The translations under genes and the position numbers were made by a program. This document shows, piece by piece, positions 1 through 64,000 of a DNA stretch of 64,000 nt; within the stretch, counting starts at the first letter, position 1, and the number at the start of each line of letters is the position of its first letter. The notes below the pieces were generated by a model that did not search any database, was not told the origin of the DNA, and worked only from the letters and a program-made list of their open reading frames with translations. This DNA comes from Chlorobiota bacterium (GTDB lineage Bacteria; Bacteroidota; Ignavibacteria; Kapaibacteriales; NICIL-2): the NCBI GenBank assembly GCA_026415505.1, contig JAOAGY010000033.1, positions 62,001 to 126,000 on the forward strand, in the 5' to 3' direction.

Positions 1-798
1 GGTATCGAACGTGATGCCTTTGCCGACGAGAACGACGGGCGGTTCTTTCGCACTGCCGCCGCGCCATTCCATGACGATGAACACCGGCGGTCGGACGCTG
101 CCTTGATTGACCGCCAGCAAGCCGCCCATGCCGAGCTGCTCGATTTTTCGCTTGTCGAAAACCTGCACGCGGAAGCCGGCTTCTTTGCCGGCACGCTTGG
201 CGTGTTCGGCGAGTGTTTCGGGATAGAGGTCGTTGCCGGGCATGTTCGCAAGGTCGCGTGTCAGATAGACTCCCTCGCAAACGATCGCTGCTTGCTCGAC
301 GGCTTTGGAGATCGCTGCAGAGCGAGCGCTGCCGACGACGACGTATTCGCCGATCCCGCTTGCGTTGTCGCTCGTTTTGTACCGCGTGAATTTGTAGCTG
401 CCCAGCACTGCACCTTCGACGATCGCGAATGCAGTGTCTTCGGGCGACAGTGGACATCCATCGGGCAGAACGAATGCGCACGACTTCGTACCGTTGCTCA
501 GTCGGCGAGCGGCAGCCGATGCAGCACGCCGCAATGTTTCCGCCGTAACGTCGGCGCTCCGACCGACTCCGACGACGACGATTTTGCGAGTGCTCGACCG
601 TTCGGGAGAGTACGCCACGACGAGCGAGCTTTTCTTCCCGCTGGCATCGCTCGACGACAGTGCTGCTTCGGTGGCGGGGAATAGCTGCCGGATAGCCTCG
701 CTTTGCATCGAGCGATACGGCTCGTCTTCGCAAAGGAAAAAGACCGTTGCATCTGTGCGAACTTGGACAGGGGACGAAACACGATAGCGGACGTTCAT
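1..798 (-). CDS. pepA: Leucyl aminopeptidase (M17, PepA), 3' end cut by window
   Basis: Cytosolic metallo-exopeptidase of family M17 that removes N-terminal residues from peptides. The minus strand reads 266 codons from an ATG at 798 and is still open at the window edge. The last visible residues, VLVGKGITFDT, are the start of the catalytic domain: in M17 enzymes this lysine and aspartate bind the two metal ions. The preceding 240 or so residues fit the N-terminal domain, including a segment near residue 175 matching TRDLANMPGNDLYP, which is typical of the family. The rest of the metal site lies outside the window. The family usually has about 480-510 residues, so roughly half is present. A TAAGTTTG box sits 30 bp upstream of the ATG. 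Confidence 0.93.
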   Translation of the reverse strand, partial: MNVRYRVSSPVQVRTDATVFFLCEDEPYRSMQSEAIRQLFPATEAALSSSDASGKKSSLVVAYSPERSSTRKIVVVGVGRSADVTAETLRRAASAAARRLSNGTKSCAFVLPDGCPLSPEDTAFAIVEGAVLGSYKFTRYKTSDNASGIGEYVVVGSARSAAISKAVEQAAIVCEGVYLTRDLANMPGNDLYPETLAEHAKRAGKEAGFRVQVFDKRKIEQLGMGGLLAVNQGSVRPPVFIVMEWRGGSAKEPPVVLVGKGITFDT

Positions 799-828
799 CG
801 GATGAAGCAAGTTGTGAAACGCGACGTG

Positions 829-836
829 CAAACTTA
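829..836 (-). promoter_or_regulatory. Putative -7 promoter box (TAAGTTTG) for pepA
   Basis: On the minus strand this reads TAAGTTTG, an exact match to the Bacteroidota sigma-A -7 consensus TAnnTTTG, 30 bp before the pepA ATG. No clear -33 TTTG is visible at the expected distance. The same octamer precedes recJ. Confidence 0.4.
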
Positions 837-883
837 CGGTGTACCGTGTCGGAGAGCTGTGATTCCGAGCGACAGTGGCAGAG

Positions 884-1423
884 TTACAGCGCCGCAGTTT
901 GAAGTACCTGTAAGCATTCAGCAAGACTGGAGACGATCGCATACGCCCCTGGCGCATCGCTCCGTGCATAATCGCCGACCAATATGGCGCGCACGCCAGC
1001 AGCGACGCCCGCTTCGACATCGCTCGGCATATCGCCGATCATCCACGAGCGCGACGGATCGCCGTGCCACTTGTCGAGCGCATCGAGCAACATCGTCGGA
1101 CGCGGCTTGCGGCATCGAGCGTCGGGAGTGTCGAGTTCGGTGCAGTAATAGACGTCGTCGAACGTCGCACCACATCGCGCTCGAATCTGCTCGTGCATCC
1201 ACTCGGTCAGTGCAGCCAGTTCCTCGGCTGTCATGATGCCTTTGCCGACCCCTTGCTGATTGGACACGACAATCGCTCGAAAACCATTCGCCTTCACCCA
1301 TTCGAACAGCGGGAAGAAACCATCGCAAAAGACGAACTGATCGGGTCTGCGGACGTAGTCGTCCACGAGTCGTCGATTGACGATACCGTCGCGGTCGAAA
1401 AAAACGATGCGCGAGCGTTCCAC
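884..1423 (-). CDS. gmhB: HAD phosphatase, GmhB-like (heptose bisphosphate phosphatase type)
   Basis: A 179-residue HAD-superfamily phosphatase of the GmhB/HisB-N type. The nucleophile motif FFDRDGIVN is at residues 8-16, and GDMPSDVEAG near residue 138 is motif IV. GmhB removes the C7 phosphate of D-glycero-D-manno-heptose 1,7-bisphosphate on the way to ADP-heptose for the LPS core. Between the core motifs the zinc loop is reduced: YYC...ARCRKPRP keeps two cysteines, whereas the enteric enzyme uses three cysteines and a histidine. Metal binding and exact substrate are therefore uncertain, and another sugar-phosphate or histidinol-phosphate phosphatase is possible. The start is GTG, whose first base is the last base of the ruvB stop codon (TAGTG), so translation is probably coupled to ruvB. 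Confidence 0.8.
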   Translation of the reverse strand: MERSRIVFFDRDGIVNRRLVDDYVRRPDQFVFCDGFFPLFEWVKANGFRAIVVSNQQGVGKGIMTAEELAALTEWMHEQIRARCGATFDDVYYCTELDTPDARCRKPRPTMLLDALDKWHGDPSRSWMIGDMPSDVEAGVAAGVRAILVGDYARSDAPGAYAIVSSLAECLQVLQTAAL

Positions 1424-2454
1424 TACTCCCCACCGAACAGTGGCATCGCAGGACGCGGCGGCTCGATGCCGAAATGCTTGTATGCCAGAGGCGTCACTTC
1501 TCGTCCGCGTGGTGTGCGATTGAGGAAGCCCTCGCGAATCAAAAACGGCTCGTAAACTTCTTCGATCGTACCGGCGTCCTCGCCGACAGCGACGGCGAGC
1601 GCATTGAGTCCGACCGGACCGCCATTGAATTTTTCGATGATCGTCAGCAGAATGGCTTTGTCCATCTCGTCGAGTCCGTGCTCGTCCACTTCGAGAGCGT
1701 CGAGCGTCATCAGTGCGATTTCACGGGTGATGACGCCGGCGCCATGGACGTCGGCAAAATCGCGCGTTCGACGAAGCAGACGGTTCGCAATCCGCGGAGT
1801 GCCCCGCGAGCGACGCGCGATCTCCATCGCTGCCTCTTCTTCGATCGGAACGCCGAGTATCGAAGCCGATCGCATCACGATGTGAAACAGTTCCGCTGCG
1901 TCGTAATAGTCGAGACGGTTGACGATACCGAAGCGCGAACGGAGCGGTGCGCTGATGAGCCCCGCACGAGTCGTTGCACCGACCAGCGTAAAACGCGGCA
2001 GGGAAATTTGAATCGAACGCGCCGCTGGTCCGCTGTCGATCATGATGTCAATGCGATAATCTTCCATCGCCGAGTAGAGATACTCCTCGACGACGCGCGA
2101 GAGAGAATGAATCTCGTCGATGAACAGAATGTCCCGCTCGTTGAGATTGGTCAGCAATCCCGCCAGGTCGCCGGGTTTTTCGAGCACCGGTCCGCTGGTG
2201 ACCTTGATCTCGCTGCCCATTTCGTTGGCGATGATGTAACTGAGCGTCGTTTTGCCCAGTCCCGGCGGACCGATGAAGAGCACGTGATCGAGTGCTTCGC
2301 CGCGTTTGCGTGCGGCGGCGATGTACACTTTGAGGTTGTCGAGAATCTTCTTCTGCCCTCGAAACTCTGCAAAGCGACCCGGTCGGAGCGACGTATCGAG
2401 TTCGTCGTCCGGTGTGCGTTCGGGATTGCGTATCGGCGAGGTCGAACGGGACAT
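1423..2454 (-). CDS. ruvB: Holliday junction branch migration ATPase RuvB
   Basis: RuvB forms the hexameric AAA+ motor that drives branch migration of Holliday junctions with RuvA. The 343 residues show Walker A GPPGLGKT (62-69), Walker B DEIH (113-116), sensor 1 GATTRAG, the arginine-finger region SRFGIV and the C-terminal winged helix. The length matches the family. The reading frame stays open 49 codons upstream into sdhB, but the ATG at 2454 is chosen because the conserved N-terminus begins there. It lies 44 bp downstream of sdhB and overlaps the gmhB start. ruvA is not in the window; ruvC is about 29 kb away in a separate operon. Confidence 0.96.
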
Positions 2455-2498
2455 CGTAGCGTCAATGAAAAGTCGCAGTGAAAAAGCCGTCGCTTGCG

Positions 2499-3257
2499 TC
2501 AGGGCATGACTTCGTCGCCGACGAGTTCGGCACGGCGCAGGTCGCGATTGAGCTGAGCGATGTATTCGATGCTGATACCTTTCGGGCACGCCGCTTCGCA
2601 TTCGTAGTGATTGCTACAATGACCGAATCCCTCGGCTTCCATTTGCTCGACCATGCGGCGAACGCGGCGGTAGCGTTCTGGCTGCCCTTGCGGAAGCGAG
2701 CCGAGATGGGCGACTTTCGCAGCGACAAACAGCATCGCCGAGGCATTCGGGCATGCCGCGACGCATGCACCACATCCGATGCACGCTGCAGCATCGAACG
2801 CGCGATCGGCTGCCGGTTTCGGAATCGGGATGGCGTTGGCATCGGGAACGCCTCCGGTGTGACAACTGATGTAGCCGCCCGCCGCGATGATCCTATCGAA
2901 GGCGCTGCGATCGACGATCAAATCTTTGAGCACGGGAAATGCTTTCGCGCGCCACGGCTCGATCCACAGTTCGTCGCCATCGCGGAACATCCGCATGTGG
3001 AGCTGACATGCGGTGGTGCGATGACGCGGTCCATGCGGGCGCCCATTGATGACCATCCCGCACGAACCGCAAATGCCCTCCCGGCAGTCGTGCTCGAAGG
3101 CGACCGGCTCTTTGCCTTCGGCGATGAGCTGTTCGTTGAGCACATCGAGCATTTCCAAAAAACTCATGTGCTCGCTGACGTTCTCGAGTCGGTAGGTTTC
3201 GAATCGTCCAGGCGCAGTCGGTCCAGCTTGGCGCCAGATGTGCAACGTCAGTTTCAT
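2499..3257 (-). CDS. sdhB: Succinate dehydrogenase / fumarate reductase iron-sulfur subunit
   Basis: Electron-transfer subunit linking the flavoprotein SdhA to the membrane cytochrome SdhC. The 252 residues carry the ligands of all three clusters: a [2Fe-2S] set in [13 protein letters not shown] with a fourth cysteine at TTACQLH, a [12 protein letters not shown] set, and a final set in [14 protein letters not shown]. The ATG at 3257 shares its A with the sdhA stop (TGATG), indicating translational coupling. A GTG immediately before it (3260) is an alternative start and would add one residue. The gene order C-A-B and the motifs match B-type complexes of Bacteroidota and Epsilonproteobacteria. 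Confidence 0.95.
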
Positions 3258-5170
3258 CACTTGTAGCTACGGACGGTGAGTTTGACATTTTCGAAGACGA
3301 GCGGTTCTTTGTGGAGCACCGGTTCGGAATCGGGTCCGGTGTACTCCCAAACGGCAACGTAGGCGAATTGGTCGTCTCGGCGGAGTGCCTCGCCATCGGG
3401 TGTTTGGTATTCCTCGCGGAAATGCCCGCCGCAGGATTCCTCGCGGTGAAGAGCATCGCGACACATCAGCTCGGCGAATTCCAGAAAGTCCGCCACGCGA
3501 CCGGCGTATTCGAGATTCTGATTGAGCTCTTCGCCGCTGCCAGGAACGACGAGATTCTCCCAGAATTCCGCACGAAGTTCGGGGATACGTTGCAAGGCGT
3601 GTTTGAGTCCGTCGGCTGTGCGCGACATGCCACAGTAATCCCACATGAGTTTACCGAGTTCGCGATGGAACGACATCGCGGTCCGCCGTCCGTCGATCGA
3701 GAGCAGTCGCTGTGTGCGTTGCCGGACTTCCTCCTCGACTCGATCGAACTCGGGATGATCGGTCGAGACGTCCATTTTCGGATACGATGCCAGATAGTGT
3801 CCGAGCGTGTACGGAATGACGAAGTAGCCGTCAGCCAGTCCTTGCATCAGTGCCGACGCGCCGAGACGATTGGCACCGTGATCGGAAAAGTTCGCCTCGC
3901 CGAGCACATGCAAACCGGGGATGGTGCTCATCAAGTTGTAGTCCACCCACAGCCCGCCCATAGTGTAGTGCGGCGCGGGGTAGATGCGCATGGGCACTTC
4001 GTAGGGATTTTCGCCGGTGATGCGTTCGTACATCTCGAACAAGTTGCCGTAGCGCTGCTCGATGACATCGCGACCGAGCCGCTTGATGGCATCGGAGAAA
4101 TCGAGGTACACGCCGAGTCCGCCGGGACCGACGCCGCGTCCTTCGTCGCAGACGCGTTTTGCAGCACGCGAAGCAATGTCGCGCGGGCTCAAGTTCCCGT
4201 AACTCGGATAGAGCCGTTCGAGGTAATAGTCGCGTTCGTCTTCGGGGATTTCGTTCGGCGGTCGCTTGTCGCCGGCTTTTTTCGGGACCCAGATACGTCC
4301 GTCGTTGCGGAGCGATTCGCTCATGAGGGTGAGCTTCGACTGATAGTCGCCGCTCGGTGGAATGCACGTCGGGTGAATCTGCGTAAAGCACGGGTTGGCA
4401 AATCCTGCACCGCGCTTGTACGCACGATAGGTCGCCGTGACGTTCGAGTTTTTAGCGTTCGTCGAGAGGAAGAACACGTTGCTGTAGCCGCCGGTGCAGA
4501 GGAGCACCGCATCGCCTGCATGACGACGAATCTCGCCGGTGACCAAATTCCGCGTGATGATGCCCTTCGCATGACCATCGATGACAACGAGGTCGAGCAT
4601 TTCTTCGCGCGTCCACAGCGTGATGCGGCGTGCATCCACCATGCGCATCAATGCTTGGTAGGCACCGAGCAGCAATTGCTGACCGGTTTGTCCGCGGGCG
4701 TAAAACGTCCGCGACACTTGTGCGCCACCGAACGAGCGGTTGTCGAGATAGCCGCTGTACTCGCGCGCGAAGGGGACACCCTGTGCGACGCATTGATCGA
4801 TGATGTTGGCGCTCACTTCTGCCAAGCGATAGACGTTGGCTTCACGTGCGCGGAAGTCGCCACCCTTGATCGTATCGTAGAACAGGCGCCAGACGCTGTC
4901 GCCATCGTTCGGGTAATTCTTGGCTGCGTTGATCCCACCTTGTGCAGCGATCGAATGCGCACGGCGCGGAGAGTCGTGGTAGGTAAACACGTGCACGTTG
5001 TAGCCGAGCTCTGCCAGTGTCGCGGCTGCCGAGGCGCCGGCAAGCCCAGTGCCGACAACGAGGATTTTGAATTTGCGTTTGTTCGCAGGACTGACGAGCT
5101 TGACCTCGCTGCGGTAGCGCGTCCATTTCTCTTCGATCGGACCTGACGGAATTTTCGCGTCGAGTTTCAT
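3257..5170 (-). CDS. sdhA: Succinate dehydrogenase / fumarate reductase flavoprotein subunit
   Basis: Catalytic FAD subunit that interconverts succinate and fumarate at the inner face of the membrane; 637 residues. A Rossmann [10 protein letters not shown] motif lies near residue 40. The histidine of [12 protein letters not shown] (about residue 72) is the conserved covalent-flavin attachment site. Substrate-site signatures [18 protein letters not shown] and [15 protein letters not shown] follow. The frame is open far upstream through sdhC, but ATG 5170 is preceded by GGAAACGATACG, a plausible ribosome-binding site. ATG 5188, six codons earlier, lacks one. It lies 29 bp after sdhC and overlaps sdhB. 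Direction (oxidation or reduction) cannot be told from sequence. Confidence 0.96.
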
Positions 5171-5199
5171 CGTATCGTTTCCGAGCATGTGTGACAGCG

Positions 5200-5889
5200 T
5201 TACGAAAGCGGTTCGAGTACGTGTGCCAAAGCAGCCAGCGGAATGGAAACATATCCGATCCACAAAACGATCGCCAGCACAAGACTCGCTTTGCGAACCG
5301 GCTGAACGTAGCGCTTGTGGTAGATACCGAGCGTTTGGAGAGCGCTCTGGATCGCGTGCACCAGGTGAATCATCACGAACGTGACGGCAACGATGTACAG
5401 CGCCGCCAGCCACCACTCCTGGAAGCTGCGCACGACCATCGAATACACATCGTGAACGGGTCCTCGTCCTTCGAGGAAGTACGTCGCTGCGTAGTACTGC
5501 GGATAAATCTTGCCCCACGTAAAATGCGCAAGATGAAATGCGACGTAGCTGAAAATCATCAGCCCCGAGACGAGCATTGTTCGCGATGCAAAAGTGGATG
5601 CTTCGTACTGCCGGCGTTGATAGTCGATCGGACGTGCCGCCGCCGACAGTGACCGCAAGCGAATCGTGTAGTACACGTGCAGTACCAAGCTGACGAGCAA
5701 AACCGCTCGCACAGTCCACAGAAGTGCCGACACGTCGCGAAGACCGACGGCATACTTGTTGATCGCTTCCGGTCCGGCAAAAACGAGCAGATTGCCGCTC
5801 AAATGCGCGATGAGAAACAGCACCATGACCAGCCCCGTCACTGCGACGATGGCTTTCTGCATCACTGTCGTTCGAAACGGTGAAGCCAT
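5200..5889 (-). CDS. sdhC: B-type succinate:quinone oxidoreductase cytochrome b subunit
   Basis: A single membrane anchor of 229 residues with five predicted transmembrane helices (roughly residues 10-33, 52-72, 97-121, 150-178 and 195-220). It binds two haems b and the quinone. Candidate axial histidines occur in [21 protein letters not shown] and MIHLVHA. One long cytochrome b subunit instead of separate SdhC and SdhD defines the B-type complex of Wolinella, Bacillus and Bacteroidota. The ATG at 5889 is the first methionine of the conserved N-terminus, which begins with a short positively charged segment. It heads the sdhCAB-ruvB-gmhB run. A TAATTTTG box lies 56 bp upstream. Confidence 0.92.
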
Positions 5890-5945
5890 ACGCGAAGCAA
5901 AAGTTGTGTGCGGTCCAAAAACAACGGATGAACCAGTGTGTGTTC

Positions 5946-5953
5946 CAAAATTA
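5946..5953 (-). promoter_or_regulatory. Putative -7 promoter box (TAATTTTG) for sdhC
   Basis: Reads TAATTTTG on the minus strand, an exact TAnnTTTG match, in the 136-bp divergent gap between sdhC and the outer-membrane protein gene. The implied leader would be about 50 nt. No -33 TTTG was recognised. Confidence 0.38.
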
Positions 5954-5982
5954 CGCACAGCTTCGCAGGTGAGGCGACTGGC

Positions 5983-5990
5983 TATGTTTG
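5983..5990 (+). promoter_or_regulatory. Putative -7 promoter box (TATGTTTG) for the 6026 gene
   Basis: Exact TAnnTTTG match, 35 bp before the ATG at 6026, in the same divergent gap as the sdhC box and 30 bp from it on the opposite strand. Confidence 0.38.
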
Positions 5991-6025
5991 CAACCGTTCG
6001 ATGTCCCACTATTTTGTTCGATGCC

Positions 6026-6778
6026 ATGCTCACACGCGTTTTGCTTGCACTTGCAGTGACGATGCTCGCTGCACTGGCACAAATTCCGCAGCGCACTTTG
6101 CGTCCTGCCGATGATGCTGCACCGACGACCGCCGCTGTCGCAGAACCGGCATATCAGGTGTCGATCGGTGCTTTTGTAGCTGCAAAAGCGGGAGTCAATA
6201 CTGCTGTTGCCACGGGTCGAAAAACCGACGTCAACTTCAATCCGCTGCCCGATCTGGGCATCTCGATTTTCGCGCCATTCCAGGCTGGAGGTCGCATCGG
6301 CATAGGACTTGACCTCGGCTATGCAACGTATTCGTACGTCAACATGCCTGAACGCAACGTCACCGACGACAATGCGATTGTCGAGCGATACAGCTACGTC
6401 AATGTATTCCCCCATCTCAATCTTGCAGGTGTTGTGTTGGGAGTCAATCTCGGTCTTTCGCCGAAAGGACGCGCCGAAACTCGGAGCGGGCGACAAGTCA
6501 GCGTCGTGACCAGTGGCAAAACCGAACTAAGCGGCGATGAACTCGGTTCACTCGTCGAGCTGCGACTGGGTGGAAATTTCCCCGTCTGGGAAAATCCGGT
6601 CGGACATCTCAATCTCTACGTGATGGCTGGCTGGGTCGTCAGTGGGTTGTACAGCGACTATCGCACCTACACATACAGTCGCGACAACTACGTCACTCCC
6701 AGCGCCGATAACAATCCACGCCCGGCATCGTTGGCAGTAGGGTTGGCGTATTACTTCCGCGTCCCGCAGCCTAAGTAG
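6026..6778 (+). CDS. Secreted outer-membrane beta-barrel-like protein, unknown function
   Basis: A 250-residue protein with an apparent signal peptide (MLTRVLLALAVTMLAALA, residues 1-18). The remainder has alternating polar and hydrophobic strands: GGRIGIGLDLGYATYSYV, YVNVFPHLNLAGVVLGVNLG, GSLVELRLGGNF, HLNLYVMAGWVVSG. It ends in an aromatic-terminated strand, ASLAVGLAYYFRVPQPK. This pattern suits a small outer-membrane barrel of the porin or OmpA-like fold. An in-frame ATG at 5984 would also be possible, but the later start gives a cleaner signal peptide. The stop overlaps the convergent transporter gene by 8 bp. I do not recognise a specific family. Confidence 0.75.
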   Translation: MLTRVLLALAVTMLAALAQIPQRTLRPADDAAPTTAAVAEPAYQVSIGAFVAAKAGVNTAVATGRKTDVNFNPLPDLGISIFAPFQAGGRIGIGLDLGYATYSYVNMPERNVTDDNAIVERYSYVNVFPHLNLAGVVLGVNLGLSPKGRAETRSGRQVSVVTSGKTELSGDELGSLVELRLGGNFPVWENPVGHLNLYVMAGWVVSGLYSDYRTYTYSRDNYVTPSADNNPRPASLAVGLAYYFRVPQPK

Positions 6779-8228
6779 TTGCCCGGCGACGCCACAAGTA
6801 ATACACCGGCACTCCAGCCAGCACGATCGCCAAGCCGGGATACGTGTAGCTGGGCTTGGCGATAAGCAGCACAACGGAGATGAACGCTGCCGCGGCGATA
6901 TACAGCGCTGGTAGCAGTGGATAGCCCACCGCTTTGACGGGACGTGGAATGTCGGGTCGCTTCCGACGCAGAATGAAAATCCCGACGACGGTCAACACGT
7001 AAAACAGCAACACTGCGAACACGACGTAATCGAGCAAATCGCCGTAGCGACCCGATAGACAGAGCAAACTCGCCCACACGCCCTGCACCCACAACGCAGT
7101 GGCAGGTGCACCGTATTTGTTGAGACGACCGACGCTGGCAAAAAACAATCCATCGCGCGCCATCGCGTAGTAGCACCGTGCGCCAGCGAGTATCATCCCG
7201 TTGTCGCAGCCGAAGGTCGAAATCATGATGAGCACCGCCATCAAAAGTGCACCGATGCCCGGGAACATCACCTCTGCAGCCGCAGCACCGACACGATCGG
7301 CTGCGGCAAACTGAATCCCTTGCTCGAACGGTGTGGCACCATTCGGTACGCCACGAACGGGCAGCGTTACGATGTATGCAACGTTGACCAGCAGATAGAG
7401 CACCGTCACCATGATCGCGCCGAGTGCCAGTGCCAGCGGAATCGTTCGCTGCGGTCGGACGACCTCGCCAGCAGCGAACGTGATGTTGTTCCACCCGTCG
7501 CTCGAAAACAGCGATCCGACTTGCGCGACCGCGAGAGCGACCACCAGCCCGATACCCGATAGTGCCGTTGCAAGAATGCTTCCGACGGCAGCGATGCGGA
7601 CAGATTGCGCATCCCAGAACGTCGCCAGATTCAGCTCGATCGCCCGATGGTTGTATCCGACGAACGCCAAAACGATGAGCAGGACGAGCGAACCGATCTT
7701 GCCGAACGTGAACACGTTCTGCACGAGCGTACCGATCCGAATGCCGCGCGTGTTGAGCCACGTCAGCCCTATGATGACCGCTATCGCCAGGATATGCGCC
7801 ATGCTGACCGCGATATCGCCGACGCGCACGATGACATTCGACTCGCTGAACACCGGAAACAATACTGCCGTGAACTTGGCAAATGCCACACCCACTGCAG
7901 CAATCGAGCCTGTCTGAATGACCAAGAAAAACGTCCAGCCGTAAAGAAAAGCTACGAGCGGACCGTACGACTCGCGCAGGTAGATGTACTGACCGCCCGC
8001 CTGCGGAAACATGCCGGCAAGCTCGCCGTAGCTGAGTGCACCGGTCAGCGTGATGACGCCTGTAATCGCCCACACAACCAAAAGCCATCCGGCAGAGCCG
8101 ACCGTGCGCGCAATGTCAGCGCTGACGATGAAAATGCCCGAACCGATCATGATGCCTGCGACGACCATCGTCGCATCGAGCAGGGTCACGGTGCGGCGAA
8201 ATTCCCCCGTCGTGTGTTGCTCGTGCAT
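6771..8228 (-). CDS. APC-superfamily amino-acid permease
   Basis: A 485-residue integral membrane transporter with about twelve hydrophobic helices. The N-terminal signature VVAGIMIGSGIFIVSADIAR is the unwound TM1 substrate-binding segment (GSG motif) of APC/LeuT-fold permeases, and FPQAGGQYIYLRESYG follows in the TM2-TM3 region. The overall pattern resembles the L-type (LAT-like) exchangers, but substrate cannot be assigned. It is only 12 bp downstream of a second APC gene on the same strand, so the two are probably co-transcribed. Its 3' end overlaps the upstream convergent gene by 8 bp. Confidence 0.87.
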   Translation of the reverse strand: MHEQHTTGEFRRTVTLLDATMVVAGIMIGSGIFIVSADIARTVGSAGWLLVVWAITGVITLTGALSYGELAGMFPQAGGQYIYLRESYGPLVAFLYGWTFFLVIQTGSIAAVGVAFAKFTAVLFPVFSESNVIVRVGDIAVSMAHILAIAVIIGLTWLNTRGIRIGTLVQNVFTFGKIGSLVLLIVLAFVGYNHRAIELNLATFWDAQSVRIAAVGSILATALSGIGLVVALAVAQVGSLFSSDGWNNITFAAGEVVRPQRTIPLALALGAIMVTVLYLLVNVAYIVTLPVRGVPNGATPFEQGIQFAAADRVGAAAAEVMFPGIGALLMAVLIMISTFGCDNGMILAGARCYYAMARDGLFFASVGRLNKYGAPATALWVQGVWASLLCLSGRYGDLLDYVVFAVLLFYVLTVVGIFILRRKRPDIPRPVKAVGYPLLPALYIAAAAFISVVLLIAKPSYTYPGLAIVLAGVPVYYLWRRRATT

Positions 8229-8240
8229 AGGTGACCTCTT

Positions 8241-9710
8241 TTATCCTTGTGACAACGCAGCCTTGCGGAGCAAACTCCGCTTCGCCCCATAGGCGAAATA
8301 AATCACCAGCCCGATCGCCATCCACACAACAAGGCGTAGCCACGTATCCCACGGCAAACCGTACATCATGAACGCGCACGTGAGCACGCCCATAATCGGT
8401 ACGAACGGTACCCATGGAGTTCGAAATGCTCGTTGTACGTTCGGCTGCGCGTAACGCAAAATCAGCACGCCCAAGCTGACGAGAATGAAAGCAAAGAGCG
8501 TCCCGATACTGGTCATTTCACCGACGATCGTGATCGGCAGAAATCCAGCCAATGCGCCGACGAAAACAGCAAACAGCGCGTTCGATTTCCACGGCGTCCG
8601 AAATCGCGGATGAATATCCGAAAAAACTTTCGGCAGCAAGCCATCTTTCGAAATCGAGTAAAACACGCGCGACTGACCGAGAAGCATCACCAAAATCACC
8701 GACGTGAATCCCGCCAGAATCGCGATGATGATCGCCTGCTGGAGCCACAAATACGGTGTCTTCGCTATGGCGCGAGCGACTGGCGCGGCTTCGCCGGCGA
8801 AGTTTTTGTAGTTCTCCAATCCCGTCATCACGTGAGCGAACAACACGTACAGCACCGTGCAAATGACGAGCGAACCGATGATCCCGATCGGCATGTCCTT
8901 CTGCGGGTTGCGGGCTTCTTGCGCCGCGGTCGAGACGGCATCGAAACCGATGAACGCGAAGAACACGATTGCTGCGCCGGTCAAAATCCCCGACCAACCG
9001 AACTGACCGAATACGCCGGTATTCGGTGGTATGTACGGGACGTAATTGGCGGGATCGATGTATTGCCAACCGAGCACGATGAACGTAATGACGACGCCGA
9101 CCTTGAGTGCGACGATCAGTGCGTTGAACGTTGCCGATTCGCGCGTGCCGCGCATCAACAGCAGCGAAATGATTACGATGACGAGCACTGCCGGTAGATT
9201 GACCACACCGTGCACGATCGTACCGTCGGGCATCGCCTGATATTCGAACGGCGACATCATCACGACAGCCGGCAAATGAACGCCGAAGCTTTCGAGCAGT
9301 TTCGAAAAGTAGCGCGACCAGCTCACCGCTACCGTCGCCGCACCGACGGCATATTCGAGCACCAAGTCCCACCCGATAATCCACGCTATCAGTTCGCCCA
9401 TCGTAGCATAGGAGTACGTGTACGCGCTGCCGGCGATCGGAATCATCGAGGCGAACTCGGCGTAGCAGAGCGCTGCGAAAGCACAGCCGATGCCCGCCAA
9501 CACGTACGACAGCGTCACGGCTGGTCCGGCGTGATGTGCTGCAGCGATTCCCGTCAGCGAAAAAAGCCCGGCGCCGATAATCGCACCGATGCCGAGCAAT
9601 ACCAAGTTGAACGCACCGAGCGTGCGTTTGAGCGTGTGCGTTTCACCGATACCGGCAGCTTCCTGTTGGAGCTGCCCGATGGACTTTTTGACGAAGAGCA
9701 AATTCGGCAT
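8241..9710 (-). CDS. APC-superfamily amino-acid permease, cationic amino-acid transporter type
   Basis: A 489-residue membrane protein with twelve or more hydrophobic helices. LLGIGAIIGAGLFSLTGIAA is the conserved TM1 segment with GAG. PIAGSAYTYSYATMGELIAWIIGWDLVLEY is characteristic of the CAT (cationic amino-acid transporter) branch, also seen in YfnA-like proteins. The short amphipathic N-terminus (MPNLLFVKKSIGQLQQEAAG) fits that branch. It sits between topA (28 bp upstream) and another APC permease (12 bp downstream). Two different APC subfamilies side by side suggest uptake or exchange of amino acids or peptide breakdown products; substrates are inferred only loosely. Confidence 0.88.
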   Translation of the reverse strand: MPNLLFVKKSIGQLQQEAAGIGETHTLKRTLGAFNLVLLGIGAIIGAGLFSLTGIAAAHHAGPAVTLSYVLAGIGCAFAALCYAEFASMIPIAGSAYTYSYATMGELIAWIIGWDLVLEYAVGAATVAVSWSRYFSKLLESFGVHLPAVVMMSPFEYQAMPDGTIVHGVVNLPAVLVIVIISLLLMRGTRESATFNALIVALKVGVVITFIVLGWQYIDPANYVPYIPPNTGVFGQFGWSGILTGAAIVFFAFIGFDAVSTAAQEARNPQKDMPIGIIGSLVICTVLYVLFAHVMTGLENYKNFAGEAAPVARAIAKTPYLWLQQAIIIAILAGFTSVILVMLLGQSRVFYSISKDGLLPKVFSDIHPRFRTPWKSNALFAVFVGALAGFLPITIVGEMTSIGTLFAFILVSLGVLILRYAQPNVQRAFRTPWVPFVPIMGVLTCAFMMYGLPWDTWLRLVVWMAIGLVIYFAYGAKRSLLRKAALSQG

Positions 9711-9738
9711 AGAGCCTCCACTCGCCAGTGTGAAACAA

Positions 9739-12249
9739 TTATCGCCGCTTCGACGAACTCTTGCTCGTTCGCCGCGCGGGCGTCGCTTGCGCTAAACAGT
9801 CTTCCAACGTTGCGTGCTGGTAGTCGAAATCGTCCGGCAGCCAATACACGCGCGAGCCGACCTTGAGATACGGCTTTGTTTTGCCTTGCATGATTGCCGC
9901 ATCGGGATTTTCCTCGAAACGCCGCAAAACACGCTGCTCTGCCTGCTCCTGTTTGGCTGCCAGCAGCGAAAGCGCTTCTTCGACGGTGATCGAATCGAGT
10001 TTGTCCTTCGGAATCGTGACGAACTGATCGCCGATGCGCACGTAGGGTCCATAACGACCGATGCCGACGGCAACCTCGCGTCCGTCGCTGGTTGTGCCGA
10101 TCGTTCGCGGTTGGTATTGCTTCAGCCGTTCCGTGCGCTCTTGTTGGGATCGTTCGAGGAGTTCGATCGCCTCGTCGAGCGTCAGTCGAAGCGGATCGCA
10201 ATCGGATGGCACGTTCGCAAAGCGACGCTCGTCGCCCGAACGCCATTCGATGTACGGACCGCGTCCGATTGCTATGCTCACAATGCCGCCTTCGTGCTCG
10301 CCGAGCACGCGAGGAAATTGCAGGTAGTACCGCGCTTGGTCGAGTGTGACGTTTTCGATGAGGACATCCGACGGCAGCGACGCGAATCGCTCGCCACGCT
10401 GAGCATACGGTTGCTGATTGCGATTGATACCGACGAACACATCCTCGCCCGTGTCGGGATCGGTGCCGAGATGACGGCGCCCGACTTTTTCAGCGGATTC
10501 GCTGACGTGCTCGACTTTCGAGTGGAAGGGGGCGTAGAACTGTTCGAGCATCCGTTGCCAGTGAAGCTCGCCGCGTGCGATCTGGTCGAATTGCTCCTCG
10601 ACTTGTGCGGTGAATTGGTAGTCCATCACATCGGGGAAGTGCTGCATCAGAAAGTCCGTCACCAGCACGCCCACTTGCGTGGGGAAAAGCTTGTTGCGTT
10701 CGCTGCCGACTGTTTCGGTCTCGGTTTCTTCGCTGATGCCGCTGCTGTCGAGTCGGACGACATGCACCGATCGCGGCACCCCGTCTTTGCTTTTCCGTTC
10801 GACGTAGCCGCGCTCTTGGATGCGAGCAACGATGGTGGCATACGTCGAGGGACGACCGATGCCGAGTTCTTCGAGCTTCCGAACGAGAGTCGCTTCGTTG
10901 TATCGCGCAGGCGGACGTGTGAAGGTCTGGCGTGCGACGATTTGTTCGGCTGTGAGCGCTTGTCCGATGGCAAGTGCTGGCAGGAGCGCCGATACTTCCG
11001 CGTCGGCGTCGGAATCGTCGTCTCGCTCGACCGAATAGAGCCGCAAGAATCCATCGAAGGTGATTACTTCTCCTTCGGAGATGAAGCGTGGCTCGACAGT
11101 CGAGGCAGCAATCGTTACGATGGTGCGCTCGAGCTGTGCATCTTTCATTTGCGAGGCAATCGTTCGCTTCCAGATCAGCTCGTAGAGTCGCTGCGCTTGT
11201 TGGCTGATGTCTCCTTCGATCGTCTGACGCGACAGGTCGGTCGGGCGTATCGCTTCGTGTGCTTCCTGAGCATTGGCGACTTTGGTTTGATATTGCCGGC
11301 GTTGGTGATAGTCGCGCCCAAAGAGCCGCTCGATTGTCGTTTCTGCTGCAGCGAGTGCTTCTTCGCTGAGCGTCACCGAGTCGGTGCGCATGTAGGTGAT
11401 GTAGCCCTGCTCGTAGAGCTGCTGAGCGAGTTGCATCGTTTTGGCGATCGGCAAACCGAGGCGGCGCGAGGCTTCTTGTTGCAGCGTCGAGGTCGTAAAC
11501 GGTGCCGGTGGCGATTTTTTGCCCGGTTTGGTTTCGAGCGATTCGACCGTGTAGCGTGCACCGACGAGACGCTCGAAAAAGCTGCGCACTTGCTCTGCGT
11601 CGGCAAGACGCTCGGCAAGCTCGGCACGAACGAGTTCATCGCGATCGGTGCGGAAGCGGGCGCGAATGCGATAGCTCGATTCCGGTACGAATGCTTCGAT
11701 CTCGCGTTCGCGCTCGACGATGAGCCGAACGGCGACCGATTGCACACGTCCCGCCGATTGCGCTCCTTTGACCTTGCGCCACAGAACCGGCGACAATTCG
11801 TACCCGACGAGCCGATCGAGAATGCGACGTGCTTGCTGTGCATTGACCAAGTTTTCATCGATGGTGCGCGGGCTTGCCAATGCGCGTTCGATCGCCGAGC
11901 GCGTGATTTCGTGAAACACGATGCGCTTGGTCTTTGCCGGGTCGAGTCGCAGTGCTTCTGCCAAGTGCCATGCGATCGCTTCGCCTTCGCGGTCTTCGTC
12001 GGTCGCCAGCCAGACCGTCGCTGCTCGTTCTGCCAGCGATCGCAAGCGCTCGACGATTTTCTTTTTGCCGGGAATGAGAACGTAGCGAGGTTGAAAGCCG
12101 TTCTGGACATCGACGGCATTGTCGTCTTTTTCGGGAAGGTCGCGAACGTGTCCTTGCGACGATTCCACGGTGAAACGGTCACCGAGGAATCGCGAGATCG
12201 TCCGGGCTTTGGTCGGTGATTCGACGATGAGTAAGTCGCGTTCTGGCAT
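9739..12249 (-). CDS. topA: DNA topoisomerase I (type IA)
   Basis: Relaxes negative supercoils by single-strand passage; 836 residues. The Toprim domain begins LLIVESPTKARTI and has the metal-binding ATDEDREGEAIAWH at about 82-95. The catalytic tyrosine is in YITYMRTDS, about residue 286. The C-terminus has no CxxC zinc fingers. Instead it has about three Toprim_Crpt-type repeats, recognisable as VAIGRGPYIEW, VGIGRYGPYVRIGDQFV and TKPYLKVGSRVYWL, and ends in a basic Ser/Arg/Lys tail. It starts only 9 bp after the Fur-family gene, so the two are probably co-transcribed. Confidence 0.96.
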   Translation of the reverse strand: MPERDLLIVESPTKARTISRFLGDRFTVESSQGHVRDLPEKDDNAVDVQNGFQPRYVLIPGKKKIVERLRSLAERAATVWLATDEDREGEAIAWHLAEALRLDPAKTKRIVFHEITRSAIERALASPRTIDENLVNAQQARRILDRLVGYELSPVLWRKVKGAQSAGRVQSVAVRLIVEREREIEAFVPESSYRIRARFRTDRDELVRAELAERLADAEQVRSFFERLVGARYTVESLETKPGKKSPPAPFTTSTLQQEASRRLGLPIAKTMQLAQQLYEQGYITYMRTDSVTLSEEALAAAETTIERLFGRDYHQRRQYQTKVANAQEAHEAIRPTDLSRQTIEGDISQQAQRLYELIWKRTIASQMKDAQLERTIVTIAASTVEPRFISEGEVITFDGFLRLYSVERDDDSDADAEVSALLPALAIGQALTAEQIVARQTFTRPPARYNEATLVRKLEELGIGRPSTYATIVARIQERGYVERKSKDGVPRSVHVVRLDSSGISEETETETVGSERNKLFPTQVGVLVTDFLMQHFPDVMDYQFTAQVEEQFDQIARGELHWQRMLEQFYAPFHSKVEHVSESAEKVGRRHLGTDPDTGEDVFVGINRNQQPYAQRGERFASLPSDVLIENVTLDQARYYLQFPRVLGEHEGGIVSIAIGRGPYIEWRSGDERRFANVPSDCDPLRLTLDEAIELLERSQQERTERLKQYQPRTIGTTSDGREVAVGIGRYGPYVRIGDQFVTIPKDKLDSITVEEALSLLAAKQEQAEQRVLRRFEENPDAAIMQGKTKPYLKVGSRVYWLPDDFDYQHATLEDCLAQATPARRTSKSSSKRR

Positions 12250-12258
12250 AGGTGACGC

Positions 12259-12756
12259 CTACTGCTCCGATGTGGTGGTAGAGAGTTCGTGTTCGCGGCG
12301 GTAGCGACAATTGTCGCCCTGACCGCAGGACGCGAATATCTGGAGCGAGTGACTCACCGCACGCATGCCGTACCGGCGAGCGATCTCGTCTTGGAGCGTC
12401 AGCAGCGCTCCTTCTTGGAACTCGATCATGTGCCCGCAGTCGCGGCAGATCAGGTGATCGTGGTTCGGCTTGCGTGCAGCCAGTTCGTACGTCGCGCTAT
12501 CGCCCTGGAAGCGGTGCTTGACGAGGATGTTGCAGCGGGTGAGCAAATCGAGGGTCGAATACACCGTCGCTCGCGAGATTTTGTCTCCGCAGGTGTTCAT
12601 GTGTACGTAGAGTTCGTCGGCGGTGAAGTGCCTGTCCAACTCCGCTGCACGCTCGAGCACGCGGAAACGTTCCTGCGTGTTGCGGTACATTTTCGTTCGG
12701 AGAAACTCGCGGAATTGCTCGCGAAGTTTTTCGATGTTCACGTCGCGTTGTTTCAT
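12259..12756 (-). CDS. Fur-family metal-responsive transcriptional regulator
   Basis: A 165-residue Fur/PerR/Zur-type repressor. The N-terminal winged helix includes HFTADELYVHM and the recognition region KISRATVYSTLDLLTRCNIL. The dimerisation domain has HDHLICRDCGHMIEF, with metal ligands and the first CxxC, and CGQGDNCRYRREHE, with the second cysteine pair, so a structural zinc site is likely. The ATG at 12756 is used; an upstream in-frame start would run into the divergent gene. Which metal or oxidant it senses (iron, zinc, manganese or peroxide) cannot be read from sequence. It is divergent from the ftsB-like gene across a 90-bp gap. Confidence 0.9.
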   Translation of the reverse strand: MKQRDVNIEKLREQFREFLRTKMYRNTQERFRVLERAAELDRHFTADELYVHMNTCGDKISRATVYSTLDLLTRCNILVKHRFQGDSATYELAARKPNHDHLICRDCGHMIEFQEGALLTLQDEIARRYGMRAVSHSLQIFASCGQGDNCRYRREHELSTTTSEQ

Positions 12757-12846
12757 CCTCGGTCGTCGGATGTGTTTCGGGCGAATATACAAACCGTCGC
12801 CGGCGGTGGCGGCTAATTTCGCGATGTGCGACACATACGACTCTCG

Positions 12847-13134
12847 ATGCGCATTTTTCGCCGACCAGGCTTCTGGATCGCTGTTGCCTGTGCCGGGCTG
12901 GCAGCGTGGCTACTGTTTTCACGGTACGGTGTGCTTACGCGGCTGTCGCTGGAAAGCACCGACTCGCAGCTCGATCGCGACATTGCCACCGAACGCGGTC
13001 GGCTCGACTCACTGCGAGCCTATCGGCAGCGACTCCTCAGCGATACTGTGCTCATCGAACGCTACGCTCGCGAGCGGTACGGCATGATCGCGCCAGGCGA
13101 AGTCGTGCTCATCGTCGCCGATTCGAGTCAGTGA
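12847..13134 (+). CDS. FtsB/DivIC-family septum formation initiator
   Basis: A short bitopic membrane protein of 95 residues. It has a basic N-terminus (MRIFRRPG), one transmembrane helix at about 8-25 and a heptad-like coiled coil (LESTDSQLDRDIATERGRLDSLRAYRQRL). The C-terminal segment IERYARERYGMIAPGEVVLIV matches the conserved end of FtsB/DivIC, where the arginine/tyrosine block and GE..VIV are typical. These proteins join the FtsQ-FtsL divisome complex. The ATG at 12847 is preferred over an in-frame GTG at 12826 because it starts directly at the basic membrane-anchor region. Confidence 0.85.
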   Translation: MRIFRRPGFWIAVACAGLAAWLLFSRYGVLTRLSLESTDSQLDRDIATERGRLDSLRAYRQRLLSDTVLIERYARERYGMIAPGEVVLIVADSSQ

Positions 13135-13158
13135 ACATGCTCACCATCGGATGATGCC

Positions 13159-13536
13159 ATGAAAGAAGCGCTTTCACCCCCGTCGGCTCCGACGCCGATC
13201 GGACCGTATTCACCAATCGTTCGTGCCAGTGGCGAACTGTTTTTCTTCTCCGGGCAAATCGCGCTCGATTCGGGCGGCAATCTCGTCGGCACGACCATCG
13301 CCGAACAAACCGATCGCGTCTGCCGCAACATCGCGACGCTGCTCGAATCGGTCGGGCTGACGTTCGACAACGTCGTCAAAACGACGGTGTTCCTTCGTTC
13401 GATGAACGACTTTGCCGAGATGAACGCTGTGTACGAGCGCTATTTCGGCGCATCGAAGCCTGCACGCTCGACGGTCGAAGTATCCGGACTTCCCAAAGGT
13501 GCACTCGTTGAAATCGAAGTTGTTGCTGTTCGGTAG
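13159..13536 (+). CDS. ridA: RidA family enamine/imine deaminase
   Basis: A 125-residue protein of the YjgF/YER057c/UK114 family, which forms trimers and hydrolyses reactive enamines and imines such as 2-aminoacrylate made by PLP enzymes. Family signatures are PTPIGPYSPIVRASGELFFFSGQIALD at the start, VVKTTVFLRSMNDFAEMNAVY in the middle, and ARSTVEVSGLPKGALVEIEVVAV at the end. The last contains the conserved arginine that binds the substrate carboxylate. The gene is 24 bp after the ftsB-like gene and overlaps the next gene by 38 bp in another frame. Confidence 0.94.
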   Translation: MKEALSPPSAPTPIGPYSPIVRASGELFFFSGQIALDSGGNLVGTTIAEQTDRVCRNIATLLESVGLTFDNVVKTTVFLRSMNDFAEMNAVYERYFGASKPARSTVEVSGLPKGALVEIEVVAVR

Positions 13537-13984
13537 CGTGATGCTGGCGAGCATCGCCAGTGCTGCCGAAGCCGATTCGACCCAGCGCGACAGCATCACG
13601 CCTATCGGTGCGCTGTGGCGATCGCTGGTCGTGCCGGGCTGGGGGCAGCTCTACTACGGTTCGGTACCGAAAGCGGCGCTCTTTTTCGGCGCGAGCGCGA
13701 CGATTGCAGGCATTGTCGTCTGGAACAACACGCGCTATCTCGACGCCGATCGTCGCTACTGGCAATACGATTCGACCGATGGACGGAAAACACTCGCTCT
13801 TCGCGAACGCGAGTTCTACCGCGACCAACGCGATGTCGCCGCACTGTGGCTCGTTGCAGTGTATGCATTCAATGCGATGGATGCCTACGTCGGCGGTCAT
13901 ATGGCATCGTTCACGCTCGGCGATCGCACCGAGTTGCGCGTGATACCGTTCGGCGATCGGATAGCGCTCGTTGTCAAGTGGTAA
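13499..13984 (+). CDS. DUF5683-like secreted/membrane protein
   Basis: A 161-residue protein starting at GTG 13499, inside the 3' end of ridA (38-bp overlap). The N-terminus MHSLKSKLLLFGSVMLASIASAAEA looks like a cleavable signal peptide, which supports this early start. The mature part begins with PIGALWRSLVVPGWGQLYYGSVPKAALFFG, the hallmark of DUF5683 proteins of Bacteroidota. Two hydrophobic segments follow (about 56-73 and 116-131). Function of the family is unknown. It is the last gene of the ftsB-ridA run, with only 17 bp to the convergent surface-protein gene. Confidence 0.78.
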   Translation: MHSLKSKLLLFGSVMLASIASAAEADSTQRDSITPIGALWRSLVVPGWGQLYYGSVPKAALFFGASATIAGIVVWNNTRYLDADRRYWQYDSTDGRKTLALREREFYRDQRDVAALWLVAVYAFNAMDAYVGGHMASFTLGDRTELRVIPFGDRIALVVKW

Positions 13985-14001
13985 CGTCCCACTCCCGCTT
14001 C

Positions 14002-17000
14002 TTATCGCACTACCACAATGCGTTCGCTCTTTGCCAGTCCCGAGACCGTTGAGAAGCGGACGAGGTAAAAACCACTGGGCAGAGAAGGGAGGGTGAATTC
14101 GTACATGGCGCCAGCCCTTGCATCGAATTCGTGGGTCCACACAATGCGCCCATCGGATGCGAAGAGGCACAGGAGAGAACGCCCGTTTTCTGGAGCGACG
14201 ATAATCACGGACGGTTCGCTGCCGCTGCTCGGATTGGGAACGATCGTCAGCACGTTCGCTGCGTGCTGTCCCAAAAGTCGCACGCCGCCTTCGGTACACA
14301 GACCGGTGTAGCGAACGATTCCCGCACCGAGCGTCGGTACGAGCGCACGCGATGCACTCGCACTTTCGATCGCAATGCTGTCTTCTTCGCGATTGCCCAG
14401 AAGCACCGCCGCATCGAGCACGGCGATCGGATAGGTGCGCGGCGTCGAGGGGATACTGTCGAGCGGCACAGTCGCACGAATCTTGCCTCGTCCGCCCCCA
14501 TACACAGGTCCGCTGAAACTGCCCGGCTCGATCGCAGTCGGCAAGAGCATCGTCGGATTGTAGCTCAGCTCGATGGTGAGTGTATCGAGCCGCTGCGCAT
14601 CGAGACTCGAACTCCATGCGTAGAGCGGAATCCGAACCGCGCCATCGAGCGGCGAGACGGTGACGTCTCCGACATCGAATTCGATCGGAATCGGGCGATC
14701 GCGCAAAATCGCTGTACCACGCACGACGACGCGGAGCGTCTGCCGACACGGCACCTGTTGCTCGATCGAGATCGTATCGGAAAAATCTCCTGCAGCCAGC
14801 GGCGAAAACACAACGTTCGTCGCATACACCGAGCGCGGTTCGATAACCGCTTGTTGCTGTGTGCTTCCGTCGAGACTGAACGCTTGCCCATCTTGCACTG
14901 TGACTCTGACGAGGGCACTGGTGTCTGCAGGATTCGAGATCGAGAGCGGCAGTGTTGCGGTTTGCCCGACCTCGATCGTGCCGAACGTGATCACCGCCTC
15001 GGATGCTGTCACGGGTTCGGCGAGAGCAATGTAGATCGAGTCGCGCGCGATGCAACCATGTGCTGTCTCGACGGTCAGGCGATACCATCCCGAATCCTGC
15101 ACGACGAAAACCGAATCGTGCAGCGCGCTATTCCACCAGTACTGCACAAAACCGGATGGTGCGCTCAAGGTCGCTATTTCGCCGGGGCAGATGCGCTGCG
15201 CACTCGATGCGATACGAAGGGTCGGCGGTGAAACGACGGTCACCTCGGCAGTCGTCGTATCGCTGCACGGGCTGTCGAACCAGGCTCGGATGCTGAACGT
15301 CCCGCTCGTCGAAGCTGCGAGCGTCAGTTCGGAGCTGTCCGCTGTCGCCGCAATGAGCATTAGCCCCGCAGCGATGTTCCACCGAACGGACGTGCTGCCG
15401 CCCGTGGTGCGCACGGTGAAGGGTACCTCGACGCAGATCGTATCGGTCGAGCTCAGCACGGGGCGCTGTCGGTCGTCGAAACGGAACGTCAGTGTCGGCA
15501 TCTGCCAGGTGCAGCCGTTCGAATCGGTCACGTTCGCCGATAGTTGCAAGGGCGCCGAAATCGTGCGCTGACAGGCGCTCGATCCATCCGACCACCGACA
15601 CTGGGCACCGGACGGACGTTCGATTGCGATCGTGATGGAATCGCCTGTGCATGCGGTGAGTGTGTCGCTGGTCGGAGCGATCCAGCCGTTGCTCGTCCAG
15701 CGACGGTAGGCGAGTGCGGGGCGAGCTGCGACGGTGACAGTCTGCGGGAGCGATTCGACAATGCAGCCGCTGGTGTCTTCGACGACAGCGCGAACGGTCG
15801 CAGCAGATTCGATCCAGAGCGTATCGCCGCTTGCAAGTAGTCCACCGCGGTCGTCGAGCCACACGACGCTGCGATAACGACTGCGCACGACGAGTGCAAG
15901 ACGCTCGCCCTCGCATAGACGAAGCGAGCGCCGCGGTGCAATCGTGTCGAGCTGCACCGCTTCGGTCGAAGCAGCAAGCAAACGAACGGTGTCGCTGTAC
16001 ACCGTGCAACCGTTGCTCGATGTGGCGACGAACCAGTAATCGCCCGGCGATGTCGCGACGATGCGTTTTGCGGTGCTGCCGGTGTTCCAGCGGATCGTGG
16101 CAATGTCGCTGCTGTCGCGTGCCCACAGCTCGATGCTTCTGCCGTTGCAGATGACACGGTTGGGCGAAGATGCCTCGACGATCGGTGTGAGTGTGCACAA
16201 CCGAAACAGGAAGCAATCGCTTCGATTCGCCGGAGATTGGCTGGCTTGGTATTGCGCGTTGACCAGCGGCTCGAAATCACGACTGCGTGTTTCACCGGCG
16301 CCGACAATGTCACCGGTCGGAAGCAGCGCCGCAGCGTACAGAATGTCGTCGCCCGATCCACCGAAGGTCGCCGACCACACGTTGTAGCCATCGCGAAAAA
16401 GCGCGACGAACACGTCGTCGTTACCGCGCGACGACCACAGTATGCTGCGCCGACGCGGAAAATCGGGCGACGACGTACTGCCTGCTAAAACGACGTTCCC
16501 ATTGGGAAGAACCAGGACACTGAAGCCCGACTCGGCGAGCCGACCGCCCCAGAACGTCGTCCAGATGGGCGTTCCAGCTTCGCCGATGCACGCCAGAAAC
16601 GCATCGTTGTAGCCGCTTTTCGTCCGCTGAGCGATGCTGTCGCCAAGGATCGGAAAATCGTCGCTCGATGTCGTGCCGGCGATGAAAAGTTTGCCGTTCC
16701 AGTACACGATGCGATTGCCCAAATCGTAGTCGTTGCCGCCGAGGTAGGTTGCCCATGTTCGGCGTCCAGCGCTGTTGAGCGAGAGCACGAAGGCATTGTC
16801 GAGCGCTGGCGGGCGAGCTTGATATGCATTGGCGGTCGGGAAATCGGTGCTGACTGTCACACCAGTGACGAAGACGCTGCCGCTCGGACTTGTCGCGACG
16901 CCATAGGCTTCGTCGAAAGCACTGCCGCCGTAGTACGTGGACCAGAGTATCTGCAGGTTTTGCGTCGAAAGTGCCGTGACGAAAATGTCGTTGTCGCCGG

Positions 17001-18171
17001 CATTCGTCGGTTGCTGTGCTTGTGCGATGGGGAAATCGCTGCTGTTGGTTCTTCCGACGGCAATAATGCTGCCGTCACGCCGAAGTGCGAGTGCATTGAC
17101 GAGTTCCTCTCGACTGCCGCCCAGAAACGTTCCGCGAACGAACGTTCCATCGGTGGTGAAGACCAGCAGCACAGCATCGAATGCACCACCCGCACGATTC
17201 GGTTGCGGCTGATCGAGAACGACCGAGGGACTGCTCGACCAACCGCCGACATAGAGCGACGAGCCATCGCACACGATCGCTTTGGCGACTTCGTCGCGCT
17301 CGCCGCCGAAGTATGTGGACCACACATGTTGCCCCGCGGGAGTGAACTTCGCGATGACCATATTCTGCCGTCCGCGATTGGTCGTCGTGCCCCGCAAGGG
17401 GAAATCAATGCTCAGCGAGTTGCCGGCGATGTAGATGTTGCCCGCTGGATCGGTTGCAATATCGCCGGCGGCGTCTTCCTGTGAACCGCCGACGTAGGTT
17501 GACCACACGATCGCAGGGTCGATGACGACCGGCAATGTCGGATCGTAATCGCTCGTGATGCGATAGCCGAAGCTCGACCGATCGGCGACCTCGTAGGCGA
17601 CCGAAACACGGCGCAGAGTACCGTCGGGCAATGGTTGGTATGCAGTCGGTACGTCGTCGAGAAACCGTTCGGCATCTGTTGCGATGACAAGTGCGCCACT
17701 GGAGCGGAGTCCTTCGACGCGTGCACCGCGAAGCGCAAAGCGGAACGCATGCAGCGCGTGGACCGATGCAGCGACGACGTCGTATTTGAGCTTGTGCGGC
17801 GTCCACTGCACCAGCAGGTCCACACCTGGTGCGACGCTGACGTAGCGAACAGCATCAAAGGAGCGACGGTCACGCTGGGTGTTCCCGCTGATGAAGCGAT
17901 ACAGCTCGGGTCGCTGCCCAGCAGGTTCGATTGCCGATGGTTTCGCAGGAAAATCGAGATCGAATCGCTCCACACGAACCGAATCGCCCAGTCGGCGAAC
18001 CCCGGCGATGCTGATTCCGTCAGCGCGGCAGTACACGCGGTAGTGTCCGATGCGCGCGATGTAGAGTGCTTCGTCGGATTCGACAAATCCGCTCTGGAAA
18101 GCGATCGGTGCAGTATGCCCCACCGATGCAACCGTCAAAACCAGGAGCAGTGCGACTGTGCGAGCTGCCAT
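14002..18171 (-). CDS. Large T9SS-secreted surface protein with SBBP beta-propeller repeats
   Basis: A 1,389-residue secreted protein. A signal peptide occupies residues 1-22, followed by an N-terminal domain typical of SBBP-repeat proteins (about 25-220). SBBP-type repeats run from about 225 to 640, with recurring IVWSTYVGG, HVWSTYFGG, TTWATYLGG-like units and DFP motifs. Several Ig-like or PKD-like modules follow (about 660-1060). Then comes a segment like the choice-of-anchor D fold (ITFGTIEVGQTATLPLSISN), a cohesin-like module (about 1190-1290), and a C-terminal T9SS sorting domain beginning ILTIVPNPSSG and ending FYLVRFSTVSGLAKSERIVVVR. The start is ATG 18171; a TTG two codons earlier is possible. 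The protein is probably exported by T9SS and anchored or released at the cell surface. Its ligand is unknown. Confidence 0.9.
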   Translation of the reverse strand: MAARTVALLLVLTVASVGHTAPIAFQSGFVESDEALYIARIGHYRVYCRADGISIAGVRRLGDSVRVERFDLDFPAKPSAIEPAGQRPELYRFISGNTQRDRRSFDAVRYVSVAPGVDLLVQWTPHKLKYDVVAASVHALHAFRFALRGARVEGLRSSGALVIATDAERFLDDVPTAYQPLPDGTLRRVSVAYEVADRSSFGYRITSDYDPTLPVVIDPAIVWSTYVGGSQEDAAGDIATDPAGNIYIAGNSLSIDFPLRGTTTNRGRQNMVIAKFTPAGQHVWSTYFGGERDEVAKAIVCDGSSLYVGGWSSSPSVVLDQPQPNRAGGAFDAVLLVFTTDGTFVRGTFLGGSREELVNALALRRDGSIIAVGRTNSSDFPIAQAQQPTNAGDNDIFVTALSTQNLQILWSTYYGGSAFDEAYGVATSPSGSVFVTGVTVSTDFPTANAYQARPPALDNAFVLSLNSAGRRTWATYLGGNDYDLGNRIVYWNGKLFIAGTTSSDDFPILGDSIAQRTKSGYNDAFLACIGEAGTPIWTTFWGGRLAESGFSVLVLPNGNVVLAGSTSSPDFPRRRSILWSSRGNDDVFVALFRDGYNVWSATFGGSGDDILYAAALLPTGDIVGAGETRSRDFEPLVNAQYQASQSPANRSDCFLFRLCTLTPIVEASSPNRVICNGRSIELWARDSSDIATIRWNTGSTAKRIVATSPGDYWFVATSSNGCTVYSDTVRLLAASTEAVQLDTIAPRRSLRLCEGERLALVVRSRYRSVVWLDDRGGLLASGDTLWIESAATVRAVVEDTSGCIVESLPQTVTVAARPALAYRRWTSNGWIAPTSDTLTACTGDSITIAIERPSGAQCRWSDGSSACQRTISAPLQLSANVTDSNGCTWQMPTLTFRFDDRQRPVLSSTDTICVEVPFTVRTTGGSTSVRWNIAAGLMLIAATADSSELTLAASTSGTFSIRAWFDSPCSDTTTAEVTVVSPPTLRIASSAQRICPGEIATLSAPSGFVQYWWNSALHDSVFVVQDSGWYRLTVETAHGCIARDSIYIALAEPVTASEAVITFGTIEVGQTATLPLSISNPADTSALVRVTVQDGQAFSLDGSTQQQAVIEPRSVYATNVVFSPLAAGDFSDTISIEQQVPCRQTLRVVVRGTAILRDRPIPIEFDVGDVTVSPLDGAVRIPLYAWSSSLDAQRLDTLTIELSYNPTMLLPTAIEPGSFSGPVYGGGRGKIRATVPLDSIPSTPRTYPIAVLDAAVLLGNREEDSIAIESASASRALVPTLGAGIVRYTGLCTEGGVRLLGQHAANVLTIVPNPSSGSEPSVIIVAPENGRSLLCLFASDGRIVWTHEFDARAGAMYEFTLPSLPSGFYLVRFSTVSGLAKSERIVVVR

Positions 18172-18207
18172 CGTCAATGGCTGTGCGTGCTGGATCGTGG
18201 CTGCAAA

Positions 18208-19350
18208 TTACACAGCTTGCTCGATGAGCTGTCGGTAGAGTCGCTCGTAGAGTGGAACGACGCGCTCGGTGGAGAAATTCTCGATTGCATGCCGGCGTGC
18301 GGCGGTGCTGAAGCGTTGCCACTTTTTGGCGTTCGTCGCAAGCTCGATGCAATAGCGTGCCATTCGAGAAACGTCGCCTGGTTCTGCCAAATAACCTGCC
18401 TGACCGTGTGGAACCACTTCGGGAATGCCGCCGACGTTCGATGCGACGACAGGTGTACCACAACTGAGCGCTTCGAGCGCCGCCAAACCGAAGCTTTCGT
18501 TTTGACTGGGTAGCAGGAAAATGTCCGCAGCCGACAGCAGCTCGGCAGTCGCCATGACTTTACCGACAAAGCGCACATGATCGCACAGATTCAGCGAGCG
18601 GCAGAGCTTTTCCGCTTCGGCTCGATCGGGTCCGTCGCCGACGAGTACCAGTCGCACGTCGAGCCCGTGCTGACGAACAGCCGCGAGAATGTGAATCGTA
18701 TCGGTGACGCGCTTGACGGGACGGAAATTCGAAACGTGGATCAACAGCACGCTCGCATCGCCAGCCAATTGCTTGCGCAGCGCCGATGTGTCGTATCGAG
18801 CACGATCGTAAATCGTCGTGTCCACGAAGTTCGGGATCACCTCGATGCTGTTGCGGTCGGTGAAAAGTTGCATCGTTCGGTCGCGTAAGTACGACGAAAC
18901 GCTCGTCACAGCGTCCGACGATTCAATCGAGAATTTGACAAGCGGATGAAAGCCGGGATCGAGACCCACCAGTGTAATGTCGGTTCCGTGCAGCGTCGTG
19001 ACGACCGGCAAACGAATGCCATCGCGCCGGAGCACCTGCTGTGCCAAATACCCACTGACCGCGTGGGGAATGGCGTAGTGAACGTGCAGCAGGTCGAGCT
19101 GCTCGTACCGAGCCACGTCGATAATTTTGCCTGCCAGTGCGAGCGTGTAGAGCTGGTGTTCCATCAATGGATAGCTCGGTATTTCGACCTCGTGGAAACT
19201 GATGTTTTCCTGAAAGCGGTCAAGCCGCGAAGGCACAGCATACGAGATGAAGTGCACGCGACAGCCGCGACGTGCCAATGCCGTGCCGAGTTCGGTCGCG
19301 ACGACGCCGCTGCCGCCGTAGGTGGGATAGCACACGATACCAATGTTCAT
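18208..19350 (-). CDS. bshA: N-acetyl-alpha-D-glucosaminyl L-malate synthase BshA
   Basis: A GT4 glycosyltransferase of 380 residues that joins GlcNAc from UDP-GlcNAc to L-malate, the first step of bacillithiol synthesis. The N-terminus MNIGIVCYPTYGGSGVVATELG, together with HFISYAVPSRL, LLHVHYAIPHAVSGYLA and LPVVTTLHGTDITLVG, is highly specific for BshA. The C-terminal domain has the E-x7-E region NESFGLAALEALSCGTPVVASNVGGIPE. The frame is open nine codons further upstream, but ATG 19350 begins the conserved sequence. bshB and bshC are not in the window. The gene is divergent from the YigZ-family gene with only 14 bp between start codons. Confidence 0.93.
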   Translation of the reverse strand: MNIGIVCYPTYGGSGVVATELGTALARRGCRVHFISYAVPSRLDRFQENISFHEVEIPSYPLMEHQLYTLALAGKIIDVARYEQLDLLHVHYAIPHAVSGYLAQQVLRRDGIRLPVVTTLHGTDITLVGLDPGFHPLVKFSIESSDAVTSVSSYLRDRTMQLFTDRNSIEVIPNFVDTTIYDRARYDTSALRKQLAGDASVLLIHVSNFRPVKRVTDTIHILAAVRQHGLDVRLVLVGDGPDRAEAEKLCRSLNLCDHVRFVGKVMATAELLSAADIFLLPSQNESFGLAALEALSCGTPVVASNVGGIPEVVPHGQAGYLAEPGDVSRMARYCIELATNAKKWQRFSTAARRHAIENFSTERVVPLYERLYRQLIEQAV

Positions 19351-19364
19351 CGGACGGGTTTGCC

Positions 19365-19982
19365 ATGAGTGAAACAACGATCCTCTACTACACGCTCTCG
19401 GGCGAGTCGCGACAGGAACTGGTCGTCAAGGAGTCGCGATTCATCGCAACTGCAGTTCCCGTCGTGAGCAAAGAAGACGCACTCGTCCAGGTCGAGCGTG
19501 TACGGCAGATGTTCCCGACGGCGACCCACCATTGCTACGCATACCGTCTCGGCGCCGGGGGATTGGAGTATCGCACATGGGACGACGGCGAACCCAGCGG
19601 CAGTGCGGGCAAACCGATACTGTTCGTCATCCAGAAGTATCGTCTCAGCGATGTCCTCGTGGTCGTGACGCGATACTTCGGCGGTAAAAAGCTCGGACTC
19701 GGACCGCTCGCGCGTGCGTATGCACAAGCGACCGAGAAAGTGCTCGCGCTGGCTGAACGCATCCCTGTTGTACGTTATCGGCGGGTGCGCGTGTACTGCG
19801 GCTATCAGGACGTGGATGCTGTGATTGCGATACTGCGCCGTCATGCACTCGACTTCGACGCCGAATACCGCGATGCCGTCGAATTCGACGCTCGCATTCG
19901 CGACGATGCGCTCGAAACGTTCGCCACCGAATTAGCCGATGCGACCAACGGGCGAGCAGGATTCGTCGTCGAGCAATCGTAG
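19365..19982 (+). CDS. YigZ/IMPACT family protein
   Basis: A 205-residue member of UPF0029 (YigZ in E. coli, YvyE in Bacillus, IMPACT in eukaryotes). The N-terminal domain holds the signature VKESRFIATAVPV, followed by ATHHCYAYRLG, WDDGEPSGSAGKPIL and VVVTRYFGGKKLGLGPLARAY. A C-terminal ferredoxin-like domain (about 140-200) completes the protein. The eukaryotic homologue modulates Gcn2 signalling; the bacterial function is unsettled. The start is ATG 19365, 14 bp from the divergent bshA start, so promoters for each gene must lie within the other. Confidence 0.92.
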   Translation: MSETTILYYTLSGESRQELVVKESRFIATAVPVVSKEDALVQVERVRQMFPTATHHCYAYRLGAGGLEYRTWDDGEPSGSAGKPILFVIQKYRLSDVLVVVTRYFGGKKLGLGPLARAYAQATEKVLALAERIPVVRYRRVRVYCGYQDVDAVIAILRRHALDFDAEYRDAVEFDARIRDDALETFATELADATNGRAGFVVEQS

Positions 19983-20039
19983 CGGCAGCCGATTCGTCTT
20001 ATGTGTCCGAGGTCGAGTCACTACCACTGATTCCCGACG

Positions 20040-20255
20040 ATGCAAAAATCAACCAGCACCAATCCGCTCGATTACGAAATCTTGATCCGCCGCTACGACA
20101 TGGGCAATCGCTACGCGTCGTATTGCCCGCAACTGGGCGAGATGATCAAGGGCACAAGCCACCAAGAAGTCGAAGAAGCGATGAAACAGCGTATCCTCGA
20201 ACACATCGAGGAGCTTAAGCGTCATTCGAGTCAAGAGGGCGAAATCGCTGCGTAA
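20040..20255 (+). CDS. Small HicB-like protein, unknown function
   Basis: A 71-residue protein. The core (ILIRRYDMGNRYASYCPQLGEMIKGTSHQEVEEAMKQRILEHIEEL) resembles the HicB antitoxin fold: a beta strand, then YxxYCPQLG in place of the usual FPDLPG turn, then a helix with EEV/EAM spacing. No HicA-like partner lies on either side (the neighbours are the YigZ-family protein and gcvH), and no DNA-binding extension follows. It is therefore either an orphan HicB-like protein or an unrelated small metabolic protein with that fold. A hairpin followed by T-rich sequence begins at its stop codon. Confidence 0.7.
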   Translation: MQKSTSTNPLDYEILIRRYDMGNRYASYCPQLGEMIKGTSHQEVEEAMKQRILEHIEELKRHSSQEGEIAA

Positions 20256-20283
20256 AAAATGTTTGTTTTGCGCAGCATTTTTT
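20247..20283 (+). terminator. Candidate intrinsic terminator after the HicB-like gene
   Basis: GCTGCG at 20247-20252 pairs with CGCAGC at 20271-20276, followed by ATTTTTT (20277-20283). An alternative 8-bp stem pairs AAAAAATG (20254-20261) with CATTTTTT (20276-20283). The first stem has a long 18-nt loop, so the call is modest. It would separate the upstream genes from gcvH. Confidence 0.4.
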
Positions 20284-20339
20284 CTGATTTTCGCGCCGTC
20301 CTTTTGACGCAGTGATTTCACCTTCTGGAGTTCGAGCTG

Positions 20340-20729
20340 ATGAATTTCCCCGAAACGCTACGCTACACACGAGAACACGAATGGATTCGCGTCGAAGGCA
20401 CCACCGGATGGATCGGCATCACTGACCATGCACAGAGTGAATTGGGCGACATTGTGTACGTGGACATACCCGCCGGTCTCGACAGGATCGAACAAGGTCG
20501 GACGTTCGGGACGATCGAGGCTGTCAAAACGGTCGCCGATCTCTACGCGCCCTGTAGCGGGAAGGTCCTCGAGGTCAATCCGAAAATCGCCAGCTCGCCG
20601 GAGATCGTCAATCGCGATCCTTACGGCGAGGGATGGATCATCAAGATCGAAATCGAAAATCCTTCCGAGCTCGACAGTCTCATGGATGCCGCTGCCTATC
20701 GCCAATTCGTCGGTGCTTCGGCATCGTAA
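20340..20729 (+). CDS. gcvH: Glycine cleavage system H protein
   Basis: Lipoyl carrier protein of 129 residues that shuttles the aminomethyl group between the P, T and L proteins. The lipoylated lysine is K63 in FGTIEAVKTVADLYAP, in the expected beta-hairpin. GEGWIIKIEIENPSELDSLMDAAAYRQFV is the conserved C-terminus. Length and domain are standard. No gcvP or gcvT is nearby; glyA, its metabolic partner, is about 42 kb downstream. A weak purine-rich site (CTGGAG) precedes the ATG. Confidence 0.96.
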   Translation: MNFPETLRYTREHEWIRVEGTTGWIGITDHAQSELGDIVYVDIPAGLDRIEQGRTFGTIEAVKTVADLYAPCSGKVLEVNPKIASSPEIVNRDPYGEGWIIKIEIENPSELDSLMDAAAYRQFVGASAS

Positions 20730-20761
20730 CGCAAGACAACCGTCGAAGAGGAGCTGCGGCG

Positions 20762-21181
20762 ATGGAATTCCTTCTGTCACTCCACGGTCATCTTCGTTGG
20801 CTCGTTGCAGCAGCCGTCGTTGCAGCATTCGTTGCAGCCGTCGTTGCACTGCGAACGCAGCGTTGGAGCACAACTCGCGTCTGGCTGGTGCGGAGCGTGC
20901 CGATTCTGTTGACGCTTCAACTTTTGCTCGGAGCGGTGCTGATCGTGTGGAGAGGAAACGATCTGGAGTGGGACATGGCAGCGCTGCGTATCCAACTCGA
21001 ACATGCCGTGACGATGCTCGTTGCTGTCGGCTTGTCGCACATGTTACCACGCATGCTGCGCACAAGCGACGCACGCCGCAGTGCTGCTCGTGCGGCAATC
21101 GTGCTCGGAGCGATCGGCATACTGATTTTCGTCGGAGTGGTTCGGATTCGCGGCATCGGCTACTGGTTCAGCGCCGGCTGA
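20762..21181 (+). CDS. Four-helix integral membrane protein, unknown function
   Basis: A 139-residue protein with about four transmembrane helices (roughly 9-30, 42-62, 78-96 and 109-126). Histidines sit in LHGHLRWL near the start and in LEHAVTMLVAVGLSHMLPRML in the third helix, a pattern that could bind haem and is seen in small cytochrome b-like membrane proteins of Bacteroidota. The start is ATG 20762, preceded by GAGGAGCTGCGGCG with a plausible ribosome-binding site. It follows gcvH by 32 bp, and its 3' end overlaps the convergent peptidase gene by 14 bp. Confidence 0.72.
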   Translation: MEFLLSLHGHLRWLVAAAVVAAFVAAVVALRTQRWSTTRVWLVRSVPILLTLQLLLGAVLIVWRGNDLEWDMAALRIQLEHAVTMLVAVGLSHMLPRMLRTSDARRSAARAAIVLGAIGILIFVGVVRIRGIGYWFSAG

Positions 21182-22709
21182 ACGACGCCAAGCGCATACA
21201 CACCAGGTCTTGCACGTTCCGCGCGATCGCTTCCGGCGAGAGCAAGTGGTTGAGCATAACGACGACGCAGAGCACTTCGCCGTCGCGTGTTGTGACGTAG
21301 CCAGCCAAATTGGAAACGTTTTCGAGCGTGCCTGTTTTTGCAGCGACGTTTCGTTCGGCGATCGTTCCGACGAGCCGCGTGCGGAGCGTGCCGGGTTCGC
21401 CCGGTCGCGCCAGCGATGCGACGAAATCGCTGCGCCACTGACTTCGCCAGACGTGCCACAGCAAACGCGCCATCAGATTCGGTGTGCACAAATCGAGTCG
21501 CGACAAGCCGCTCCCGTCGCTCATCGCCAGTTCATCGCTCGGCAAGCCGTTCCGCTGGAGCATCGCGCGAACGTACTCCGTTCCAGCTTCGAAGCTCCCC
21601 GTGCCGCTGCTTTCCTTGCCGATCGTTTTCAGGAGCATTTCCGCGCAGAGATTGTGACTGGTGCGATTCATCACGGCGACGATCGAGCGCAGCGGTTGGG
21701 AGACGTATTCGGTAAGGACAGGCAAACGGCTGTAGAGGATCGGCTCGCCCCATTCGACTGCTGTGAGCACACTGCCGCGCACACGGATGCGGTGCCGCTC
21801 GAGCGCATCGCGGAACAGCATGCCGACGTAGCTGGCAGGGTTGTCCACTGGCACTTCGATGTCGAACGGTGTAGCCTTCGTGGTGCGCGGAACAGTGCCG
21901 TGTAGCTCCACAGTCGCCGATCCGACGTCGCGAATCGGAACGATGTCGAGCGGTTGCTCTTCGCTCGCTGTCGTCACGTTGCTGACGACGCGAATCGCTC
22001 CGCTTCCTCGAACGACCTCGACGCGTGCCTGCTTGCCGATAGTCGTATCGGCGGTGATCGCGATGCGAACGCAGTTGTCGTATGCTGCCAGCGCCGACAC
22101 TGGCGGAGAATACGGCATCACGAAATCGTCCCACATCCAGCCGCGTCCGTAGCGGACCTCGTCGAAATACGAGTCGTCGCAGACGATGTTGCCTTTGATC
22201 GTCGTGATGCCGAGCGAATCGAGCGCTGCGATCCACCGTGCAAAGACAGAATCGGGGGAATTGCCGAACGCTTCGCTCCAGGTCGGATCGCCGCTGCCGC
22301 GGATGATGATGTTGCCCTCGAAGTCTCCGCCTTGGCGAATGCGACCATCCGCATAGACGCGCGTGGTGAAGCGAAAATCTCCACCAAGCAGCTCCAGCGC
22401 AGCCGCTGTAGTGAGCAACTTGGTCAACGATGCCGGCACGAACGCTTTCGTGTCGTTGTAGCGGTAGAGAAATTCGCCCGTTTCGGTCGAAAGCACGCAC
22501 ACGCCGACGTGGGCAGCAGCGATGTCCTTGTTTTTGAGCAGCGCATCCAGGTCCGCCTGAAGCTCGCGTATCGGTGAGCGTTGGACGGGCTGTTCACGGT
22601 GACGAAGTGAATCGGGACGCCGCACCTGCTGCGGAGTTTGAGACCACAGATCAGTCGGCGCGAGCAATGCAGTCAGAAGCAGCAGCCAACCGAGCGCGAT
22701 CATTGCCAT
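21168..22709 (-). CDS. dacB: D-Ala-D-Ala carboxypeptidase/endopeptidase, PBP4 family (S13)
   Basis: A periplasmic class C penicillin-binding protein of 513 residues that trims or cleaves peptidoglycan crosslinks. It has a signal peptide (about 1-23). The nucleophile motif is ASLTK at 93-97 (S94, K97). SHN in MNRTSHNLCAEMLLK is the SxN motif, and AKTGTLENVSNLAGYV holds the KTG triad. The insert between SxxK and SxN is long, as in PBP4. ATG 22709 is preceded by AGGGCGAT; the ATG at 22703 would instead overlap the upstream stop as ATGA, and both are credible. It is the last gene of the four-gene run that begins at 24710. Confidence 0.93.
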   Translation of the reverse strand: MAMIALGWLLLLTALLAPTDLWSQTPQQVRRPDSLRHREQPVQRSPIRELQADLDALLKNKDIAAAHVGVCVLSTETGEFLYRYNDTKAFVPASLTKLLTTAAALELLGGDFRFTTRVYADGRIRQGGDFEGNIIIRGSGDPTWSEAFGNSPDSVFARWIAALDSLGITTIKGNIVCDDSYFDEVRYGRGWMWDDFVMPYSPPVSALAAYDNCVRIAITADTTIGKQARVEVVRGSGAIRVVSNVTTASEEQPLDIVPIRDVGSATVELHGTVPRTTKATPFDIEVPVDNPASYVGMLFRDALERHRIRVRGSVLTAVEWGEPILYSRLPVLTEYVSQPLRSIVAVMNRTSHNLCAEMLLKTIGKESSGTGSFEAGTEYVRAMLQRNGLPSDELAMSDGSGLSRLDLCTPNLMARLLWHVWRSQWRSDFVASLARPGEPGTLRTRLVGTIAERNVAAKTGTLENVSNLAGYVTTRDGEVLCVVVMLNHLLSPEAIARNVQDLVCMRLASFSRR

Positions 22710-23356
22710 ATCGCCCTGGTAAGTTCACGTGCTGTCGCAATGCGGTCGTGCGATGTCGCAAGCGCCGCGGCGTTCAGTGCGTCGTCGGCAGGGCTGCGCT
22801 CGACACCGAGTCGGGCAAGTGCCCTCAGATGCGAGCGGAGCTGCGCAGTCCAGCCACCGGCGACGAGAGCAGCAACGGCGCATAGCTCTCGTTCGACGAT
22901 ATCGAGCACCGGTCGCGAGAGAACTTTCCCATAGCCTTCGACGATCGTCCACTGGTGCAGCGCAGGTGACAACGACGCAAGAAGTGCACCGACCCGCTCG
23001 CTCGTTTCGCCGTAGATACGCTCGAACAGCCGAGCGCCGCGTCGAGAGTAGAGCGCAACGTCGTACTGCTCGACCGGAGCAGCGGCAAGCGATACGCCGA
23101 CGCGCTCGGCTGCACGATGAGCGGCTTTGAACGCTTCGATGGCTGCGGGGAATCCGGCGAAAAGGTACGTCTGGAGCAATGCCTCGGAGAGCTTCGTCGG
23201 ATTGCCGGCACGCTGCAGATATCGCGCGCTCGCCTCTTCGACGAGATCGGCACTGCCGGTCGTTTCAGCAGCAACGGCAACGAGCATAAAAGCGGCTGTC
23301 GCATCGAGCGATCGCAGCGATGCAGCCAGTGTGTCCAATTGCCGATGAATCGTCAC
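22700..23356 (-). CDS. Carboxymuconolactone decarboxylase-like (CMD family) protein
   Basis: A 218-residue protein with two CMD/AhpD-like helical modules. LSEALLQTYLFAGFPAAIEAF lies in the first. ERELCAVAALVAGGWTAQLRSHLRALARLG in the second is the typical conserved core of gamma-carboxymuconolactone decarboxylase homologues. The AhpD CxxC redox pair is absent, so peroxidase-partner activity is unlikely and the true reaction is unknown. It starts at GTG 23356, overlapping the rdgB stop as GTGA. A longer open frame upstream runs antisense-like through rdgB and is not credible. Its stop overlaps the dacB start. Confidence 0.75.
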   Translation of the reverse strand: MTIHRQLDTLAASLRSLDATAAFMLVAVAAETTGSADLVEEASARYLQRAGNPTKLSEALLQTYLFAGFPAAIEAFKAAHRAAERVGVSLAAAPVEQYDVALYSRRGARLFERIYGETSERVGALLASLSPALHQWTIVEGYGKVLSRPVLDIVERELCAVAALVAGGWTAQLRSHLRALARLGVERSPADDALNAAALATSHDRIATARELTRAIWQ

Positions 23357-23949
23357 GCCCACAACTCCCGGAGACGTTCGACCAGGGACTGCAATGCTCG
23401 TGCACGATGCGAGAGCCGATTTTTCTCGTGTGCTTCCATTTCGGCGAATGTTCGATCGTAGCCGTCGGGAACGAACAACGGATCGTAACCGAATCCGCCG
23501 CTGCCGCGCGGAGAGTCGGCAATTGTGCCAGTGCAGATGCCTTCGGCAAGCAGTGTCCGGAATCGGTCGCGGTAGCAAATCACCGTTCGAAATTGCGCAC
23601 GCCGATTGGTCGCGTCCTTGAGTTTTTCCAACAGCAAGCGATTGTTGTCCACTGCTGTAGCGTTTTCGCCGGCGAACCGAGCTGTTCGCACACCGGGCAA
23701 TCCCGCGAGCGCCTCGACTTCCAATCCCGTGTCGTCGGCGATCGTCGGCAGGAAAACTCGCTCGAAAACGTGCGACGCCTTCAAGTATGCGTTTTCTTCG
23801 AGCGTCGTGCCGCTTTCTTCGACAGTCCATTCGTTGCCGAGAATATCCGCTGCTAGCACGATCTCGACCGGTTCATCGAACAGCGATCGGAGAATCGTCT
23901 CCAGCTCGGTTGCCTTTGCGGGATTGGACGATGCTACAACGATGGTCAT
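23353..23949 (-). CDS. rdgB: XTP/dITP diphosphatase (RdgB/HAM1)
   Basis: House-cleaning pyrophosphatase of 198 residues that hydrolyses dITP, XTP and related deaminated purine nucleotides, keeping them out of DNA. The N-terminal VVASSNPAKATELETIL carries the SxNxxK nucleotide-binding motif. EESGTTLEENAYLKA supplies metal-binding acidic residues. ADDTGLEVEALAGLPGVRTARFAG and GSGGFGYDPLFVPDG are both diagnostic. The length is standard. It overlaps the preceding methylase gene as ATGA and the following gene as GTGA. Confidence 0.96.
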   Translation of the reverse strand: MTIVVASSNPAKATELETILRSLFDEPVEIVLAADILGNEWTVEESGTTLEENAYLKASHVFERVFLPTIADDTGLEVEALAGLPGVRTARFAGENATAVDNNRLLLEKLKDATNRRAQFRTVICYRDRFRTLLAEGICTGTIADSPRGSGGFGYDPLFVPDGYDRTFAEMEAHEKNRLSHRARALQSLVERLRELWA

Positions 23950-24710
23950 TGCGTGCGGAAAAGGTGGTACATCACGATGCCTGCCGCGACAGCAGCATTG
24001 AGCGAATCGAACGATCGTGTGCCTTCGATCGTGACGCGGTCGGTCAGGAGCGCTTCGACGCCAGCCGATACGCCGTGTGCTTCACTGCCGATGACCAGGA
24101 CGTGTGCGCGGTTCGGCGGACGAAAGGTAGCCAGTGGCTCTCCGCCGCTTGTCGTTGCGCCGATGATACGATGCGTCGAGCCGACGCGTGCAAGAAATTC
24201 ATCGAGCGGCTGTTCGATCGCGTCGAGATGAAAAAGCGCGCCCATCGTGGCGCGAACGAATTTCGGCTGATACCGATCGACAGCACCACGACCGAAAACC
24301 ACACAGCGATAACCGAACCACAACGCAGTGCGCACGATCGTTCCAGCATTGCCGGGATCGGCGATGCCGTCGAGTGCGACGATGTTGCCGGCAGGCGAGC
24401 ATTCGTCCGGATATTCGACAATAGCAAGCACGCCCTGCGGTGTTTTCGTATCTGCCAGTCGTTCGAAGACGCTCTCTGTGGCGACGTACACCGGTATGCG
24501 ACGCTGGGCAAATGCCCTGACGAGTGCGCCATGTTCGCTGGCTGCCGCCGCAGTACACACGAGCATCCGCACACGGTAGCGCGAGCGAGCGAGCTCTTCG
24601 ACCGTGCGGATGCCCTCGGCAATGAAGCAGCGTTCGGAATCGCGATGACGTTTGTGGTGCAGAGAAACGATCCAGCGCGCGTTCGCTTTCGACAGCGACG
24701 GAAGCTCCAT
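23946..24710 (-). CDS. SpoU/TrmH-family RNA 2'-O-methyltransferase
   Basis: A 254-residue SPOUT methylase. The N-terminal domain resembles the L30e-like substrate-binding domain of RlmB/TrmH relatives (CFIAEGIRTVEELARSRYRV). The C-terminal knot has the three SpoU motifs: IVALDGIADPGNAGTIVRTALWFG (motif 1), VLVIGSEAHGVSAGV (motif 2) and SFDSLNAAVAAGIVMYHLF (motif 3). It methylates a ribose 2'-OH in rRNA or tRNA; the site cannot be told from sequence. It starts 40 bp from the divergent pyrimidine-nucleoside phosphorylase gene. Confidence 0.92.
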   Translation of the reverse strand: MELPSLSKANARWIVSLHHKRHRDSERCFIAEGIRTVEELARSRYRVRMLVCTAAAASEHGALVRAFAQRRIPVYVATESVFERLADTKTPQGVLAIVEYPDECSPAGNIVALDGIADPGNAGTIVRTALWFGYRCVVFGRGAVDRYQPKFVRATMGALFHLDAIEQPLDEFLARVGSTHRIIGATTSGGEPLATFRPPNRAHVLVIGSEAHGVSAGVEALLTDRVTIEGTRSFDSLNAAVAAGIVMYHLFRTQ

Positions 24711-24715
24711 ATTTG
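24708..24715 (+). promoter_or_regulatory. Weak -7-like box (CATATTTG) upstream of pyrimidine phosphorylase
   Basis: CATATTTG matches the TAnnTTTG consensus at five of its six fixed positions and lies 35 bp before the ATG at 24751. It overlaps the start codon of the divergent methylase gene. A second TTTG (24742-24745) is only a few bases from the ATG. Confidence 0.25.
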
Positions 24716-24750
24716 CAACGTGTTTTGCGCGAATTTACACGTTTGCAGCG

Positions 24751-26052
24751 ATGATACCGGCTGAACTTCTCCGCAAAAAACGCGACGGCGGCACGCTCGG
24801 TAGCGAGGAAATTGCATCGCTCGTCGAAGGCATCGTCGCCGGGACAATAACTTCGGCACAAGCCGCTGCATTCTTGATGGCGGCGTGCATTCGTGGACTC
24901 GACATGAACGAAACGGTTGCGCTCACCGAAGCGATGGCTCGGAGCGGCGTGCGTTACGATTGGCGACACATCGGATACGCAGTGGACAAGCACTCGACCG
25001 GCGGAGTCGGCGACAAGCTCTCGCTCCTGGTTGCACCGATCGCTGCTGCTGCTGGCGCAATCGTACCGATGATGAGCGGTCGCGGCTTGGGACACACCGG
25101 GGGGACGGTTGACAAGCTCGAATCCATCGTGGGTTTTCGCGTCGTGATGGACGATGCCGAGATCGAGCGGCAACTCGGCACGCTTGGCGTCGTCATGCTC
25201 GCGCAGAGCGAGCGGCTGGCGCCAGCGGATCGCATTCTCTACGCGCTGCGCGATGAAACCGGTACCGTCGAATCGGTCGGACTGATCACCGCTTCGATTC
25301 TGAGCAAGAAGATCGCCGAAGGAGCGCGCGGACTGGTGCTCGATGTCAAGGTCGGTCGCGGAGCGTTCATGCAGCAGTTCGAGCAAGCGCGGCTTCTGGC
25401 GGGAACACTCGTCGCTGTCGGGCGGCGCGCGGGACTCGATGTTACGGTGCTCTTGACCGACATGGACGATCCGCTCGGACGATCGGCGGGCAACTGGGTC
25501 GAAGTCCTCGAAGCCGAGCGCGCGTTGGCAGATCGAACCACCTGTCCTCACGATATTGTCGAGCTGACGCTGCGTTTGTCGGGTGCGATGTTACAGCTTG
25601 CCGGCGTTGTCTCGACGCTCGACGATGGCATCCGTCGTGCCGACCAAGTTTGGCGTTCCCAGCAAGCACACGACGTGTTCCACCGGATGGTACGGCTGCA
25701 GGGCGGCGATTGGGAAGCTTCGTCGAAGCAGTACGAACGCGTGTCGTCGCTGGTCATCGAAAGTCCGCGCAGCGGCTACATCGCTGGTTTCGCGACCCGG
25801 CAGATTGGCTTGATGCTGGTCGAACTCGGCGCTGGTCGAAAGCGTGCAAGTGATGCTGTCGATCCAGCCGCGGGCGTCGTCTTTGGCGTGCAACGGGGCG
25901 ACCACATCGAAAAAGGAGAACCGCTGGCGACGCTCTATGCCACCGACCGCGCGCGATTGGAAGCATGCGCTCAGATGTTGCTGCGTTGCATCGAGATTGC
26001 CGATGCCCCGCCGCTTCCTCGCCGCTCGCTTGTACTGGAAGAAATCGTGTGA
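24751..26052 (+). CDS. deoA: Thymidine/pyrimidine-nucleoside phosphorylase
   Basis: A 433-residue nucleoside phosphorylase II that splits thymidine or uridine with phosphate, feeding pyrimidine salvage. It opens with the helical domain MIPAELLRKKRDGGTLGSEEI. The phosphate/substrate signature is VDKHSTGGVGDKLSLLVAP, followed by MMSGRGLGHTGGTVDKLESI. GLITASILSKKIAEGARGLVLDVKVGRGAFM is the central conserved block. The C-terminal domain (about 340-433) matches the PYNP type, so the substrate could be thymidine, uridine or both. ATG 24751 begins the conserved domain. The hairpin-repeat array starts 56 bp after its stop. Confidence 0.93.
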   Translation: MIPAELLRKKRDGGTLGSEEIASLVEGIVAGTITSAQAAAFLMAACIRGLDMNETVALTEAMARSGVRYDWRHIGYAVDKHSTGGVGDKLSLLVAPIAAAAGAIVPMMSGRGLGHTGGTVDKLESIVGFRVVMDDAEIERQLGTLGVVMLAQSERLAPADRILYALRDETGTVESVGLITASILSKKIAEGARGLVLDVKVGRGAFMQQFEQARLLAGTLVAVGRRAGLDVTVLLTDMDDPLGRSAGNWVEVLEAERALADRTTCPHDIVELTLRLSGAMLQLAGVVSTLDDGIRRADQVWRSQQAHDVFHRMVRLQGGDWEASSKQYERVSSLVIESPRSGYIAGFATRQIGLMLVELGAGRKRASDAVDPAAGVVFGVQRGDHIEKGEPLATLYATDRARLEACAQMLLRCIEIADAPPLPRRSLVLEEIV

Positions 26053-26148
26053 GAATGCCGTTTCTCGAACCCCTGAGATTGCGCTTCCTGTTTAGGGTTG
26101 GGTTTCCTGTCACCCTGAACGTGTTTCAGGGTCTTGTCGTCTCGCTTT

Positions 26149-26338
26149 GTCACCCTGAACTCGTTTCAGGGTCTTTTGGATGCTGAAACAAGTTCAGCAT
26201 GACGCAAGCGGCGGTAAAGAGATGCCGAAACAAGTTCGGCATGACAGACGGTTATGCATCCACTAAAAGCACGTCACCCTGAACGTGTTTCAGGGTCTTG
26301 TCGTCTCGCTTTGTCACCCTGAACTTGTTTCAGGGTCT
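26149..26338 (+). repeat. 190-bp direct duplication, copy 1 (inside the hairpin array)
   Basis: Holds five hairpin units with spacers. Over the first 124 bases it differs from copy 2 at only three positions, two in one hairpin loop region and one in a spacer; the remaining 66 bases look identical. A 13-bp separator divides it from copy 2. Confidence 0.88.
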
Positions 26339-26351
26339 CGCTCCTCCGCAC

Positions 26352-26541
26352 GTCACCCTGAACTTGCTTCAGGGTCTTTTGGATGCTGAAACAAGTTCAG
26401 CATGACGCAAGCGGCGGTAAAGAGATGCCGAAACAAGTTCGGCATGACAGACGGTTATGCATCCACCAAAAGCACGTCACCCTGAACGTGTTTCAGGGTC
26501 TTGTCGTCTCGCTTTGTCACCCTGAACTTGTTTCAGGGTCT
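26352..26541 (+). repeat. 190-bp direct duplication, copy 2 (inside the hairpin array)
   Basis: Same five-unit order and spacers as copy 1. The 40-bp segment that starts at 26109 (one hairpin plus spacer TGTCGTCTCGCTTT) recurs at 26273 and 26476, so growth by repeated segment duplication is likely. Confidence 0.88.
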
Positions 26542-26563
26542 TGCTCACGCGGCGGCAGCTGCG

Positions 26564-27196
26564 CTACATCGCCTTCTTGACCGCTTCGACGAAATAGCTT
26601 TTCGTGTTGGCGCCGATGATGGTTTGTTTGTGGTTGCCGTTGCGATCGAAAATCAGCGTTGTGGGGATCGCGTTGATCGGCGCGATGATCGTGTAGGCTT
26701 CGGCTATGCTTTTGGTCGAAAGTGTCGGGCTGGGAACGATGTTGATGTACGTGATGCCCTTGTCGGTCGCGAACTTGGTCACTTTCGCCTTTGCGTCCGC
26801 ACCGTCGTCGAGCGATACACCGATGACAACCACGTCGCTTGCCATATCGCGCGAGAGCTCTACGATGTCGGGAATTTCGCGGCGGCATGGAGGACACCAC
26901 GTTGCCCAGAAGTTCAAAAACACGACCTTGCCTTTTGCGTAGTCGGAAAGGCGAACGGTTTTACCGCTGGCATCTTTCCATGTGATGTCGATGAGCTTGC
27001 CTGCTGTCGGTTTGCCGACCGCGATGGCATCGACGATGTAATCAGCCGGACCTGCTGGCGCTGGCGGCGCAGCCTGCGAAGAAAACGATTGCTGGACGCT
27101 CGCCAGTGCAGATTGGTGGAGTTGTCGGTCGCTCGACCGGTTGCACGCACCGATGAGAACCGCCGATGCCAGAGCTATTGCTGCAAATGCTTTCAT
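26564..27196 (-). CDS. TlpA-family thiol-disulfide lipoprotein
   Basis: A 210-residue envelope thioredoxin. The N-terminus MKAFAAIALASAVLIGAC is a lipoprotein signal with C18 as the lipidated cysteine, followed by a flexible Ala/Pro/Ser stretch to about residue 50. The thioredoxin fold has VVFLNFWATWCPPCRREIPDIV with redox cysteines C101 and C104, and the cis-proline region INAIPTTLIFDRNG. TlpA/ResA proteins reduce disulfides outside the cytoplasm, for example in cytochrome c maturation. Its start overlaps the stop of the anti-sigma-like gene as ATGA, so it belongs to the ECF sigma operon. The hairpin array lies 23 bp beyond its stop. Confidence 0.93.
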   Translation of the reverse strand: MKAFAAIALASAVLIGACNRSSDRQLHQSALASVQQSFSSQAAPPAPAGPADYIVDAIAVGKPTAGKLIDITWKDASGKTVRLSDYAKGKVVFLNFWATWCPPCRREIPDIVELSRDMASDVVVIGVSLDDGADAKAKVTKFATDKGITYINIVPSPTLSTKSIAEAYTIIAPINAIPTTLIFDRNGNHKQTIIGANTKSYFVEAVKKAM

Positions 27197-27966
27197 ATCG
27201 CACCTTCGACGAAATACGTTGCTAAAACATCCTTCGGGACGCTTGCGACGACCGAGCAGTACACTGATTGTACGCGCCAGAACATCCACGAACGCTGGGC
27301 GACGTTTTCGGCGTACCACTTGCCCGATTGCGCATATGGCTCGACCGCCGCAGGCACGGCTAAAATACCGCGCTCGAAGAGTTCCTCCGGTGCCTGGTAC
27401 ATGTAAATGAGCGTATCGCCGCGCTGATAGACAAAATGCGCGAGCTTTGTACCGTTGTGTTCGGAGACGACGCCGCCGACGAGTGTCGCTTTGAGCGGAA
27501 TGTCCACGAGGCGGTAGGAAACACCTTGCGATCGGAAAAATGCTACCAGCTCGTTGAAGTCGTGGGTCGCTTTTGCGACACTGAGTTTTCCTTGGACGAT
27601 CAACTCGAAGTTCTGAAGAGATTCGGCGCGGAAATCCGCCGGACGCTGCTTCCAGGGCGCAACGACGAGCAGCACGATTGCCGCAGCTGCAGCCGCAGCG
27701 ATCCACATCCAACGCTGCGCAATCCGTTCGACGAGCGGAGTGCTCGCCGAGCGGCGGGGAATGTCGGCGATGTTCAGCGTGCTCGGCTGGCGTTCCAACT
27801 GCCGCTGTGCTGCGATGCGGAGTCGCTGACGTGTCGCGCGCAGCAGTGCGACGTAGGCTTCGACGCGTGGGTCTTGCTGGCAGAGCTGGCGGTAGCGTTC
27901 CAGCTCTTCACTATTGGCACGACCATCGGCGATGGAGACGAGAAAATCTTTGTCGTCGAGTTTCAT
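27193..27966 (-). CDS. Transmembrane anti-sigma factor-like protein
   Basis: A 257-residue protein with a cytoplasmic N-terminal helical region (about 1-85), one transmembrane helix (AAAAAAAIVLLVVAPW, about 93-110) and an extracytoplasmic domain. The position directly after an ECF sigma gene, with an ATGA overlap, marks it as the probable anti-sigma factor. No HxxxCxxC zinc motif is visible in the N-terminal part. The C-terminal stretch SYRLVDIPLKATLVGGVVSEHNGTKLAHFVYQRGDTLIYMY follows a pattern I associate with sensor domains of transmembrane anti-sigma factors. The signal it senses is unknown; the coupled TlpA gene hints at envelope redox state. Confidence 0.77.
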   Translation of the reverse strand: MKLDDKDFLVSIADGRANSEELERYRQLCQQDPRVEAYVALLRATRQRLRIAAQRQLERQPSTLNIADIPRRSASTPLVERIAQRWMWIAAAAAAAIVLLVVAPWKQRPADFRAESLQNFELIVQGKLSVAKATHDFNELVAFFRSQGVSYRLVDIPLKATLVGGVVSEHNGTKLAHFVYQRGDTLIYMYQAPEELFERGILAVPAAVEPYAQSGKWYAENVAQRSWMFWRVQSVYCSVVASVPKDVLATYFVEGAI

Positions 27967-28643
27967 TGGCGATCTCCCTCGGTGTTATCGATGTCGAAAC
28001 GCTCGGCTGCTTGTGCGGTGTCGAAGCCGCGCTTGCGGGCGTAGTCCACCAAGCGCTTGGCTAATGCGGCGCGAGCGCGATGCAAACGGGATCGAACGGT
28101 CCCGACAGGGCAACCGAGAAATTCGGCTGCTTCCTCGTAGGAAAAGTCCTCGATGTCGCAGAGAATCACAACTGTGCGGAATTCGTCCGACAACGAATCG
28201 AGTGCTTCGAGAACGTCGTCGTCGAGCATGCGTTCGAACTGCTCGGTGAGAGTATCGCTCGATGGTACTTGGTCCGGACGCAAGCTTTCGTAGAACTCTT
28301 CGATCTCGTCGTAGGAGACCGACTCGCCGCTCCGTTTGTCGCTGCGGTACTTGTTGATGAACGTGTTTTTGCAGATGGTCAGCAGCCACGCTCTGGCATT
28401 GGTTCCCGGCGAGAAACTGTCGAGAAAGCGGAACGCTTTCAGATACGTTTCCTGCACCAGGTCGTCGGCATCGTCCGGATCGCGGCACAGCCGAAGCGCG
28501 AACGATCGCACTGCTGCCATGTGCGGAACCAGCTCGCGCTCGAAAAGTGCCGTTCGTTCTTTGTGCGTCATCGTCGGTTCTGCCTGTGACGTGAGCGAAT
28601 ATACTTCCATCGGTGTCTCGGCAGCGATTGTGACAGTGGTCAT
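27963..28643 (-). CDS. ECF-type RNA polymerase sigma factor
   Basis: A sigma-70-family factor with regions 2 and 4 only; up to 226 residues. Region 2 is in LVPHMAAVRSFALRLCRDPDDADDLVQETYLKAFRFLDSF, followed by NARAWLLTICKNTFINKYR. Region 4 is LEALDSLSDEFRTVVILCDIEDFSYEEAAEFLGCPVGTVRSRLHRARAAL. The C-terminus is extended by about 30 residues. The start is uncertain: ATGs at 28643, 28610 and 28571 are all in frame, none has a clear ribosome-binding site, and the conserved part begins after the last. It is coupled by ATGA to the anti-sigma-like gene and divergent from the Lon-type protease gene. Confidence 0.92.
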   Translation of the reverse strand: MTTVTIAAETPMEVYSLTSQAEPTMTHKERTALFERELVPHMAAVRSFALRLCRDPDDADDLVQETYLKAFRFLDSFSPGTNARAWLLTICKNTFINKYRSDKRSGESVSYDEIEEFYESLRPDQVPSSDTLTEQFERMLDDDVLEALDSLSDEFRTVVILCDIEDFSYEEAAEFLGCPVGTVRSRLHRARAALAKRLVDYARKRGFDTAQAAERFDIDNTEGDRQ

Positions 28644-28714
28644 TGTGCTGTGTGCGCGTGATGAAACTGGTTGCTAAACGCAGCGTGCGGGTTGCGAGTT
28701 CCGCTCACAAATGT

Positions 28715-28722
28715 CAATTTTG
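28715..28722 (+). promoter_or_regulatory. Weak -7-like box (CAATTTTG) upstream of the Lon-type protease
   Basis: CAATTTTG matches the TAnnTTTG consensus except for its first base, and lies 35 bp before the ATG at 28758 in the 114-bp gap to the divergent sigma factor gene. Confidence 0.27.
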
Positions 28723-28757
28723 CCGCGTCCGGATGTCGCACGAACCAGATGTAAGTC

Positions 28758-31178
28758 ATGGCGCCGAGAATTCCCCAGCCGCTTTCTGTCGAACAGTTAC
28801 GGTGGCGATGCGATGAACGCATTTTTCGCTTCCGAACGACGAAAGAACTCGTGCCGCTGCGAGGGATCGTCGGTCAGCATCGAGCCATCGAAGCGATCAA
28901 AATGGGAGCAGCGATCCAATCACGCGGGTTCAACATTTTCGTGATGAGTCTGCTGGGGACGGGAAGACTGACGACGATCAAGCAAGTGCTCGAACCGATC
29001 GCACAGCAACGACGTGATTTGTACGATTTCGCCTACGTCCACAACTTCGTCAATCCCGCGATGCCGCGCTTGCTTCGCTTTCGTGCCGGGAAGGCACGAC
29101 AGTTCGCAAAAGCGCTCGCGAGCACGATCGAATTTCTGCGAGGACGTATCGCCGAGCTGTTCCGCGAAGAATCCTTCCAGCGTAGCCGCAGTGCGATCGC
29201 ACAGCGATTCCGCACCAAAGAGGCAGCACTTGTCGAACAGTTCAACCGACGCATCTCACCGCATGGGTTCACGCTGGCGCAGGTGAGCGACGCCGACGGC
29301 TCGACACGCTACGAGCTATTGGCACTCGTTCGCGGCAAACCGACGACGCTCGACGAAATCGCTCGGCTGGTCAGCGAAGGCAAGCTCAGCGAGCGACGAG
29401 CCGAACGCATCGTCCGCACCTACATGAAACTGCGCGAAGAGCTGGTGACGATGAGCTACGAAGGTCTCGAAATGCAGCGCGCCTACGAGCAAGCATTGCT
29501 CGAACACGCACGCAAAGCAGCGGGCATCATCGTCTCGGCTGCTTTCGACGAACTGCGCACACGATTCCCCGAAGAAGCAGTCGCCGAGTTTCTCAGCGAG
29601 TGCGAACGCGACATGATCGCCAATGTCGAGATTTTCTCGCCGCAGTATTCCTCCACCGATGCGGAATTGCCCGATGGACGCACGCTCGCCGACAAGCTCA
29701 AGGAATACACGGTCAACATCATCGTGGACAATTCCCAGTTGCTCTCGGCGCCGATCATCATCGAGACGTTCCCGACGTACACGAACCTATTCGGCACAAT
29801 CGAGCGCCGATACGATCGCAGCGGGATGGTTCACACGGACTTTACCATGATCAAAGCCGGTGCGGTTTTGCGCGCCGACGGTGGCTATCTCATCGTCAAT
29901 GCCAGCGACGTTCTCGCCGACGCACACGTTTGGCAAACGCTCAAGCGCGTTCTGCTCTACGGCAAGCTGGAAATTCAATCACTCGACGGCAGTGGCGGCA
30001 TCGCACTCAAGCCGGAGTTGATCGACGTCAACGTCAAGGTCATCATGCTCGGCGACTACCAAACGTACCTGACACTGTCGGCGCTCGAGGAGGATTTCAA
30101 CAAAATGTTCAAAGTTGCTGCCGAGTTCGATTACGAAACCGATCGCAGCGAAAAAATGCTCCAGAACTACGCTCGATTCGTCGCGCGGTTGGTCGAAGAG
30201 GAAAACGTCCTCCATGCACGTCCGTCGGGCGTTGCTGCTCTCATCGAGTGGGCGGTCGAACGCGCCGAGGACAAGAACAAAATCACCATCAACTTCAGCG
30301 ACGTTTCCGACGTCATTCGCGAAGCGTCGTTCGTGGCGCGACATCAACGCAAAAAGTACTTCGACCGTGCCTGCGTCGAAGAAGCGCTCCGGCTGCGTCG
30401 GCGCCGAACCGAGCTGCAGGACGTCAAGATCAAAAGCCAAATCTTGAGCGGTGTGCTCATGATCGAAACGCGTGGCGAGCGCATCGGTCAAATCAACGGG
30501 CTGACGGTGTATTCGACCGGCTTGGTATCGTTCGGCAAACCAGCACGCATCACAGCATCGACCGGCGCAGGCAATGCCGGCATCATCGACATCGAGCACG
30601 AAGCTCAACTCGGCGGCAACATCTATCGCAAAGGTGTCTTGACGATACCCGGACTGCTCCGTGAATACTTCGGGCAACGTCGCCCGCTGGCGCTATCGGC
30701 GAGCATCAGCTTCGAGCAGAACTACGGCGGCATAGATGGCGACAGCGCCAGCTTAGCCGAACTCTATGCGCTGCTGTCCTCGCTGGCACGTGTACCGCTT
30801 CGCCAATCTGTGGCTGTTACTGGTAGCATCAACCAGAAAGGCGATGTTCAGCCGGTCGGAGGCGTCAACGAAAAAATCGTCGGCTTTTTCGAAATCTGTC
30901 AGCAACACGGACTCGACGGTTCGCACGGCGTTATCGTCCCGCGCCAAAACGTCGCCGATTTGATGCTCCCCGAAGAGCTGATCGCTGCTGCCGAACAAGG
31001 ACTGTTCCACGTCTGGGCGATCGGTCATTTCACCGAGGGCATCCCGATACTGACCGGCATGGAAGCGGGAGAGATGCTAGCCGATTTCACCTATCCGCCG
31101 GGGACGTTCATGCATGCAGTGGATCGGCGGCTGGAAGAACTCGCGCTCGTTGCGCGGGACTACACGCGGACACTTTAG
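28758..31178 (+). CDS. Lon-family ATP-dependent protease with AAA_32-type ATPase domain
   Basis: An 806-residue protein combining an N-terminal AAA-like domain, a long helical insert (about 110-290), and a C-terminal Lon protease domain. The serine-lysine dyad is S663 in GGIDGDSASLAELYAL and K706 in PVGGVNEKIVGF. The P-loop is altered: MSLLGTGRLTTI has arginine where a Walker A lysine is expected. That matches the AAA_32 group, in which the P-loop is often degenerate. The Walker B-like region is LRADGGYLIVNASDVL. It differs from classical Lon, which has a LON substrate domain at the N-terminus. Likely role: cytosolic protein quality control; whether it hydrolyses ATP is open. Its stop overlaps ruvC by 4 bp. 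Confidence 0.92.
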   Translation: MAPRIPQPLSVEQLRWRCDERIFRFRTTKELVPLRGIVGQHRAIEAIKMGAAIQSRGFNIFVMSLLGTGRLTTIKQVLEPIAQQRRDLYDFAYVHNFVNPAMPRLLRFRAGKARQFAKALASTIEFLRGRIAELFREESFQRSRSAIAQRFRTKEAALVEQFNRRISPHGFTLAQVSDADGSTRYELLALVRGKPTTLDEIARLVSEGKLSERRAERIVRTYMKLREELVTMSYEGLEMQRAYEQALLEHARKAAGIIVSAAFDELRTRFPEEAVAEFLSECERDMIANVEIFSPQYSSTDAELPDGRTLADKLKEYTVNIIVDNSQLLSAPIIIETFPTYTNLFGTIERRYDRSGMVHTDFTMIKAGAVLRADGGYLIVNASDVLADAHVWQTLKRVLLYGKLEIQSLDGSGGIALKPELIDVNVKVIMLGDYQTYLTLSALEEDFNKMFKVAAEFDYETDRSEKMLQNYARFVARLVEEENVLHARPSGVAALIEWAVERAEDKNKITINFSDVSDVIREASFVARHQRKKYFDRACVEEALRLRRRRTELQDVKIKSQILSGVLMIETRGERIGQINGLTVYSTGLVSFGKPARITASTGAGNAGIIDIEHEAQLGGNIYRKGVLTIPGLLREYFGQRRPLALSASISFEQNYGGIDGDSASLAELYALLSSLARVPLRQSVAVTGSINQKGDVQPVGGVNEKIVGFFEICQQHGLDGSHGVIVPRQNVADLMLPEELIAAAEQGLFHVWAIGHFTEGIPILTGMEAGEMLADFTYPPGTFMHAVDRRLEELALVARDYTRTL

Positions 31179-31735
31179 CGACCGACGATGCGATCGGGAT
31201 TACGCTCGAGATACTCGTGCCAACTCGATACTCTGCCAGCGCGGCGTTTCGACGACTGCGGCGGTGCGCTTTGCAGGGCATGCGCGATCGCGACTGCCAG
31301 CGCATCGGTCGCATCGAGAAACTCCGGCGTTTCCTCGATGTCGAGCATCGCTCTGACCATGAACGAAACTTGCTCTTTCGATGCGTTTCCTTTGCCGGTG
31401 ATGCTGCGCTTGATCAGCCGTGCTGCGTATTCGGCGATCGGCAAGTTGTGCTGCGCTGCAACGAGCATCGCCACACCACGCGCATGCGCCAGCTTCAAGA
31501 GCGATTGCACGTTCCGCGCGTAGAAGAGCGCTTCCATCGCCGCCACATGCGGTCGGGTGCGCTCGACCACTGCCGACAAGCGCGCGTGAATGTGAACAAG
31601 GCGATCGGGGAGTTCGTTGCTGGCGCGCCGCGCTTCGACGACGCCGTATTCGACGAGCGAAAACCGATTGCCGCGAACGTCCACGACGCCGTAACCGCAA
31701 ACGATCGAGCCAGGGTCAATCCCGAGAATGCGCAT
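31175..31735 (-). CDS. ruvC: Holliday junction resolvase RuvC
   Basis: A dimeric endonuclease of 186 residues that cuts Holliday junctions symmetrically. The catalytic acidic residues occur in MRILGIDPGS (D7), AAMEALFYARN (about E68), and near EFLDATDALAVAIAHA (about D139-D142), in the standard RNase H-fold arrangement. The C-terminal tail from about 160 is basic and a little long. The ATG lies inside the 3' end of the dna2-like gene (20-bp overlap), so it is translated from that transcript. Stops of ruvC (TAA) and the Lon-type gene (TAG) overlap in the sequence TTAG. Confidence 0.95.
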   Translation of the reverse strand: MRILGIDPGSIVCGYGVVDVRGNRFSLVEYGVVEARRASNELPDRLVHIHARLSAVVERTRPHVAAMEALFYARNVQSLLKLAHARGVAMLVAAQHNLPIAEYAARLIKRSITGKGNASKEQVSFMVRAMLDIEETPEFLDATDALAVAIAHALQSAPPQSSKRRAGRVSSWHEYLERNPDRIVGR

Positions 31736-34700
31736 GTGCGGGTACCTCTATTGCGTTGGTGTTCGGGGGCGAAAGCTCTTCGAGTGCATCGCACCACGAC
31801 AGCGCGACACCTCGCTGCCGGATGTGTTCGACCAGTCCCGCATACGCGGGGCTGCGACGGAGAATCTCGGCATTGCCGATGACGATCACCTGCTGACGAG
31901 CACGCGTGAGCGCGACGTTGAGTTTGCGGTCGATGGTGCGCCCATCGAGCACGGTCGGCGATTCGATGAGCTTCAGCTCGTGCGGTGCATTGACTGCGCA
32001 CGACAGGATGATGTGATCGCGCTCGGAGCCTTGGAATCGTTCGACTGTGTCCACGGTCACTGTCCGCGCCAGCTTGCCGAGCTCTGCGACGATCGTGCGT
32101 ATCTGTTTGCGAAAAGGTGTGACGATGCCGATGGTGCGCGGCGCATCGGTGCCGAAGCTGCGTGCGAGCCTGGCGGCGCAAGCAGCAGCGATAGCGGCTT
32201 CGGTGCGATTGTAGCCGGTGTGCGGTTCCGACGGTGTCTCGATGAACACGAGCCGTCGGCAAAGCCAGAGCGGCATGCCGTCGCGGCGTGCGATTTCCGA
32301 ATCCTCCTTCTGCCACGGATGGACGGTGCCGAATTCGATGCCGTAAAACGCACGTCCGGGATATTCGGCGATCGTTCGGTGCATCCGTGCTTGCTCGGTG
32401 AGTCTGCCATGCGCCCAGTGCCAGCCGTTTCGTTTGGCGATGCGGAGCAGTCGCTCGAAGAGCGAAACGTTCAGCCGACGCAACTCGATCTCGTCGAGCA
32501 ACGGGTGAGACGCAGCAGAGCAGCGTTCTTCTTGTTGCACGACCGCGGGCAGTTGGCACGCATCGCCGATCATGATGAAACGCTCGACACGCGAGACGAC
32601 ACCCAGCAGGTGAGGTTCGAGCAATTGCGCCGCTTCGTCAACGATCGCTGTGCTGAACGCTTTCAATTCGAACAGTGCCGGATTGGCATTGAGGAACGGC
32701 ACCGTTGCCACGACGATCCGCGCGCGATCGAGGCGTTCGGCGAGATCGTCGAACGATTCGCTGCGCGCAGCGGCTGCGAAGGCGATGTCGGCATGTTCAG
32801 TGCTTTCGAGCGTTCCCATCCGCACGAGCAGTCCTTCACCGGCGAATTCGGCGAGTGCCGAACAGATTTCGTCCACCGCGCGATTGGTCAGTGCTGCGCA
32901 GAGTATCGTTTCGCGGGGATCGTCGAGCAAGCGAGCGACCATCGTGCGCAGCATCGTGCGCGTTTTGCCCGTGCCCGGCGGTCCTTCGAGCAAAAAATAA
33001 TCACGCGCACCGAGCGCTCGGCACAGCAGCTCGTACTGCGTGTCGGTCATGTGCGGTGGGCGTTCGACGGCGATCGTCTCGGAACGAGGCGGCGTGTTGC
33101 CGAGCAGCAACTGCCGTTTCTCGGTCGGGAGTCGCACAAAATCGGCACACGCACGCACCATGCTTTCGACACCGACCGAGAGCACGTCGGCATCGAGCGC
33201 CCAGAATTGCTCGTGCTGCAGCGGCTCGCGGTCGAACAGCTTGTTCCGCAAGCTCACGACCACACCAGTGTCGCCGATACGGCGAACGGTGCACTTGTAC
33301 ACTTGCCCGATGATGTTGCCTTTTCCGTCGAGCGCCGAGTGTGGATAGAGCACGGCGATGTCCCCGCTGCGAAAAGGTGAAATGCTCGGTGTTCGGTCGG
33401 TGAACGAAAACGCAAGGTATCCGTTGGCAAGGTCGCTTTCGTCCGGAACGAAACGGAGCCACGTCAGCGACGAGAGTTGCTCGGTTTTTTCGGCGATGCT
33501 CACTTGCCACAGCGACGAAAAACCACCGCCGCGCAAACTATTGCCGAGCATCTCTGCGATCCACTCGCGCAAGGCGAATGCGACGAACGCCCGAACGTAG
33601 AGCGATTCTTGCTCGGAAAGTGCGTTGACGGCTCGTTGCCATCGGAGGAGTTCCTCGCGATAAAGCTCCGGCATGTGCTCGGCAGCGAGTGTCGCCAATT
33701 TTTCGAACGCACCGAATCGCCGGTGCGCGATCGCCCAGTAGGTCGCCACGATGGCATTGCGCATGGCGATAAAGTCGGCTTTGAAATCGCGAACGTTCGG
33801 TGCGTTGCGGAGCGGATCGTCGCTGGCTTGCGAGTAGAGAATCGAGCTCGTGCCTTGCCGACCCGGTATTGCCGCATCGAGCAGAAGATTGTAGCCGGCG
33901 ACTTGCATCGCATGGCTCGGGCGCATTCCGATCGTGTAGTGCTTGCCGTTGGACGATGCCAGTTGCTGAATCGGGGGCGGAGAGCCGGATTTGAGTTCGA
34001 CGACGTTGCACACCGATCGGTCGCTTTCGTCCTGCAAGAGAACGTCGAGCCGACCCTGAATGCCGTAGAGCGGAGCGATGAACGTCGGCTCGGTGGTCGC
34101 CCGACCGTGAAAGTGCTCGATGACGCGTCGAATCGTTCCCAGATGGTTGCCGACGATATCGGCGATGGCGTCGAGCGAGGTGTCGCCGCTTTTCAGCGCC
34201 GCCAAAACGTCGAGGTATCGCGCACGTGCGGCACGGTCGATCGCTGCTGCCGTTTCTGCCCCAGGATTGGCGAGCAATTCGTCGAAACACGCGTTGACGA
34301 TCGTTCCGACGATCGCCGACTCTTTGAGCTCGATTGGCTGAAGCAAACGCCAGAGCGCGAAAAGGTGCGAGTTGACGCTACCGGTGAAACACTCGGCGAC
34401 AGTGGTCACATCGAGCAAGAGATCGGGCTGGAGAACCACGATCGTATCGTCGGTGCACACGAGCGTGTCGGGTTGTCGCGTGGCTGCTCCGACGACGTGA
34501 ACGATAGCGCCACGCCAGCAGAGCGTCGCCAGCGATCGCCATCGCCTGTTCAGATGCACTCGAAGCGTCCGTCGGGAATCTTCGCGTGTGCAGACGAGAA
34601 CGGGAATCTCGCTACCGGTGCTGTCGTGGATCGTCGTGCGATCGGTGACGACGAGGCGAAAGACGTCGCCGGCGGATTCGTCGGGAGCCGAAAGCGGAAC

Positions 34701-35075
34701 GTCGGCACATTCGACCTGTCGCTCCGGCTCGTTATGCCAGAAAAGCCACGCTCGCAGCACATCGAAAATCGGGCGAAGCTGCTCGGGCGGATACTCGATG
34801 CGGCGACGCTCGATGTCCGTCAACCGCGCACGCACTCGCTCGAGCGAGTCAGCCATCTGCGCAGGCACACGAAGCGCTTGGTGTGCGTACACCTGCCGTG
34901 CTGCGAGATTGGCGAAACTCTGCAGCTCGTCGTCGGTCGCCAGCGCGTAGGATGTACGAAGCACGAGCGTCAACTGAGCGCACAACTCGAACGTGGAAGC
35001 GGACTCGTCGCGCTCGATGGCGTCGAGCCGAGCGAGCAATTCGGCAACTTCGTCCGGCGTCAGTCGTCGTGCCAT
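31716..35075 (-). CDS. Dna2-like nuclease-helicase (PD-(D/E)XK nuclease fused to SF1 helicase)
   Basis: A 1,119-residue fusion. The N-terminal half holds a RecB/Cas4-like nuclease with GRLDVLL (D344), VVELKSG (E360, K362) and QVAGY (Q391, Y395). The C-terminal half is an SF1B UPF1/Dna2-type helicase: Walker A GPPGTGKT (698-705), Walker B DEAAQ, GDACQLPAVV, VDTVERFQGSERDHIILS and NVALTRARQQVIVIG. In Dna2 and Cas4 the nuclease is clamped by a four-cysteine Fe-S cluster. Here one cysteine (C229) lies at the matching upstream position, but no cysteines occur between the QxxxY motif and about residue 500, so the cluster is probably missing. It starts at ATG 35075 and lies 59 bp after recJ. It may resect or trim DNA ends. 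Confidence 0.88.
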   Translation of the reverse strand: MARRLTPDEVAELLARLDAIERDESASTFELCAQLTLVLRTSYALATDDELQSFANLAARQVYAHQALRVPAQMADSLERVRARLTDIERRRIEYPPEQLRPIFDVLRAWLFWHNEPERQVECADVPLSAPDESAGDVFRLVVTDRTTIHDSTGSEIPVLVCTREDSRRTLRVHLNRRWRSLATLCWRGAIVHVVGAATRQPDTLVCTDDTIVVLQPDLLLDVTTVAECFTGSVNSHLFALWRLLQPIELKESAIVGTIVNACFDELLANPGAETAAAIDRAARARYLDVLAALKSGDTSLDAIADIVGNHLGTIRRVIEHFHGRATTEPTFIAPLYGIQGRLDVLLQDESDRSVCNVVELKSGSPPPIQQLASSNGKHYTIGMRPSHAMQVAGYNLLLDAAIPGRQGTSSILYSQASDDPLRNAPNVRDFKADFIAMRNAIVATYWAIAHRRFGAFEKLATLAAEHMPELYREELLRWQRAVNALSEQESLYVRAFVAFALREWIAEMLGNSLRGGGFSSLWQVSIAEKTEQLSSLTWLRFVPDESDLANGYLAFSFTDRTPSISPFRSGDIAVLYPHSALDGKGNIIGQVYKCTVRRIGDTGVVVSLRNKLFDREPLQHEQFWALDADVLSVGVESMVRACADFVRLPTEKRQLLLGNTPPRSETIAVERPPHMTDTQYELLCRALGARDYFLLEGPPGTGKTRTMLRTMVARLLDDPRETILCAALTNRAVDEICSALAEFAGEGLLVRMGTLESTEHADIAFAAAARSESFDDLAERLDRARIVVATVPFLNANPALFELKAFSTAIVDEAAQLLEPHLLGVVSRVERFIMIGDACQLPAVVQQEERCSAASHPLLDEIELRRLNVSLFERLLRIAKRNGWHWAHGRLTEQARMHRTIAEYPGRAFYGIEFGTVHPWQKEDSEIARRDGMPLWLCRRLVFIETPSEPHTGYNRTEAAIAAACAARLARSFGTDAPRTIGIVTPFRKQIRTIVAELGKLARTVTVDTVERFQGSERDHIILSCAVNAPHELKLIESPTVLDGRTIDRKLNVALTRARQQVIVIGNAEILRRSPAYAGLVEHIRQRGVALSWCDALEELSPPNTNAIEVPAHAHSRD

Positions 35076-35134
35076 TGCGGATGGGGGAAGGTTCGCGGCA
35101 AATATCGCATGCCGGTGCGGTACCGGACGGCGTT

Positions 35135-36859
35135 TCAGTTGAGCGGTTGTGCCAAGTCGTCCGATGCCGTGCTCGCTCGCATATCGCGGACGCGCAGGAG
35201 CGGAATCCCTTTGGTTTCTTCCTCGATGGTGAAAATCATCGAAAACGGCGTGTGCGACTGCACTACCGCACTGCTGTCGCTCGATTGTGGTGCGACAGCA
35301 TCGATGACGAAGTTCGATTGCAAGACGCGGAATCGAATCTGATTGCGTCCGTGCGTGCGAATCGAGCCGTGGAGCTGAACGCCGGTTGCGACGAACAGGG
35401 GTTTGGTGTTGTTGTAGCCATACGGCGCAAAGCGGGGCAGCACATCGAGCACGGTCGGCGTCAGCTCGGGCAGTTGCATCGGTGCATCGATTGTCAGCTC
35501 CGGCAGCAGCATTTCTTCGCTGATCGCCTCGCTGGCTATGCGATCGAATTTTTCGTCGAGCAGTGGAATGTTTTCGATCGGCAGCGCGAGTCCGGCAGCG
35601 TGTTTGTGTCCGCCGAATTCCAACAGCAGCGACTCGCATTGCTTGAGAGCTGCGTGAATGTCGAAGTTGCGAATGCTTCGAGCCGATCCTTTTGCGATGC
35701 CGTCGCTCGATGTCAGCAGAATCGTCGGCAGATGGAAGCGTTCGACCAGCCGCGATGCGACGATGCCGATCACACCAGGATGCCACACAGGCGAGTGAAG
35801 CACCAGCGACCGGCGCGGAGACGCCGCCAAGATGCGTTCGGCTTCCTGGCGTGCTTGCTCGAAGGTGATTTCGTCGAGCGTGCGGCGTTTGCGATTGTCG
35901 TGTTCGAGCGATTGCGCGATGCGAAACGCCAGCAAAGGATTCGTCTGGAGCATCATCTCGACGGCACGTCGTGCATCGCCGAGCCGTCCGGCAGCGTTGA
36001 TGCGCGGTGCGATGCCATAGACGATGCTCGATGTGGTGATGCTGCCGTAATCTGCGCCGACGCAGTCGATCAATCCGCGGAAGCCCGGGCGCGGATCGGT
36101 GTTGAGTTTGCGCAAGCCGTGCGCGACCAAGATGCGATTCTCGCCGAGCAGCGGAACGATGTCGGCAGCCGACGCGACAGCGACGTAGTCGAGATAGTCG
36201 AACGCCCTCTCGTGCATGCCGCGCCGGATGCACATCGCTTCGACGAGCTTGAACGTGACACCACAGGCGGCAAGGTGCTTGAAGGGGTAGGGACAATCGG
36301 GAATGAGCGGATCGAGAATCGCGTAGGCGTTCGGCAGCGAGTCAGCCGGCTCGTGGTGATCGCAAATGATGACGTCGAGACCTTTCGAACGTGCGTATGC
36401 GACGACGTCGTTACTGGTGATGCCGCAGTCAACGGTGATGAGCAAACTGGCATGCTGAGCCAGCGCCGTATCGACGCTCAGCTGCGACATGCCGTAGCCT
36501 TCGCTCAAACGGTCGGGGATGTAGTAGCACACGCGTGCTCCGAGCGAGCGGAGAAACTCGACGAGCATCGCTGTCGAAGCGGTGCCGTCGACGTCGTAGT
36601 CGCCGTGAATCCAAATCGTCTCGCCGGAACTGATCGCCCGCTCGATTCGCTCGACCGCCCGCTCCATGTCCGCCATCAAGAACGGATCGTGCAAATCCTC
36701 CAATCGCGGGACGAAGTATTGTTGTGCATCGGCGGGCGTGCTCATGCCACGCGAAGCGAGTACCCGCGCGATGGGGCGCGGTATCGCTAATTGCTGGCTG
36801 AGCGTCGAGACGATGGATTCATCGGGCTGTGCACGCAAAACCCAACGATAGTTCGACAA
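35135..36859 (-). CDS. recJ: Single-stranded-DNA-specific exonuclease RecJ
   Basis: A 5'-3' ssDNA exonuclease of 574 residues from the DHH phosphoesterase family. The catalytic motifs are WIHGDYDVDGTASTAML (about 83-99), LITVDCGITS, CDHHEPADSLPNA and SAADIVPL. The DHHA1 domain has LLEFGGHKHAAGLAL. An OB-like C-terminal region follows. The start is TTG at 36859, giving the conserved YRWVLRAQPDE opening; the first ATG would remove 38 residues that belong to the family. A TAAGTTTG box lies 28 bp upstream. RecJ provides resection for recombination and mismatch or base-excision repair. Confidence 0.95.
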   Translation of the reverse strand: MSNYRWVLRAQPDESIVSTLSQQLAIPRPIARVLASRGMSTPADAQQYFVPRLEDLHDPFLMADMERAVERIERAISSGETIWIHGDYDVDGTASTAMLVEFLRSLGARVCYYIPDRLSEGYGMSQLSVDTALAQHASLLITVDCGITSNDVVAYARSKGLDVIICDHHEPADSLPNAYAILDPLIPDCPYPFKHLAACGVTFKLVEAMCIRRGMHERAFDYLDYVAVASAADIVPLLGENRILVAHGLRKLNTDPRPGFRGLIDCVGADYGSITTSSIVYGIAPRINAAGRLGDARRAVEMMLQTNPLLAFRIAQSLEHDNRKRRTLDEITFEQARQEAERILAASPRRSLVLHSPVWHPGVIGIVASRLVERFHLPTILLTSSDGIAKGSARSIRNFDIHAALKQCESLLLEFGGHKHAAGLALPIENIPLLDEKFDRIASEAISEEMLLPELTIDAPMQLPELTPTVLDVLPRFAPYGYNNTKPLFVATGVQLHGSIRTHGRNQIRFRVLQSNFVIDAVAPQSSDSSAVVQSHTPFSMIFTIEEETKGIPLLRVRDMRASTASDDLAQPLN

Positions 36860-36887
36860 CGTGTTGAAAGCCGAAAATGAACTGTTG

Positions 36888-36895
36888 CAAACTTA
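36888..36895 (-). promoter_or_regulatory. Putative -7 promoter box (TAAGTTTG) for recJ
   Basis: Exact TAnnTTTG match on the minus strand, 28 bp before the recJ TTG start and identical to the pepA box, including the next two bases (CA). It probably serves the recJ/dna2-like/ruvC run. Confidence 0.42.
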
Positions 36896-36932
36896 GCAAT
36901 TCGGCGCCAATTCCGTGCCAGAGCCTTTGCCC

Positions 36933-36940
36933 GAATTTTG
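36933..36940 (+). promoter_or_regulatory. Weak -7-like box (GAATTTTG) for rsgA
   Basis: Matches TAnnTTTG except at the first base, 22 bp before the ATG at 36963. If real, it excludes the earlier GTG at 36915 as the rsgA start because the box lies downstream of that codon. Confidence 0.27.
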
Positions 36941-36962
36941 CGGACCACATGCAAGCGAACGC

Positions 36963-38060
36963 ATGCCCCGTTTCCATCGAAAACCGCATCGAAAATCCAT
37001 TCTCCGCCGCGATGCCGTGCGGATCGGAGGCGAAGAGGTCGAAGAACGCTCGATCGCGCTTTCGACCGAATTGAAGAAAGACCCAGCCAAACATCGAGAG
37101 AAAGCCGATATCGTCGGGCGTATCGTCGGTGTCGCCAGTGCCTTTTGGCTGGTCGAGGAAGAGTCCGTCTATGGTGCACCGCACAGCGAGCCGTTTGCAG
37201 CGACGCACGAATGCATCGTCGGCGGAGTCGTCACCAGCGACAACCCCGACGACGAATCGCTCCTTGCCGTCGGTGATTGGGTGGAGCTTGCGCGTGTCCC
37301 CGACGAACCCGGCAAAGGCGTCGTCGTTCACGTTCGCCAGCGCACGTCGCGGCTGTTTCGCCAGTCGCCCGCCGAACGCCAGGTGCACGTGATTGCTGCC
37401 AACGTCGAGCGAGCATTCTTTGTCCATGCAGTCACGCAGCCGTATTTCAGCCGCCGCTTGCTCGATCGTCACCTGATAGCAGCCGAAGTGGGCGAGGTCG
37501 AGCCGGTGATCGTTTTCAACAAAGTCGATTTGGGCATCCCGCCGGATGTCGAGCACGCGATCGCATTCTATCGCGATCGGCTCGGCATTCGCACTTGTCT
37601 GACCAGCACCGTGACGGGCGAAGGTATCGAGCAGGTCCGTTCTGCGATGGAAGGCGTCACCAGCGTTCTGGTCGGTGCGTCGGGTGTCGGCAAATCAGCG
37701 CTGGTCAATGCGTGCTTCGGAATCAATCTCCAAACAGTGCGGACAATCTCGCGCAAGTACCAACGCGGACGGCATACGACGACGAACGCACGGCTTTTCC
37801 ACTTGCCCGGTGGCGGTCAGCTCATTGATACACCCGGTTTGCGCGAGTTCGCTTTGGCACGCATCGAACCGGAAGAACTGGCGTTCTATTTCCACGACTT
37901 CGATCCGTACTACCCCGATTGCAAGTACCTGCCGTGCACACATACGCACGAGCCGGATTGTGCCGTTCGTGCTGCGGTCGATCGCGGCGACATCGAATCC
38001 GAACGGTACGAAAGCTACGTACTTATCTTCGAATCGCTCAACGAACAGGAGGAACGATGA
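36963..38060 (+). CDS. rsgA: Ribosome small-subunit-dependent GTPase RsgA
   Basis: Circularly permuted GTPase of 365 residues that checks late 30S maturation. An OB-fold N-terminal domain begins at about residue 50 (ADIVGRIVGVASAFWLVEE). G motifs come in permuted order: NKVD (G4), VLVGASGVGKSALVNAC (G1), GRHTTTNARLFHL (G2) and LIDTPGLREF (G3). A zinc site follows in CKYLPCTHTHEPDCAV. About 48 basic residues precede the OB fold. ATG 36963 is chosen; a GTG at 36915 would add 16 residues. The stop overlaps the next start as ATGA. Confidence 0.94.
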   Translation: MPRFHRKPHRKSILRRDAVRIGGEEVEERSIALSTELKKDPAKHREKADIVGRIVGVASAFWLVEEESVYGAPHSEPFAATHECIVGGVVTSDNPDDESLLAVGDWVELARVPDEPGKGVVVHVRQRTSRLFRQSPAERQVHVIAANVERAFFVHAVTQPYFSRRLLDRHLIAAEVGEVEPVIVFNKVDLGIPPDVEHAIAFYRDRLGIRTCLTSTVTGEGIEQVRSAMEGVTSVLVGASGVGKSALVNACFGINLQTVRTISRKYQRGRHTTTNARLFHLPGGGQLIDTPGLREFALARIEPEELAFYFHDFDPYYPDCKYLPCTHTHEPDCAVRAAVDRGDIESERYESYVLIFESLNEQEER

Positions 38061-38533
38061 CATTCCGCTTGTTGTTTGTCGTAAGCATCGCCAGCGTGAT
38101 GGCACTGGCGCAACGAGGCTCGACCGGTTTCGGTATCGTTCTCGGCGATCCGACCGGACTGACGCTCAAACACTGGGTGGCACGCGATCAAGCGATCGCT
38201 GCCAGTCTGGGCGGCTCGTATTTCGGTTCGCCACGTATCGGTGTGGACTACTTGTGGCATTTCAATGCATTTCGCAGCTCGATCGTCATGCTGTACGGCG
38301 ATGCGGGCGTCGCGATCGGATTCGGCAAAGGTGTGCGGTGGTGGGGCGACCGCGGCTACAAGTACTACGACCGAGACGAAACGCGGATCGGAGTGCGAGG
38401 CATGTTCGGAGTCAACGTGTTGCCGCGCGGAGTGCCGCTCGAAATTTTTCTCGAACTCGGTCCACTGGTGACGATCGCGCCGGGCTTCGGTTCGTCGGTG
38501 GATGTCGCGCTGGGGATGCGGTTCTATCCGTAG
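38057..38533 (+). CDS. Small secreted, probable outer-membrane protein
   Basis: A 158-residue protein with a signal peptide (MTFRLLFVVSIASVMALA) and strand-like alternating segments: GFGIVLGDPTGLTLKHWV, AIAASLGGSYFG, SSIVMLYGDAGVAIGFG and RIGVRGMFGVNVLPRGVPLEIFLELGPLV. It ends in VDVALGMRFYP, an aromatic-rich final strand like those of small outer-membrane barrels. A strong ribosome-binding site (AGGAGG) lies inside the end of rsgA, and the start overlaps the rsgA stop as ATGA. Function is unknown. Confidence 0.77.
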   Translation: MTFRLLFVVSIASVMALAQRGSTGFGIVLGDPTGLTLKHWVARDQAIAASLGGSYFGSPRIGVDYLWHFNAFRSSIVMLYGDAGVAIGFGKGVRWWGDRGYKYYDRDETRIGVRGMFGVNVLPRGVPLEIFLELGPLVTIAPGFGSSVDVALGMRFYP

Positions 38534-38613
38534 AGGCTGCTATTTTCGCAGTGCGTCTGTCGCGACTGTTGGCGGCAGCGCAGTGACCAGCGAGCACAAT
38601 ATCCCGTGAATGT

Positions 38614-40368
38614 ATGCCTACGATCACGATCGACGGACAGAAAATCGAAGCGCAGCCGGGCAAAACCATCATCGAGGCGGCGCTCGAAAGCGGTATCGTC
38701 ATCCCGCACTTTTGCTGGCATCCGGCGCTGAGCGTCGCGGGCAATTGCCGCATGTGCTTGGTGCGTGTCGGCTCGTACAAGAAAGCAGCCGACGGTTCGA
38801 TCGAGCGCGATGCGGAGGGCAATCCGGTCGTTCAGTGGATGCCCAAACTCCAAATCGCTTGCGCAACGCCGGTCGCCGATGGGATGGTCGTCGATACACA
38901 AGGCGAAAAGACTATTGCGGCACAAAATGCCGTGATGGAGTTTTTGCTCATCAACCATCCGCTCGATTGTCCGATCTGCGACGAGGCGGGGCAATGCAAG
39001 CTGCAAGAGTACGCGTTCACTCACTCGCGCGGCGAAAGCCGGTTCGTCGAAGAAAAAGTGCACAAGCCCAAGCGCGTTCGCTGGAGCGATCGGATCGTTT
39101 TCGATGGCGAGCGGTGCATCATGTGCTCGCGGTGCATTCGCTTCGCCAACGAAATCGCCAAGCAACCTGTGCTCACGTTCGTCGAGCGCGGCGACCACGT
39201 CACCATCGAACTGTTCGAGGGCACCGAGTTCGATTCGCCCTATTCGATGAACGTCATCGAGCTGTGTCCGGTCGGTGCGCTGACCAGTGCCGACTTTCGC
39301 TTCAAAGCGCGGGTGTGGGACATGAGCTTTACGCCGAGCATCTGTCCGGGCTGCGCTCGCGGATGCAACATCAACATCGGCGTGCGCGACAACGAAATTT
39401 TGCGTCTGGAGCCACGTGCCAATCCGCACGTCAATCAGTACTGGATGTGCGACGATGGTCGCTTGAGCCAATACCGCTGGGTCAACACCAATCGCACGAG
39501 CGGCGCAGCGTTGCGACACGGCAGCGAGCTCGTCCCTGCTTCGTTCGACGAAGCGACCGAGGTCGTCGCTCGGGCACTCACCGATCGCGGTGGCATGCTG
39601 ATACTGTCCGGTTCGATCACCAACGAGGATGCATACGTCGCTCGCAAGCTTGCCGGTGCGGTGAGCGGTGTAGAGGTGATTTTCGTCGAGCGGAACGATC
39701 CGTCGTTCGGCGATGATTTTCTCCGGTGCAGCGATCGCAACGCCAACAGCACAGGACTTCGCACGCTCGGCATCGCGAGCGCTTCGTGGAACGACGTGTT
39801 CGATCGCATCAGCCGCGTGCGCCCCGATGTGGTGTATTTCGTCGGTGCCGATCCGTTCGCCGATGGTCACACCGAGTGGGCTGACGTGCTCGCATCGGTG
39901 CCGATGGTCGTTGCACAAGTGAGCAATCGTTCTCGGCTCGTCGAAGTGGCGCACGTGGTGTTGCCTGCTGCGACGTATGCCGAAATCGAAGGCACGTTGA
40001 CCAACATCGAAGGATGGGTGCAATACCTGCAGCCGGCGGTCGAAACGCACGAAACACTCCGGATCAACGGCATGAAACAAAGCCGGCTGGACAAATTCGG
40101 CGCACCGAACGATCGCTGGACACACGGCGAACGTCGCGTGTGCCGACCGCATTGGCAGTTGCTCAGCGGTGTGGCGACTGCTGCGGGGCATCGTTGGAAC
40201 TATCGCACCGCAGCCGATGTGTTCGCAGAGCTGTCCGAGACAGTCGAGCAATTCCGTCGCATGACCTACGAGGCGCTGCGCGAGTACCGCGGCATCCGTC
40301 TCGGCAGCGAGCCTGAACCGGTCGGCGTCGTCTATCAGTCGCATTACATGAAACCGCAGTCGGAATAA
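38614..40368 (+). CDS. nuoG: NADH:quinone oxidoreductase subunit G
   Basis: Iron-sulfur subunit of complex I, 584 residues. The N-terminal [2Fe-2S] set is HFCWHPALSVAGNCRMC with a later CATP. The His/Cys cluster is NHPLDCPICDEAGQC. The next [4Fe-4S] set is CIMCSRCIRF with ELCPVGAL. A fourth set, ICPGCARGCN with a later CDD, corresponds to the N7 cluster kept in some bacteria. A shortened molybdopterin-oxidoreductase-like domain follows (about 290-540), so the protein is smaller than the 900-residue enteric NuoG. nuoH and nuoI follow at 14 and 19 bp; all other nuo genes lie outside the window. Confidence 0.95.
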   Translation: MPTITIDGQKIEAQPGKTIIEAALESGIVIPHFCWHPALSVAGNCRMCLVRVGSYKKAADGSIERDAEGNPVVQWMPKLQIACATPVADGMVVDTQGEKTIAAQNAVMEFLLINHPLDCPICDEAGQCKLQEYAFTHSRGESRFVEEKVHKPKRVRWSDRIVFDGERCIMCSRCIRFANEIAKQPVLTFVERGDHVTIELFEGTEFDSPYSMNVIELCPVGALTSADFRFKARVWDMSFTPSICPGCARGCNINIGVRDNEILRLEPRANPHVNQYWMCDDGRLSQYRWVNTNRTSGAALRHGSELVPASFDEATEVVARALTDRGGMLILSGSITNEDAYVARKLAGAVSGVEVIFVERNDPSFGDDFLRCSDRNANSTGLRTLGIASASWNDVFDRISRVRPDVVYFVGADPFADGHTEWADVLASVPMVVAQVSNRSRLVEVAHVVLPAATYAEIEGTLTNIEGWVQYLQPAVETHETLRINGMKQSRLDKFGAPNDRWTHGERRVCRPHWQLLSGVATAAGHRWNYRTAADVFAELSETVEQFRRMTYEALREYRGIRLGSEPEPVGVVYQSHYMKPQSE

Positions 40369-40382
40369 TCGCCCCCGAGGCT

Positions 40383-41417
40383 ATGTCGTCGCTTGCTTTC
40401 ACACTCGTCAAAGGAGCGATCGCGCTCAATTTCGCGCTGGTCATCGCAGCCGCGCTCGTGTATCTGGAGCGGCGGATTTCAGCGTGGATGCAATACCGCA
40501 TCGGTCCCAATCGCGTCGGTCCCTTCGGTTTGCTCCAGCCGCTGGCGGACGTGCTCAAGCTCTACACGAAGGAAGACATCGTTCCGTACAACGCCAACAA
40601 AACATTCCACCGGCTGGCGCCGATCATCTCGATTGCCGTTGCGCTTGCGATGCTCTGTGTGATCGCGCCCGCAAGCTATGTTTTGCTCGAAGATGGAACC
40701 AAGCTTTTCATCGCTGTTGCGCCGAATGTGAACGTCGGATTCCTCTTGATTCTGGCGCTCAGCTCGATCGGCGTGTACGGCATCACGTTGGCAGGGTGGT
40801 CGTCGAACAACAAGTATTCGCTACTGGGCGGGCTGCGTTCGTCGGCGCAGATGATTTCTTACGAACTTGCGATGGGACTTGCGGCTGTCGCAGCCGTGAT
40901 GCTCAGCGGCTCGCTCGACATGAACCACATCATCGCTTCGCAAGCTGGCGGGCGCTGGAACATTTGGTTCCAGCCGATCGGGTTCATCGTGTTTTTGGTC
41001 GCCTCGTTCGCCGAAACCAATCGGGCGCCGTTCGATTTGCCCGAAGCCGAGCCAGAGCTTGTCGGCGGTTACCACACCGAGTTTTCCGGCATGAAGTTCG
41101 GCTTGTTTTACCTGGCTGAGTACGCCAACATGTTCACTGCCTCGGCGGTGATGACGACGCTGTATCTGGGCGGCTACGACATGCCGTTTTTGCCGCAGCT
41201 ACTCGGTTTGCAGGAAGGCACCGTCGCGCGGGTACTCTTCGAGCTGGCGGTGTTTTTCGGCAAAGTGAGCGTTCTGCTGTTTTTCTTCATCTGGGTTCGC
41301 TGGACGTTGCCGCGCTTTCGCTACGACCAACTGATGAATCTCGGATGGCGAGTGCTGCTGCCTCTGGGATTGGCGAACATTATCGTCACCGGCGCAATCG
41401 TCTTTTTCGTTCGATAA
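40383..41417 (+). CDS. nuoH: NADH:quinone oxidoreductase subunit H
   Basis: Membrane subunit of complex I that shapes the quinone-binding chamber; 344 residues with about eight or nine helices. Conserved segments include [94 protein letters not shown] and [17 protein letters not shown]. These carry the charged residues typical of NuoH, in the E channel region. Length and motif order are standard. It is 14 bp after nuoG and 19 bp before nuoI. Confidence 0.96.
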
Positions 41418-41436
41418 CCATCGGAGCACATTGGCG

Positions 41437-41934
41437 ATGAACGTAACGACCAACACACGAGCCGAGCGAATGTCGTTCTGGGAGAAGCTCTATCTGCCGG
41501 AAATCGCCAAAGGCTTGGCGCTGACGTTCAAGACCATGTTCAAGCCGAAGATGACGCGGCAGTACCCCGAAGAGCGATGGGAGCCGCTCGGCAGCTATCG
41601 TGGACGTCCGGTGCTCGTGTTGGAAGAAGACGGCGAGCGGTGTGTCGCCTGTGGTTTGTGTTCGCGTGTTTGTCCGGCGCTGGCGATCGAAGTCCAAGCC
41701 GCCGAGACCGCGCGCGACAAAGAACGTTACCCCGCCAAATTCGAGATCAACATGCTGCGCTGCATCTACTGCGGCTTGTGCGAGGAAGTTTGTCCCGAAG
41801 AAGCGATCGTCATGAGCAAGGATTACGACATCGTTTTCCACTCACAAGAGGAAGCCATCTTCGGCAAAGACAAGCTGCTCGTACCGATCGCGCGATTGCA
41901 AGAGCGTCTGGAGTTCCTGCGGCAGTACAAGTAG
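41437..41934 (+). CDS. nuoI: NADH:quinone oxidoreductase subunit I
   Basis: A 165-residue peripheral-arm subunit with two [4Fe-4S] ferredoxin motifs: [17 protein letters not shown] and [19 protein letters not shown] (clusters N6a and N6b), which hand electrons toward NuoB. The N-terminal amphipathic region ([27 protein letters not shown]) is the usual membrane-facing helix. ATG 41437 is preferred over a TTG two codons earlier. It is followed only 3 bp later by an unrelated LytR_C gene. Confidence 0.96.
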
Positions 41935-41937
41935 GCG

Positions 41938-42369
41938 ATGGGCAGCGTTCGTCGTATCGTGCGCTGGCTATGGGTGACAGCGCTCGGCGTCGCGGTACTC
42001 GTGTTGGGGGCATCGTTGGTGTGGCGAGTGTTCATTCGTCCGCCGGTCGAACCGGTCATCGAACCAGAATCGGGGCGTGTCGTTCAATTGCGCGTTCTCA
42101 ACGGTGCAGGAGTGCCCGAGCTTGCGCGTCGCGTGCAGCAGTATTTGCGCCGGCGCGGTTTCGACGTCGTCGAAGCTGCCAATGCCGCCACGACAGTCGA
42201 GCGCAGCTACGTCGCCGATCACCTCGGCGACAGTATTGCCGTCGAGCGAGTGCTCTATGCCGTCGGGCTTCCGCCGGATGCCGTGCGACGACAAATCGAC
42301 TCGGACCTGGTGATTCACTGCAGTCTCGTTATCGGTACCGATTGGCAATCGCTGCGACCGTTTCGATGA
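41938..42369 (+). CDS. LytR_C-domain membrane protein
   Basis: A 143-residue bitopic protein with a basic N-terminus, one transmembrane helix (about 9-31, WLWVTALGVAVLVLGASLVWRVF) and an extracytoplasmic LytR_C domain. The domain signature is VVQLRVLNGAGVPELARRVQQYLRRRGFDVVEAANA, with the usual VLNG.G..G.A..... pattern of the C-terminal domain found alone or attached to LytR-CpsA-Psr proteins. The role may relate to the envelope; no partner is adjacent. It begins 3 bp after nuoI and is followed by rsfS after 28 bp. Confidence 0.8.
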   Translation: MGSVRRIVRWLWVTALGVAVLVLGASLVWRVFIRPPVEPVIEPESGRVVQLRVLNGAGVPELARRVQQYLRRRGFDVVEAANAATTVERSYVADHLGDSIAVERVLYAVGLPPDAVRRQIDSDLVIHCSLVIGTDWQSLRPFR

Positions 42370-42397
42370 TGAATGTTCCACTATCGCGCATTGTCGA

Positions 42398-42823
42398 GTG
42401 ATAAACGACTCGCACGTGTCGGTTGCGCACGTCAAGCACATTCGTACCGCACGAGATTTGGCGCGGCTTTGCGCACTCAGCGCCGATAGCAAAAAAGGTA
42501 CCGACATCGTCGCCATAGACATCAGCCAGATCGACGGTTCGCCGGCGGAGTGGTTCGTCATTGCCACCTGCTCGTCGGATCAACAAATCCGCGCCGTCGC
42601 CGAGCACATCGAGAAGGAAACCGCACGCCACGGTATTGCATCGCCGCGTAGCGAAGGGTGGGAAGCGTTGCAGTGGGTGATTCTCGACTATTTCGACGTT
42701 GTCGTTCACCTGATGCGCCCGGAAGCTCGCGCATTTTACAAACTGGAAAATCTCTGGGGCGATGGGCATTTCTACCGTCTCAGCGCCGACGGACGGCTCG
42801 TTCGCTCTACCGTTCGCACCTGA
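42398..42823 (+). CDS. rsfS: Ribosome silencing factor RsfS
   Basis: A 141-residue protein of the RsfS/Iojap family that binds ribosomal protein uL14 and blocks subunit joining in slow growth. Family signatures are KKGTDIVAIDISQIDGSPAEWFVIATCSSDQQIRAVAEHIE and EGWEALQWVILDYFDVVVHLMRPEARAFYKLENLWGDG. The start is GTG 42398; the upstream ATG frame closes before reaching it. It sits between the LytR_C gene and argS. Confidence 0.94.
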   Translation: MINDSHVSVAHVKHIRTARDLARLCALSADSKKGTDIVAIDISQIDGSPAEWFVIATCSSDQQIRAVAEHIEKETARHGIASPRSEGWEALQWVILDYFDVVVHLMRPEARAFYKLENLWGDGHFYRLSADGRLVRSTVRT

Positions 42824-42843
42824 AACCATCGGCACCGATTCGT

Positions 42844-44496
42844 ATGCTCTTCGATTCGATACGCACGATCGTTCGCAATGCTTTGGAGCGGCTCGGTCTC
42901 GCTGACGTCGAGCCGACGATCGAACTGCCGCGTCACGAAAGCCACGGCGATGCTGCGACGACGGTCGCGTTGCAAGTGGCACGACGACTGGGCAAACCGC
43001 CGCGCACCATCGCCGAAGAAATTGTCGCTCGGATGGACTACGATCCGAGTCGCATTGCCGCTGTCGAGATTGCCGGTCCGGGATTCATCAACTTCCGTTT
43101 TCGTCCACGGTACTTTGCCGACGTATTCGAACGGATTCTCGATCGTGGCGAGCGATTCGGATTTTCCGACCGGTACGCCGGCAAACGAGCCAACGTCGAA
43201 TACGTCAGCGCCAATCCCACCGGTCCGCTTCATCCCGGGCACGGACGAAACGTCGCTCTCGGCGACAGCATCGCCCGACTGCTCGAAGCGGTGGGCTATC
43301 GCGTCACGCGCGAGTACTACTTCAACAACGCCGGGCGGCAGATGCAGAACCTGGCGCGTTCGATTTATGCGCGCTATCGGCAATTGCTCGGCGATACCGA
43401 CTATCCGTTCGACGAAGAAAACGGCTACAAAGGCGAGTACATCTTCGACATCGCACGCGAACTCATCGCCGAGTACGGCGACCGTCTCCGCCAGGAATCC
43501 GACGAAGCACTCGCCATCTGCCGCACCAAAGGGGAGCAATGGTGCTTTGCGTCGATTCGGCGCACGCTCGAGCGGCTCGGTGTGCATCACGACGTCTTTT
43601 TCAACGAGCATTCGCTCTACACCGATGGTCACATCGAACGGACGATCGCTGCGTTGCGCGAGCGCGGCTTGGTGTACGAAAAAGACGGCGCCACATGGAT
43701 CGCAACGACCAAACTCGGTTTGGAGCAGGATCGCGTCATCGTCAAGTCCACCGGCGAACCGACGTATCGGCTGCCGGACATGGCGTATCATTGCATCAAG
43801 CTCTCGCGGGGAGACGATTTGATCGTGGACGTATTCGGAGCCGACCACATCGCGACGATACAGGAAGTGCTCGCTGCCGTCGGTGCGCTCGGTTACGACA
43901 CTTCGCGCGTCAAAGTCGTGCTCCACCAGATGGTCACCTTCATGAAGGACGGTGCGCCGTACAAGCTTTCCAAGCGTAGCGGCGAACAGTACACGCTCGA
44001 CGATCTCATTGACGAACTCGGTCCGGACGTGGTGCGCTACTTTTTCGTCATGCGGGCAGCCGAGACGCAGCTCGTGTTCGATCTCGATTTGGCTCGCCAG
44101 CAGAGCGAAACCAATCCGGTGTTCTATCTCCAGTACGCCCATGCGCGCATTTGCTCGGTGTTCGCCAATGCACGCCAGCTCGGCATCGAGCTACTATCGC
44201 GCGACGCGCTCGCACTCGACAGAATCGAGCATCCTGCCGAATGCGCATTGATCCGCACGCTGGCACAGTTTCCCGACGTCGTCGAACGTGCAGCCGATCA
44301 GCTTGCACCGTACATCGTCGCCGACTACCTCCACACGGCAGCGGAAGCATTCCACACGTTCTACCACGAATGCCGCATCCTCGGTGCGCAGAGCGACGAT
44401 CTGGTTCGCGTGCGCTTGGCGCTTGCCGACGCGACACGAACCGTACTGCGCAATGGCTTGAGCGTGTTGGGAGTCAGCGCGCCGGAACGGATGTAG
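42844..44496 (+). CDS. argS: Arginyl-tRNA synthetase
   Basis: Class I synthetase of 550 residues that charges tRNA-Arg. It has the N-terminal additional domain (about 1-85). VEYVSANPTGPLHPGHGRNVALGD carries the HIGH-equivalent HPGHG. EYYFNNAGRQM follows, then the degenerate KMSKS region at APYKLSKRSGEQYTLDDL. The C-terminal DALR anticodon domain ends VLRNGLSVLGVSAPERM. ATG 42844 starts the conserved sequence. The gene is 20 bp after rsfS. Its stop abuts the stop of the convergent redoxin gene with no intervening base. Confidence 0.96.
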   Translation: MLFDSIRTIVRNALERLGLADVEPTIELPRHESHGDAATTVALQVARRLGKPPRTIAEEIVARMDYDPSRIAAVEIAGPGFINFRFRPRYFADVFERILDRGERFGFSDRYAGKRANVEYVSANPTGPLHPGHGRNVALGDSIARLLEAVGYRVTREYYFNNAGRQMQNLARSIYARYRQLLGDTDYPFDEENGYKGEYIFDIARELIAEYGDRLRQESDEALAICRTKGEQWCFASIRRTLERLGVHHDVFFNEHSLYTDGHIERTIAALRERGLVYEKDGATWIATTKLGLEQDRVIVKSTGEPTYRLPDMAYHCIKLSRGDDLIVDVFGADHIATIQEVLAAVGALGYDTSRVKVVLHQMVTFMKDGAPYKLSKRSGEQYTLDDLIDELGPDVVRYFFVMRAAETQLVFDLDLARQQSETNPVFYLQYAHARICSVFANARQLGIELLSRDALALDRIEHPAECALIRTLAQFPDVVERAADQLAPYIVADYLHTAAEAFHTFYHECRILGAQSDDLVRVRLALADATRTVLRNGLSVLGVSAPERM

Positions 44497-45057
44497 TCAC
44501 TGCTGGCGCCATTTGATGCTGCATCCGATCGAGGGGCGCTGATCGGTGGGGAGAGGTTGTCCGCTCAGCAAGGCATCGAGCGCTCGGCGGAGATCGGCGC
44601 CGGTCGGTGGAATGTCGTTGCTCGGTCGGGAAGAGTCGAATTGCCCGCGATAGACGAGCTTGCGCTCGCCGTCGAAGACGAAAAAGTCCGGTGTGCAGGT
44701 TGCACTGTAGCTGCGTGCGACCTGTTGCGTTTCGTCGAAAAGGTACGGGAAGGGAAAATCCAGCTCGCGTGCGATGCGAGCCATTGCGTCGGGACTGTCG
44801 TCGGGATACGCGATCGGGTCGTTCGGATTGATGCCGATGAACGCAATGCCTTTCGGGATGTACTCGCGCGCGCAATCGAGCAGCGCCGGTAAAATGTGCT
44901 TGACGTAGGGACAGTGATTGCACATGAAAACGATCACCGTGCCTTTCGGCGAAGCGAGCTCGTCGAGCGATCGCCACGCATTCTGACGCGGATCGTACAA
45001 ACGGAAGTCGGGCGCTACCGTACCGAGCGGGATCATGGCGGATTCGACGGCAGGCAT
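44497..45057 (-). CDS. Redoxin-domain thioredoxin-like protein
   Basis: A 186-residue cytosolic thioredoxin-fold protein of the AhpC/TSA-redoxin group. It has no signal peptide. VIVFMCNHCPYVKHILPALL contains the CxxC pair (CNHC), followed by FIGINPNDPIAYPDDSPDAMARIARELDFPFPYLFDE and a conserved TPDFFVFDGERKLVYRGQFD. The NHCPYVK signature marks a widespread subgroup usually annotated as thioredoxin family or peroxiredoxin-like; the physiological substrate is unknown. It is downstream of relA/spoT on the same strand. Confidence 0.88.
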   Translation of the reverse strand: MPAVESAMIPLGTVAPDFRLYDPRQNAWRSLDELASPKGTVIVFMCNHCPYVKHILPALLDCAREYIPKGIAFIGINPNDPIAYPDDSPDAMARIARELDFPFPYLFDETQQVARSYSATCTPDFFVFDGERKLVYRGQFDSSRPSNDIPPTGADLRRALDALLSGQPLPTDQRPSIGCSIKWRQQ

Positions 45058-45122
45058 GCTTCCTCGTCTGGTTGATTGACTCGAAACAAAATTAAAGCGC
45101 GCCCTTTTTCAGTCACACGTTA

Positions 45123-47369
45123 TCAACCGTTGTAGCGTGCGACGGAGCGAACGCCCCGTATTCGTGCGATTCGGGAGAAAATTTCGTTGAGGTGCTCCAG
45201 GTTCTGGACGTACACCGTGATGATCCCTTCGAAGTCTCTGCCGAAAGCATCGATGTTGACGCTGCGGATGTTCGTGTTGCGATAACCGGTGATGGCGTTG
45301 GTGATGTCGTGCAGCATACCGGGGCGATCCTCGCCGGTCACGCGGATGGTCGCCAAGTACTCGCCACTCTGATGGGGTGCCCACGAAAGATTGACCATCC
45401 GTGCCTGCACTGCATCGCCCATTTCGGCAATGTTGCGGCAATCGCGACGATGAACCTTGATGCCGCTACCGACAGTGATGACGCCGACGATCTCGTCGCC
45501 CGGTACGGGATTGCAGCAGCGGGCGAAGTGGTAAAGAAGGTTCGGTATCGGTGGGTGAGCGCCGTCGAGAACGACACCGCTTTCGGAGCGAAGACGGTCT
45601 GGCAGTACCGATGGAGATTTGCTCTCGGTCGGTACGACCGCTACCGGCTCGGCATGCTCGCCAGCGGCGCCGACAAGACCGAGTGCAGCGTCGGCACTGA
45701 CGATGCCCAGTCCGAGCTTGTAGAAAAATTCGTTCGGATTGGGAATGCCGAGTTTGGCGAGCATGCGATCGAATTGCTCTTGGGTCGGTGAAAGCTGCGA
45801 CTTCCGCAGCCGCTTTTCCCACAGTTGTTTGCCTTGCTCGACGATGCGTCGCTTTTCCTCGTTGAGGTATTTGCGGATGTTCGATTTTGCTTTGTGCGTG
45901 ACACAGATGCGCTCCCAATCTTTGGTCGGGTGCTGATTTTTCGAGGTGAGAATTTCCACTTGGTCGCCGGTCTTGAGCTGATAGTCGAGCGGGACGAGCT
46001 TTCCGTTGACTTTTGCACCGATGCAATGATTGCCGATCTCGCTGTGAATGGCGTAGGCGAAATCGATCGGTGTCGCTCCCTGCGGCAGGATGATCAGGTC
46101 GTTGCGCGGCGTGTACACGTAGATTTCGTCCTGGTAGAGATTGAGCTTGAACGATTCGAGCAGTTGTTCGGGGGCTTCGTCGCCGGCGTTTTCGAAGATG
46201 TCGCGCACCCAATTAGCCCATTCTTCGAGTTCTTTGTCGTTCCACCACGAGGGCACGCGTCCGTTGCCTTGATTTTCCTTGTAGCGGAAATGCGCCGCGA
46301 TACCGCGCTCGGCGATTTCATGCATGGCGCGAGTGCGGATTTGCACCTCGACGCGCTTGCCTTCCGGACCGATGAATGCCGCGTGGAGCGATTGATACGA
46401 ATTCTTCTTCGGTCGCGCGATGTAGTCTTTGAACCGATCGGCGATCGGCTCGTAAATGTCGGCGACGATGCCGTACACGGTGTAGCAATCTTTGTTCTCG
46501 TTGGTGTCGAGAATGATCCGAACTGCGAGCAAGTCGTACAGCTCGCTCATCGGAACGCCGAGCCGTTGCATTTTTTGGTAGATCGAGTAGATGTGCTTGG
46601 GGCGACCGGTGATCTCGAATTGAAAGCCTTCTTTTTTGAGGCGCTCAGCGATCGGTTCGGCAAAGCGTGCGATGTAGGCTTCGCGCTCGGCACGTGATTC
46701 TGCCAGCGCTTGCTTGATGGCGTTGTATTCGGTCGGGTACAGATACTTGAACGCCAAGTCTTCGAGCTCCCACTTGATGTTCGCCAGACCGAAGCGATGG
46801 GCGAACGGCGCGTAGATGTCGAGCGTCTCGCGTGCCAGACGCTGTTGGCGCTCCGGCGGCAGTGCGCCGAGTGTCCGCATGTTGTGGAGACGATCGGCGA
46901 ACTTGATCAAGATGACGCGGACGTCCTTGACCAGTGCTAGCAGCAGCTTGCGGTAATTCTCGGCTTGACGGATTTCGGTGCTGCGGAAAATGCCGCTGAT
47001 CTTGGTGGCACCGTCAACGATCTCGGCGACGGTACTGCCGAACTCGGCGCGGATGTCTTCGAGCGAATAGGTGGTGTCTTCGACGACGTCGTGCAGCAAT
47101 GCCGCGCAGACGCTGACGTCGTCGAGCGGGATTTCGTTGACGATGATACGCGCGACTTCGAGCGGGTGGGTGTAGTACGGCTCGCCCGATTCGCGCAGAT
47201 CGTTTTTGTGAGCCTGAACGCAAAACTGAAACGCCTTCCGAATGAGCAATTCGTCGTATCGCGGAAGGTTCTTGCGGCATTCGCTGAGCAGCAACTCCAA
47301 ATCGGCGTCGGGATCGGTGCCGATCGTCACCGCAGGTTCTTTGGTTTTGCGCCAAAAACTCAGCTTCAT
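45123..47369 (-). CDS. spoT: Bifunctional (p)ppGpp synthetase/hydrolase (RelA/SpoT)
   Basis: Long RSH protein of 748 residues. The HD hydrolase domain has YTHPLEVARII, AALLHDVVEDT and DRLHNMRTL, all key residues kept. The synthetase domain has YDLLAVRIIL, DRFKDYIARPKKNSYQSLH and EVQIRTRAMHEIAERGIAAH; the RFKD form is typical of bifunctional enzymes. TGS (DLIILPQGATPIDFAYAIHSEIG) and C-terminal ACT (ATIRVTGEDRPGMLHDITNAITG) domains complete it. It controls the stringent response. It is preceded by a TAGTTTCG sequence, a near match to the -7 consensus, and followed by the redoxin gene after 65 bp. Confidence 0.96.
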   Translation of the reverse strand: MKLSFWRKTKEPAVTIGTDPDADLELLLSECRKNLPRYDELLIRKAFQFCVQAHKNDLRESGEPYYTHPLEVARIIVNEIPLDDVSVCAALLHDVVEDTTYSLEDIRAEFGSTVAEIVDGATKISGIFRSTEIRQAENYRKLLLALVKDVRVILIKFADRLHNMRTLGALPPERQQRLARETLDIYAPFAHRFGLANIKWELEDLAFKYLYPTEYNAIKQALAESRAEREAYIARFAEPIAERLKKEGFQFEITGRPKHIYSIYQKMQRLGVPMSELYDLLAVRIILDTNENKDCYTVYGIVADIYEPIADRFKDYIARPKKNSYQSLHAAFIGPEGKRVEVQIRTRAMHEIAERGIAAHFRYKENQGNGRVPSWWNDKELEEWANWVRDIFENAGDEAPEQLLESFKLNLYQDEIYVYTPRNDLIILPQGATPIDFAYAIHSEIGNHCIGAKVNGKLVPLDYQLKTGDQVEILTSKNQHPTKDWERICVTHKAKSNIRKYLNEEKRRIVEQGKQLWEKRLRKSQLSPTQEQFDRMLAKLGIPNPNEFFYKLGLGIVSADAALGLVGAAGEHAEPVAVVPTESKSPSVLPDRLRSESGVVLDGAHPPIPNLLYHFARCCNPVPGDEIVGVITVGSGIKVHRRDCRNIAEMGDAVQARMVNLSWAPHQSGEYLATIRVTGEDRPGMLHDITNAITGYRNTNIRSVNIDAFGRDFEGIITVYVQNLEHLNEIFSRIARIRGVRSVARYNG

Positions 47370-47498
47370 CGCATCGGTTGTCCGTCGTTCGAGTTACAAG
47401 ACGAAACTACTGCGCCGGCGGTGTGCACGCGCCAGCTCAAGTCCAGCCGGTCGAGCGACGATACTTGACACGGTAACGATTCAGCGTCGCCTGGTGCC

Positions 47499-47807
47499 AT
47501 GACAGTCTTTCGCCGTGCACCGGATCGCCCACCGGTTGCACCGCAGCAACCGACGGTGCATCCGATGACGTACTACGAGCAACTGGCAGAAGCAGGTGCA
47601 CTGTACGACTTTTTGCAAACGAACATGCCCGATCGTTTTTCCAGCGATCGAGAATTCCGGCGACAAATGCTCGACGTCTTGCTCCGACGCAGTACGATCG
47701 TTCTGCCCGAAGTCGAGCACGAGCTCCTTTGCGACCTCAGCAGCGCCTTGAGTCAATTTCTTACGGCAGTCGAGCGATGCCACAACAAACAGAGCGAGTC
47801 CCCGTAA
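47499..47807 (+). CDS. Uncharacterised small protein
   Basis: A 102-residue protein without a recognised domain. After a Pro-rich start, residues 23-95 look helical and acidic (MTYYEQLAEAGALYDFLQTNMPDRFSSDREFRRQMLDVLL). No signal peptide or membrane segment is seen. The ATG at 47523 (residue 23... actual M in HPMTYYEQ, a slightly later codon) could be the true start because the first residues are low complexity. It overlaps the next gene by 31 bp in another frame, which suggests translational coupling and a shared role. Confidence 0.62.
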   Translation: MTVFRRAPDRPPVAPQQPTVHPMTYYEQLAEAGALYDFLQTNMPDRFSSDREFRRQMLDVLLRRSTIVLPEVEHELLCDLSSALSQFLTAVERCHNKQSESP

Positions 47808-48640
47808 GCGAAAGCTTGCTCGAATTGTTCGATACGGTTCGCCAGCAAGCCGAGCAGTACAGCGCGGTCTATGAAACGTTGTTGCGCAAAGCGTACGAGC
47901 TCGATCGGCTGCGCGCAACGGCATACCAAGAGTTCGACCATCTCAAAAACTCGACGCAGAAACTCCAGCAATCGCTCCAGCAGTCGGTCGAAGAAGCCAT
48001 CGAACGGCTCCGGTCGCAGTTCGCCCACATCGAGAAAGTACACGCGCAACTATCGGAGATCGAGTCGCTACGCGACAGTCTCGTCAAGCTCGAAGATCGT
48101 TTCGCCAAGCGAACGGTCGAACTCGATGCAGTGCTCATGACGATCCGCCACTTGGTCGAAACCGCCACCACGGAGCGATTCGCAAAGCTCGAAGATTACA
48201 TTGCCGCCAAGCTGCGCACGATCGAAGGCGACGTCGGCACGCTCGATTCGCACATCTACGCGATGCAGGAGTTCTTCAAAAAAGAGATCGCCGAGCTGAG
48301 CGAAGAACTGGCACGCTACAAAAAGAAAATCCCCGAAACGCGCTACATCCTCGACGAAACCAGCAAGTACATCGTCTCGATGCTCGACGATGCCGAGCGT
48401 CGTTTCAACGACAAGCTTACCGAATACAGTGCCCAAGTCGACGAGCGTATCGGGCAAGCGCTTGCGCGCCTTTTCGGCAACAACGACTTAGCCAGTGACC
48501 TCGCTCGCGCCAACACGCGGGCACAAGAAATCATCCGCCGTGCCGATGCTCTCGAACGTCGGATGTCGCTTTCGGTGTGGATTTCGCTCGTCTTGGGGGG
48601 AGTGGCGCTCATTCTCGCACTGATTACGATGCTGACTTAG
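47777..48640 (+). CDS. Coiled-coil protein with C-terminal membrane anchor
   Basis: A 287-residue protein with nearly continuous coiled coil from about residue 10 to 255 (for example STQKLQQSLQQSVEEAIERL and EIESLRDSLVKLEDRFAKR). A single C-terminal transmembrane helix (WISLVLGGVALILALITML, about 267-285) makes it a tail-anchored topology. No enzymatic motif is visible. It starts at ATG 47777 inside the previous gene. It could be a scaffold or tether for an envelope process; I do not recognise a family. Its stop and that of the convergent gene overlap in TTAG. Confidence 0.72.
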   Translation: MPQQTERVPVSESLLELFDTVRQQAEQYSAVYETLLRKAYELDRLRATAYQEFDHLKNSTQKLQQSLQQSVEEAIERLRSQFAHIEKVHAQLSEIESLRDSLVKLEDRFAKRTVELDAVLMTIRHLVETATTERFAKLEDYIAAKLRTIEGDVGTLDSHIYAMQEFFKKEIAELSEELARYKKKIPETRYILDETSKYIVSMLDDAERRFNDKLTEYSAQVDERIGQALARLFGNNDLASDLARANTRAQEIIRRADALERRMSLSVWISLVLGGVALILALITMLT

Positions 48641-50430
48641 CGAGCGATCGCATCGCGGTCGAACCACACGTAGGCGTACTGCCGCCTGTCCATCGCATTG
48701 TTGCGATAGCCACGGATGTACGGCTGCAAGAGACGGTAGTCTTCGTCGTAAAACAGCAGAACCATCGGTGCATCGGCGATAGCGATTTGCTCGGCACGCG
48801 CGAAGAGCCGGTTGCGCTGGTGGCGGTCGAGCGTTCGACGTGCCGATTCGAAGAGTTCGTCGTAGCGTGGGTTCCGGTAACGCGTGCTGTTGAGCGGTGA
48901 CGGAGCGGAGCTGTCTCGCGGCACGAGCTTGCCGTAGAACAAATTCAAAAACGATTCGGGGTCGGGGTAATCGGCGATCCATCCCAGGCGGAAAAACGGT
49001 GCGCGACCGTGATCGATCTCGTCGAGATGACGTGCGAATTCGACCATCTTCAACCCGATGCGGATGCCGAGCACTTCGGCAAGCTGCGATTGCACCGCTT
49101 CGGCGACGAGCTGATTGCGACCGCCGCCGCTGTTGAGTTGCAGCTCGATCGCCGGAAAACCGCGTCCCATCGGGAATCCAGCATCGGCGAGCAGTTGCCG
49201 AGCTTTCGACGGATCGAAACGATAGCCGACGACCGAGCGCGCCGGATAGTCGGGCATTGCTGGCGGGACGAGCCCGTGGTGCGCCGGCTCTCCGCCTTGA
49301 CCTTTGAGAACATAGCGCAAAATCCGTTCGCGATCGACGGCAAAGCAGAACGCCTGCCGCACACGCCGATCGGCGAATACCGGATGCGTGATGACCATGC
49401 CGTAGTACTGCGTCGAAAGCGCCGGCACTCGCAACAACTGAAAACGCCGAAACGCCGATCGCAACTGCTTCTGCTCGTCGACCACAAGCGGAAAAAACTC
49501 CGACGGTATTCGGTAGCACTCGTCGAGATTGCCTTCGGTGAATTCGAGAAATTGCACCTTGTCGTCCTTGACGAACGTAAAGCGCACACCGTCGAGGTAG
49601 GGGAGCTGGTTGCCCGCCGAATCGCGCTTCCAATAGCGTTCGTTGCGCACGAGCACGCACTCGCGGTCCGGCGTCCATCGCACGAATCGAAATGGACCGG
49701 TGCCGACGGGATGTTGGAAGAAATCTTTGCCGTAATACTCGACAGCTTCGCGGGGATGAATGCCCGTGAAATTCATCGCGACGTAGTACTCGAACGGACC
49801 GAACGGCTCGACGAGTTCGATGCGGAACGTATAGCGATCGAGCACGCGGAAACCGCGGACACTTTTGACGCGCGGCTCGGTGCCCGTCGCGGCAGCCTCG
49901 CGTGTAGCTTCGTAGAATTCCTCGGCGCCGACGACCTTGCCACGGAAATAATCAGCCGACAACGTTCCCGTGCGTGCATCGCAACAGCGGGTGAGCGAAT
50001 AGGCGACGTCCTCGGCTGTCAGTTCACGTCCTTTGCCGCCGGGAAAGCAGGGATCGTCGTGGAAATACACACCGCGCCGCAAGTAGTAGGTGTACGCTCG
50101 ACCGTCAGGCGAAATCTCCCACCGCTCGGCAAGCTCGCACGTGAGATTGAGATCGGCGTCGAAGTACAGCAATTGGTCGTAGATGTTCTCGGCGATGTGA
50201 GCACTGGTGACGTCGTTGATCGCAACGGGGTCGAGCGAGCGTAACTCTCCGGTTTCGTTGACGCGATAGATACCGCCGTACCAACGATCGCCCGCTGCCG
50301 GACGAAGCGCCGACACGTCGGGCATCACGCGCTGCTTGCATCCGCCGGCGACAAGTGCGAGCAGCAGCACACACCCGACAGCACCGAGCGCGGCGTTCGA
50401 CTTACGAACTGCTCCCATCGGCGATCGCAT
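48637..50430 (-). CDS. Family 5 extracellular solute-binding lipoprotein (peptide-type)
   Basis: A 597-residue ABC-type substrate-binding protein. The lipobox is LALVAGGC with C31. The SBP_bac_5 domain spans most of the chain: LRSLDPVAINDVTSAHIAENIYDQLLYFD, LAERWEISPDGRAYTYYLRRGVYFHDD, ELTAEDVAYSLTRCCD, VGTGPFRFVRWTPDREC and FADRRVRQAFCFAVDRERIL. These proteins bind oligopeptides, nickel or similar ligands. No dppB/C/D/F-type permease or ATPase gene is adjacent. Its first 29 bases overlap the 3' end of the HdrD-like gene, so it is translated from that message. Confidence 0.9.
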   Translation of the reverse strand: MRSPMGAVRKSNAALGAVGCVLLLALVAGGCKQRVMPDVSALRPAAGDRWYGGIYRVNETGELRSLDPVAINDVTSAHIAENIYDQLLYFDADLNLTCELAERWEISPDGRAYTYYLRRGVYFHDDPCFPGGKGRELTAEDVAYSLTRCCDARTGTLSADYFRGKVVGAEEFYEATREAAATGTEPRVKSVRGFRVLDRYTFRIELVEPFGPFEYYVAMNFTGIHPREAVEYYGKDFFQHPVGTGPFRFVRWTPDRECVLVRNERYWKRDSAGNQLPYLDGVRFTFVKDDKVQFLEFTEGNLDECYRIPSEFFPLVVDEQKQLRSAFRRFQLLRVPALSTQYYGMVITHPVFADRRVRQAFCFAVDRERILRYVLKGQGGEPAHHGLVPPAMPDYPARSVVGYRFDPSKARQLLADAGFPMGRGFPAIELQLNSGGGRNQLVAEAVQSQLAEVLGIRIGLKMVEFARHLDEIDHGRAPFFRLGWIADYPDPESFLNLFYGKLVPRDSSAPSPLNSTRYRNPRYDELFESARRTLDRHQRNRLFARAEQIAIADAPMVLLFYDEDYRLLQPYIRGYRNNAMDRRQYAYVWFDRDAIAR

Positions 50431-52525
50431 CGCGAAGGATTTCGCTGACGTCGCGAACGCGGACGCTGTCGGCTTTGTCGGCGGCTTTCACACCGTCGGT
50501 GAGCATCGTCATGCAGAAAGGACAGTTCGCCGCTATCGTTTCAGCGCCCGTCGAGAGCAATTCTTGCGTGCGGTTGTGATTGACTTTTTCGCCGACGTGT
50601 TCTTCCATGAACATGCGCCCGCCGCCGGCACCGCAACAGAAGCCGCGATCGCGCGAACGTTCGACGTCCAGCACGGTCAGTCCGGGCACGTTTTCGAGCA
50701 GCGCACGCGGGGCGTCGTATTCGCCGTTGTAGCGTCCCAAGTAACAGGAATCGTGGTAGGCGACCGCTTCCTGCGACAGCTTTGCGCGGTCGATGCGCAG
50801 ACGTCCTTCGGCGATAAGCTGCTGCAGAAACTGCGTGTGGTGCATGACGTGATAATTGCCGCCGAAGCGAGCATAGTCGTTCTTGAGCGTGTTGTAACAA
50901 TGCGGGCAAATCGTGACGATCGTGCGGACGCCGTAGCGGTCGAGCGTTTCGATGTTCTGCCGCGTGAGCGTGTCGGCGAGATATTCGTTGCCGCTGCGGC
51001 GCGCCGGATCGCCGGTGCAGCATTCTTCGACTCCGAGAATCCGAAACTCGACGCCTGCATGCTGCATCAGTTCGGCAAACGCTCGGCTGATCTGCTTTGC
51101 GCGTTCGTCGTAGCTGCCGGCACAGCCAACCCAGAAAAGCACTTCCATCGAACTATCTTCGGCAGCGGTTTTGATGCCCAGACCCTCTGCCCATGCAGCG
51201 CGATCGCTTTGTGCCATCCCGCCCCAGGGAACCGCATTCGTTTCGAGGTTCGAGTACACGTTCGGAAGCAGCGACGATTCGTCGGTGAACGATGCCTCCA
51301 TCATCACCAGAGCTTGGCGCATCGCGACGATCGCCGGCACATGCTCGATGTTGACCGGACATTCCTGCATGCAAGCGCCGCAAGTGGTGCATGCCCATAG
51401 CGCTTCTGGTGGGATGTAATCGCCGACGAGCCGCCGATCCCAGATCGCGCGTTCTTCTGCTGTGAAGACCGTTTCGAAAACAGCACGCTCCAGCTCGTTC
51501 ATCTCGTCGGAGCGCTTGCCGCGGAGAATGGCGCGTGCAGCATCGCGGCGATCGGCTCGCGAGGCATTGTCCGCCCAGTCGCGAAGCTTGAGCAGCAGCG
51601 GACCTTTGTCCATCGTTCGCTTGTGTATGGCGATGATGATGCCGCGCGGATCGAGCACTTTTCCGGTTGCATTAGCCGGACACACACTCGTGCATCGCCC
51701 GCAATGCGTGCACGTGTAGCCGTCGAGCAATGTCTTCCACGAAAAATCTTCGATGTCGCGGGCGCCGAATTTCTCGACGTTTTCGCTGGTGAAGTCCACC
51801 GTCGGGAGTGCACGCGGAAATTCCAGTTGCGAAAAGAACACGTTCGGCAGCGACGTGAGCACGTGCAGATGCTTCGAGTACGGCAGGTAATTGGTGAACG
51901 CCAAAATGAGTACGATATGCATCCACCAGAACACCTCGTGGGCGACCTCGCCGAGAGGAAGGATCGGTGCGAGCAACGCTGCAACGGGACGGATAGCCCA
52001 CGAATAGTCGGTGCCGAGCCGGATACGTGCGGTGTTGAGAAGCAGGAGCGATGTGACGATCGCCAGTATGGTCAGCAGAATCACTGCCGCTTCGATACGG
52101 TCTTCGGAGACTTGCAGACGGCGAACACGCAGAACGTACCGCCGCCACAGCGCCACAAGCGTTGCAACGATGATGAACGCACAGAAGATGTCCGCCGCGA
52201 TGGTCGAAAGCGAATAGAGCGGACCGAGCCAGTTCAAATTCAGCGACGGATGCAGACCCTCGAGCACCGCTTCCGCTGCTGCAGCGAGCAAGACGAGGAA
52301 TCCCCAGAAGATCGCCACGTGGATAACGCCCGCGCCGGGGTCGCGTAAAATCTTCGTTTGGAGCAATCCGACGGTGAGCATTTGCCGCAGTCGCGCGCCG
52401 AGGCGATCGAATCGGTCGTCGGGACGAGCGAACGTCAAGTATTGGCGCAGTCGCCATGCGCTGCGTGCGAAGGTCGCGACGGCAGCGATGAAAACGATCC
52501 AGAAGTCGAGATTCTTGGCTGTCAT
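50402..52525 (-). CDS. Membrane-bound HdrD-like iron-sulfur oxidoreductase
   Basis: A 707-residue protein. The N-terminal membrane region (about 1-215) has five hydrophobic segments and a NarI-like character. Two [4Fe-4S] ferredoxin motifs follow: CTHCGRCTSVCP (272-283) and CTTCGACMQECP (379-390). Two cysteine-rich CCG domains follow: ECCTGDP/CPHC (502-543) and DSCYLGR/FCCGAGGG/CPFC (593-671). This architecture is that of heterodisulfide-reductase-like, quinone-linked (Fe-S) proteins that pass electrons between a soluble donor and the membrane pool. The partner and substrate are unknown. It is 7 bp after the cytochrome c peroxidase gene and overlaps the solute-binding protein gene. Confidence 0.9.
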   Translation of the reverse strand: MTAKNLDFWIVFIAAVATFARSAWRLRQYLTFARPDDRFDRLGARLRQMLTVGLLQTKILRDPGAGVIHVAIFWGFLVLLAAAAEAVLEGLHPSLNLNWLGPLYSLSTIAADIFCAFIIVATLVALWRRYVLRVRRLQVSEDRIEAAVILLTILAIVTSLLLLNTARIRLGTDYSWAIRPVAALLAPILPLGEVAHEVFWWMHIVLILAFTNYLPYSKHLHVLTSLPNVFFSQLEFPRALPTVDFTSENVEKFGARDIEDFSWKTLLDGYTCTHCGRCTSVCPANATGKVLDPRGIIIAIHKRTMDKGPLLLKLRDWADNASRADRRDAARAILRGKRSDEMNELERAVFETVFTAEERAIWDRRLVGDYIPPEALWACTTCGACMQECPVNIEHVPAIVAMRQALVMMEASFTDESSLLPNVYSNLETNAVPWGGMAQSDRAAWAEGLGIKTAAEDSSMEVLFWVGCAGSYDERAKQISRAFAELMQHAGVEFRILGVEECCTGDPARRSGNEYLADTLTRQNIETLDRYGVRTIVTICPHCYNTLKNDYARFGGNYHVMHHTQFLQQLIAEGRLRIDRAKLSQEAVAYHDSCYLGRYNGEYDAPRALLENVPGLTVLDVERSRDRGFCCGAGGGRMFMEEHVGEKVNHNRTQELLSTGAETIAANCPFCMTMLTDGVKAADKADSVRVRDVSEILRDAIADGSSS

Positions 52526-52532
52526 ACTGCTG

Positions 52533-53549
52533 CTACGGTTGTGCGAAACTCGGTTCGGTGATGAACGTCGAATCGGTCAGCGCCTGCAAAAATGCACGCA
52601 AATCGGCAAGCTCGCTGCTGGTCAGTCCGAGAGGGCGAATCCGCGGGTCCTTGTTGACAAAAGGCTTTCCACCAGTGTTGTAGTGTTCGAGTACGTCGTC
52701 GAGTGTCGCCATCGTTCCGTCGTTCATGTATGGTGCGGTGAGCGCGACGTTGCGCAGTGTTGGTGTCTTGAATTTGCCAATGTCGCGTTCGTCGCCGGTG
52801 ACGTAGTAGCGCCCGCGATCGTAGTAGTGCGAGTGGATGCCGATGCTATGGAAAGCGAAATCGCTGAAAAAGATGCCACTGTGGCACTCGCTGCAGCGTG
52901 TTCGCTCGCTGAAAAAGAGCGCCATGCCGCGCTTTTCGGAATCGCCAAGTGCAGTGGTGTCGCCGCGACGGTAGCGATCGTATCGCGAGTTGCCCGACAC
53001 CAGGATGCGGCAGAACGTCGCGATTGCACGCACCGCATCGCGCACCGACGGTGACGAACCGAATACCCGCTGGAACCACTCGCGATAACTCGACGAGGAG
53101 TTCAAGCGCTGTGCGATGAGCGCTGTATCGGATGCCATCTCGATCGGCGAGGTCATGGCGCCGAGTATCTGTTCTTCGAGCGAGCGTGCGCGTCCGTCCC
53201 AAAACCACGAGCCGCTATAAGCGACGTTGACGATCGGCGGTGCGTTGCGCAAACCGATCTCGCTCTGTGTACCGCGGCTGACAGCGATCGTGTCGGAAAA
53301 GGCTCGCGCCTGGCGATGACAGCTCGCGCACGATAGATCGCCATCGCGCGACAGACCGGTGTCGTAGAACAGCAAACGCCCCAGCGCGATTTTGTCCGCG
53401 GTGATAGGGTTGTCGTGCGGCACCGGTATCGGCGGAAAGCCAGGTGGCACCGGATAGTCCGATACGACGGTATCCGAGGGCGAGTGCGACCGATCGCACC
53501 CGATCGCGAGTGCGATCGCCATCAGTGCGTATATAGCTGCTCGTTGCAT
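52533..53549 (-). CDS. Di-haem cytochrome c peroxidase (MauG/CcpA family) lipoprotein
   Basis: A 338-residue envelope protein with a lipoprotein-type signal (IALAIGC, C18). Two c-type haem sites are present: CASCH (74-78) and CSECH (219-223). Family motifs include LGRLLFYDTGLSRDGDLSCASCH, GLRNAPPIVNVAYSGSWFWDGRARSLEEQ and FKTPTLRNVALTAPYMNDGTMATLDDVLEHYN. These enzymes reduce hydrogen peroxide with electrons from small cytochromes, or in MauG act on proteins. The start is ATG 53549; four extra codons from a TTG are unlikely. It lies 7 bp before the HdrD-like gene, so the two may share an electron path. Confidence 0.93.
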   Translation of the reverse strand: MQRAAIYALMAIALAIGCDRSHSPSDTVVSDYPVPPGFPPIPVPHDNPITADKIALGRLLFYDTGLSRDGDLSCASCHRQARAFSDTIAVSRGTQSEIGLRNAPPIVNVAYSGSWFWDGRARSLEEQILGAMTSPIEMASDTALIAQRLNSSSSYREWFQRVFGSSPSVRDAVRAIATFCRILVSGNSRYDRYRRGDTTALGDSEKRGMALFFSERTRCSECHSGIFFSDFAFHSIGIHSHYYDRGRYYVTGDERDIGKFKTPTLRNVALTAPYMNDGTMATLDDVLEHYNTGGKPFVNKDPRIRPLGLTSSELADLRAFLQALTDSTFITEPSFAQP

Positions 53550-53591
53550 ACTCGTGCGCAATTTACCACCGGCATCGCCGAATCATCGGCG

Positions 53592-53599
53592 TAGTTTTG
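53592..53599 (+). promoter_or_regulatory. Putative -7 promoter box (TAGTTTTG) for the DegT aminotransferase gene
   Basis: Exact TAnnTTTG match 24 bp before the ATG at 53624, in the 74-bp divergent gap with the cytochrome c peroxidase gene. Confidence 0.38.
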
Positions 53600-53623
53600 C
53601 CGCCCAACACCGACACTGATTCG

Positions 53624-54751
53624 ATGATTCCACTTCTCGACCTTCACCGCCAGTATCCCACGATCGCTGGTGACATCGAACAGCGCTTGCTCCGCGTCGC
53701 GCGAAGCCAACGATTCGTTCTCGGACCGGAAACCGACGAGCTCGAACGGTCGCTGGCTGAGTATCTCGGCGCGCGGCATGCCATCGCTGTTTCGAGTGGT
53801 ACCGACGCATTGCTTGTGGCGCTGATGGCTCTCGGCATCGGTCCGGGCGACGAGGTGATCGTACCGACATTTTCGTTTTTTGCAACGGCGGGCGTGGTCG
53901 CTCGGCTCGGTGCCAAGCCGGTATTCGTCGATGTCGAGCCGGGAACGTTGACGCTCGATGTCGAAGCGACGCGCGCTGCGATAACGCCACGTACACGAGC
54001 GATCGTCCCGGTGCACCTGTACGGTCAAGGCGCTGCGATGGACGAGCTGCTCGTGCTCTCGGAGCAGGCGGGCATACCGATCGTCGAAGATGCCGCCCAA
54101 GCGCTCGGTGCATGTCATCGCGACGGACGCCGACTCGGCACGCTCGGTCTCGTCGGTTGCTACTCGTTTTACCCCACGAAAAATCTCGGTGCCTTCGGTG
54201 ATGCAGGGCTTGTGGTGACCAATGACGACGCACTGGCGCATCGCATCCGCATCATGCGCAATCACGGCATGGAGCCGCGGTACTATCATGCGGTCGTCGG
54301 GGGGAATTTCCGCATGGACGAATTCCAAGCTGCTGTGCTCAACGTCAAGCGTACTCACCTGGACTCGTGGAATGCAGCGCGTCGCAAGCATGCCGCCTCG
54401 TATCGCCGAATGTTCGCCGAAAGCGGTCTTGTCGGTGAAGCGATCGAACTGCTCGTCGAGCGCTTTCCCGATGTTCCGGGGTCGCACATTTACCATCAAT
54501 TCGTCCTGCTGGTGCACGATCGCGATCGGCTTCGCCGGTGGCTTACCGAACGTGGCATCGGAACGGAGGTGTACTATCCCGTGCCGTTCCACCGGCAAGA
54601 GTGTTTTCGCGGGCTCGGCTATCGCGCAGACGATTTTCCCGTCGCCGAAGATGCTGCTGCTCGCGTGCTGGCGTTGCCGATGTTCGCTGAATTGCGTGCG
54701 GATGAAATCGCCGCTGTCGTCGAAGCGATCGCGGAATTCTATGCTCGATGA
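53624..54751 (+). CDS. DegT/DnrJ/EryC1/StrS family sugar aminotransferase
   Basis: A 375-residue PLP enzyme of the class that converts keto-sugar nucleotides to amino sugars for surface polysaccharides. The N-terminal IPLLDLHRQY and HAIAVSSGTDALLVALMALGIGPGDEVIVP are diagnostic. EDAAQALGA provides the cofactor-binding aspartate, and the Schiff-base lysine is K186 in SFYPTKNLGAFGDAG. The C-terminus has EVYYPVPFHRQECF. The product sugar cannot be predicted. ATG 53624 starts the conserved sequence. The 3' end overlaps the convergent phosphatase by 13 bp. Confidence 0.92.
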   Translation: MIPLLDLHRQYPTIAGDIEQRLLRVARSQRFVLGPETDELERSLAEYLGARHAIAVSSGTDALLVALMALGIGPGDEVIVPTFSFFATAGVVARLGAKPVFVDVEPGTLTLDVEATRAAITPRTRAIVPVHLYGQGAAMDELLVLSEQAGIPIVEDAAQALGACHRDGRRLGTLGLVGCYSFYPTKNLGAFGDAGLVVTNDDALAHRIRIMRNHGMEPRYYHAVVGGNFRMDEFQAAVLNVKRTHLDSWNAARRKHAASYRRMFAESGLVGEAIELLVERFPDVPGSHIYHQFVLLVHDRDRLRRWLTERGIGTEVYYPVPFHRQECFRGLGYRADDFPVAEDAAARVLALPMFAELRADEIAAVVEAIAEFYAR

Positions 54752-56013
54752 GGTGCTGTGCGTTTGAGAACGACAATCGTGCGGTCGTCGGAATACTGCG
54801 CGCCGGCGCTGAAATGCTGGACGTCTTCGAGAATCCGCATCGCGATAGTTCGTGGCTGCTCGCCAGCCGAGCGGCGAAGATGTTCTTCCAAACGCGCTTG
54901 ACCGTAGAGCTGACCGTCGGGAGATTGTGCTTCGAGAATGCCGTCGGTAACGATGAGCAGAACGTCGCCGTGCTGCATGTTGATGTTCTCGACCGAGAAG
55001 CGCTGGTTCGGCGCGATACCGAGAATCGGTCCGGTCGGCTCCAATGCCGCGATGCGTCCGCTGGAGGCGCTGTAGTGAAGTGCCGGGCAATGACCGGCGT
55101 TGGTGTAGAGCACCAGTCCACTGGCTGACGGTGTGATCTCGCAGTAAAAGAGCGTCACGAAGCGCTCGTTGGGGAAGGTCTCGTACACGAGCGTATTGAG
55201 CCGGCTGATGAGCGAGGAAATTTTCGTGTGATAGGTAATTCCCATCCGCAGCGCGCCGGAGACAAATAGCGCTTGAACGGCGGCAGGTAGCCCTTTGCTG
55301 GCGGCATCGCTGACGACGATACTCAGTCGCTGTTCCTCGTGCATGTCAGTGGGGCGAAGGTAGTCGAAGTAATCGCCGCCGACGACGCTATCGGGGACGG
55401 AAATGCCGAAGGCGATGTAGTCGAGGAACTCGACGGTGTGATCGGGCAGAAGCGAGCGTTGGAGTTCCGAGGCACGGTCGAGATCGCGCGCCAATTGTTC
55501 GCGTTCGCGACGGTGACGCAAATTCTGCAGCGCAGACGATGCCGCACTGCCGATGATTGCAAGCATCGAAGAAAGCTCTTCGCCGACAACGGGTGCGTTG
55601 ATTGCGATGACGTACTCGTAGAACTTCTGACCGGCGATCTTGACCAGTCGCCCGACGCCGGTCGCCGAGTAAATCCTGATGCCGCGCTCGCGCAGCAGCG
55701 TGTCCGTTTCGACGTCGGTTACCGTTCGACGTTCGGCTAACGCAGCAAAAGTCGGTTGCTCGGCGATATCGAGTTCGTAGTCGTCCGGGATATGCTGGAC
55801 GTCGCCGTACTGATAGAGCAAGCGATAGCTGCTGTGCTCGGGAACGAGCTTCCACAATCGAGCGCCGACGACAGCGAATTCGTCGCGCTCGACCAAATCG
55901 CGCACGAGCGACTTGAGCAGTTCTTCTTCGCTATCGAACGAACTGCCCAGAACTCTGTCGAGCAGCTTGTACAGATGCCGTTGGGGAAGCGACGCCGGTT
56001 GTGGTTGAGTCAT
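54739..56013 (-). CDS. SpoIIE-type PP2C phosphatase with N-terminal GAF-like domain
   Basis: A 424-residue signalling protein. The N-terminal part (about 10-175) resembles a GAF-type sensor. A linker with coiled-coil character (RHRREREQLARDLDRASELQRSLLPD) follows, then a PP2C/SpoIIE domain: ISVPDSVVGGDYFDYLR, LSIVVSDAASKGLPAAVQALFVSG, FVTLFYCEI, LVLYTNAGHCPALHY and DVLLIVTDGILEAQS carry the metal-binding aspartates. Such proteins dephosphorylate anti-sigma-factor antagonists (RsbU-like). No RsbV/RsbW partner is adjacent. A GGAGG ribosome-binding site precedes ATG 56013; upstream in-frame codons would run into the divergent gene. Confidence 0.9.
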   Translation of the reverse strand: MTQPQPASLPQRHLYKLLDRVLGSSFDSEEELLKSLVRDLVERDEFAVVGARLWKLVPEHSSYRLLYQYGDVQHIPDDYELDIAEQPTFAALAERRTVTDVETDTLLRERGIRIYSATGVGRLVKIAGQKFYEYVIAINAPVVGEELSSMLAIIGSAASSALQNLRHRREREQLARDLDRASELQRSLLPDHTVEFLDYIAFGISVPDSVVGGDYFDYLRPTDMHEEQRLSIVVSDAASKGLPAAVQALFVSGALRMGITYHTKISSLISRLNTLVYETFPNERFVTLFYCEITPSASGLVLYTNAGHCPALHYSASSGRIAALEPTGPILGIAPNQRFSVENINMQHGDVLLIVTDGILEAQSPDGQLYGQARLEEHLRRSAGEQPRTIAMRILEDVQHFSAGAQYSDDRTIVVLKRTAPHRA

Positions 56014-56046
56014 AACTTTGCACCCTCCAGACAGGAAACAGGCGCG

Positions 56047-56472
56047 ATGACGAACGAGCACTCTCCGCAATTGCAACGTGTAACCGTCCTGCATCTTTCG
56101 GGCAGCATCGAACGCATTGTCGCGATGCATCGGCTCGGCGATGCGTGCGATGTTCGCCCGATTCACGATTTCATCGTCGCCAAACCGAAAGACGTTCTGC
56201 AGCTTCTCCGCTCGGTGAAAGGGCAACGCATCGTCATCGCGACAAAAGACCTACGCTATCAGCGATTCCGCACGGTGTGGAAGATGTACGCAGCGCTGTC
56301 GGGTGCAAGGGCGGCGATGTTTGCCGACGAGCTCGGCGCGACGGATCGCTTCGGTTGGGCAAAACTCGCTGCAGTCGAATTGCCGTTGCTCATGCTCGAA
56401 GCGTGCGCTTCGATTGTCACATTGGCTGTCGGGTGGTTGCGTTTGGTTCGTTATCGCTCGATGTGCCGATGA
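56047..56472 (+). CDS. Uncharacterised protein coupled to a glycosyltransferase
   Basis: A 141-residue protein with no recognised domain. Residues 45-95 are rich in basic residues (KPKDVLQLLRSVKGQRIVIATKDLRYQRFRTVWKMY). A hydrophobic segment near the end (LPLLMLEACASIVTLAVGWLRLV, about 113-135) may contact the membrane. A good ribosome-binding site (AGGAAACAGG) precedes ATG 56047, and its stop overlaps the start of the glycosyltransferase as ATGA. Context suggests a role in surface glycan synthesis, but that is inference only. Confidence 0.65.
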   Translation: MTNEHSPQLQRVTVLHLSGSIERIVAMHRLGDACDVRPIHDFIVAKPKDVLQLLRSVKGQRIVIATKDLRYQRFRTVWKMYAALSGARAAMFADELGATDRFGWAKLAAVELPLLMLEACASIVTLAVGWLRLVRYRSMCR

Positions 56473-57656
56473 AATTGCTCTACCTGCGAACGGATTTTTA
56501 TGGCGCAGCGACCGACGGCGGTTCGTTCACCATGCAGAAAGGCATCGTCGGTGGTTTGCTCGACTGCGGTGTGGAAGTCGAGATCGTTACCAGTTGCCCG
56601 GCTCCTGACCATGGCACGGTGCCTGTGCACACGATCGGCTACAACCGGCTGATGATGAACTTGCCCGAAGTGTTCAGCATTGCCCACAATAGCCGCGTGG
56701 TGCGTCGCATCGGCGCTGTGTTGGAGCGTTTTCGACCGAACGTCATCTATCAGCGGCACAGCAGTCACAACATTACCGGCGCGATGATACGTCGCCGATA
56801 TGGCGTGCCGTACATTCTGCAGTTCGATGGCTCGGAGGTGTGGATGAAAACGCACTGGAGCAAAACATACCTGCCGCGCATGCTCGAACGTGCCGAGCGT
56901 GTCGCTCTCGGTTGTGCCGATTTGGTGACTGTCGTTTCCGAGCCGATGCGCCGCATGGCAATCGAAGCAGGTGCCGATCCGCGAAAGGTTGTCGTCATTC
57001 CGAACGGTGTCGCCATCGAGCGTTTTTCGCCCGATATTTCGACTGGCGATGTACGCGCTCGGTACGGTTGGGAGGATGCGGTCGTCGTGGGATTCGTCGG
57101 TACGTTCGATCGCTGGCACGGTGCAGACGTCCTTGCAGAAGCACTCGCACTCGCTGTCGCGCGCGAGCCGAGCGTGCGTGGGCTGTACGTCGGCGATGGA
57201 GCGATGCTCGGAGCCGTTACCGACATCGTCGAGTCGCACGGCATTGCCGATCGCGTCGTGTTTGTCGGGCGAGTCCCGCACGACAAGGTGCCGTCGTATC
57301 TGTCGGCGTGTGATATCCTGGCTGTGCCGACAGTGACGAATCCCGATGGCACCGAATTTTTCGGTTCGCCGACGAAACTGTTCGAGTACTTGGCGATGGG
57401 GAAAGCGGTCGTCGCAACGCCCTTGGGACAGGTCGCCGAGATCGTTCGCGATGGCGAAAACGGCGTCTGGTGCGAGCCGGGCGACCCTCGTTCGCTCGCG
57501 GATCGTATCGTGGAATTAGCGCGCAGTCCGGAGCTTCGGAAACGGCTCGGAGAAGCGGCTCGGCGTGACGCTATCGAGCATCACTCTTGGTCGGCGCGGG
57601 CACGTGCATTGATCGAGGCATGGGAGAATATCCGTCGCTCGACGTCGTACAGGTGA
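56469..57656 (+). CDS. Glycosyltransferase family 4 protein
   Basis: A GT-B fold enzyme of 395 residues. The N-terminal acceptor domain opens MKLLYLRTDFYGAATDGGS, and PYILQFDGSEVWMK is in the middle. The donor domain has VVVIPNGVAIERFSP, VGFVGTFDRWHGADVLAEAL, the nucleotide-sugar motif EFFGSPTKLFEYLAMGKAVVATPLGQVAEIV (E-x7-E) and a C-terminal helix. Sugar and acceptor are unknown. It overlaps the preceding gene as ATGA. Its last 76 bp overlap the convergent ABC ATPase gene, and both C-terminal sequences look genuine. Confidence 0.92.
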   Translation: MKLLYLRTDFYGAATDGGSFTMQKGIVGGLLDCGVEVEIVTSCPAPDHGTVPVHTIGYNRLMMNLPEVFSIAHNSRVVRRIGAVLERFRPNVIYQRHSSHNITGAMIRRRYGVPYILQFDGSEVWMKTHWSKTYLPRMLERAERVALGCADLVTVVSEPMRRMAIEAGADPRKVVVIPNGVAIERFSPDISTGDVRARYGWEDAVVVGFVGTFDRWHGADVLAEALALAVAREPSVRGLYVGDGAMLGAVTDIVESHGIADRVVFVGRVPHDKVPSYLSACDILAVPTVTNPDGTEFFGSPTKLFEYLAMGKAVVATPLGQVAEIVRDGENGVWCEPGDPRSLADRIVELARSPELRKRLGEAARRDAIEHHSWSARARALIEAWENIRRSTSYR

Positions 57657-58252
57657 GTGCACCATGCCAGCTCCGTCGGCACGTTCGTCGCGACGACGAC
57701 GATCGCCCTGGCTGCCGCACGTTCGATCCAAGTGCGGAGCGTTTCGATCCCAGCGCCATCGAGATTCGTCGTCGGTTCATCGAGCACGACCAGCGGCGGC
57801 GAACCGAGAAATGCCAAAAGCAGCTTCAGACGTTGCACCGTGCCGGAGGAGAGTTCGCCGATTCTCATCGAACGATACCGTGTCAGACTGGATTCGTCGA
57901 GCAGACGCTCGATTTCTTCCGACGACTCTCGAAGTCCGCGACACGCACAGTGAAAGGCGATTTGCTCTGCAACCGTGAGTTCATCGTAGAGTGTCAGCGC
58001 CGGAGCGCAATATCCGCTACGAGCTCGCAACGTGAACGGGTCGTCGGAGGTTTGCCCCTCGCACGAGAGCGTAACTTTTCCAGACGTCGGCACGAGCAAA
58101 CCGGCAACGATGCGCAGCAGCGTGGATTTGCCGCTGCCGTTCCGACCGATGCAGCCAAGCACGGTGCCGCATTCGACAGCGAACGAGACATCGGCGAGCA
58201 CATCGGTGTGTGCGTAGCGATGGCGGATTCGATCCAGAGTGAGCGAGATCAC
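57581..58252 (-). CDS. ABC transporter ATP-binding protein
   Basis: A single ABC ATPase domain of 223 residues: Walker A GRNGSGKST (36-44), a Q-loop-region substitute CAPALTLYDELTV, signature LSSGTVQRL, Walker B PLVVLDEPTTNLD and a switch-region residue near VVATN, where the usual H-loop histidine is not obvious. Length and look resemble CcmA-like exporters or YhaQ-type ATPases. No permease gene is adjacent. It starts at GTG 58252, overlapping the upstream protease stop as GTGA. A long upstream extension of the frame is antisense sequence and not real. Its 3' end overlaps the glycosyltransferase gene by 76 bp. Confidence 0.86.
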   Translation of the reverse strand: MISLTLDRIRHRYAHTDVLADVSFAVECGTVLGCIGRNGSGKSTLLRIVAGLLVPTSGKVTLSCEGQTSDDPFTLRARSGYCAPALTLYDELTVAEQIAFHCACRGLRESSEEIERLLDESSLTRYRSMRIGELSSGTVQRLKLLLAFLGSPPLVVLDEPTTNLDGAGIETLRTWIERAAARAIVVVATNVPTELAWCTHLYDVERRIFSHASINARARADQE

Positions 58253-59892
58253 GGCAACACGGCAATTTTCGTGAGTATGCGGTCGTTTCCACTGCTGACG
58301 ATCGCGATGAACACGCCCTGCGATGGGAATCGATCGCTCTCGGTCGAGATGCTCACTCTGCGGCGACTGTCGTTTCGCACTTCGACGGTGGCAGTCGTGC
58401 GGTGAATCTCGATTCCCTCGGTCGTCAAAAGTTGAACGGTGACACGATCGCCCGCGCGAGCAGAAGCAGGCACAGGGAGCGTCACCTCGCGGTCGCGATG
58501 GCGGATGACCGGATTGGGGCTGGGCTGGTCTTGCAGCGTCGTCAGCAAGCCATTGCGGAAGGCGACAATGTCGCAATTCGCATCGGTCGTGCGTGTGCAG
58601 TAGTATTCCGATGTGCCCAAGCGGTCGCCGCCGGGGGTTCGCGTTATCGCAACGCTGTAATCGTAGCTGGTGTGCGGATCGCTTGCCAGTTGCCGCAGGT
58701 GCGGATTGGTCGCCACGAAATCGGCGGTATCGGGTGTCGAGCTGGCATCGCTCGATGGGAGCACTGCTCGCAGCAGCTTGAACTGAAGCGGATAGAGCGA
58801 AACAGTCCTCGTCCACGAGGGATCGGTGTAGCGCTGGTCGTCGGTGTCGTTGTCCGGCTGCAACTCCGGCAGTATCGCGGCGTCGCTGAAATAGCCGTCG
58901 CGAGCGCGCGAGCCTGTCCAGTACAGCCACGGCAGCATGCGACACCACAGCGCGTCGAATCGTTGCCCACGGACAGCGACGACACTATCGAGCGCAAGCG
59001 GCGCCGGACTGCACGTGCCGATACCTTCCCACCAGGAACGAACGAGATCGTCGCCGAGCTGGATGGTCAAATACCGGAGCGCGATCGAATAACCGTAGCT
59101 TCCCTCGATGCTCCGATCGCACGACAAACAGTAGAGCGTCGGATTGGCAAACAGTCGTCGCACGTATTGCACGTAGTTAGGAACGTGCGGAAAGGCACGC
59201 TGTTCGATCCACACGCTCGTCATCTCGTAGTACGTCGGGCTTTCGCCGTAGTAGTAACCGTACTGCACCAGGTGGTGAAACTCGTGGTAGCACGTGATCG
59301 CCAACGCGACAATGCCCGTATCCGAGTACGTCGCGCGCTTACTGGCAGAGCCGATCGAATCGCGGCTGCTGTAATCATTGTCGAGGAAAATGAAACCTGT
59401 CGAAGCATAGCCGCCGCACGGGAGCGGGATCAAATCCTCGGCGAAGGTCGCACCGTACCAGCCGTATTGTCCCAGGTCGCGGTCGTCGAAAAAGAAGCCT
59501 GGCACTTGTCCGAGTTGCACAAGGTACACGTCCCACGAAGCGGTGTCCACGTAATCGCGCGGCGGGATGCGATAGCCGAGCGTGTCTATGGCGAAGCGGT
59601 ACGCAGCATCCATGTAGTATGCCGCCGAATCCACGTAGTCGGGAATGCCGTTGCCGTCGCGATCGCCGGAAGGGACTGCGTTGAGTCCGAGCGTGTCGTA
59701 GTGGATACAGAAATTGCCCGACGGCGAGATCATCGAAAACTGCATGCGTGGGCGAATGCGCGTCTGCGTGTGGGGAGCTTTGTGCTCGATGCGATCCAGA
59801 CACGAGTGCTGCCGATCGCCTTCGGCAAATGCGAACGAAACAGCACTCAGCAGCAAAAGCGCACGCGCGACGTACTGCTGCCGAGCGATCAC
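58249..59892 (-). CDS. Secreted HExxH metalloprotease-like protein with T9SS tail (MXAN_6640 type)
   Basis: A 547-residue protein starting at GTG 59892 with signal peptide ARALLLLSAVSFAFA. The mature part has FCIHYDTLGLNAVPSGDRDGNGIPDYVDSAA, a calcium-like loop and opening common in MXAN_6640-family putative metalloproteases. The zinc motif is CYHEFHHLVQYGYY (HEFHH, 203-207). The C-terminal region holds a T9SS-type sorting domain: SPNPVIRHRDREVTLPVPASA near 460, ending FIAIVSSGNDRILTKIAVLP. Likely exported as a surface or released peptidase; substrate unknown. It lies 11 bp after the fibronectin-like gene and overlaps the ABC ATPase start. Confidence 0.87.
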   Translation of the reverse strand: MIARQQYVARALLLLSAVSFAFAEGDRQHSCLDRIEHKAPHTQTRIRPRMQFSMISPSGNFCIHYDTLGLNAVPSGDRDGNGIPDYVDSAAYYMDAAYRFAIDTLGYRIPPRDYVDTASWDVYLVQLGQVPGFFFDDRDLGQYGWYGATFAEDLIPLPCGGYASTGFIFLDNDYSSRDSIGSASKRATYSDTGIVALAITCYHEFHHLVQYGYYYGESPTYYEMTSVWIEQRAFPHVPNYVQYVRRLFANPTLYCLSCDRSIEGSYGYSIALRYLTIQLGDDLVRSWWEGIGTCSPAPLALDSVVAVRGQRFDALWCRMLPWLYWTGSRARDGYFSDAAILPELQPDNDTDDQRYTDPSWTRTVSLYPLQFKLLRAVLPSSDASSTPDTADFVATNPHLRQLASDPHTSYDYSVAITRTPGGDRLGTSEYYCTRTTDANCDIVAFRNGLLTTLQDQPSPNPVIRHRDREVTLPVPASARAGDRVTVQLLTTEGIEIHRTTATVEVRNDSRRRVSISTESDRFPSQGVFIAIVSSGNDRILTKIAVLP

Positions 59893-59903
59893 GATACGGC
59901 AGC

Positions 59904-60323
59904 CTACTTGAACATTTCTTTGATCATCCCCCACGTGCGGCGCACGGTGCTCAGGTTGTGCGTAACGGCGGTCGAGGAGGTATAGGTCGTCGAGTTGTCC
60001 GTTCCTACGATGCGCAAGCGGTAGTAGTACACGCGAGCGGATGCGGAGGGATCGCCAGAACCTTTGCCGAGAACGTCGTTGTCCACGTAACGATAGACCG
60101 TGCCGCTCCCTTTCGGATCGAGCGAAGCGATGAGCGTCCACGTCCGATTGTCGGTCGAGCGCTCGATGTCGTAGCGGGCAATGTCGCGCTCGACGGTCGG
60201 TTTCCACTCGACCGTGATCGAACGCCCGTCGCTGCGTGCGGTCAAGTATTCGACCGACACTTCCGCTGCAATCGCCACCAGAGTGGCAAGACAAACGCTT
60301 GCCAGTATCGCTGCTGTCTTCAT
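59904..60323 (-). CDS. Small secreted fibronectin type III domain protein
   Basis: A 139-residue protein with signal peptide MKTAAILASVCLATLVAIA and one fibronectin type III-like domain: VSVEYLTARSDGRSITVEWKPTVERDIARYDIERSTDNRTWTLI, then VYYYRLRIVGTDNSTTYTSS. It lacks a T9SS sorting tail and a membrane anchor, so it may stay in the periplasm or act as a partner of the protease encoded 11 bp downstream. The start is ATG 60323. A TATATTTG box ends 7 bp before the ATG, implying an almost leaderless message. Confidence 0.83.
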   Translation of the reverse strand: MKTAAILASVCLATLVAIAAEVSVEYLTARSDGRSITVEWKPTVERDIARYDIERSTDNRTWTLIASLDPKGSGTVYRYVDNDVLGKGSGDPSASARVYYYRLRIVGTDNSTTYTSSTAVTHNLSTVRRTWGMIKEMFK

Positions 60324-60330
60324 GGCGCCG

Positions 60331-60338
60331 CAAATATA
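60331..60338 (-). promoter_or_regulatory. Putative -7 promoter box (TATATTTG) for the fibronectin-like gene
   Basis: Exact TAnnTTTG match on the minus strand. Only 7 bp separate it from the ATG at 60323, so transcription starting at the usual distance would give a leader of about zero to two bases. Confidence 0.4.
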
Positions 60339-60371
60339 TTGCGCTACCGTCGAAACTTCGTCGAGTGCACA

Positions 60372-61430
60372 ATGGCAGCGACTGCCGATGTCGCCATCGT
60401 CGGATTCGGTATCGCCGGCGCAACGCTCGCGCACTCCTTGATCGAGCAACGCGCGCGGGTGGTGGTTTTCGATTCGCCCGACCGACCTGCCGTTTCGCGC
60501 AGTGCCGGATCGATTGCGTCTGTCGCCGGATTGCGCTTCGGTGTGATCGAACAGTGGCAACAGTGGTGGAATGCTGCGCTGAGCGTGTACACGGAATTCG
60601 GCGTCATCGAGCCGATCGCGTGTTACCGTCTGGTCTATCGCGCCGACGAACAGAATTTCTGGGAGCGGAAACGCCATGCGTTGATCGCCGAGGGGCACGC
60701 ACGTCCTGCGCATCTGCCGCAACAACTGACCGAAGCGATCGAACTGCCGCTGGAGACGATCGAGATCGTTCGTGCAGCAAAAGTCCACGCAGCGTCTCTG
60801 CTCGACCGGCTGGCAGCGCAACTCGACAGAGACGGTCGCTACGTTCGCCGAACGCTATCTGCCTGCGACGTCGAGCCTGTCGGACAGGGCTACAGAGTCG
60901 CGGGCGTCGAATGCAAACACGTCGTGTTTTCCGAAGGCGCTTGGATGGCTGATAGCCGTTGGTTCGGTTGGATACCGCGCATGTTCGCGCGTGGGCAGCG
61001 CATCATGGGAGTTCTCGACCGCACTCTCACCGAGCAGCCCGTGTGGCTGAGCGTCGCGGGAAAAAGTTTGGTCGTCGTCGGCGATCGCTTTACGTTCGGC
61101 TCGACCTACGATTGGCACTCGCTCGAACCGATCGTGACCGACGAAGCGACGGCGTACTTGAGCGAGCAACTCGCACGAATTCTCCGGTGCGGTTATCGCG
61201 TTACCGATGCGTGGACGGGCGTCCGTCCGATCGTCGCTGATTTGCGTCCTGTCGTCGGCGAGCATCCGCACAACCGGGGGATGTGGATATTCAACGGACT
61301 CGGCTCGCGCGGGCTGTTGCTTGCGCCGCGATTAGCGCAACTGCTCGCTCGCCGCATCGCTGGCGAGCCGGTATCGCTCGGTCGGTGGGACGTCGCTCGG
61401 TTCGCCGAGCTTTTGCACGCGAAACCATAG
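60372..61430 (+). CDS. DAO-family FAD-dependent oxidoreductase, MnmC(o)/MnmL-like
   Basis: A 352-residue flavoprotein. The dinucleotide fold opens ADVAIVGFGIAGATLAHSLIEQ. The C-terminal signature GVRPIVADLRPVVGEHPHNRGMWIFNGLGSRGLLLAPRLAQLLARRI is the FAD-binding end of DAO enzymes and resembles the oxidase domain of MnmC, which converts cmnm5(s2)U34 in tRNA to nm5(s2)U34. The next gene, 7 bp downstream or overlapping its leader, is a YtqB-type methylase, which supports a tRNA-modification role. General D-amino-acid or glycine oxidase activity is the alternative. It is divergent from the fibronectin-like gene. Confidence 0.84.
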   Translation: MAATADVAIVGFGIAGATLAHSLIEQRARVVVFDSPDRPAVSRSAGSIASVAGLRFGVIEQWQQWWNAALSVYTEFGVIEPIACYRLVYRADEQNFWERKRHALIAEGHARPAHLPQQLTEAIELPLETIEIVRAAKVHAASLLDRLAAQLDRDGRYVRRTLSACDVEPVGQGYRVAGVECKHVVFSEGAWMADSRWFGWIPRMFARGQRIMGVLDRTLTEQPVWLSVAGKSLVVVGDRFTFGSTYDWHSLEPIVTDEATAYLSEQLARILRCGYRVTDAWTGVRPIVADLRPVVGEHPHNRGMWIFNGLGSRGLLLAPRLAQLLARRIAGEPVSLGRWDVARFAELLHAKP

Positions 61431-61436
61431 AAGCCA

Positions 61437-62039
61437 GTGTTTTTCACAGTCGAAGCAGACATGATTCTTCCCACGGTCGTCGAATGGTCGCATTGGATCG
61501 TCGCTCGTGTACTCGGTCCGGGCGATTGTGCGCTCGATGCGACAGTCGGTCACGGTCACGATTTGGTCATGATGGCACAGCGCGTCGGCGCCAGTGGCTG
61601 CGTCATCGGCTGCGATATTCAACAGCGAGCGATCGACAGTGCTCGCGGGAACGCCGAGTCGAAGGGTGTTGCCGATCGGGTTCGGTTGCATCTGGAATCG
61701 CACGAGCATCTCGACCGAATCGCTGCAACCGAAGGTATCGGTTCGTTTCGTGCGATCATGTACAATCTCGGCTACTTGCCCGGCGGCGACAAATCCATTC
61801 GCACGCGGATCGAAACGACCATTCCCTCGCTCGGAAAAGCGCTCGGCTTGCTTGCTGCAGGCGGTGTGATGACGATCGTTTCCTATCGCGGACACGAAGG
61901 CGGAGCCGAAGAAGCCGAAGCGATCGTCAGATGGTGTCGAAAACTGCCACCGCACCTCTACGAATGCACCGAGTACTCGGCGATTTTCCACGACTCGGCG
62001 CCGCTAGGAATCGCTATCGCAAGACGCGTCACTCGGTGA
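61437..62039 (+). CDS. YtqB-type class I methyltransferase (rRNA_methylase family, MnmM-like)
   Basis: A SAM-dependent methylase of up to 200 residues. LDATVGHGHDLVMMAQRVG is the SAM-binding loop, VIGCDIQQRAIDSAR binds the ribose, and IMYNLGYLPGGDKSI is the family hallmark. Bacillus YtqB (MnmM) methylates nm5(s2)U34 in tRNA, and the upstream DAO-family gene could supply that substrate. GTG 61437 gives the longest form. ATG 61461, eight codons later, starts at MILPTVVEWSHW, where the family usually begins, and may be the true start. The 3' end overlaps the small convergent gene by 11 bp. Confidence 0.87.
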   Translation: MFFTVEADMILPTVVEWSHWIVARVLGPGDCALDATVGHGHDLVMMAQRVGASGCVIGCDIQQRAIDSARGNAESKGVADRVRLHLESHEHLDRIAATEGIGSFRAIMYNLGYLPGGDKSIRTRIETTIPSLGKALGLLAAGGVMTIVSYRGHEGGAEEAEAIVRWCRKLPPHLYECTEYSAIFHDSAPLGIAIARRVTR

Positions 62040-62271
62040 GGATTTCGTAGGGGTCGAGCCGCTCGTCGATGACGATGCGAATTTTCCCGTGCGGAGTGTC
62101 GAACCACAGCAGCTCTTCGCCCCGAACGCTGTCGAGCGATTCTTTGCGGCAGTCGCAGAGCCATTGGTAGAGCGATGGTGACATGACCAAGGCATGCGGA
62201 AGTGTCCCGTGCTCGAGCATGTAGCGCTCGATGCGGGCGAAGATTTCTTCGTAGGCGTCGAAGTAGTCCAT
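62029..62271 (-). CDS. Uncharacterised small acidic protein
   Basis: An 80-residue protein, acidic, without signal peptide or membrane segment. It opens with helix-like MDYFDAYEEIFARIERYMLEHG, then LVMSPSLYQWLCDCRKESLD, and ends in strands (ELLWFDTPHGKIRIVIDERL). No family is recognised. It lies 6 bp downstream of glyA on the same strand, so it is probably co-transcribed with it. Confidence 0.6.
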   Translation of the reverse strand: MDYFDAYEEIFARIERYMLEHGTLPHALVMSPSLYQWLCDCRKESLDSVRGEELLWFDTPHGKIRIVIDERLDPYEILTE

Positions 62272-62277
62272 GGCTCG

Positions 62278-63708
62278 CTACAACCGCTGGGAAACCTTCT
62301 TGAGTTGTTCGCTGACGCTCGCCAGAACAGAGCTGACGTTCTCGACGACGTTTTTGGCTGTGCGGCTTGCTTGCTCTTTCAGCTCGTCGAGGGTTTCTTC
62401 GACGGCGTTGCGTTCGAGTTCGGGGTAGAGCGGAAACGCACGGCAGAACTCTTGCACTTCGAGCCGGATGCGCTCGAGTTCATCGGCGTCGGTGCGGTGT
62501 TGCAATGCGCGATCGATCCACGCTGCGATTTGGCGCATTTCCGGTTCCTTCATGCCTCGTGTCGTCATCGCCGGCGTGCCGAGCCGGATGCCGCTGGTGA
62601 CGAGCGGTGGCTGTGTGTCGAACGGTACTGCGTTTTTGTTGCACGTGATGCCTGCTCGATCGAGCGCTTGCTCGGCTTCTTTGCCGGTGATGCCTTTCGA
62701 GCGAAGGTCCACGAGCATGAGGTGATTGTCCGTGCCGCCGCTGACGATCGTGAAACCGCGTTCCATGAGCGCTTCTGCCAGAGCTTTGGCGTTGCGGACG
62801 ACTTGTTTGGCGTACTCTTTGAACGAATCCTGCAAACACTCGCCGAACGCGACAGCTTTCGCTGCGATGACATGCATGAGCGGTCCGCCTTGAATACCTG
62901 GCATCACCCACGAGTCGATCAGCTCGCCCATTTTCTTGAGACGCCCGCTTTTTGGGGCGACTTGTCCGAAAGGATTTTCGACGTTCTTGCCGAGAAGAAT
63001 CAATCCGCCGCGCGGTCCGCGCAGCGTTTTGTGTGTCGTCGAGGTCACAACGTCGCAGTAAGGAATCGGCGATTGCAGCAGTCCAGCGGCGATGAGCCCA
63101 GCCGGATGGGCGATGTCAGCCATCAAGAATGCCCCGACGCGATCGGCGATACGACGGAACGCAGCGAAATCGATCTCGCGCGAATATGCCGACGCTCCGA
63201 CCGTGATCATACGCGGGCGATGTTCGAGCGCAAGTTTTTCGACCTGGTCGTAATCGATGCGTCCTGTTTCGGGATGCACACCGTAGGCGACGAACTTGTA
63301 CATTCGCCCGGAGAAGTTCACCGGTGAGCCGTGCGTCAAATGTCCGCCGTGTGCCAAGTCCATGCCGAGCACCGTGTCGCCCGGCTGCAGGTACGTGAAA
63401 TACGCCGCCATGTTCGCGCTCGAACCACTGTGCGGTTGAACGTTGGCGTACTCGGCGCCGAAGAGTTTCTTGGCGCGTTCGATGGCGAGGGTTTCGGCGA
63501 CGTCCACCCATTCGCACCCGCCGTAGTAGCGGCGACCGGGATAGCCTTCGGCGTACTTGTTCGTCAGCACGCTGCCTTGCGCTTGCATGACCGCAAGCGA
63601 GGTGAAATTTTCCGACGCGATCAGCTCGATTTTGTCGCGCTGACGCTCGTATTCGCCTGAGAGTGCGGCGTAGAGTTCGGGGTCCGTCGAGCGAACGAAG
63701 TCGTACAT
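62278..63708 (-). CDS. glyA: Serine hydroxymethyltransferase with C-terminal extension
   Basis: A PLP enzyme that interconverts serine and glycine with tetrahydrofolate. [38 protein letters not shown] is the classic N-terminal block, and the Schiff-base lysine is K227 in [17 protein letters not shown]. The protein has 476 residues against about 415-435 for typical bacterial forms. The extra end (about 425-476) begins near [31 protein letters not shown] and looks like an amphipathic helix or coiled coil. Its function is unknown. It supplies one-carbon units and pairs metabolically with gcvH. Confidence 0.95.
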
Positions 63709-63742
63709 GGTCGTTTCGTGTTCATCGAGTTCGACATTTCAG

Positions 63743-64000
63743 CTAACGCGCAATAACAAGCGGCAACGTCCGAACGGTTCGCGCGCTGCGATACCGCAGC
63801 AGATACATGCCGCTTGCCAGAGACGAAACAGGCACGGTTATCGCGTTCGAAGCACCGATCGTCGAGATCGTGTAGTCGGCGAGCCGTTCGCCGCGCAGCG
63901 AGCAAATTTCGATCGTTGCGCCGTGGAGCAACTCTTCGAACGGCACGCGCACGGCAACGACGTCGCTTGCAGGATTCGGCAGAAGCGTCCAAGTTTCGGA
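63743..64000 (-). CDS. C-terminal T9SS sorting domain of a secreted protein, 5' end outside window
   Basis: The minus strand is open from the window edge to a stop at 63743-63745 (85 residues visible). TWTLLPNPASDVVAVRVP is the conserved N-P beginning of a type A T9SS sorting domain. EICSLRGERLADYTIS, then SSLASGMYLLRYRSARTVRTLPLVIAR form its remaining strands and basic end. The cargo part lies beyond the window. It is 34 bp upstream of glyA and probably a separate transcription unit. Confidence 0.88.
   Translation of the reverse strand, partial: SETWTLLPNPASDVVAVRVPFEELLHGATIEICSLRGERLADYTISTIGASNAITVPVSSLASGMYLLRYRSARTVRTLPLVIAR

Follow-up and report, generated by a model that had tools for sequence, protein, structure and literature searches.

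The BIMEs of E. coli bind gyrase, IHF or Pol I. In starved E. coli cells REPs were the site of 22 of 90 new rearrangement junctions (PMC3161906), and the dRS3/NIME arrays of Neisseria have likewise been proposed as rearrangement sites (PMC3898611, PMC9778887). CGTC-tagged REPs are a known element class, already described from Chlorobi and Bacteroidetes, for which a 2013 survey reported no dedicated transposase (PMC3733652), and their spread and function have been a standing question since that time. Here we analyse an array of short hairpin units in a 64,000-nucleotide stretch (the window) of the genome of a Chlorobiota bacterium, together with related arrays elsewhere in this genome, in its genus and in its phylum. 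We consider it probable that the feature is an array of CGTC-tagged REPs, a selfish, BIME/NIME-like intergenic repeat cluster that acts as a set of recombination sites.

A pattern scan of the window yields eleven exact matches to the unit pattern GTCANNCYGAANNNNNTTCRGNNT, spanning 26109-26539 (to 26541 with the last CT tail), for a chance expectation of 0 and no match in 100 dinucleotide shuffles of the window. Every unit has Watson-Crick pairs at all eight stem positions and a 5-nt loop, and three stem types are present. The C-type stem ACCCTGAA occurs seven times, always on the + strand, in units 1 (26109-26132), 2 (26149-26172), 5 (26273-26296), 6 (26313-26336), 7 (26352-26375), 10 (26476-26499) and 11 (26516-26539); the two T-type stems are both on the - strand and occur twice each, ATGCTGAA in units 3 (26180-26203) and 8 (26383-26406) and ATGCCGAA in units 4 (26222-26245) and 9 (26425-26448). 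The scan bears out the eleven units, with 8-bp stems, 5-nt loops and three paired stem types, that a first-pass annotation of this DNA had reported, and the 190-bp direct duplication with three differences that it described is exact, the blocks 26149-26338 and 26352-26541 mismatching solely at offsets 14, 16 and 116. The match is extendable to 195 nt at the cost of a fourth difference, giving copies at 26149-26343 and 26352-26546, the second 203 bp downstream of the first, and this 203-bp repeat is a local tandem duplication of a multi-unit module. The predicted RNA fold of the array lies far below that of shuffled sequences (z -9.7 and -11.5 for the two strands), and no Rfam family was matched in the window. 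The array is flanked by the gene for thymidine phosphorylase (24751-26052, + strand; PRK05820 485.8 bits, Pfam PF00591/PF07831) and a convergent gene for a TlpA/ResA-like thiol-disulfide protein (26564-27196, - strand; AhpC-TSA and Redoxin domains), both as called here and throughout by our own hexamer-based caller rather than a standard annotation. The first-pass view that this is the only spacious convergent gap does not strictly hold, as our caller leaves a second, of 592 bp (57657-58248), which contains no called gene or REP unit and may hide a missed gene.

Sampling of 1.08 Mb of the 2.29-Mb genome, in stretches partly chosen for holding arrays, gave 239 units in 36 arrays. Each unit opens with a (C/T)GTC tag, followed by an 8-bp stem arm, a loop of 5 nt, the complementary arm and a CT tail. 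The base 5' of GTC is C or T in 231 of the 239 units (CGTC 120, TGTC 111), the loop is CTTGT in 133 and the tail is CTC in 130, CTT in 71 and CCA in 3. Stem position 1 is A-T in 235, position 2 is T-A in 109 (T-type) and C-G in 125 (C-type), and position 5 is T-A in 141, C-G in 82 and mismatched in 16. C-type (ACC..) and T-type (ATG..) units face opposite directions in all 36 arrays, extending to the whole sample the tie between orientation and stem type noted earlier in the window. All 105 pairs of direct neighbours are of the same type and all 98 pairs of inverted neighbours are of different type, although such pairs are non-independent because modules duplicate. The same arrangement is evident outside this genome: in 14 genomes whose stem types are different, inverted neighbours differ in 28 of 29 cases, and 8.7 of the 29 would be expected to be alike under random pairing within each genome. 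The heterodimer rule, to which this genome and the other 14 show next to no exception, places a quantitative constraint on any model of function or mobility. Modelled as RNA, a C/T pair folds into a long imperfect hairpin of -31.9 kcal/mol, much weaker than the hairpin of a same-type pair (-48.3 or -43.9 kcal/mol), which makes it plausible, but unproven, that the rule serves to avoid a long perfect palindrome. An inverted neighbour with the other stem might weaken the palindrome, or it might mark the two ends of a mobile unit.

The paired stem changes in the window had been taken to suggest selection on folding. The window alone offers very few independent events, because its units are duplicates, but the suggestion stands phylum-wide, where 14 perfectly paired stem types are found. 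In 179 units from 36 other genomes, retrieved with a search pattern that put no constraint on stem positions 2 and 3 or on the bases opposite them, these positions pair in 171 and 164 units, compared to 93 and 56 expected. These sequence comparisons support the view that selection maintains the self-pairing of the units.

The window's genome, an assembly of 42 contigs, holds 424 exact-pattern units, and a reversed control pattern has no match in it. Its five sister species within the genus have 0, 6, 10, 9 and 0 units, and such units occur in 96 of the 395 genomes sampled from the phylum, in which the second-highest count is 83. The REP family has exploded in this species and not in its sisters, whose unit counts are lower by a factor of about 40 or more, and, the genus being conserved enough for comparison of single loci, the lineage offers a direct test bed. 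The first-pass proposal of a scattered, mobile palindromic element is supported, and the relatives it mentioned from other bacteria are present in named genomes, the C/T heterodimer being found in Elusimicrobia, Rickettsiales, Treponema, Patescibacteria, Sphingomonadales and WOR-3, and further in Deltaproteobacteria, Brocadiaceae, Nitrospirae, Gastranaerophilales and others. A literature search with the unit sequences returned primer coincidences only. At the window locus both flanking genes are adjacent in all five sisters and no unit lies between them, an empty orthologous site; reading by eye shows another kind of GC-rich hairpin in the gap of four of them, and the fifth (G005) is almost gapless. 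As the sisters keep the gene pair without units, the window array is an addition or replacement in this lineage. No transposition event of units was seen. The tag-to-tag spacers fall into few sequence classes, and since these variants are common to arrays at distant loci they suggest that multi-unit modules are copied from one locus to another.

Arrays also appear to have moved between species. A 3,071-bp segment of the window's genome (G000; L051:8038-11108, contig C13), which carries a single array together with a gene for a T9SS-type secreted protein and the 3' terminus of a peptidase gene, is 100% identical to L059:8066-11136 in the sister G004 and 99.9% identical to a segment in G002 (L063); its flanks are unrelated, and genes within the genus are about 70-77% identical. 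It marks a recent non-homologous transfer whose source was apparently a lineage like the window's species, and we rejected vertical inheritance of the arrays that this genome has in common with G002 and G004, which are carried on this imported segment. In another sister the end of a LysM/SLT gene (L061:20-162, G003 contig C129) is 99% identical to that beside an array on contig C21 of the window's genome, the native G003 copy being 73-78% identical, and this is probably another interspecies transfer. The unit pattern is present in at least 120 stretches of IMG/VR viral contigs, some of them multi-unit (e.g. L217, L223 and L224), making such contigs a possible route for units between hosts. No SbcD above the family cut-off was found in any of the six genus members (G000-G005), whereas 13 of 14 control genomes match; the genus may be more tolerant of palindromes, but an absence that is genus-wide cannot explain expansion in a single species, and loss of SbcCD was rejected as its cause. 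We likewise rejected genomic islands or cassettes between the arrays, as the intervening genes are mostly ordinary chromosomal ones, those between clustered arrays including aldehyde dehydrogenase, carboxyl transferase, dihydroorotate dehydrogenase, methyltransferase and FHIPEP.

The arrays are associated with rearrangement breakpoints. In the comparison labelled REARRANGEMENT, of contig C21 with the sisters G004 and G005, all four arrays in view separate blocks with dispersed map positions, such as 112 kb, 227 kb and 2,063 kb in G004. On the same contig two arrays of opposite orientation (L124:448-813 and 7652-7996) bound a segment whose inversion would restore the sister order of the end genes, and on contig C2 the segment between two opposite-orientation arrays is inverted in comparison with G004 and with G005. 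Taking 1.19 Mb of G004, sampled as stretches, as the reference, gene adjacency is lost at 16 of 22 array gaps and, among array-free gaps no shorter than 50 bp, at 47 of 172 (p=4.7e-5); where both orthologs were found the losses are 8 of 14 and 16 of 141 (p=1.7e-4), an association that is stable over six threshold sets. It carries the idea of REP arrays reshaping chromosomes beyond Neisseria and E. coli. The arrays would on this evidence be recombination-prone DNA, most of those tested sitting at breakpoints, and recombination between inverted repeats may have produced the inverted segments of C2 and C21, each enclosed by a pair of arrays in opposite orientation; we infer that the arrays cause the breaks.

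That the association is instead non-biological, reflecting assembly errors at repeats, or arrays and broken adjacencies that both fall in relaxed intergenic gaps, seems to us unlikely. Misassembly is the foremost concern, and some contig ends do fall inside arrays, two of them sharing exactly 141 bp, as from a break in the assembly graph, and arrays avoid operons, where adjacency is kept. However, the exact 141-bp overlap hints at a long assembly k-mer with which internal arrays should be resolved, the identity of most arrays to any other is limited to about 30-60 bases, and array spacers are distinctive. Adjacency, moreover, survives much more frequently across array-free gaps no shorter than 100 bp (69 of 98, compared to 6 of 22 array gaps; p=4e-4), and the effect holds when controls are drawn from the array-bearing stretches alone (8 of 14 lost versus 6 of 67; p=1.8e-4). 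Other points weigh against arrays as recombination sites: arrays could instead settle by preference in places where gene order was under little selection to begin with; in an assembly of 42 contigs with ends in arrays some junctions are possibly errors; 30-60 identical bases are short for efficient homologous recombination; and the window's own array, one of the six array gaps that keep adjacency, is not at a breakpoint.

The rearrangements could also be one product of an active two-ended mobile system, in which C-type and T-type hairpins are the distinct left and right ends for an as-yet-unknown, non-Y1 single-strand nuclease or recombinase that inserts copies of multi-unit modules at fresh intergenic sites, where it also shuffles the chromosome. 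We think this rather improbable, but if it were true CGTC REPs would have a dedicated mobiliser, of which the strict heterodimer rule would be the signature. The chance is slim that an RNA role maintains the arrays, as bidirectional terminators or 3'-end stabilisers of the flanking transcripts whose spread was selected for that purpose. The unrelated GC-rich hairpin in the same convergent gap of four of the five sisters fits such a role, as do the terminator-like sites of the region (4, compared to 1.1 expected) and the median distance of arrays to 3' ends, 45 bp as opposed to 122 bp to 5' ends. Yet the sisters do without arrays, and 4-16 units in fixed relative orientation are more than a terminator needs. 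Nor does siting favour it: the 36 sampled arrays comprise 28 with both flanking genes in view, 7 at contig edges and one single unit in a called gene, and the 28 divide into 18 tandem, 5 convergent and 5 divergent sites, with no significant convergent enrichment, which runs counter both to a general siting between convergent genes and to the bidirectional terminator, as a general function, that the first-pass annotation had put forward. G-U versus A-C mismatches show no significant strand bias, in a scan that itself favours G-U. As the window array sits where four of five sisters carry an ordinary hairpin, it may nevertheless incidentally end or stabilise transcripts. Very improbable, and rejected here, is mobilisation of the units by a REP-associated tyrosine transposase (RAYT) that would recognise their GTC tag and hairpin and make copies of them, a link that had also been raised at first pass as a thing to check. 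The unit architecture is like that of REP-RAYT systems, the window's genome has one RAYT (NCBIfam REP_Tyr_transpos, 73.6 bits, just below the cut-off of 80), and by our own tally a Y1 transposase is present in 35 of the 41 genomes that have 10 units or more, compared to 235 of 354 others. This RAYT (contig C11), however, is 5.4 kb from the nearest array, with no units at its locus and with its own GTAG palindrome; in the same tally a Y1 match is lacking from six genomes that have 10-59 units; and among the Y1 loci looked at a single one has a unit close by, namely an IS200 copy within a duplicated stretch. The unit-rich genomes without Y1 agree with the 2013 survey, in which no tyrosine transposase was flanked by CGTC units (PMC3733652). 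No mobiliser of the units was found, and the enzyme that spread them need not be a resident RAYT. The GTAG-type palindrome, GTAGGGGCACG...CGTGCCCCTAC, is present inside the RAYT gene (C11:39339-39366) and again at C16:1510-1537, the surroundings of which look like a second RAYT copy missed by the Pfam search; embedded REPs of this RAYT-GTAG sort have been described for TnpA-REP subclass 2.4 (PMC6006769). The IS200-type TnpA in a duplicated stretch, in genome G143 (L155:1731-3229), has identical CGTC units on both sides.

The probable reading, of selfish CGTC-tagged REPs acting as recombination sites, can be set against each of the described systems. CGTC-2 (Di Nocera et al. 2013, PMC3733652) shares with the units here the CGTC/TGTC tag, 8-bp stem, 5-nt loop and A-T first stem pair, the predominance of heterodimers, the intergenic location and the lack of a flanking transposase. 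It differs in its tail, which is mostly CCA rather than the CTC/CTT found here, and since most, not all, CGTC-2 tails fit CCA (PMC3733652) this mismatch lowers the CGTC-2 assignment but not the CGTC one. A-T pairs are almost invariable at CGTC-2 stem positions 1 and 2, whereas C-type units have C-G at position 2; clusters were rare in the CGTC-2 survey and are the norm here; and tail-to-tail pairs are as common as head-to-head, unlike in CGTC-2 (PMC3733652). Neisserial NIMEs, in which dRS3 is CGTC-1, are alike in having several hundred short palindromes per genome, intergenic arrays of at least 200 bp and a proposed role as rearrangement sites (PMC3898611, PMC9778887). A NIME, though, is defined by dRS3, ATTCCC(N8)GGGAAT, flanking RS elements of 50-150 bp, while the arrays here have another stem and loop, spacers of mostly 7-32 bp with no long RS elements between units, and two stem types in fixed relative orientation. 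The E. coli BIMEs, built from Y and Z REPs of GTAG type, are similar as intergenic mosaics of two unit types in alternating orientation, whose REPs are hot spots for new rearrangement junctions (PMC3161906), but their tag, stem and loop are different and no RAYT association was found here. GTAG REP or REPIN-RAYT systems have a GTAG-type tag and a cognate RAYT flanked by repeats, in place of which we find a (C/T)GTC tag and a RAYT locus free of units. The units therefore belong with the CGTC-tagged REPs, nearest to CGTC-2, in an organisation that resembles both BIMEs and NIMEs and falls within the definition of neither.
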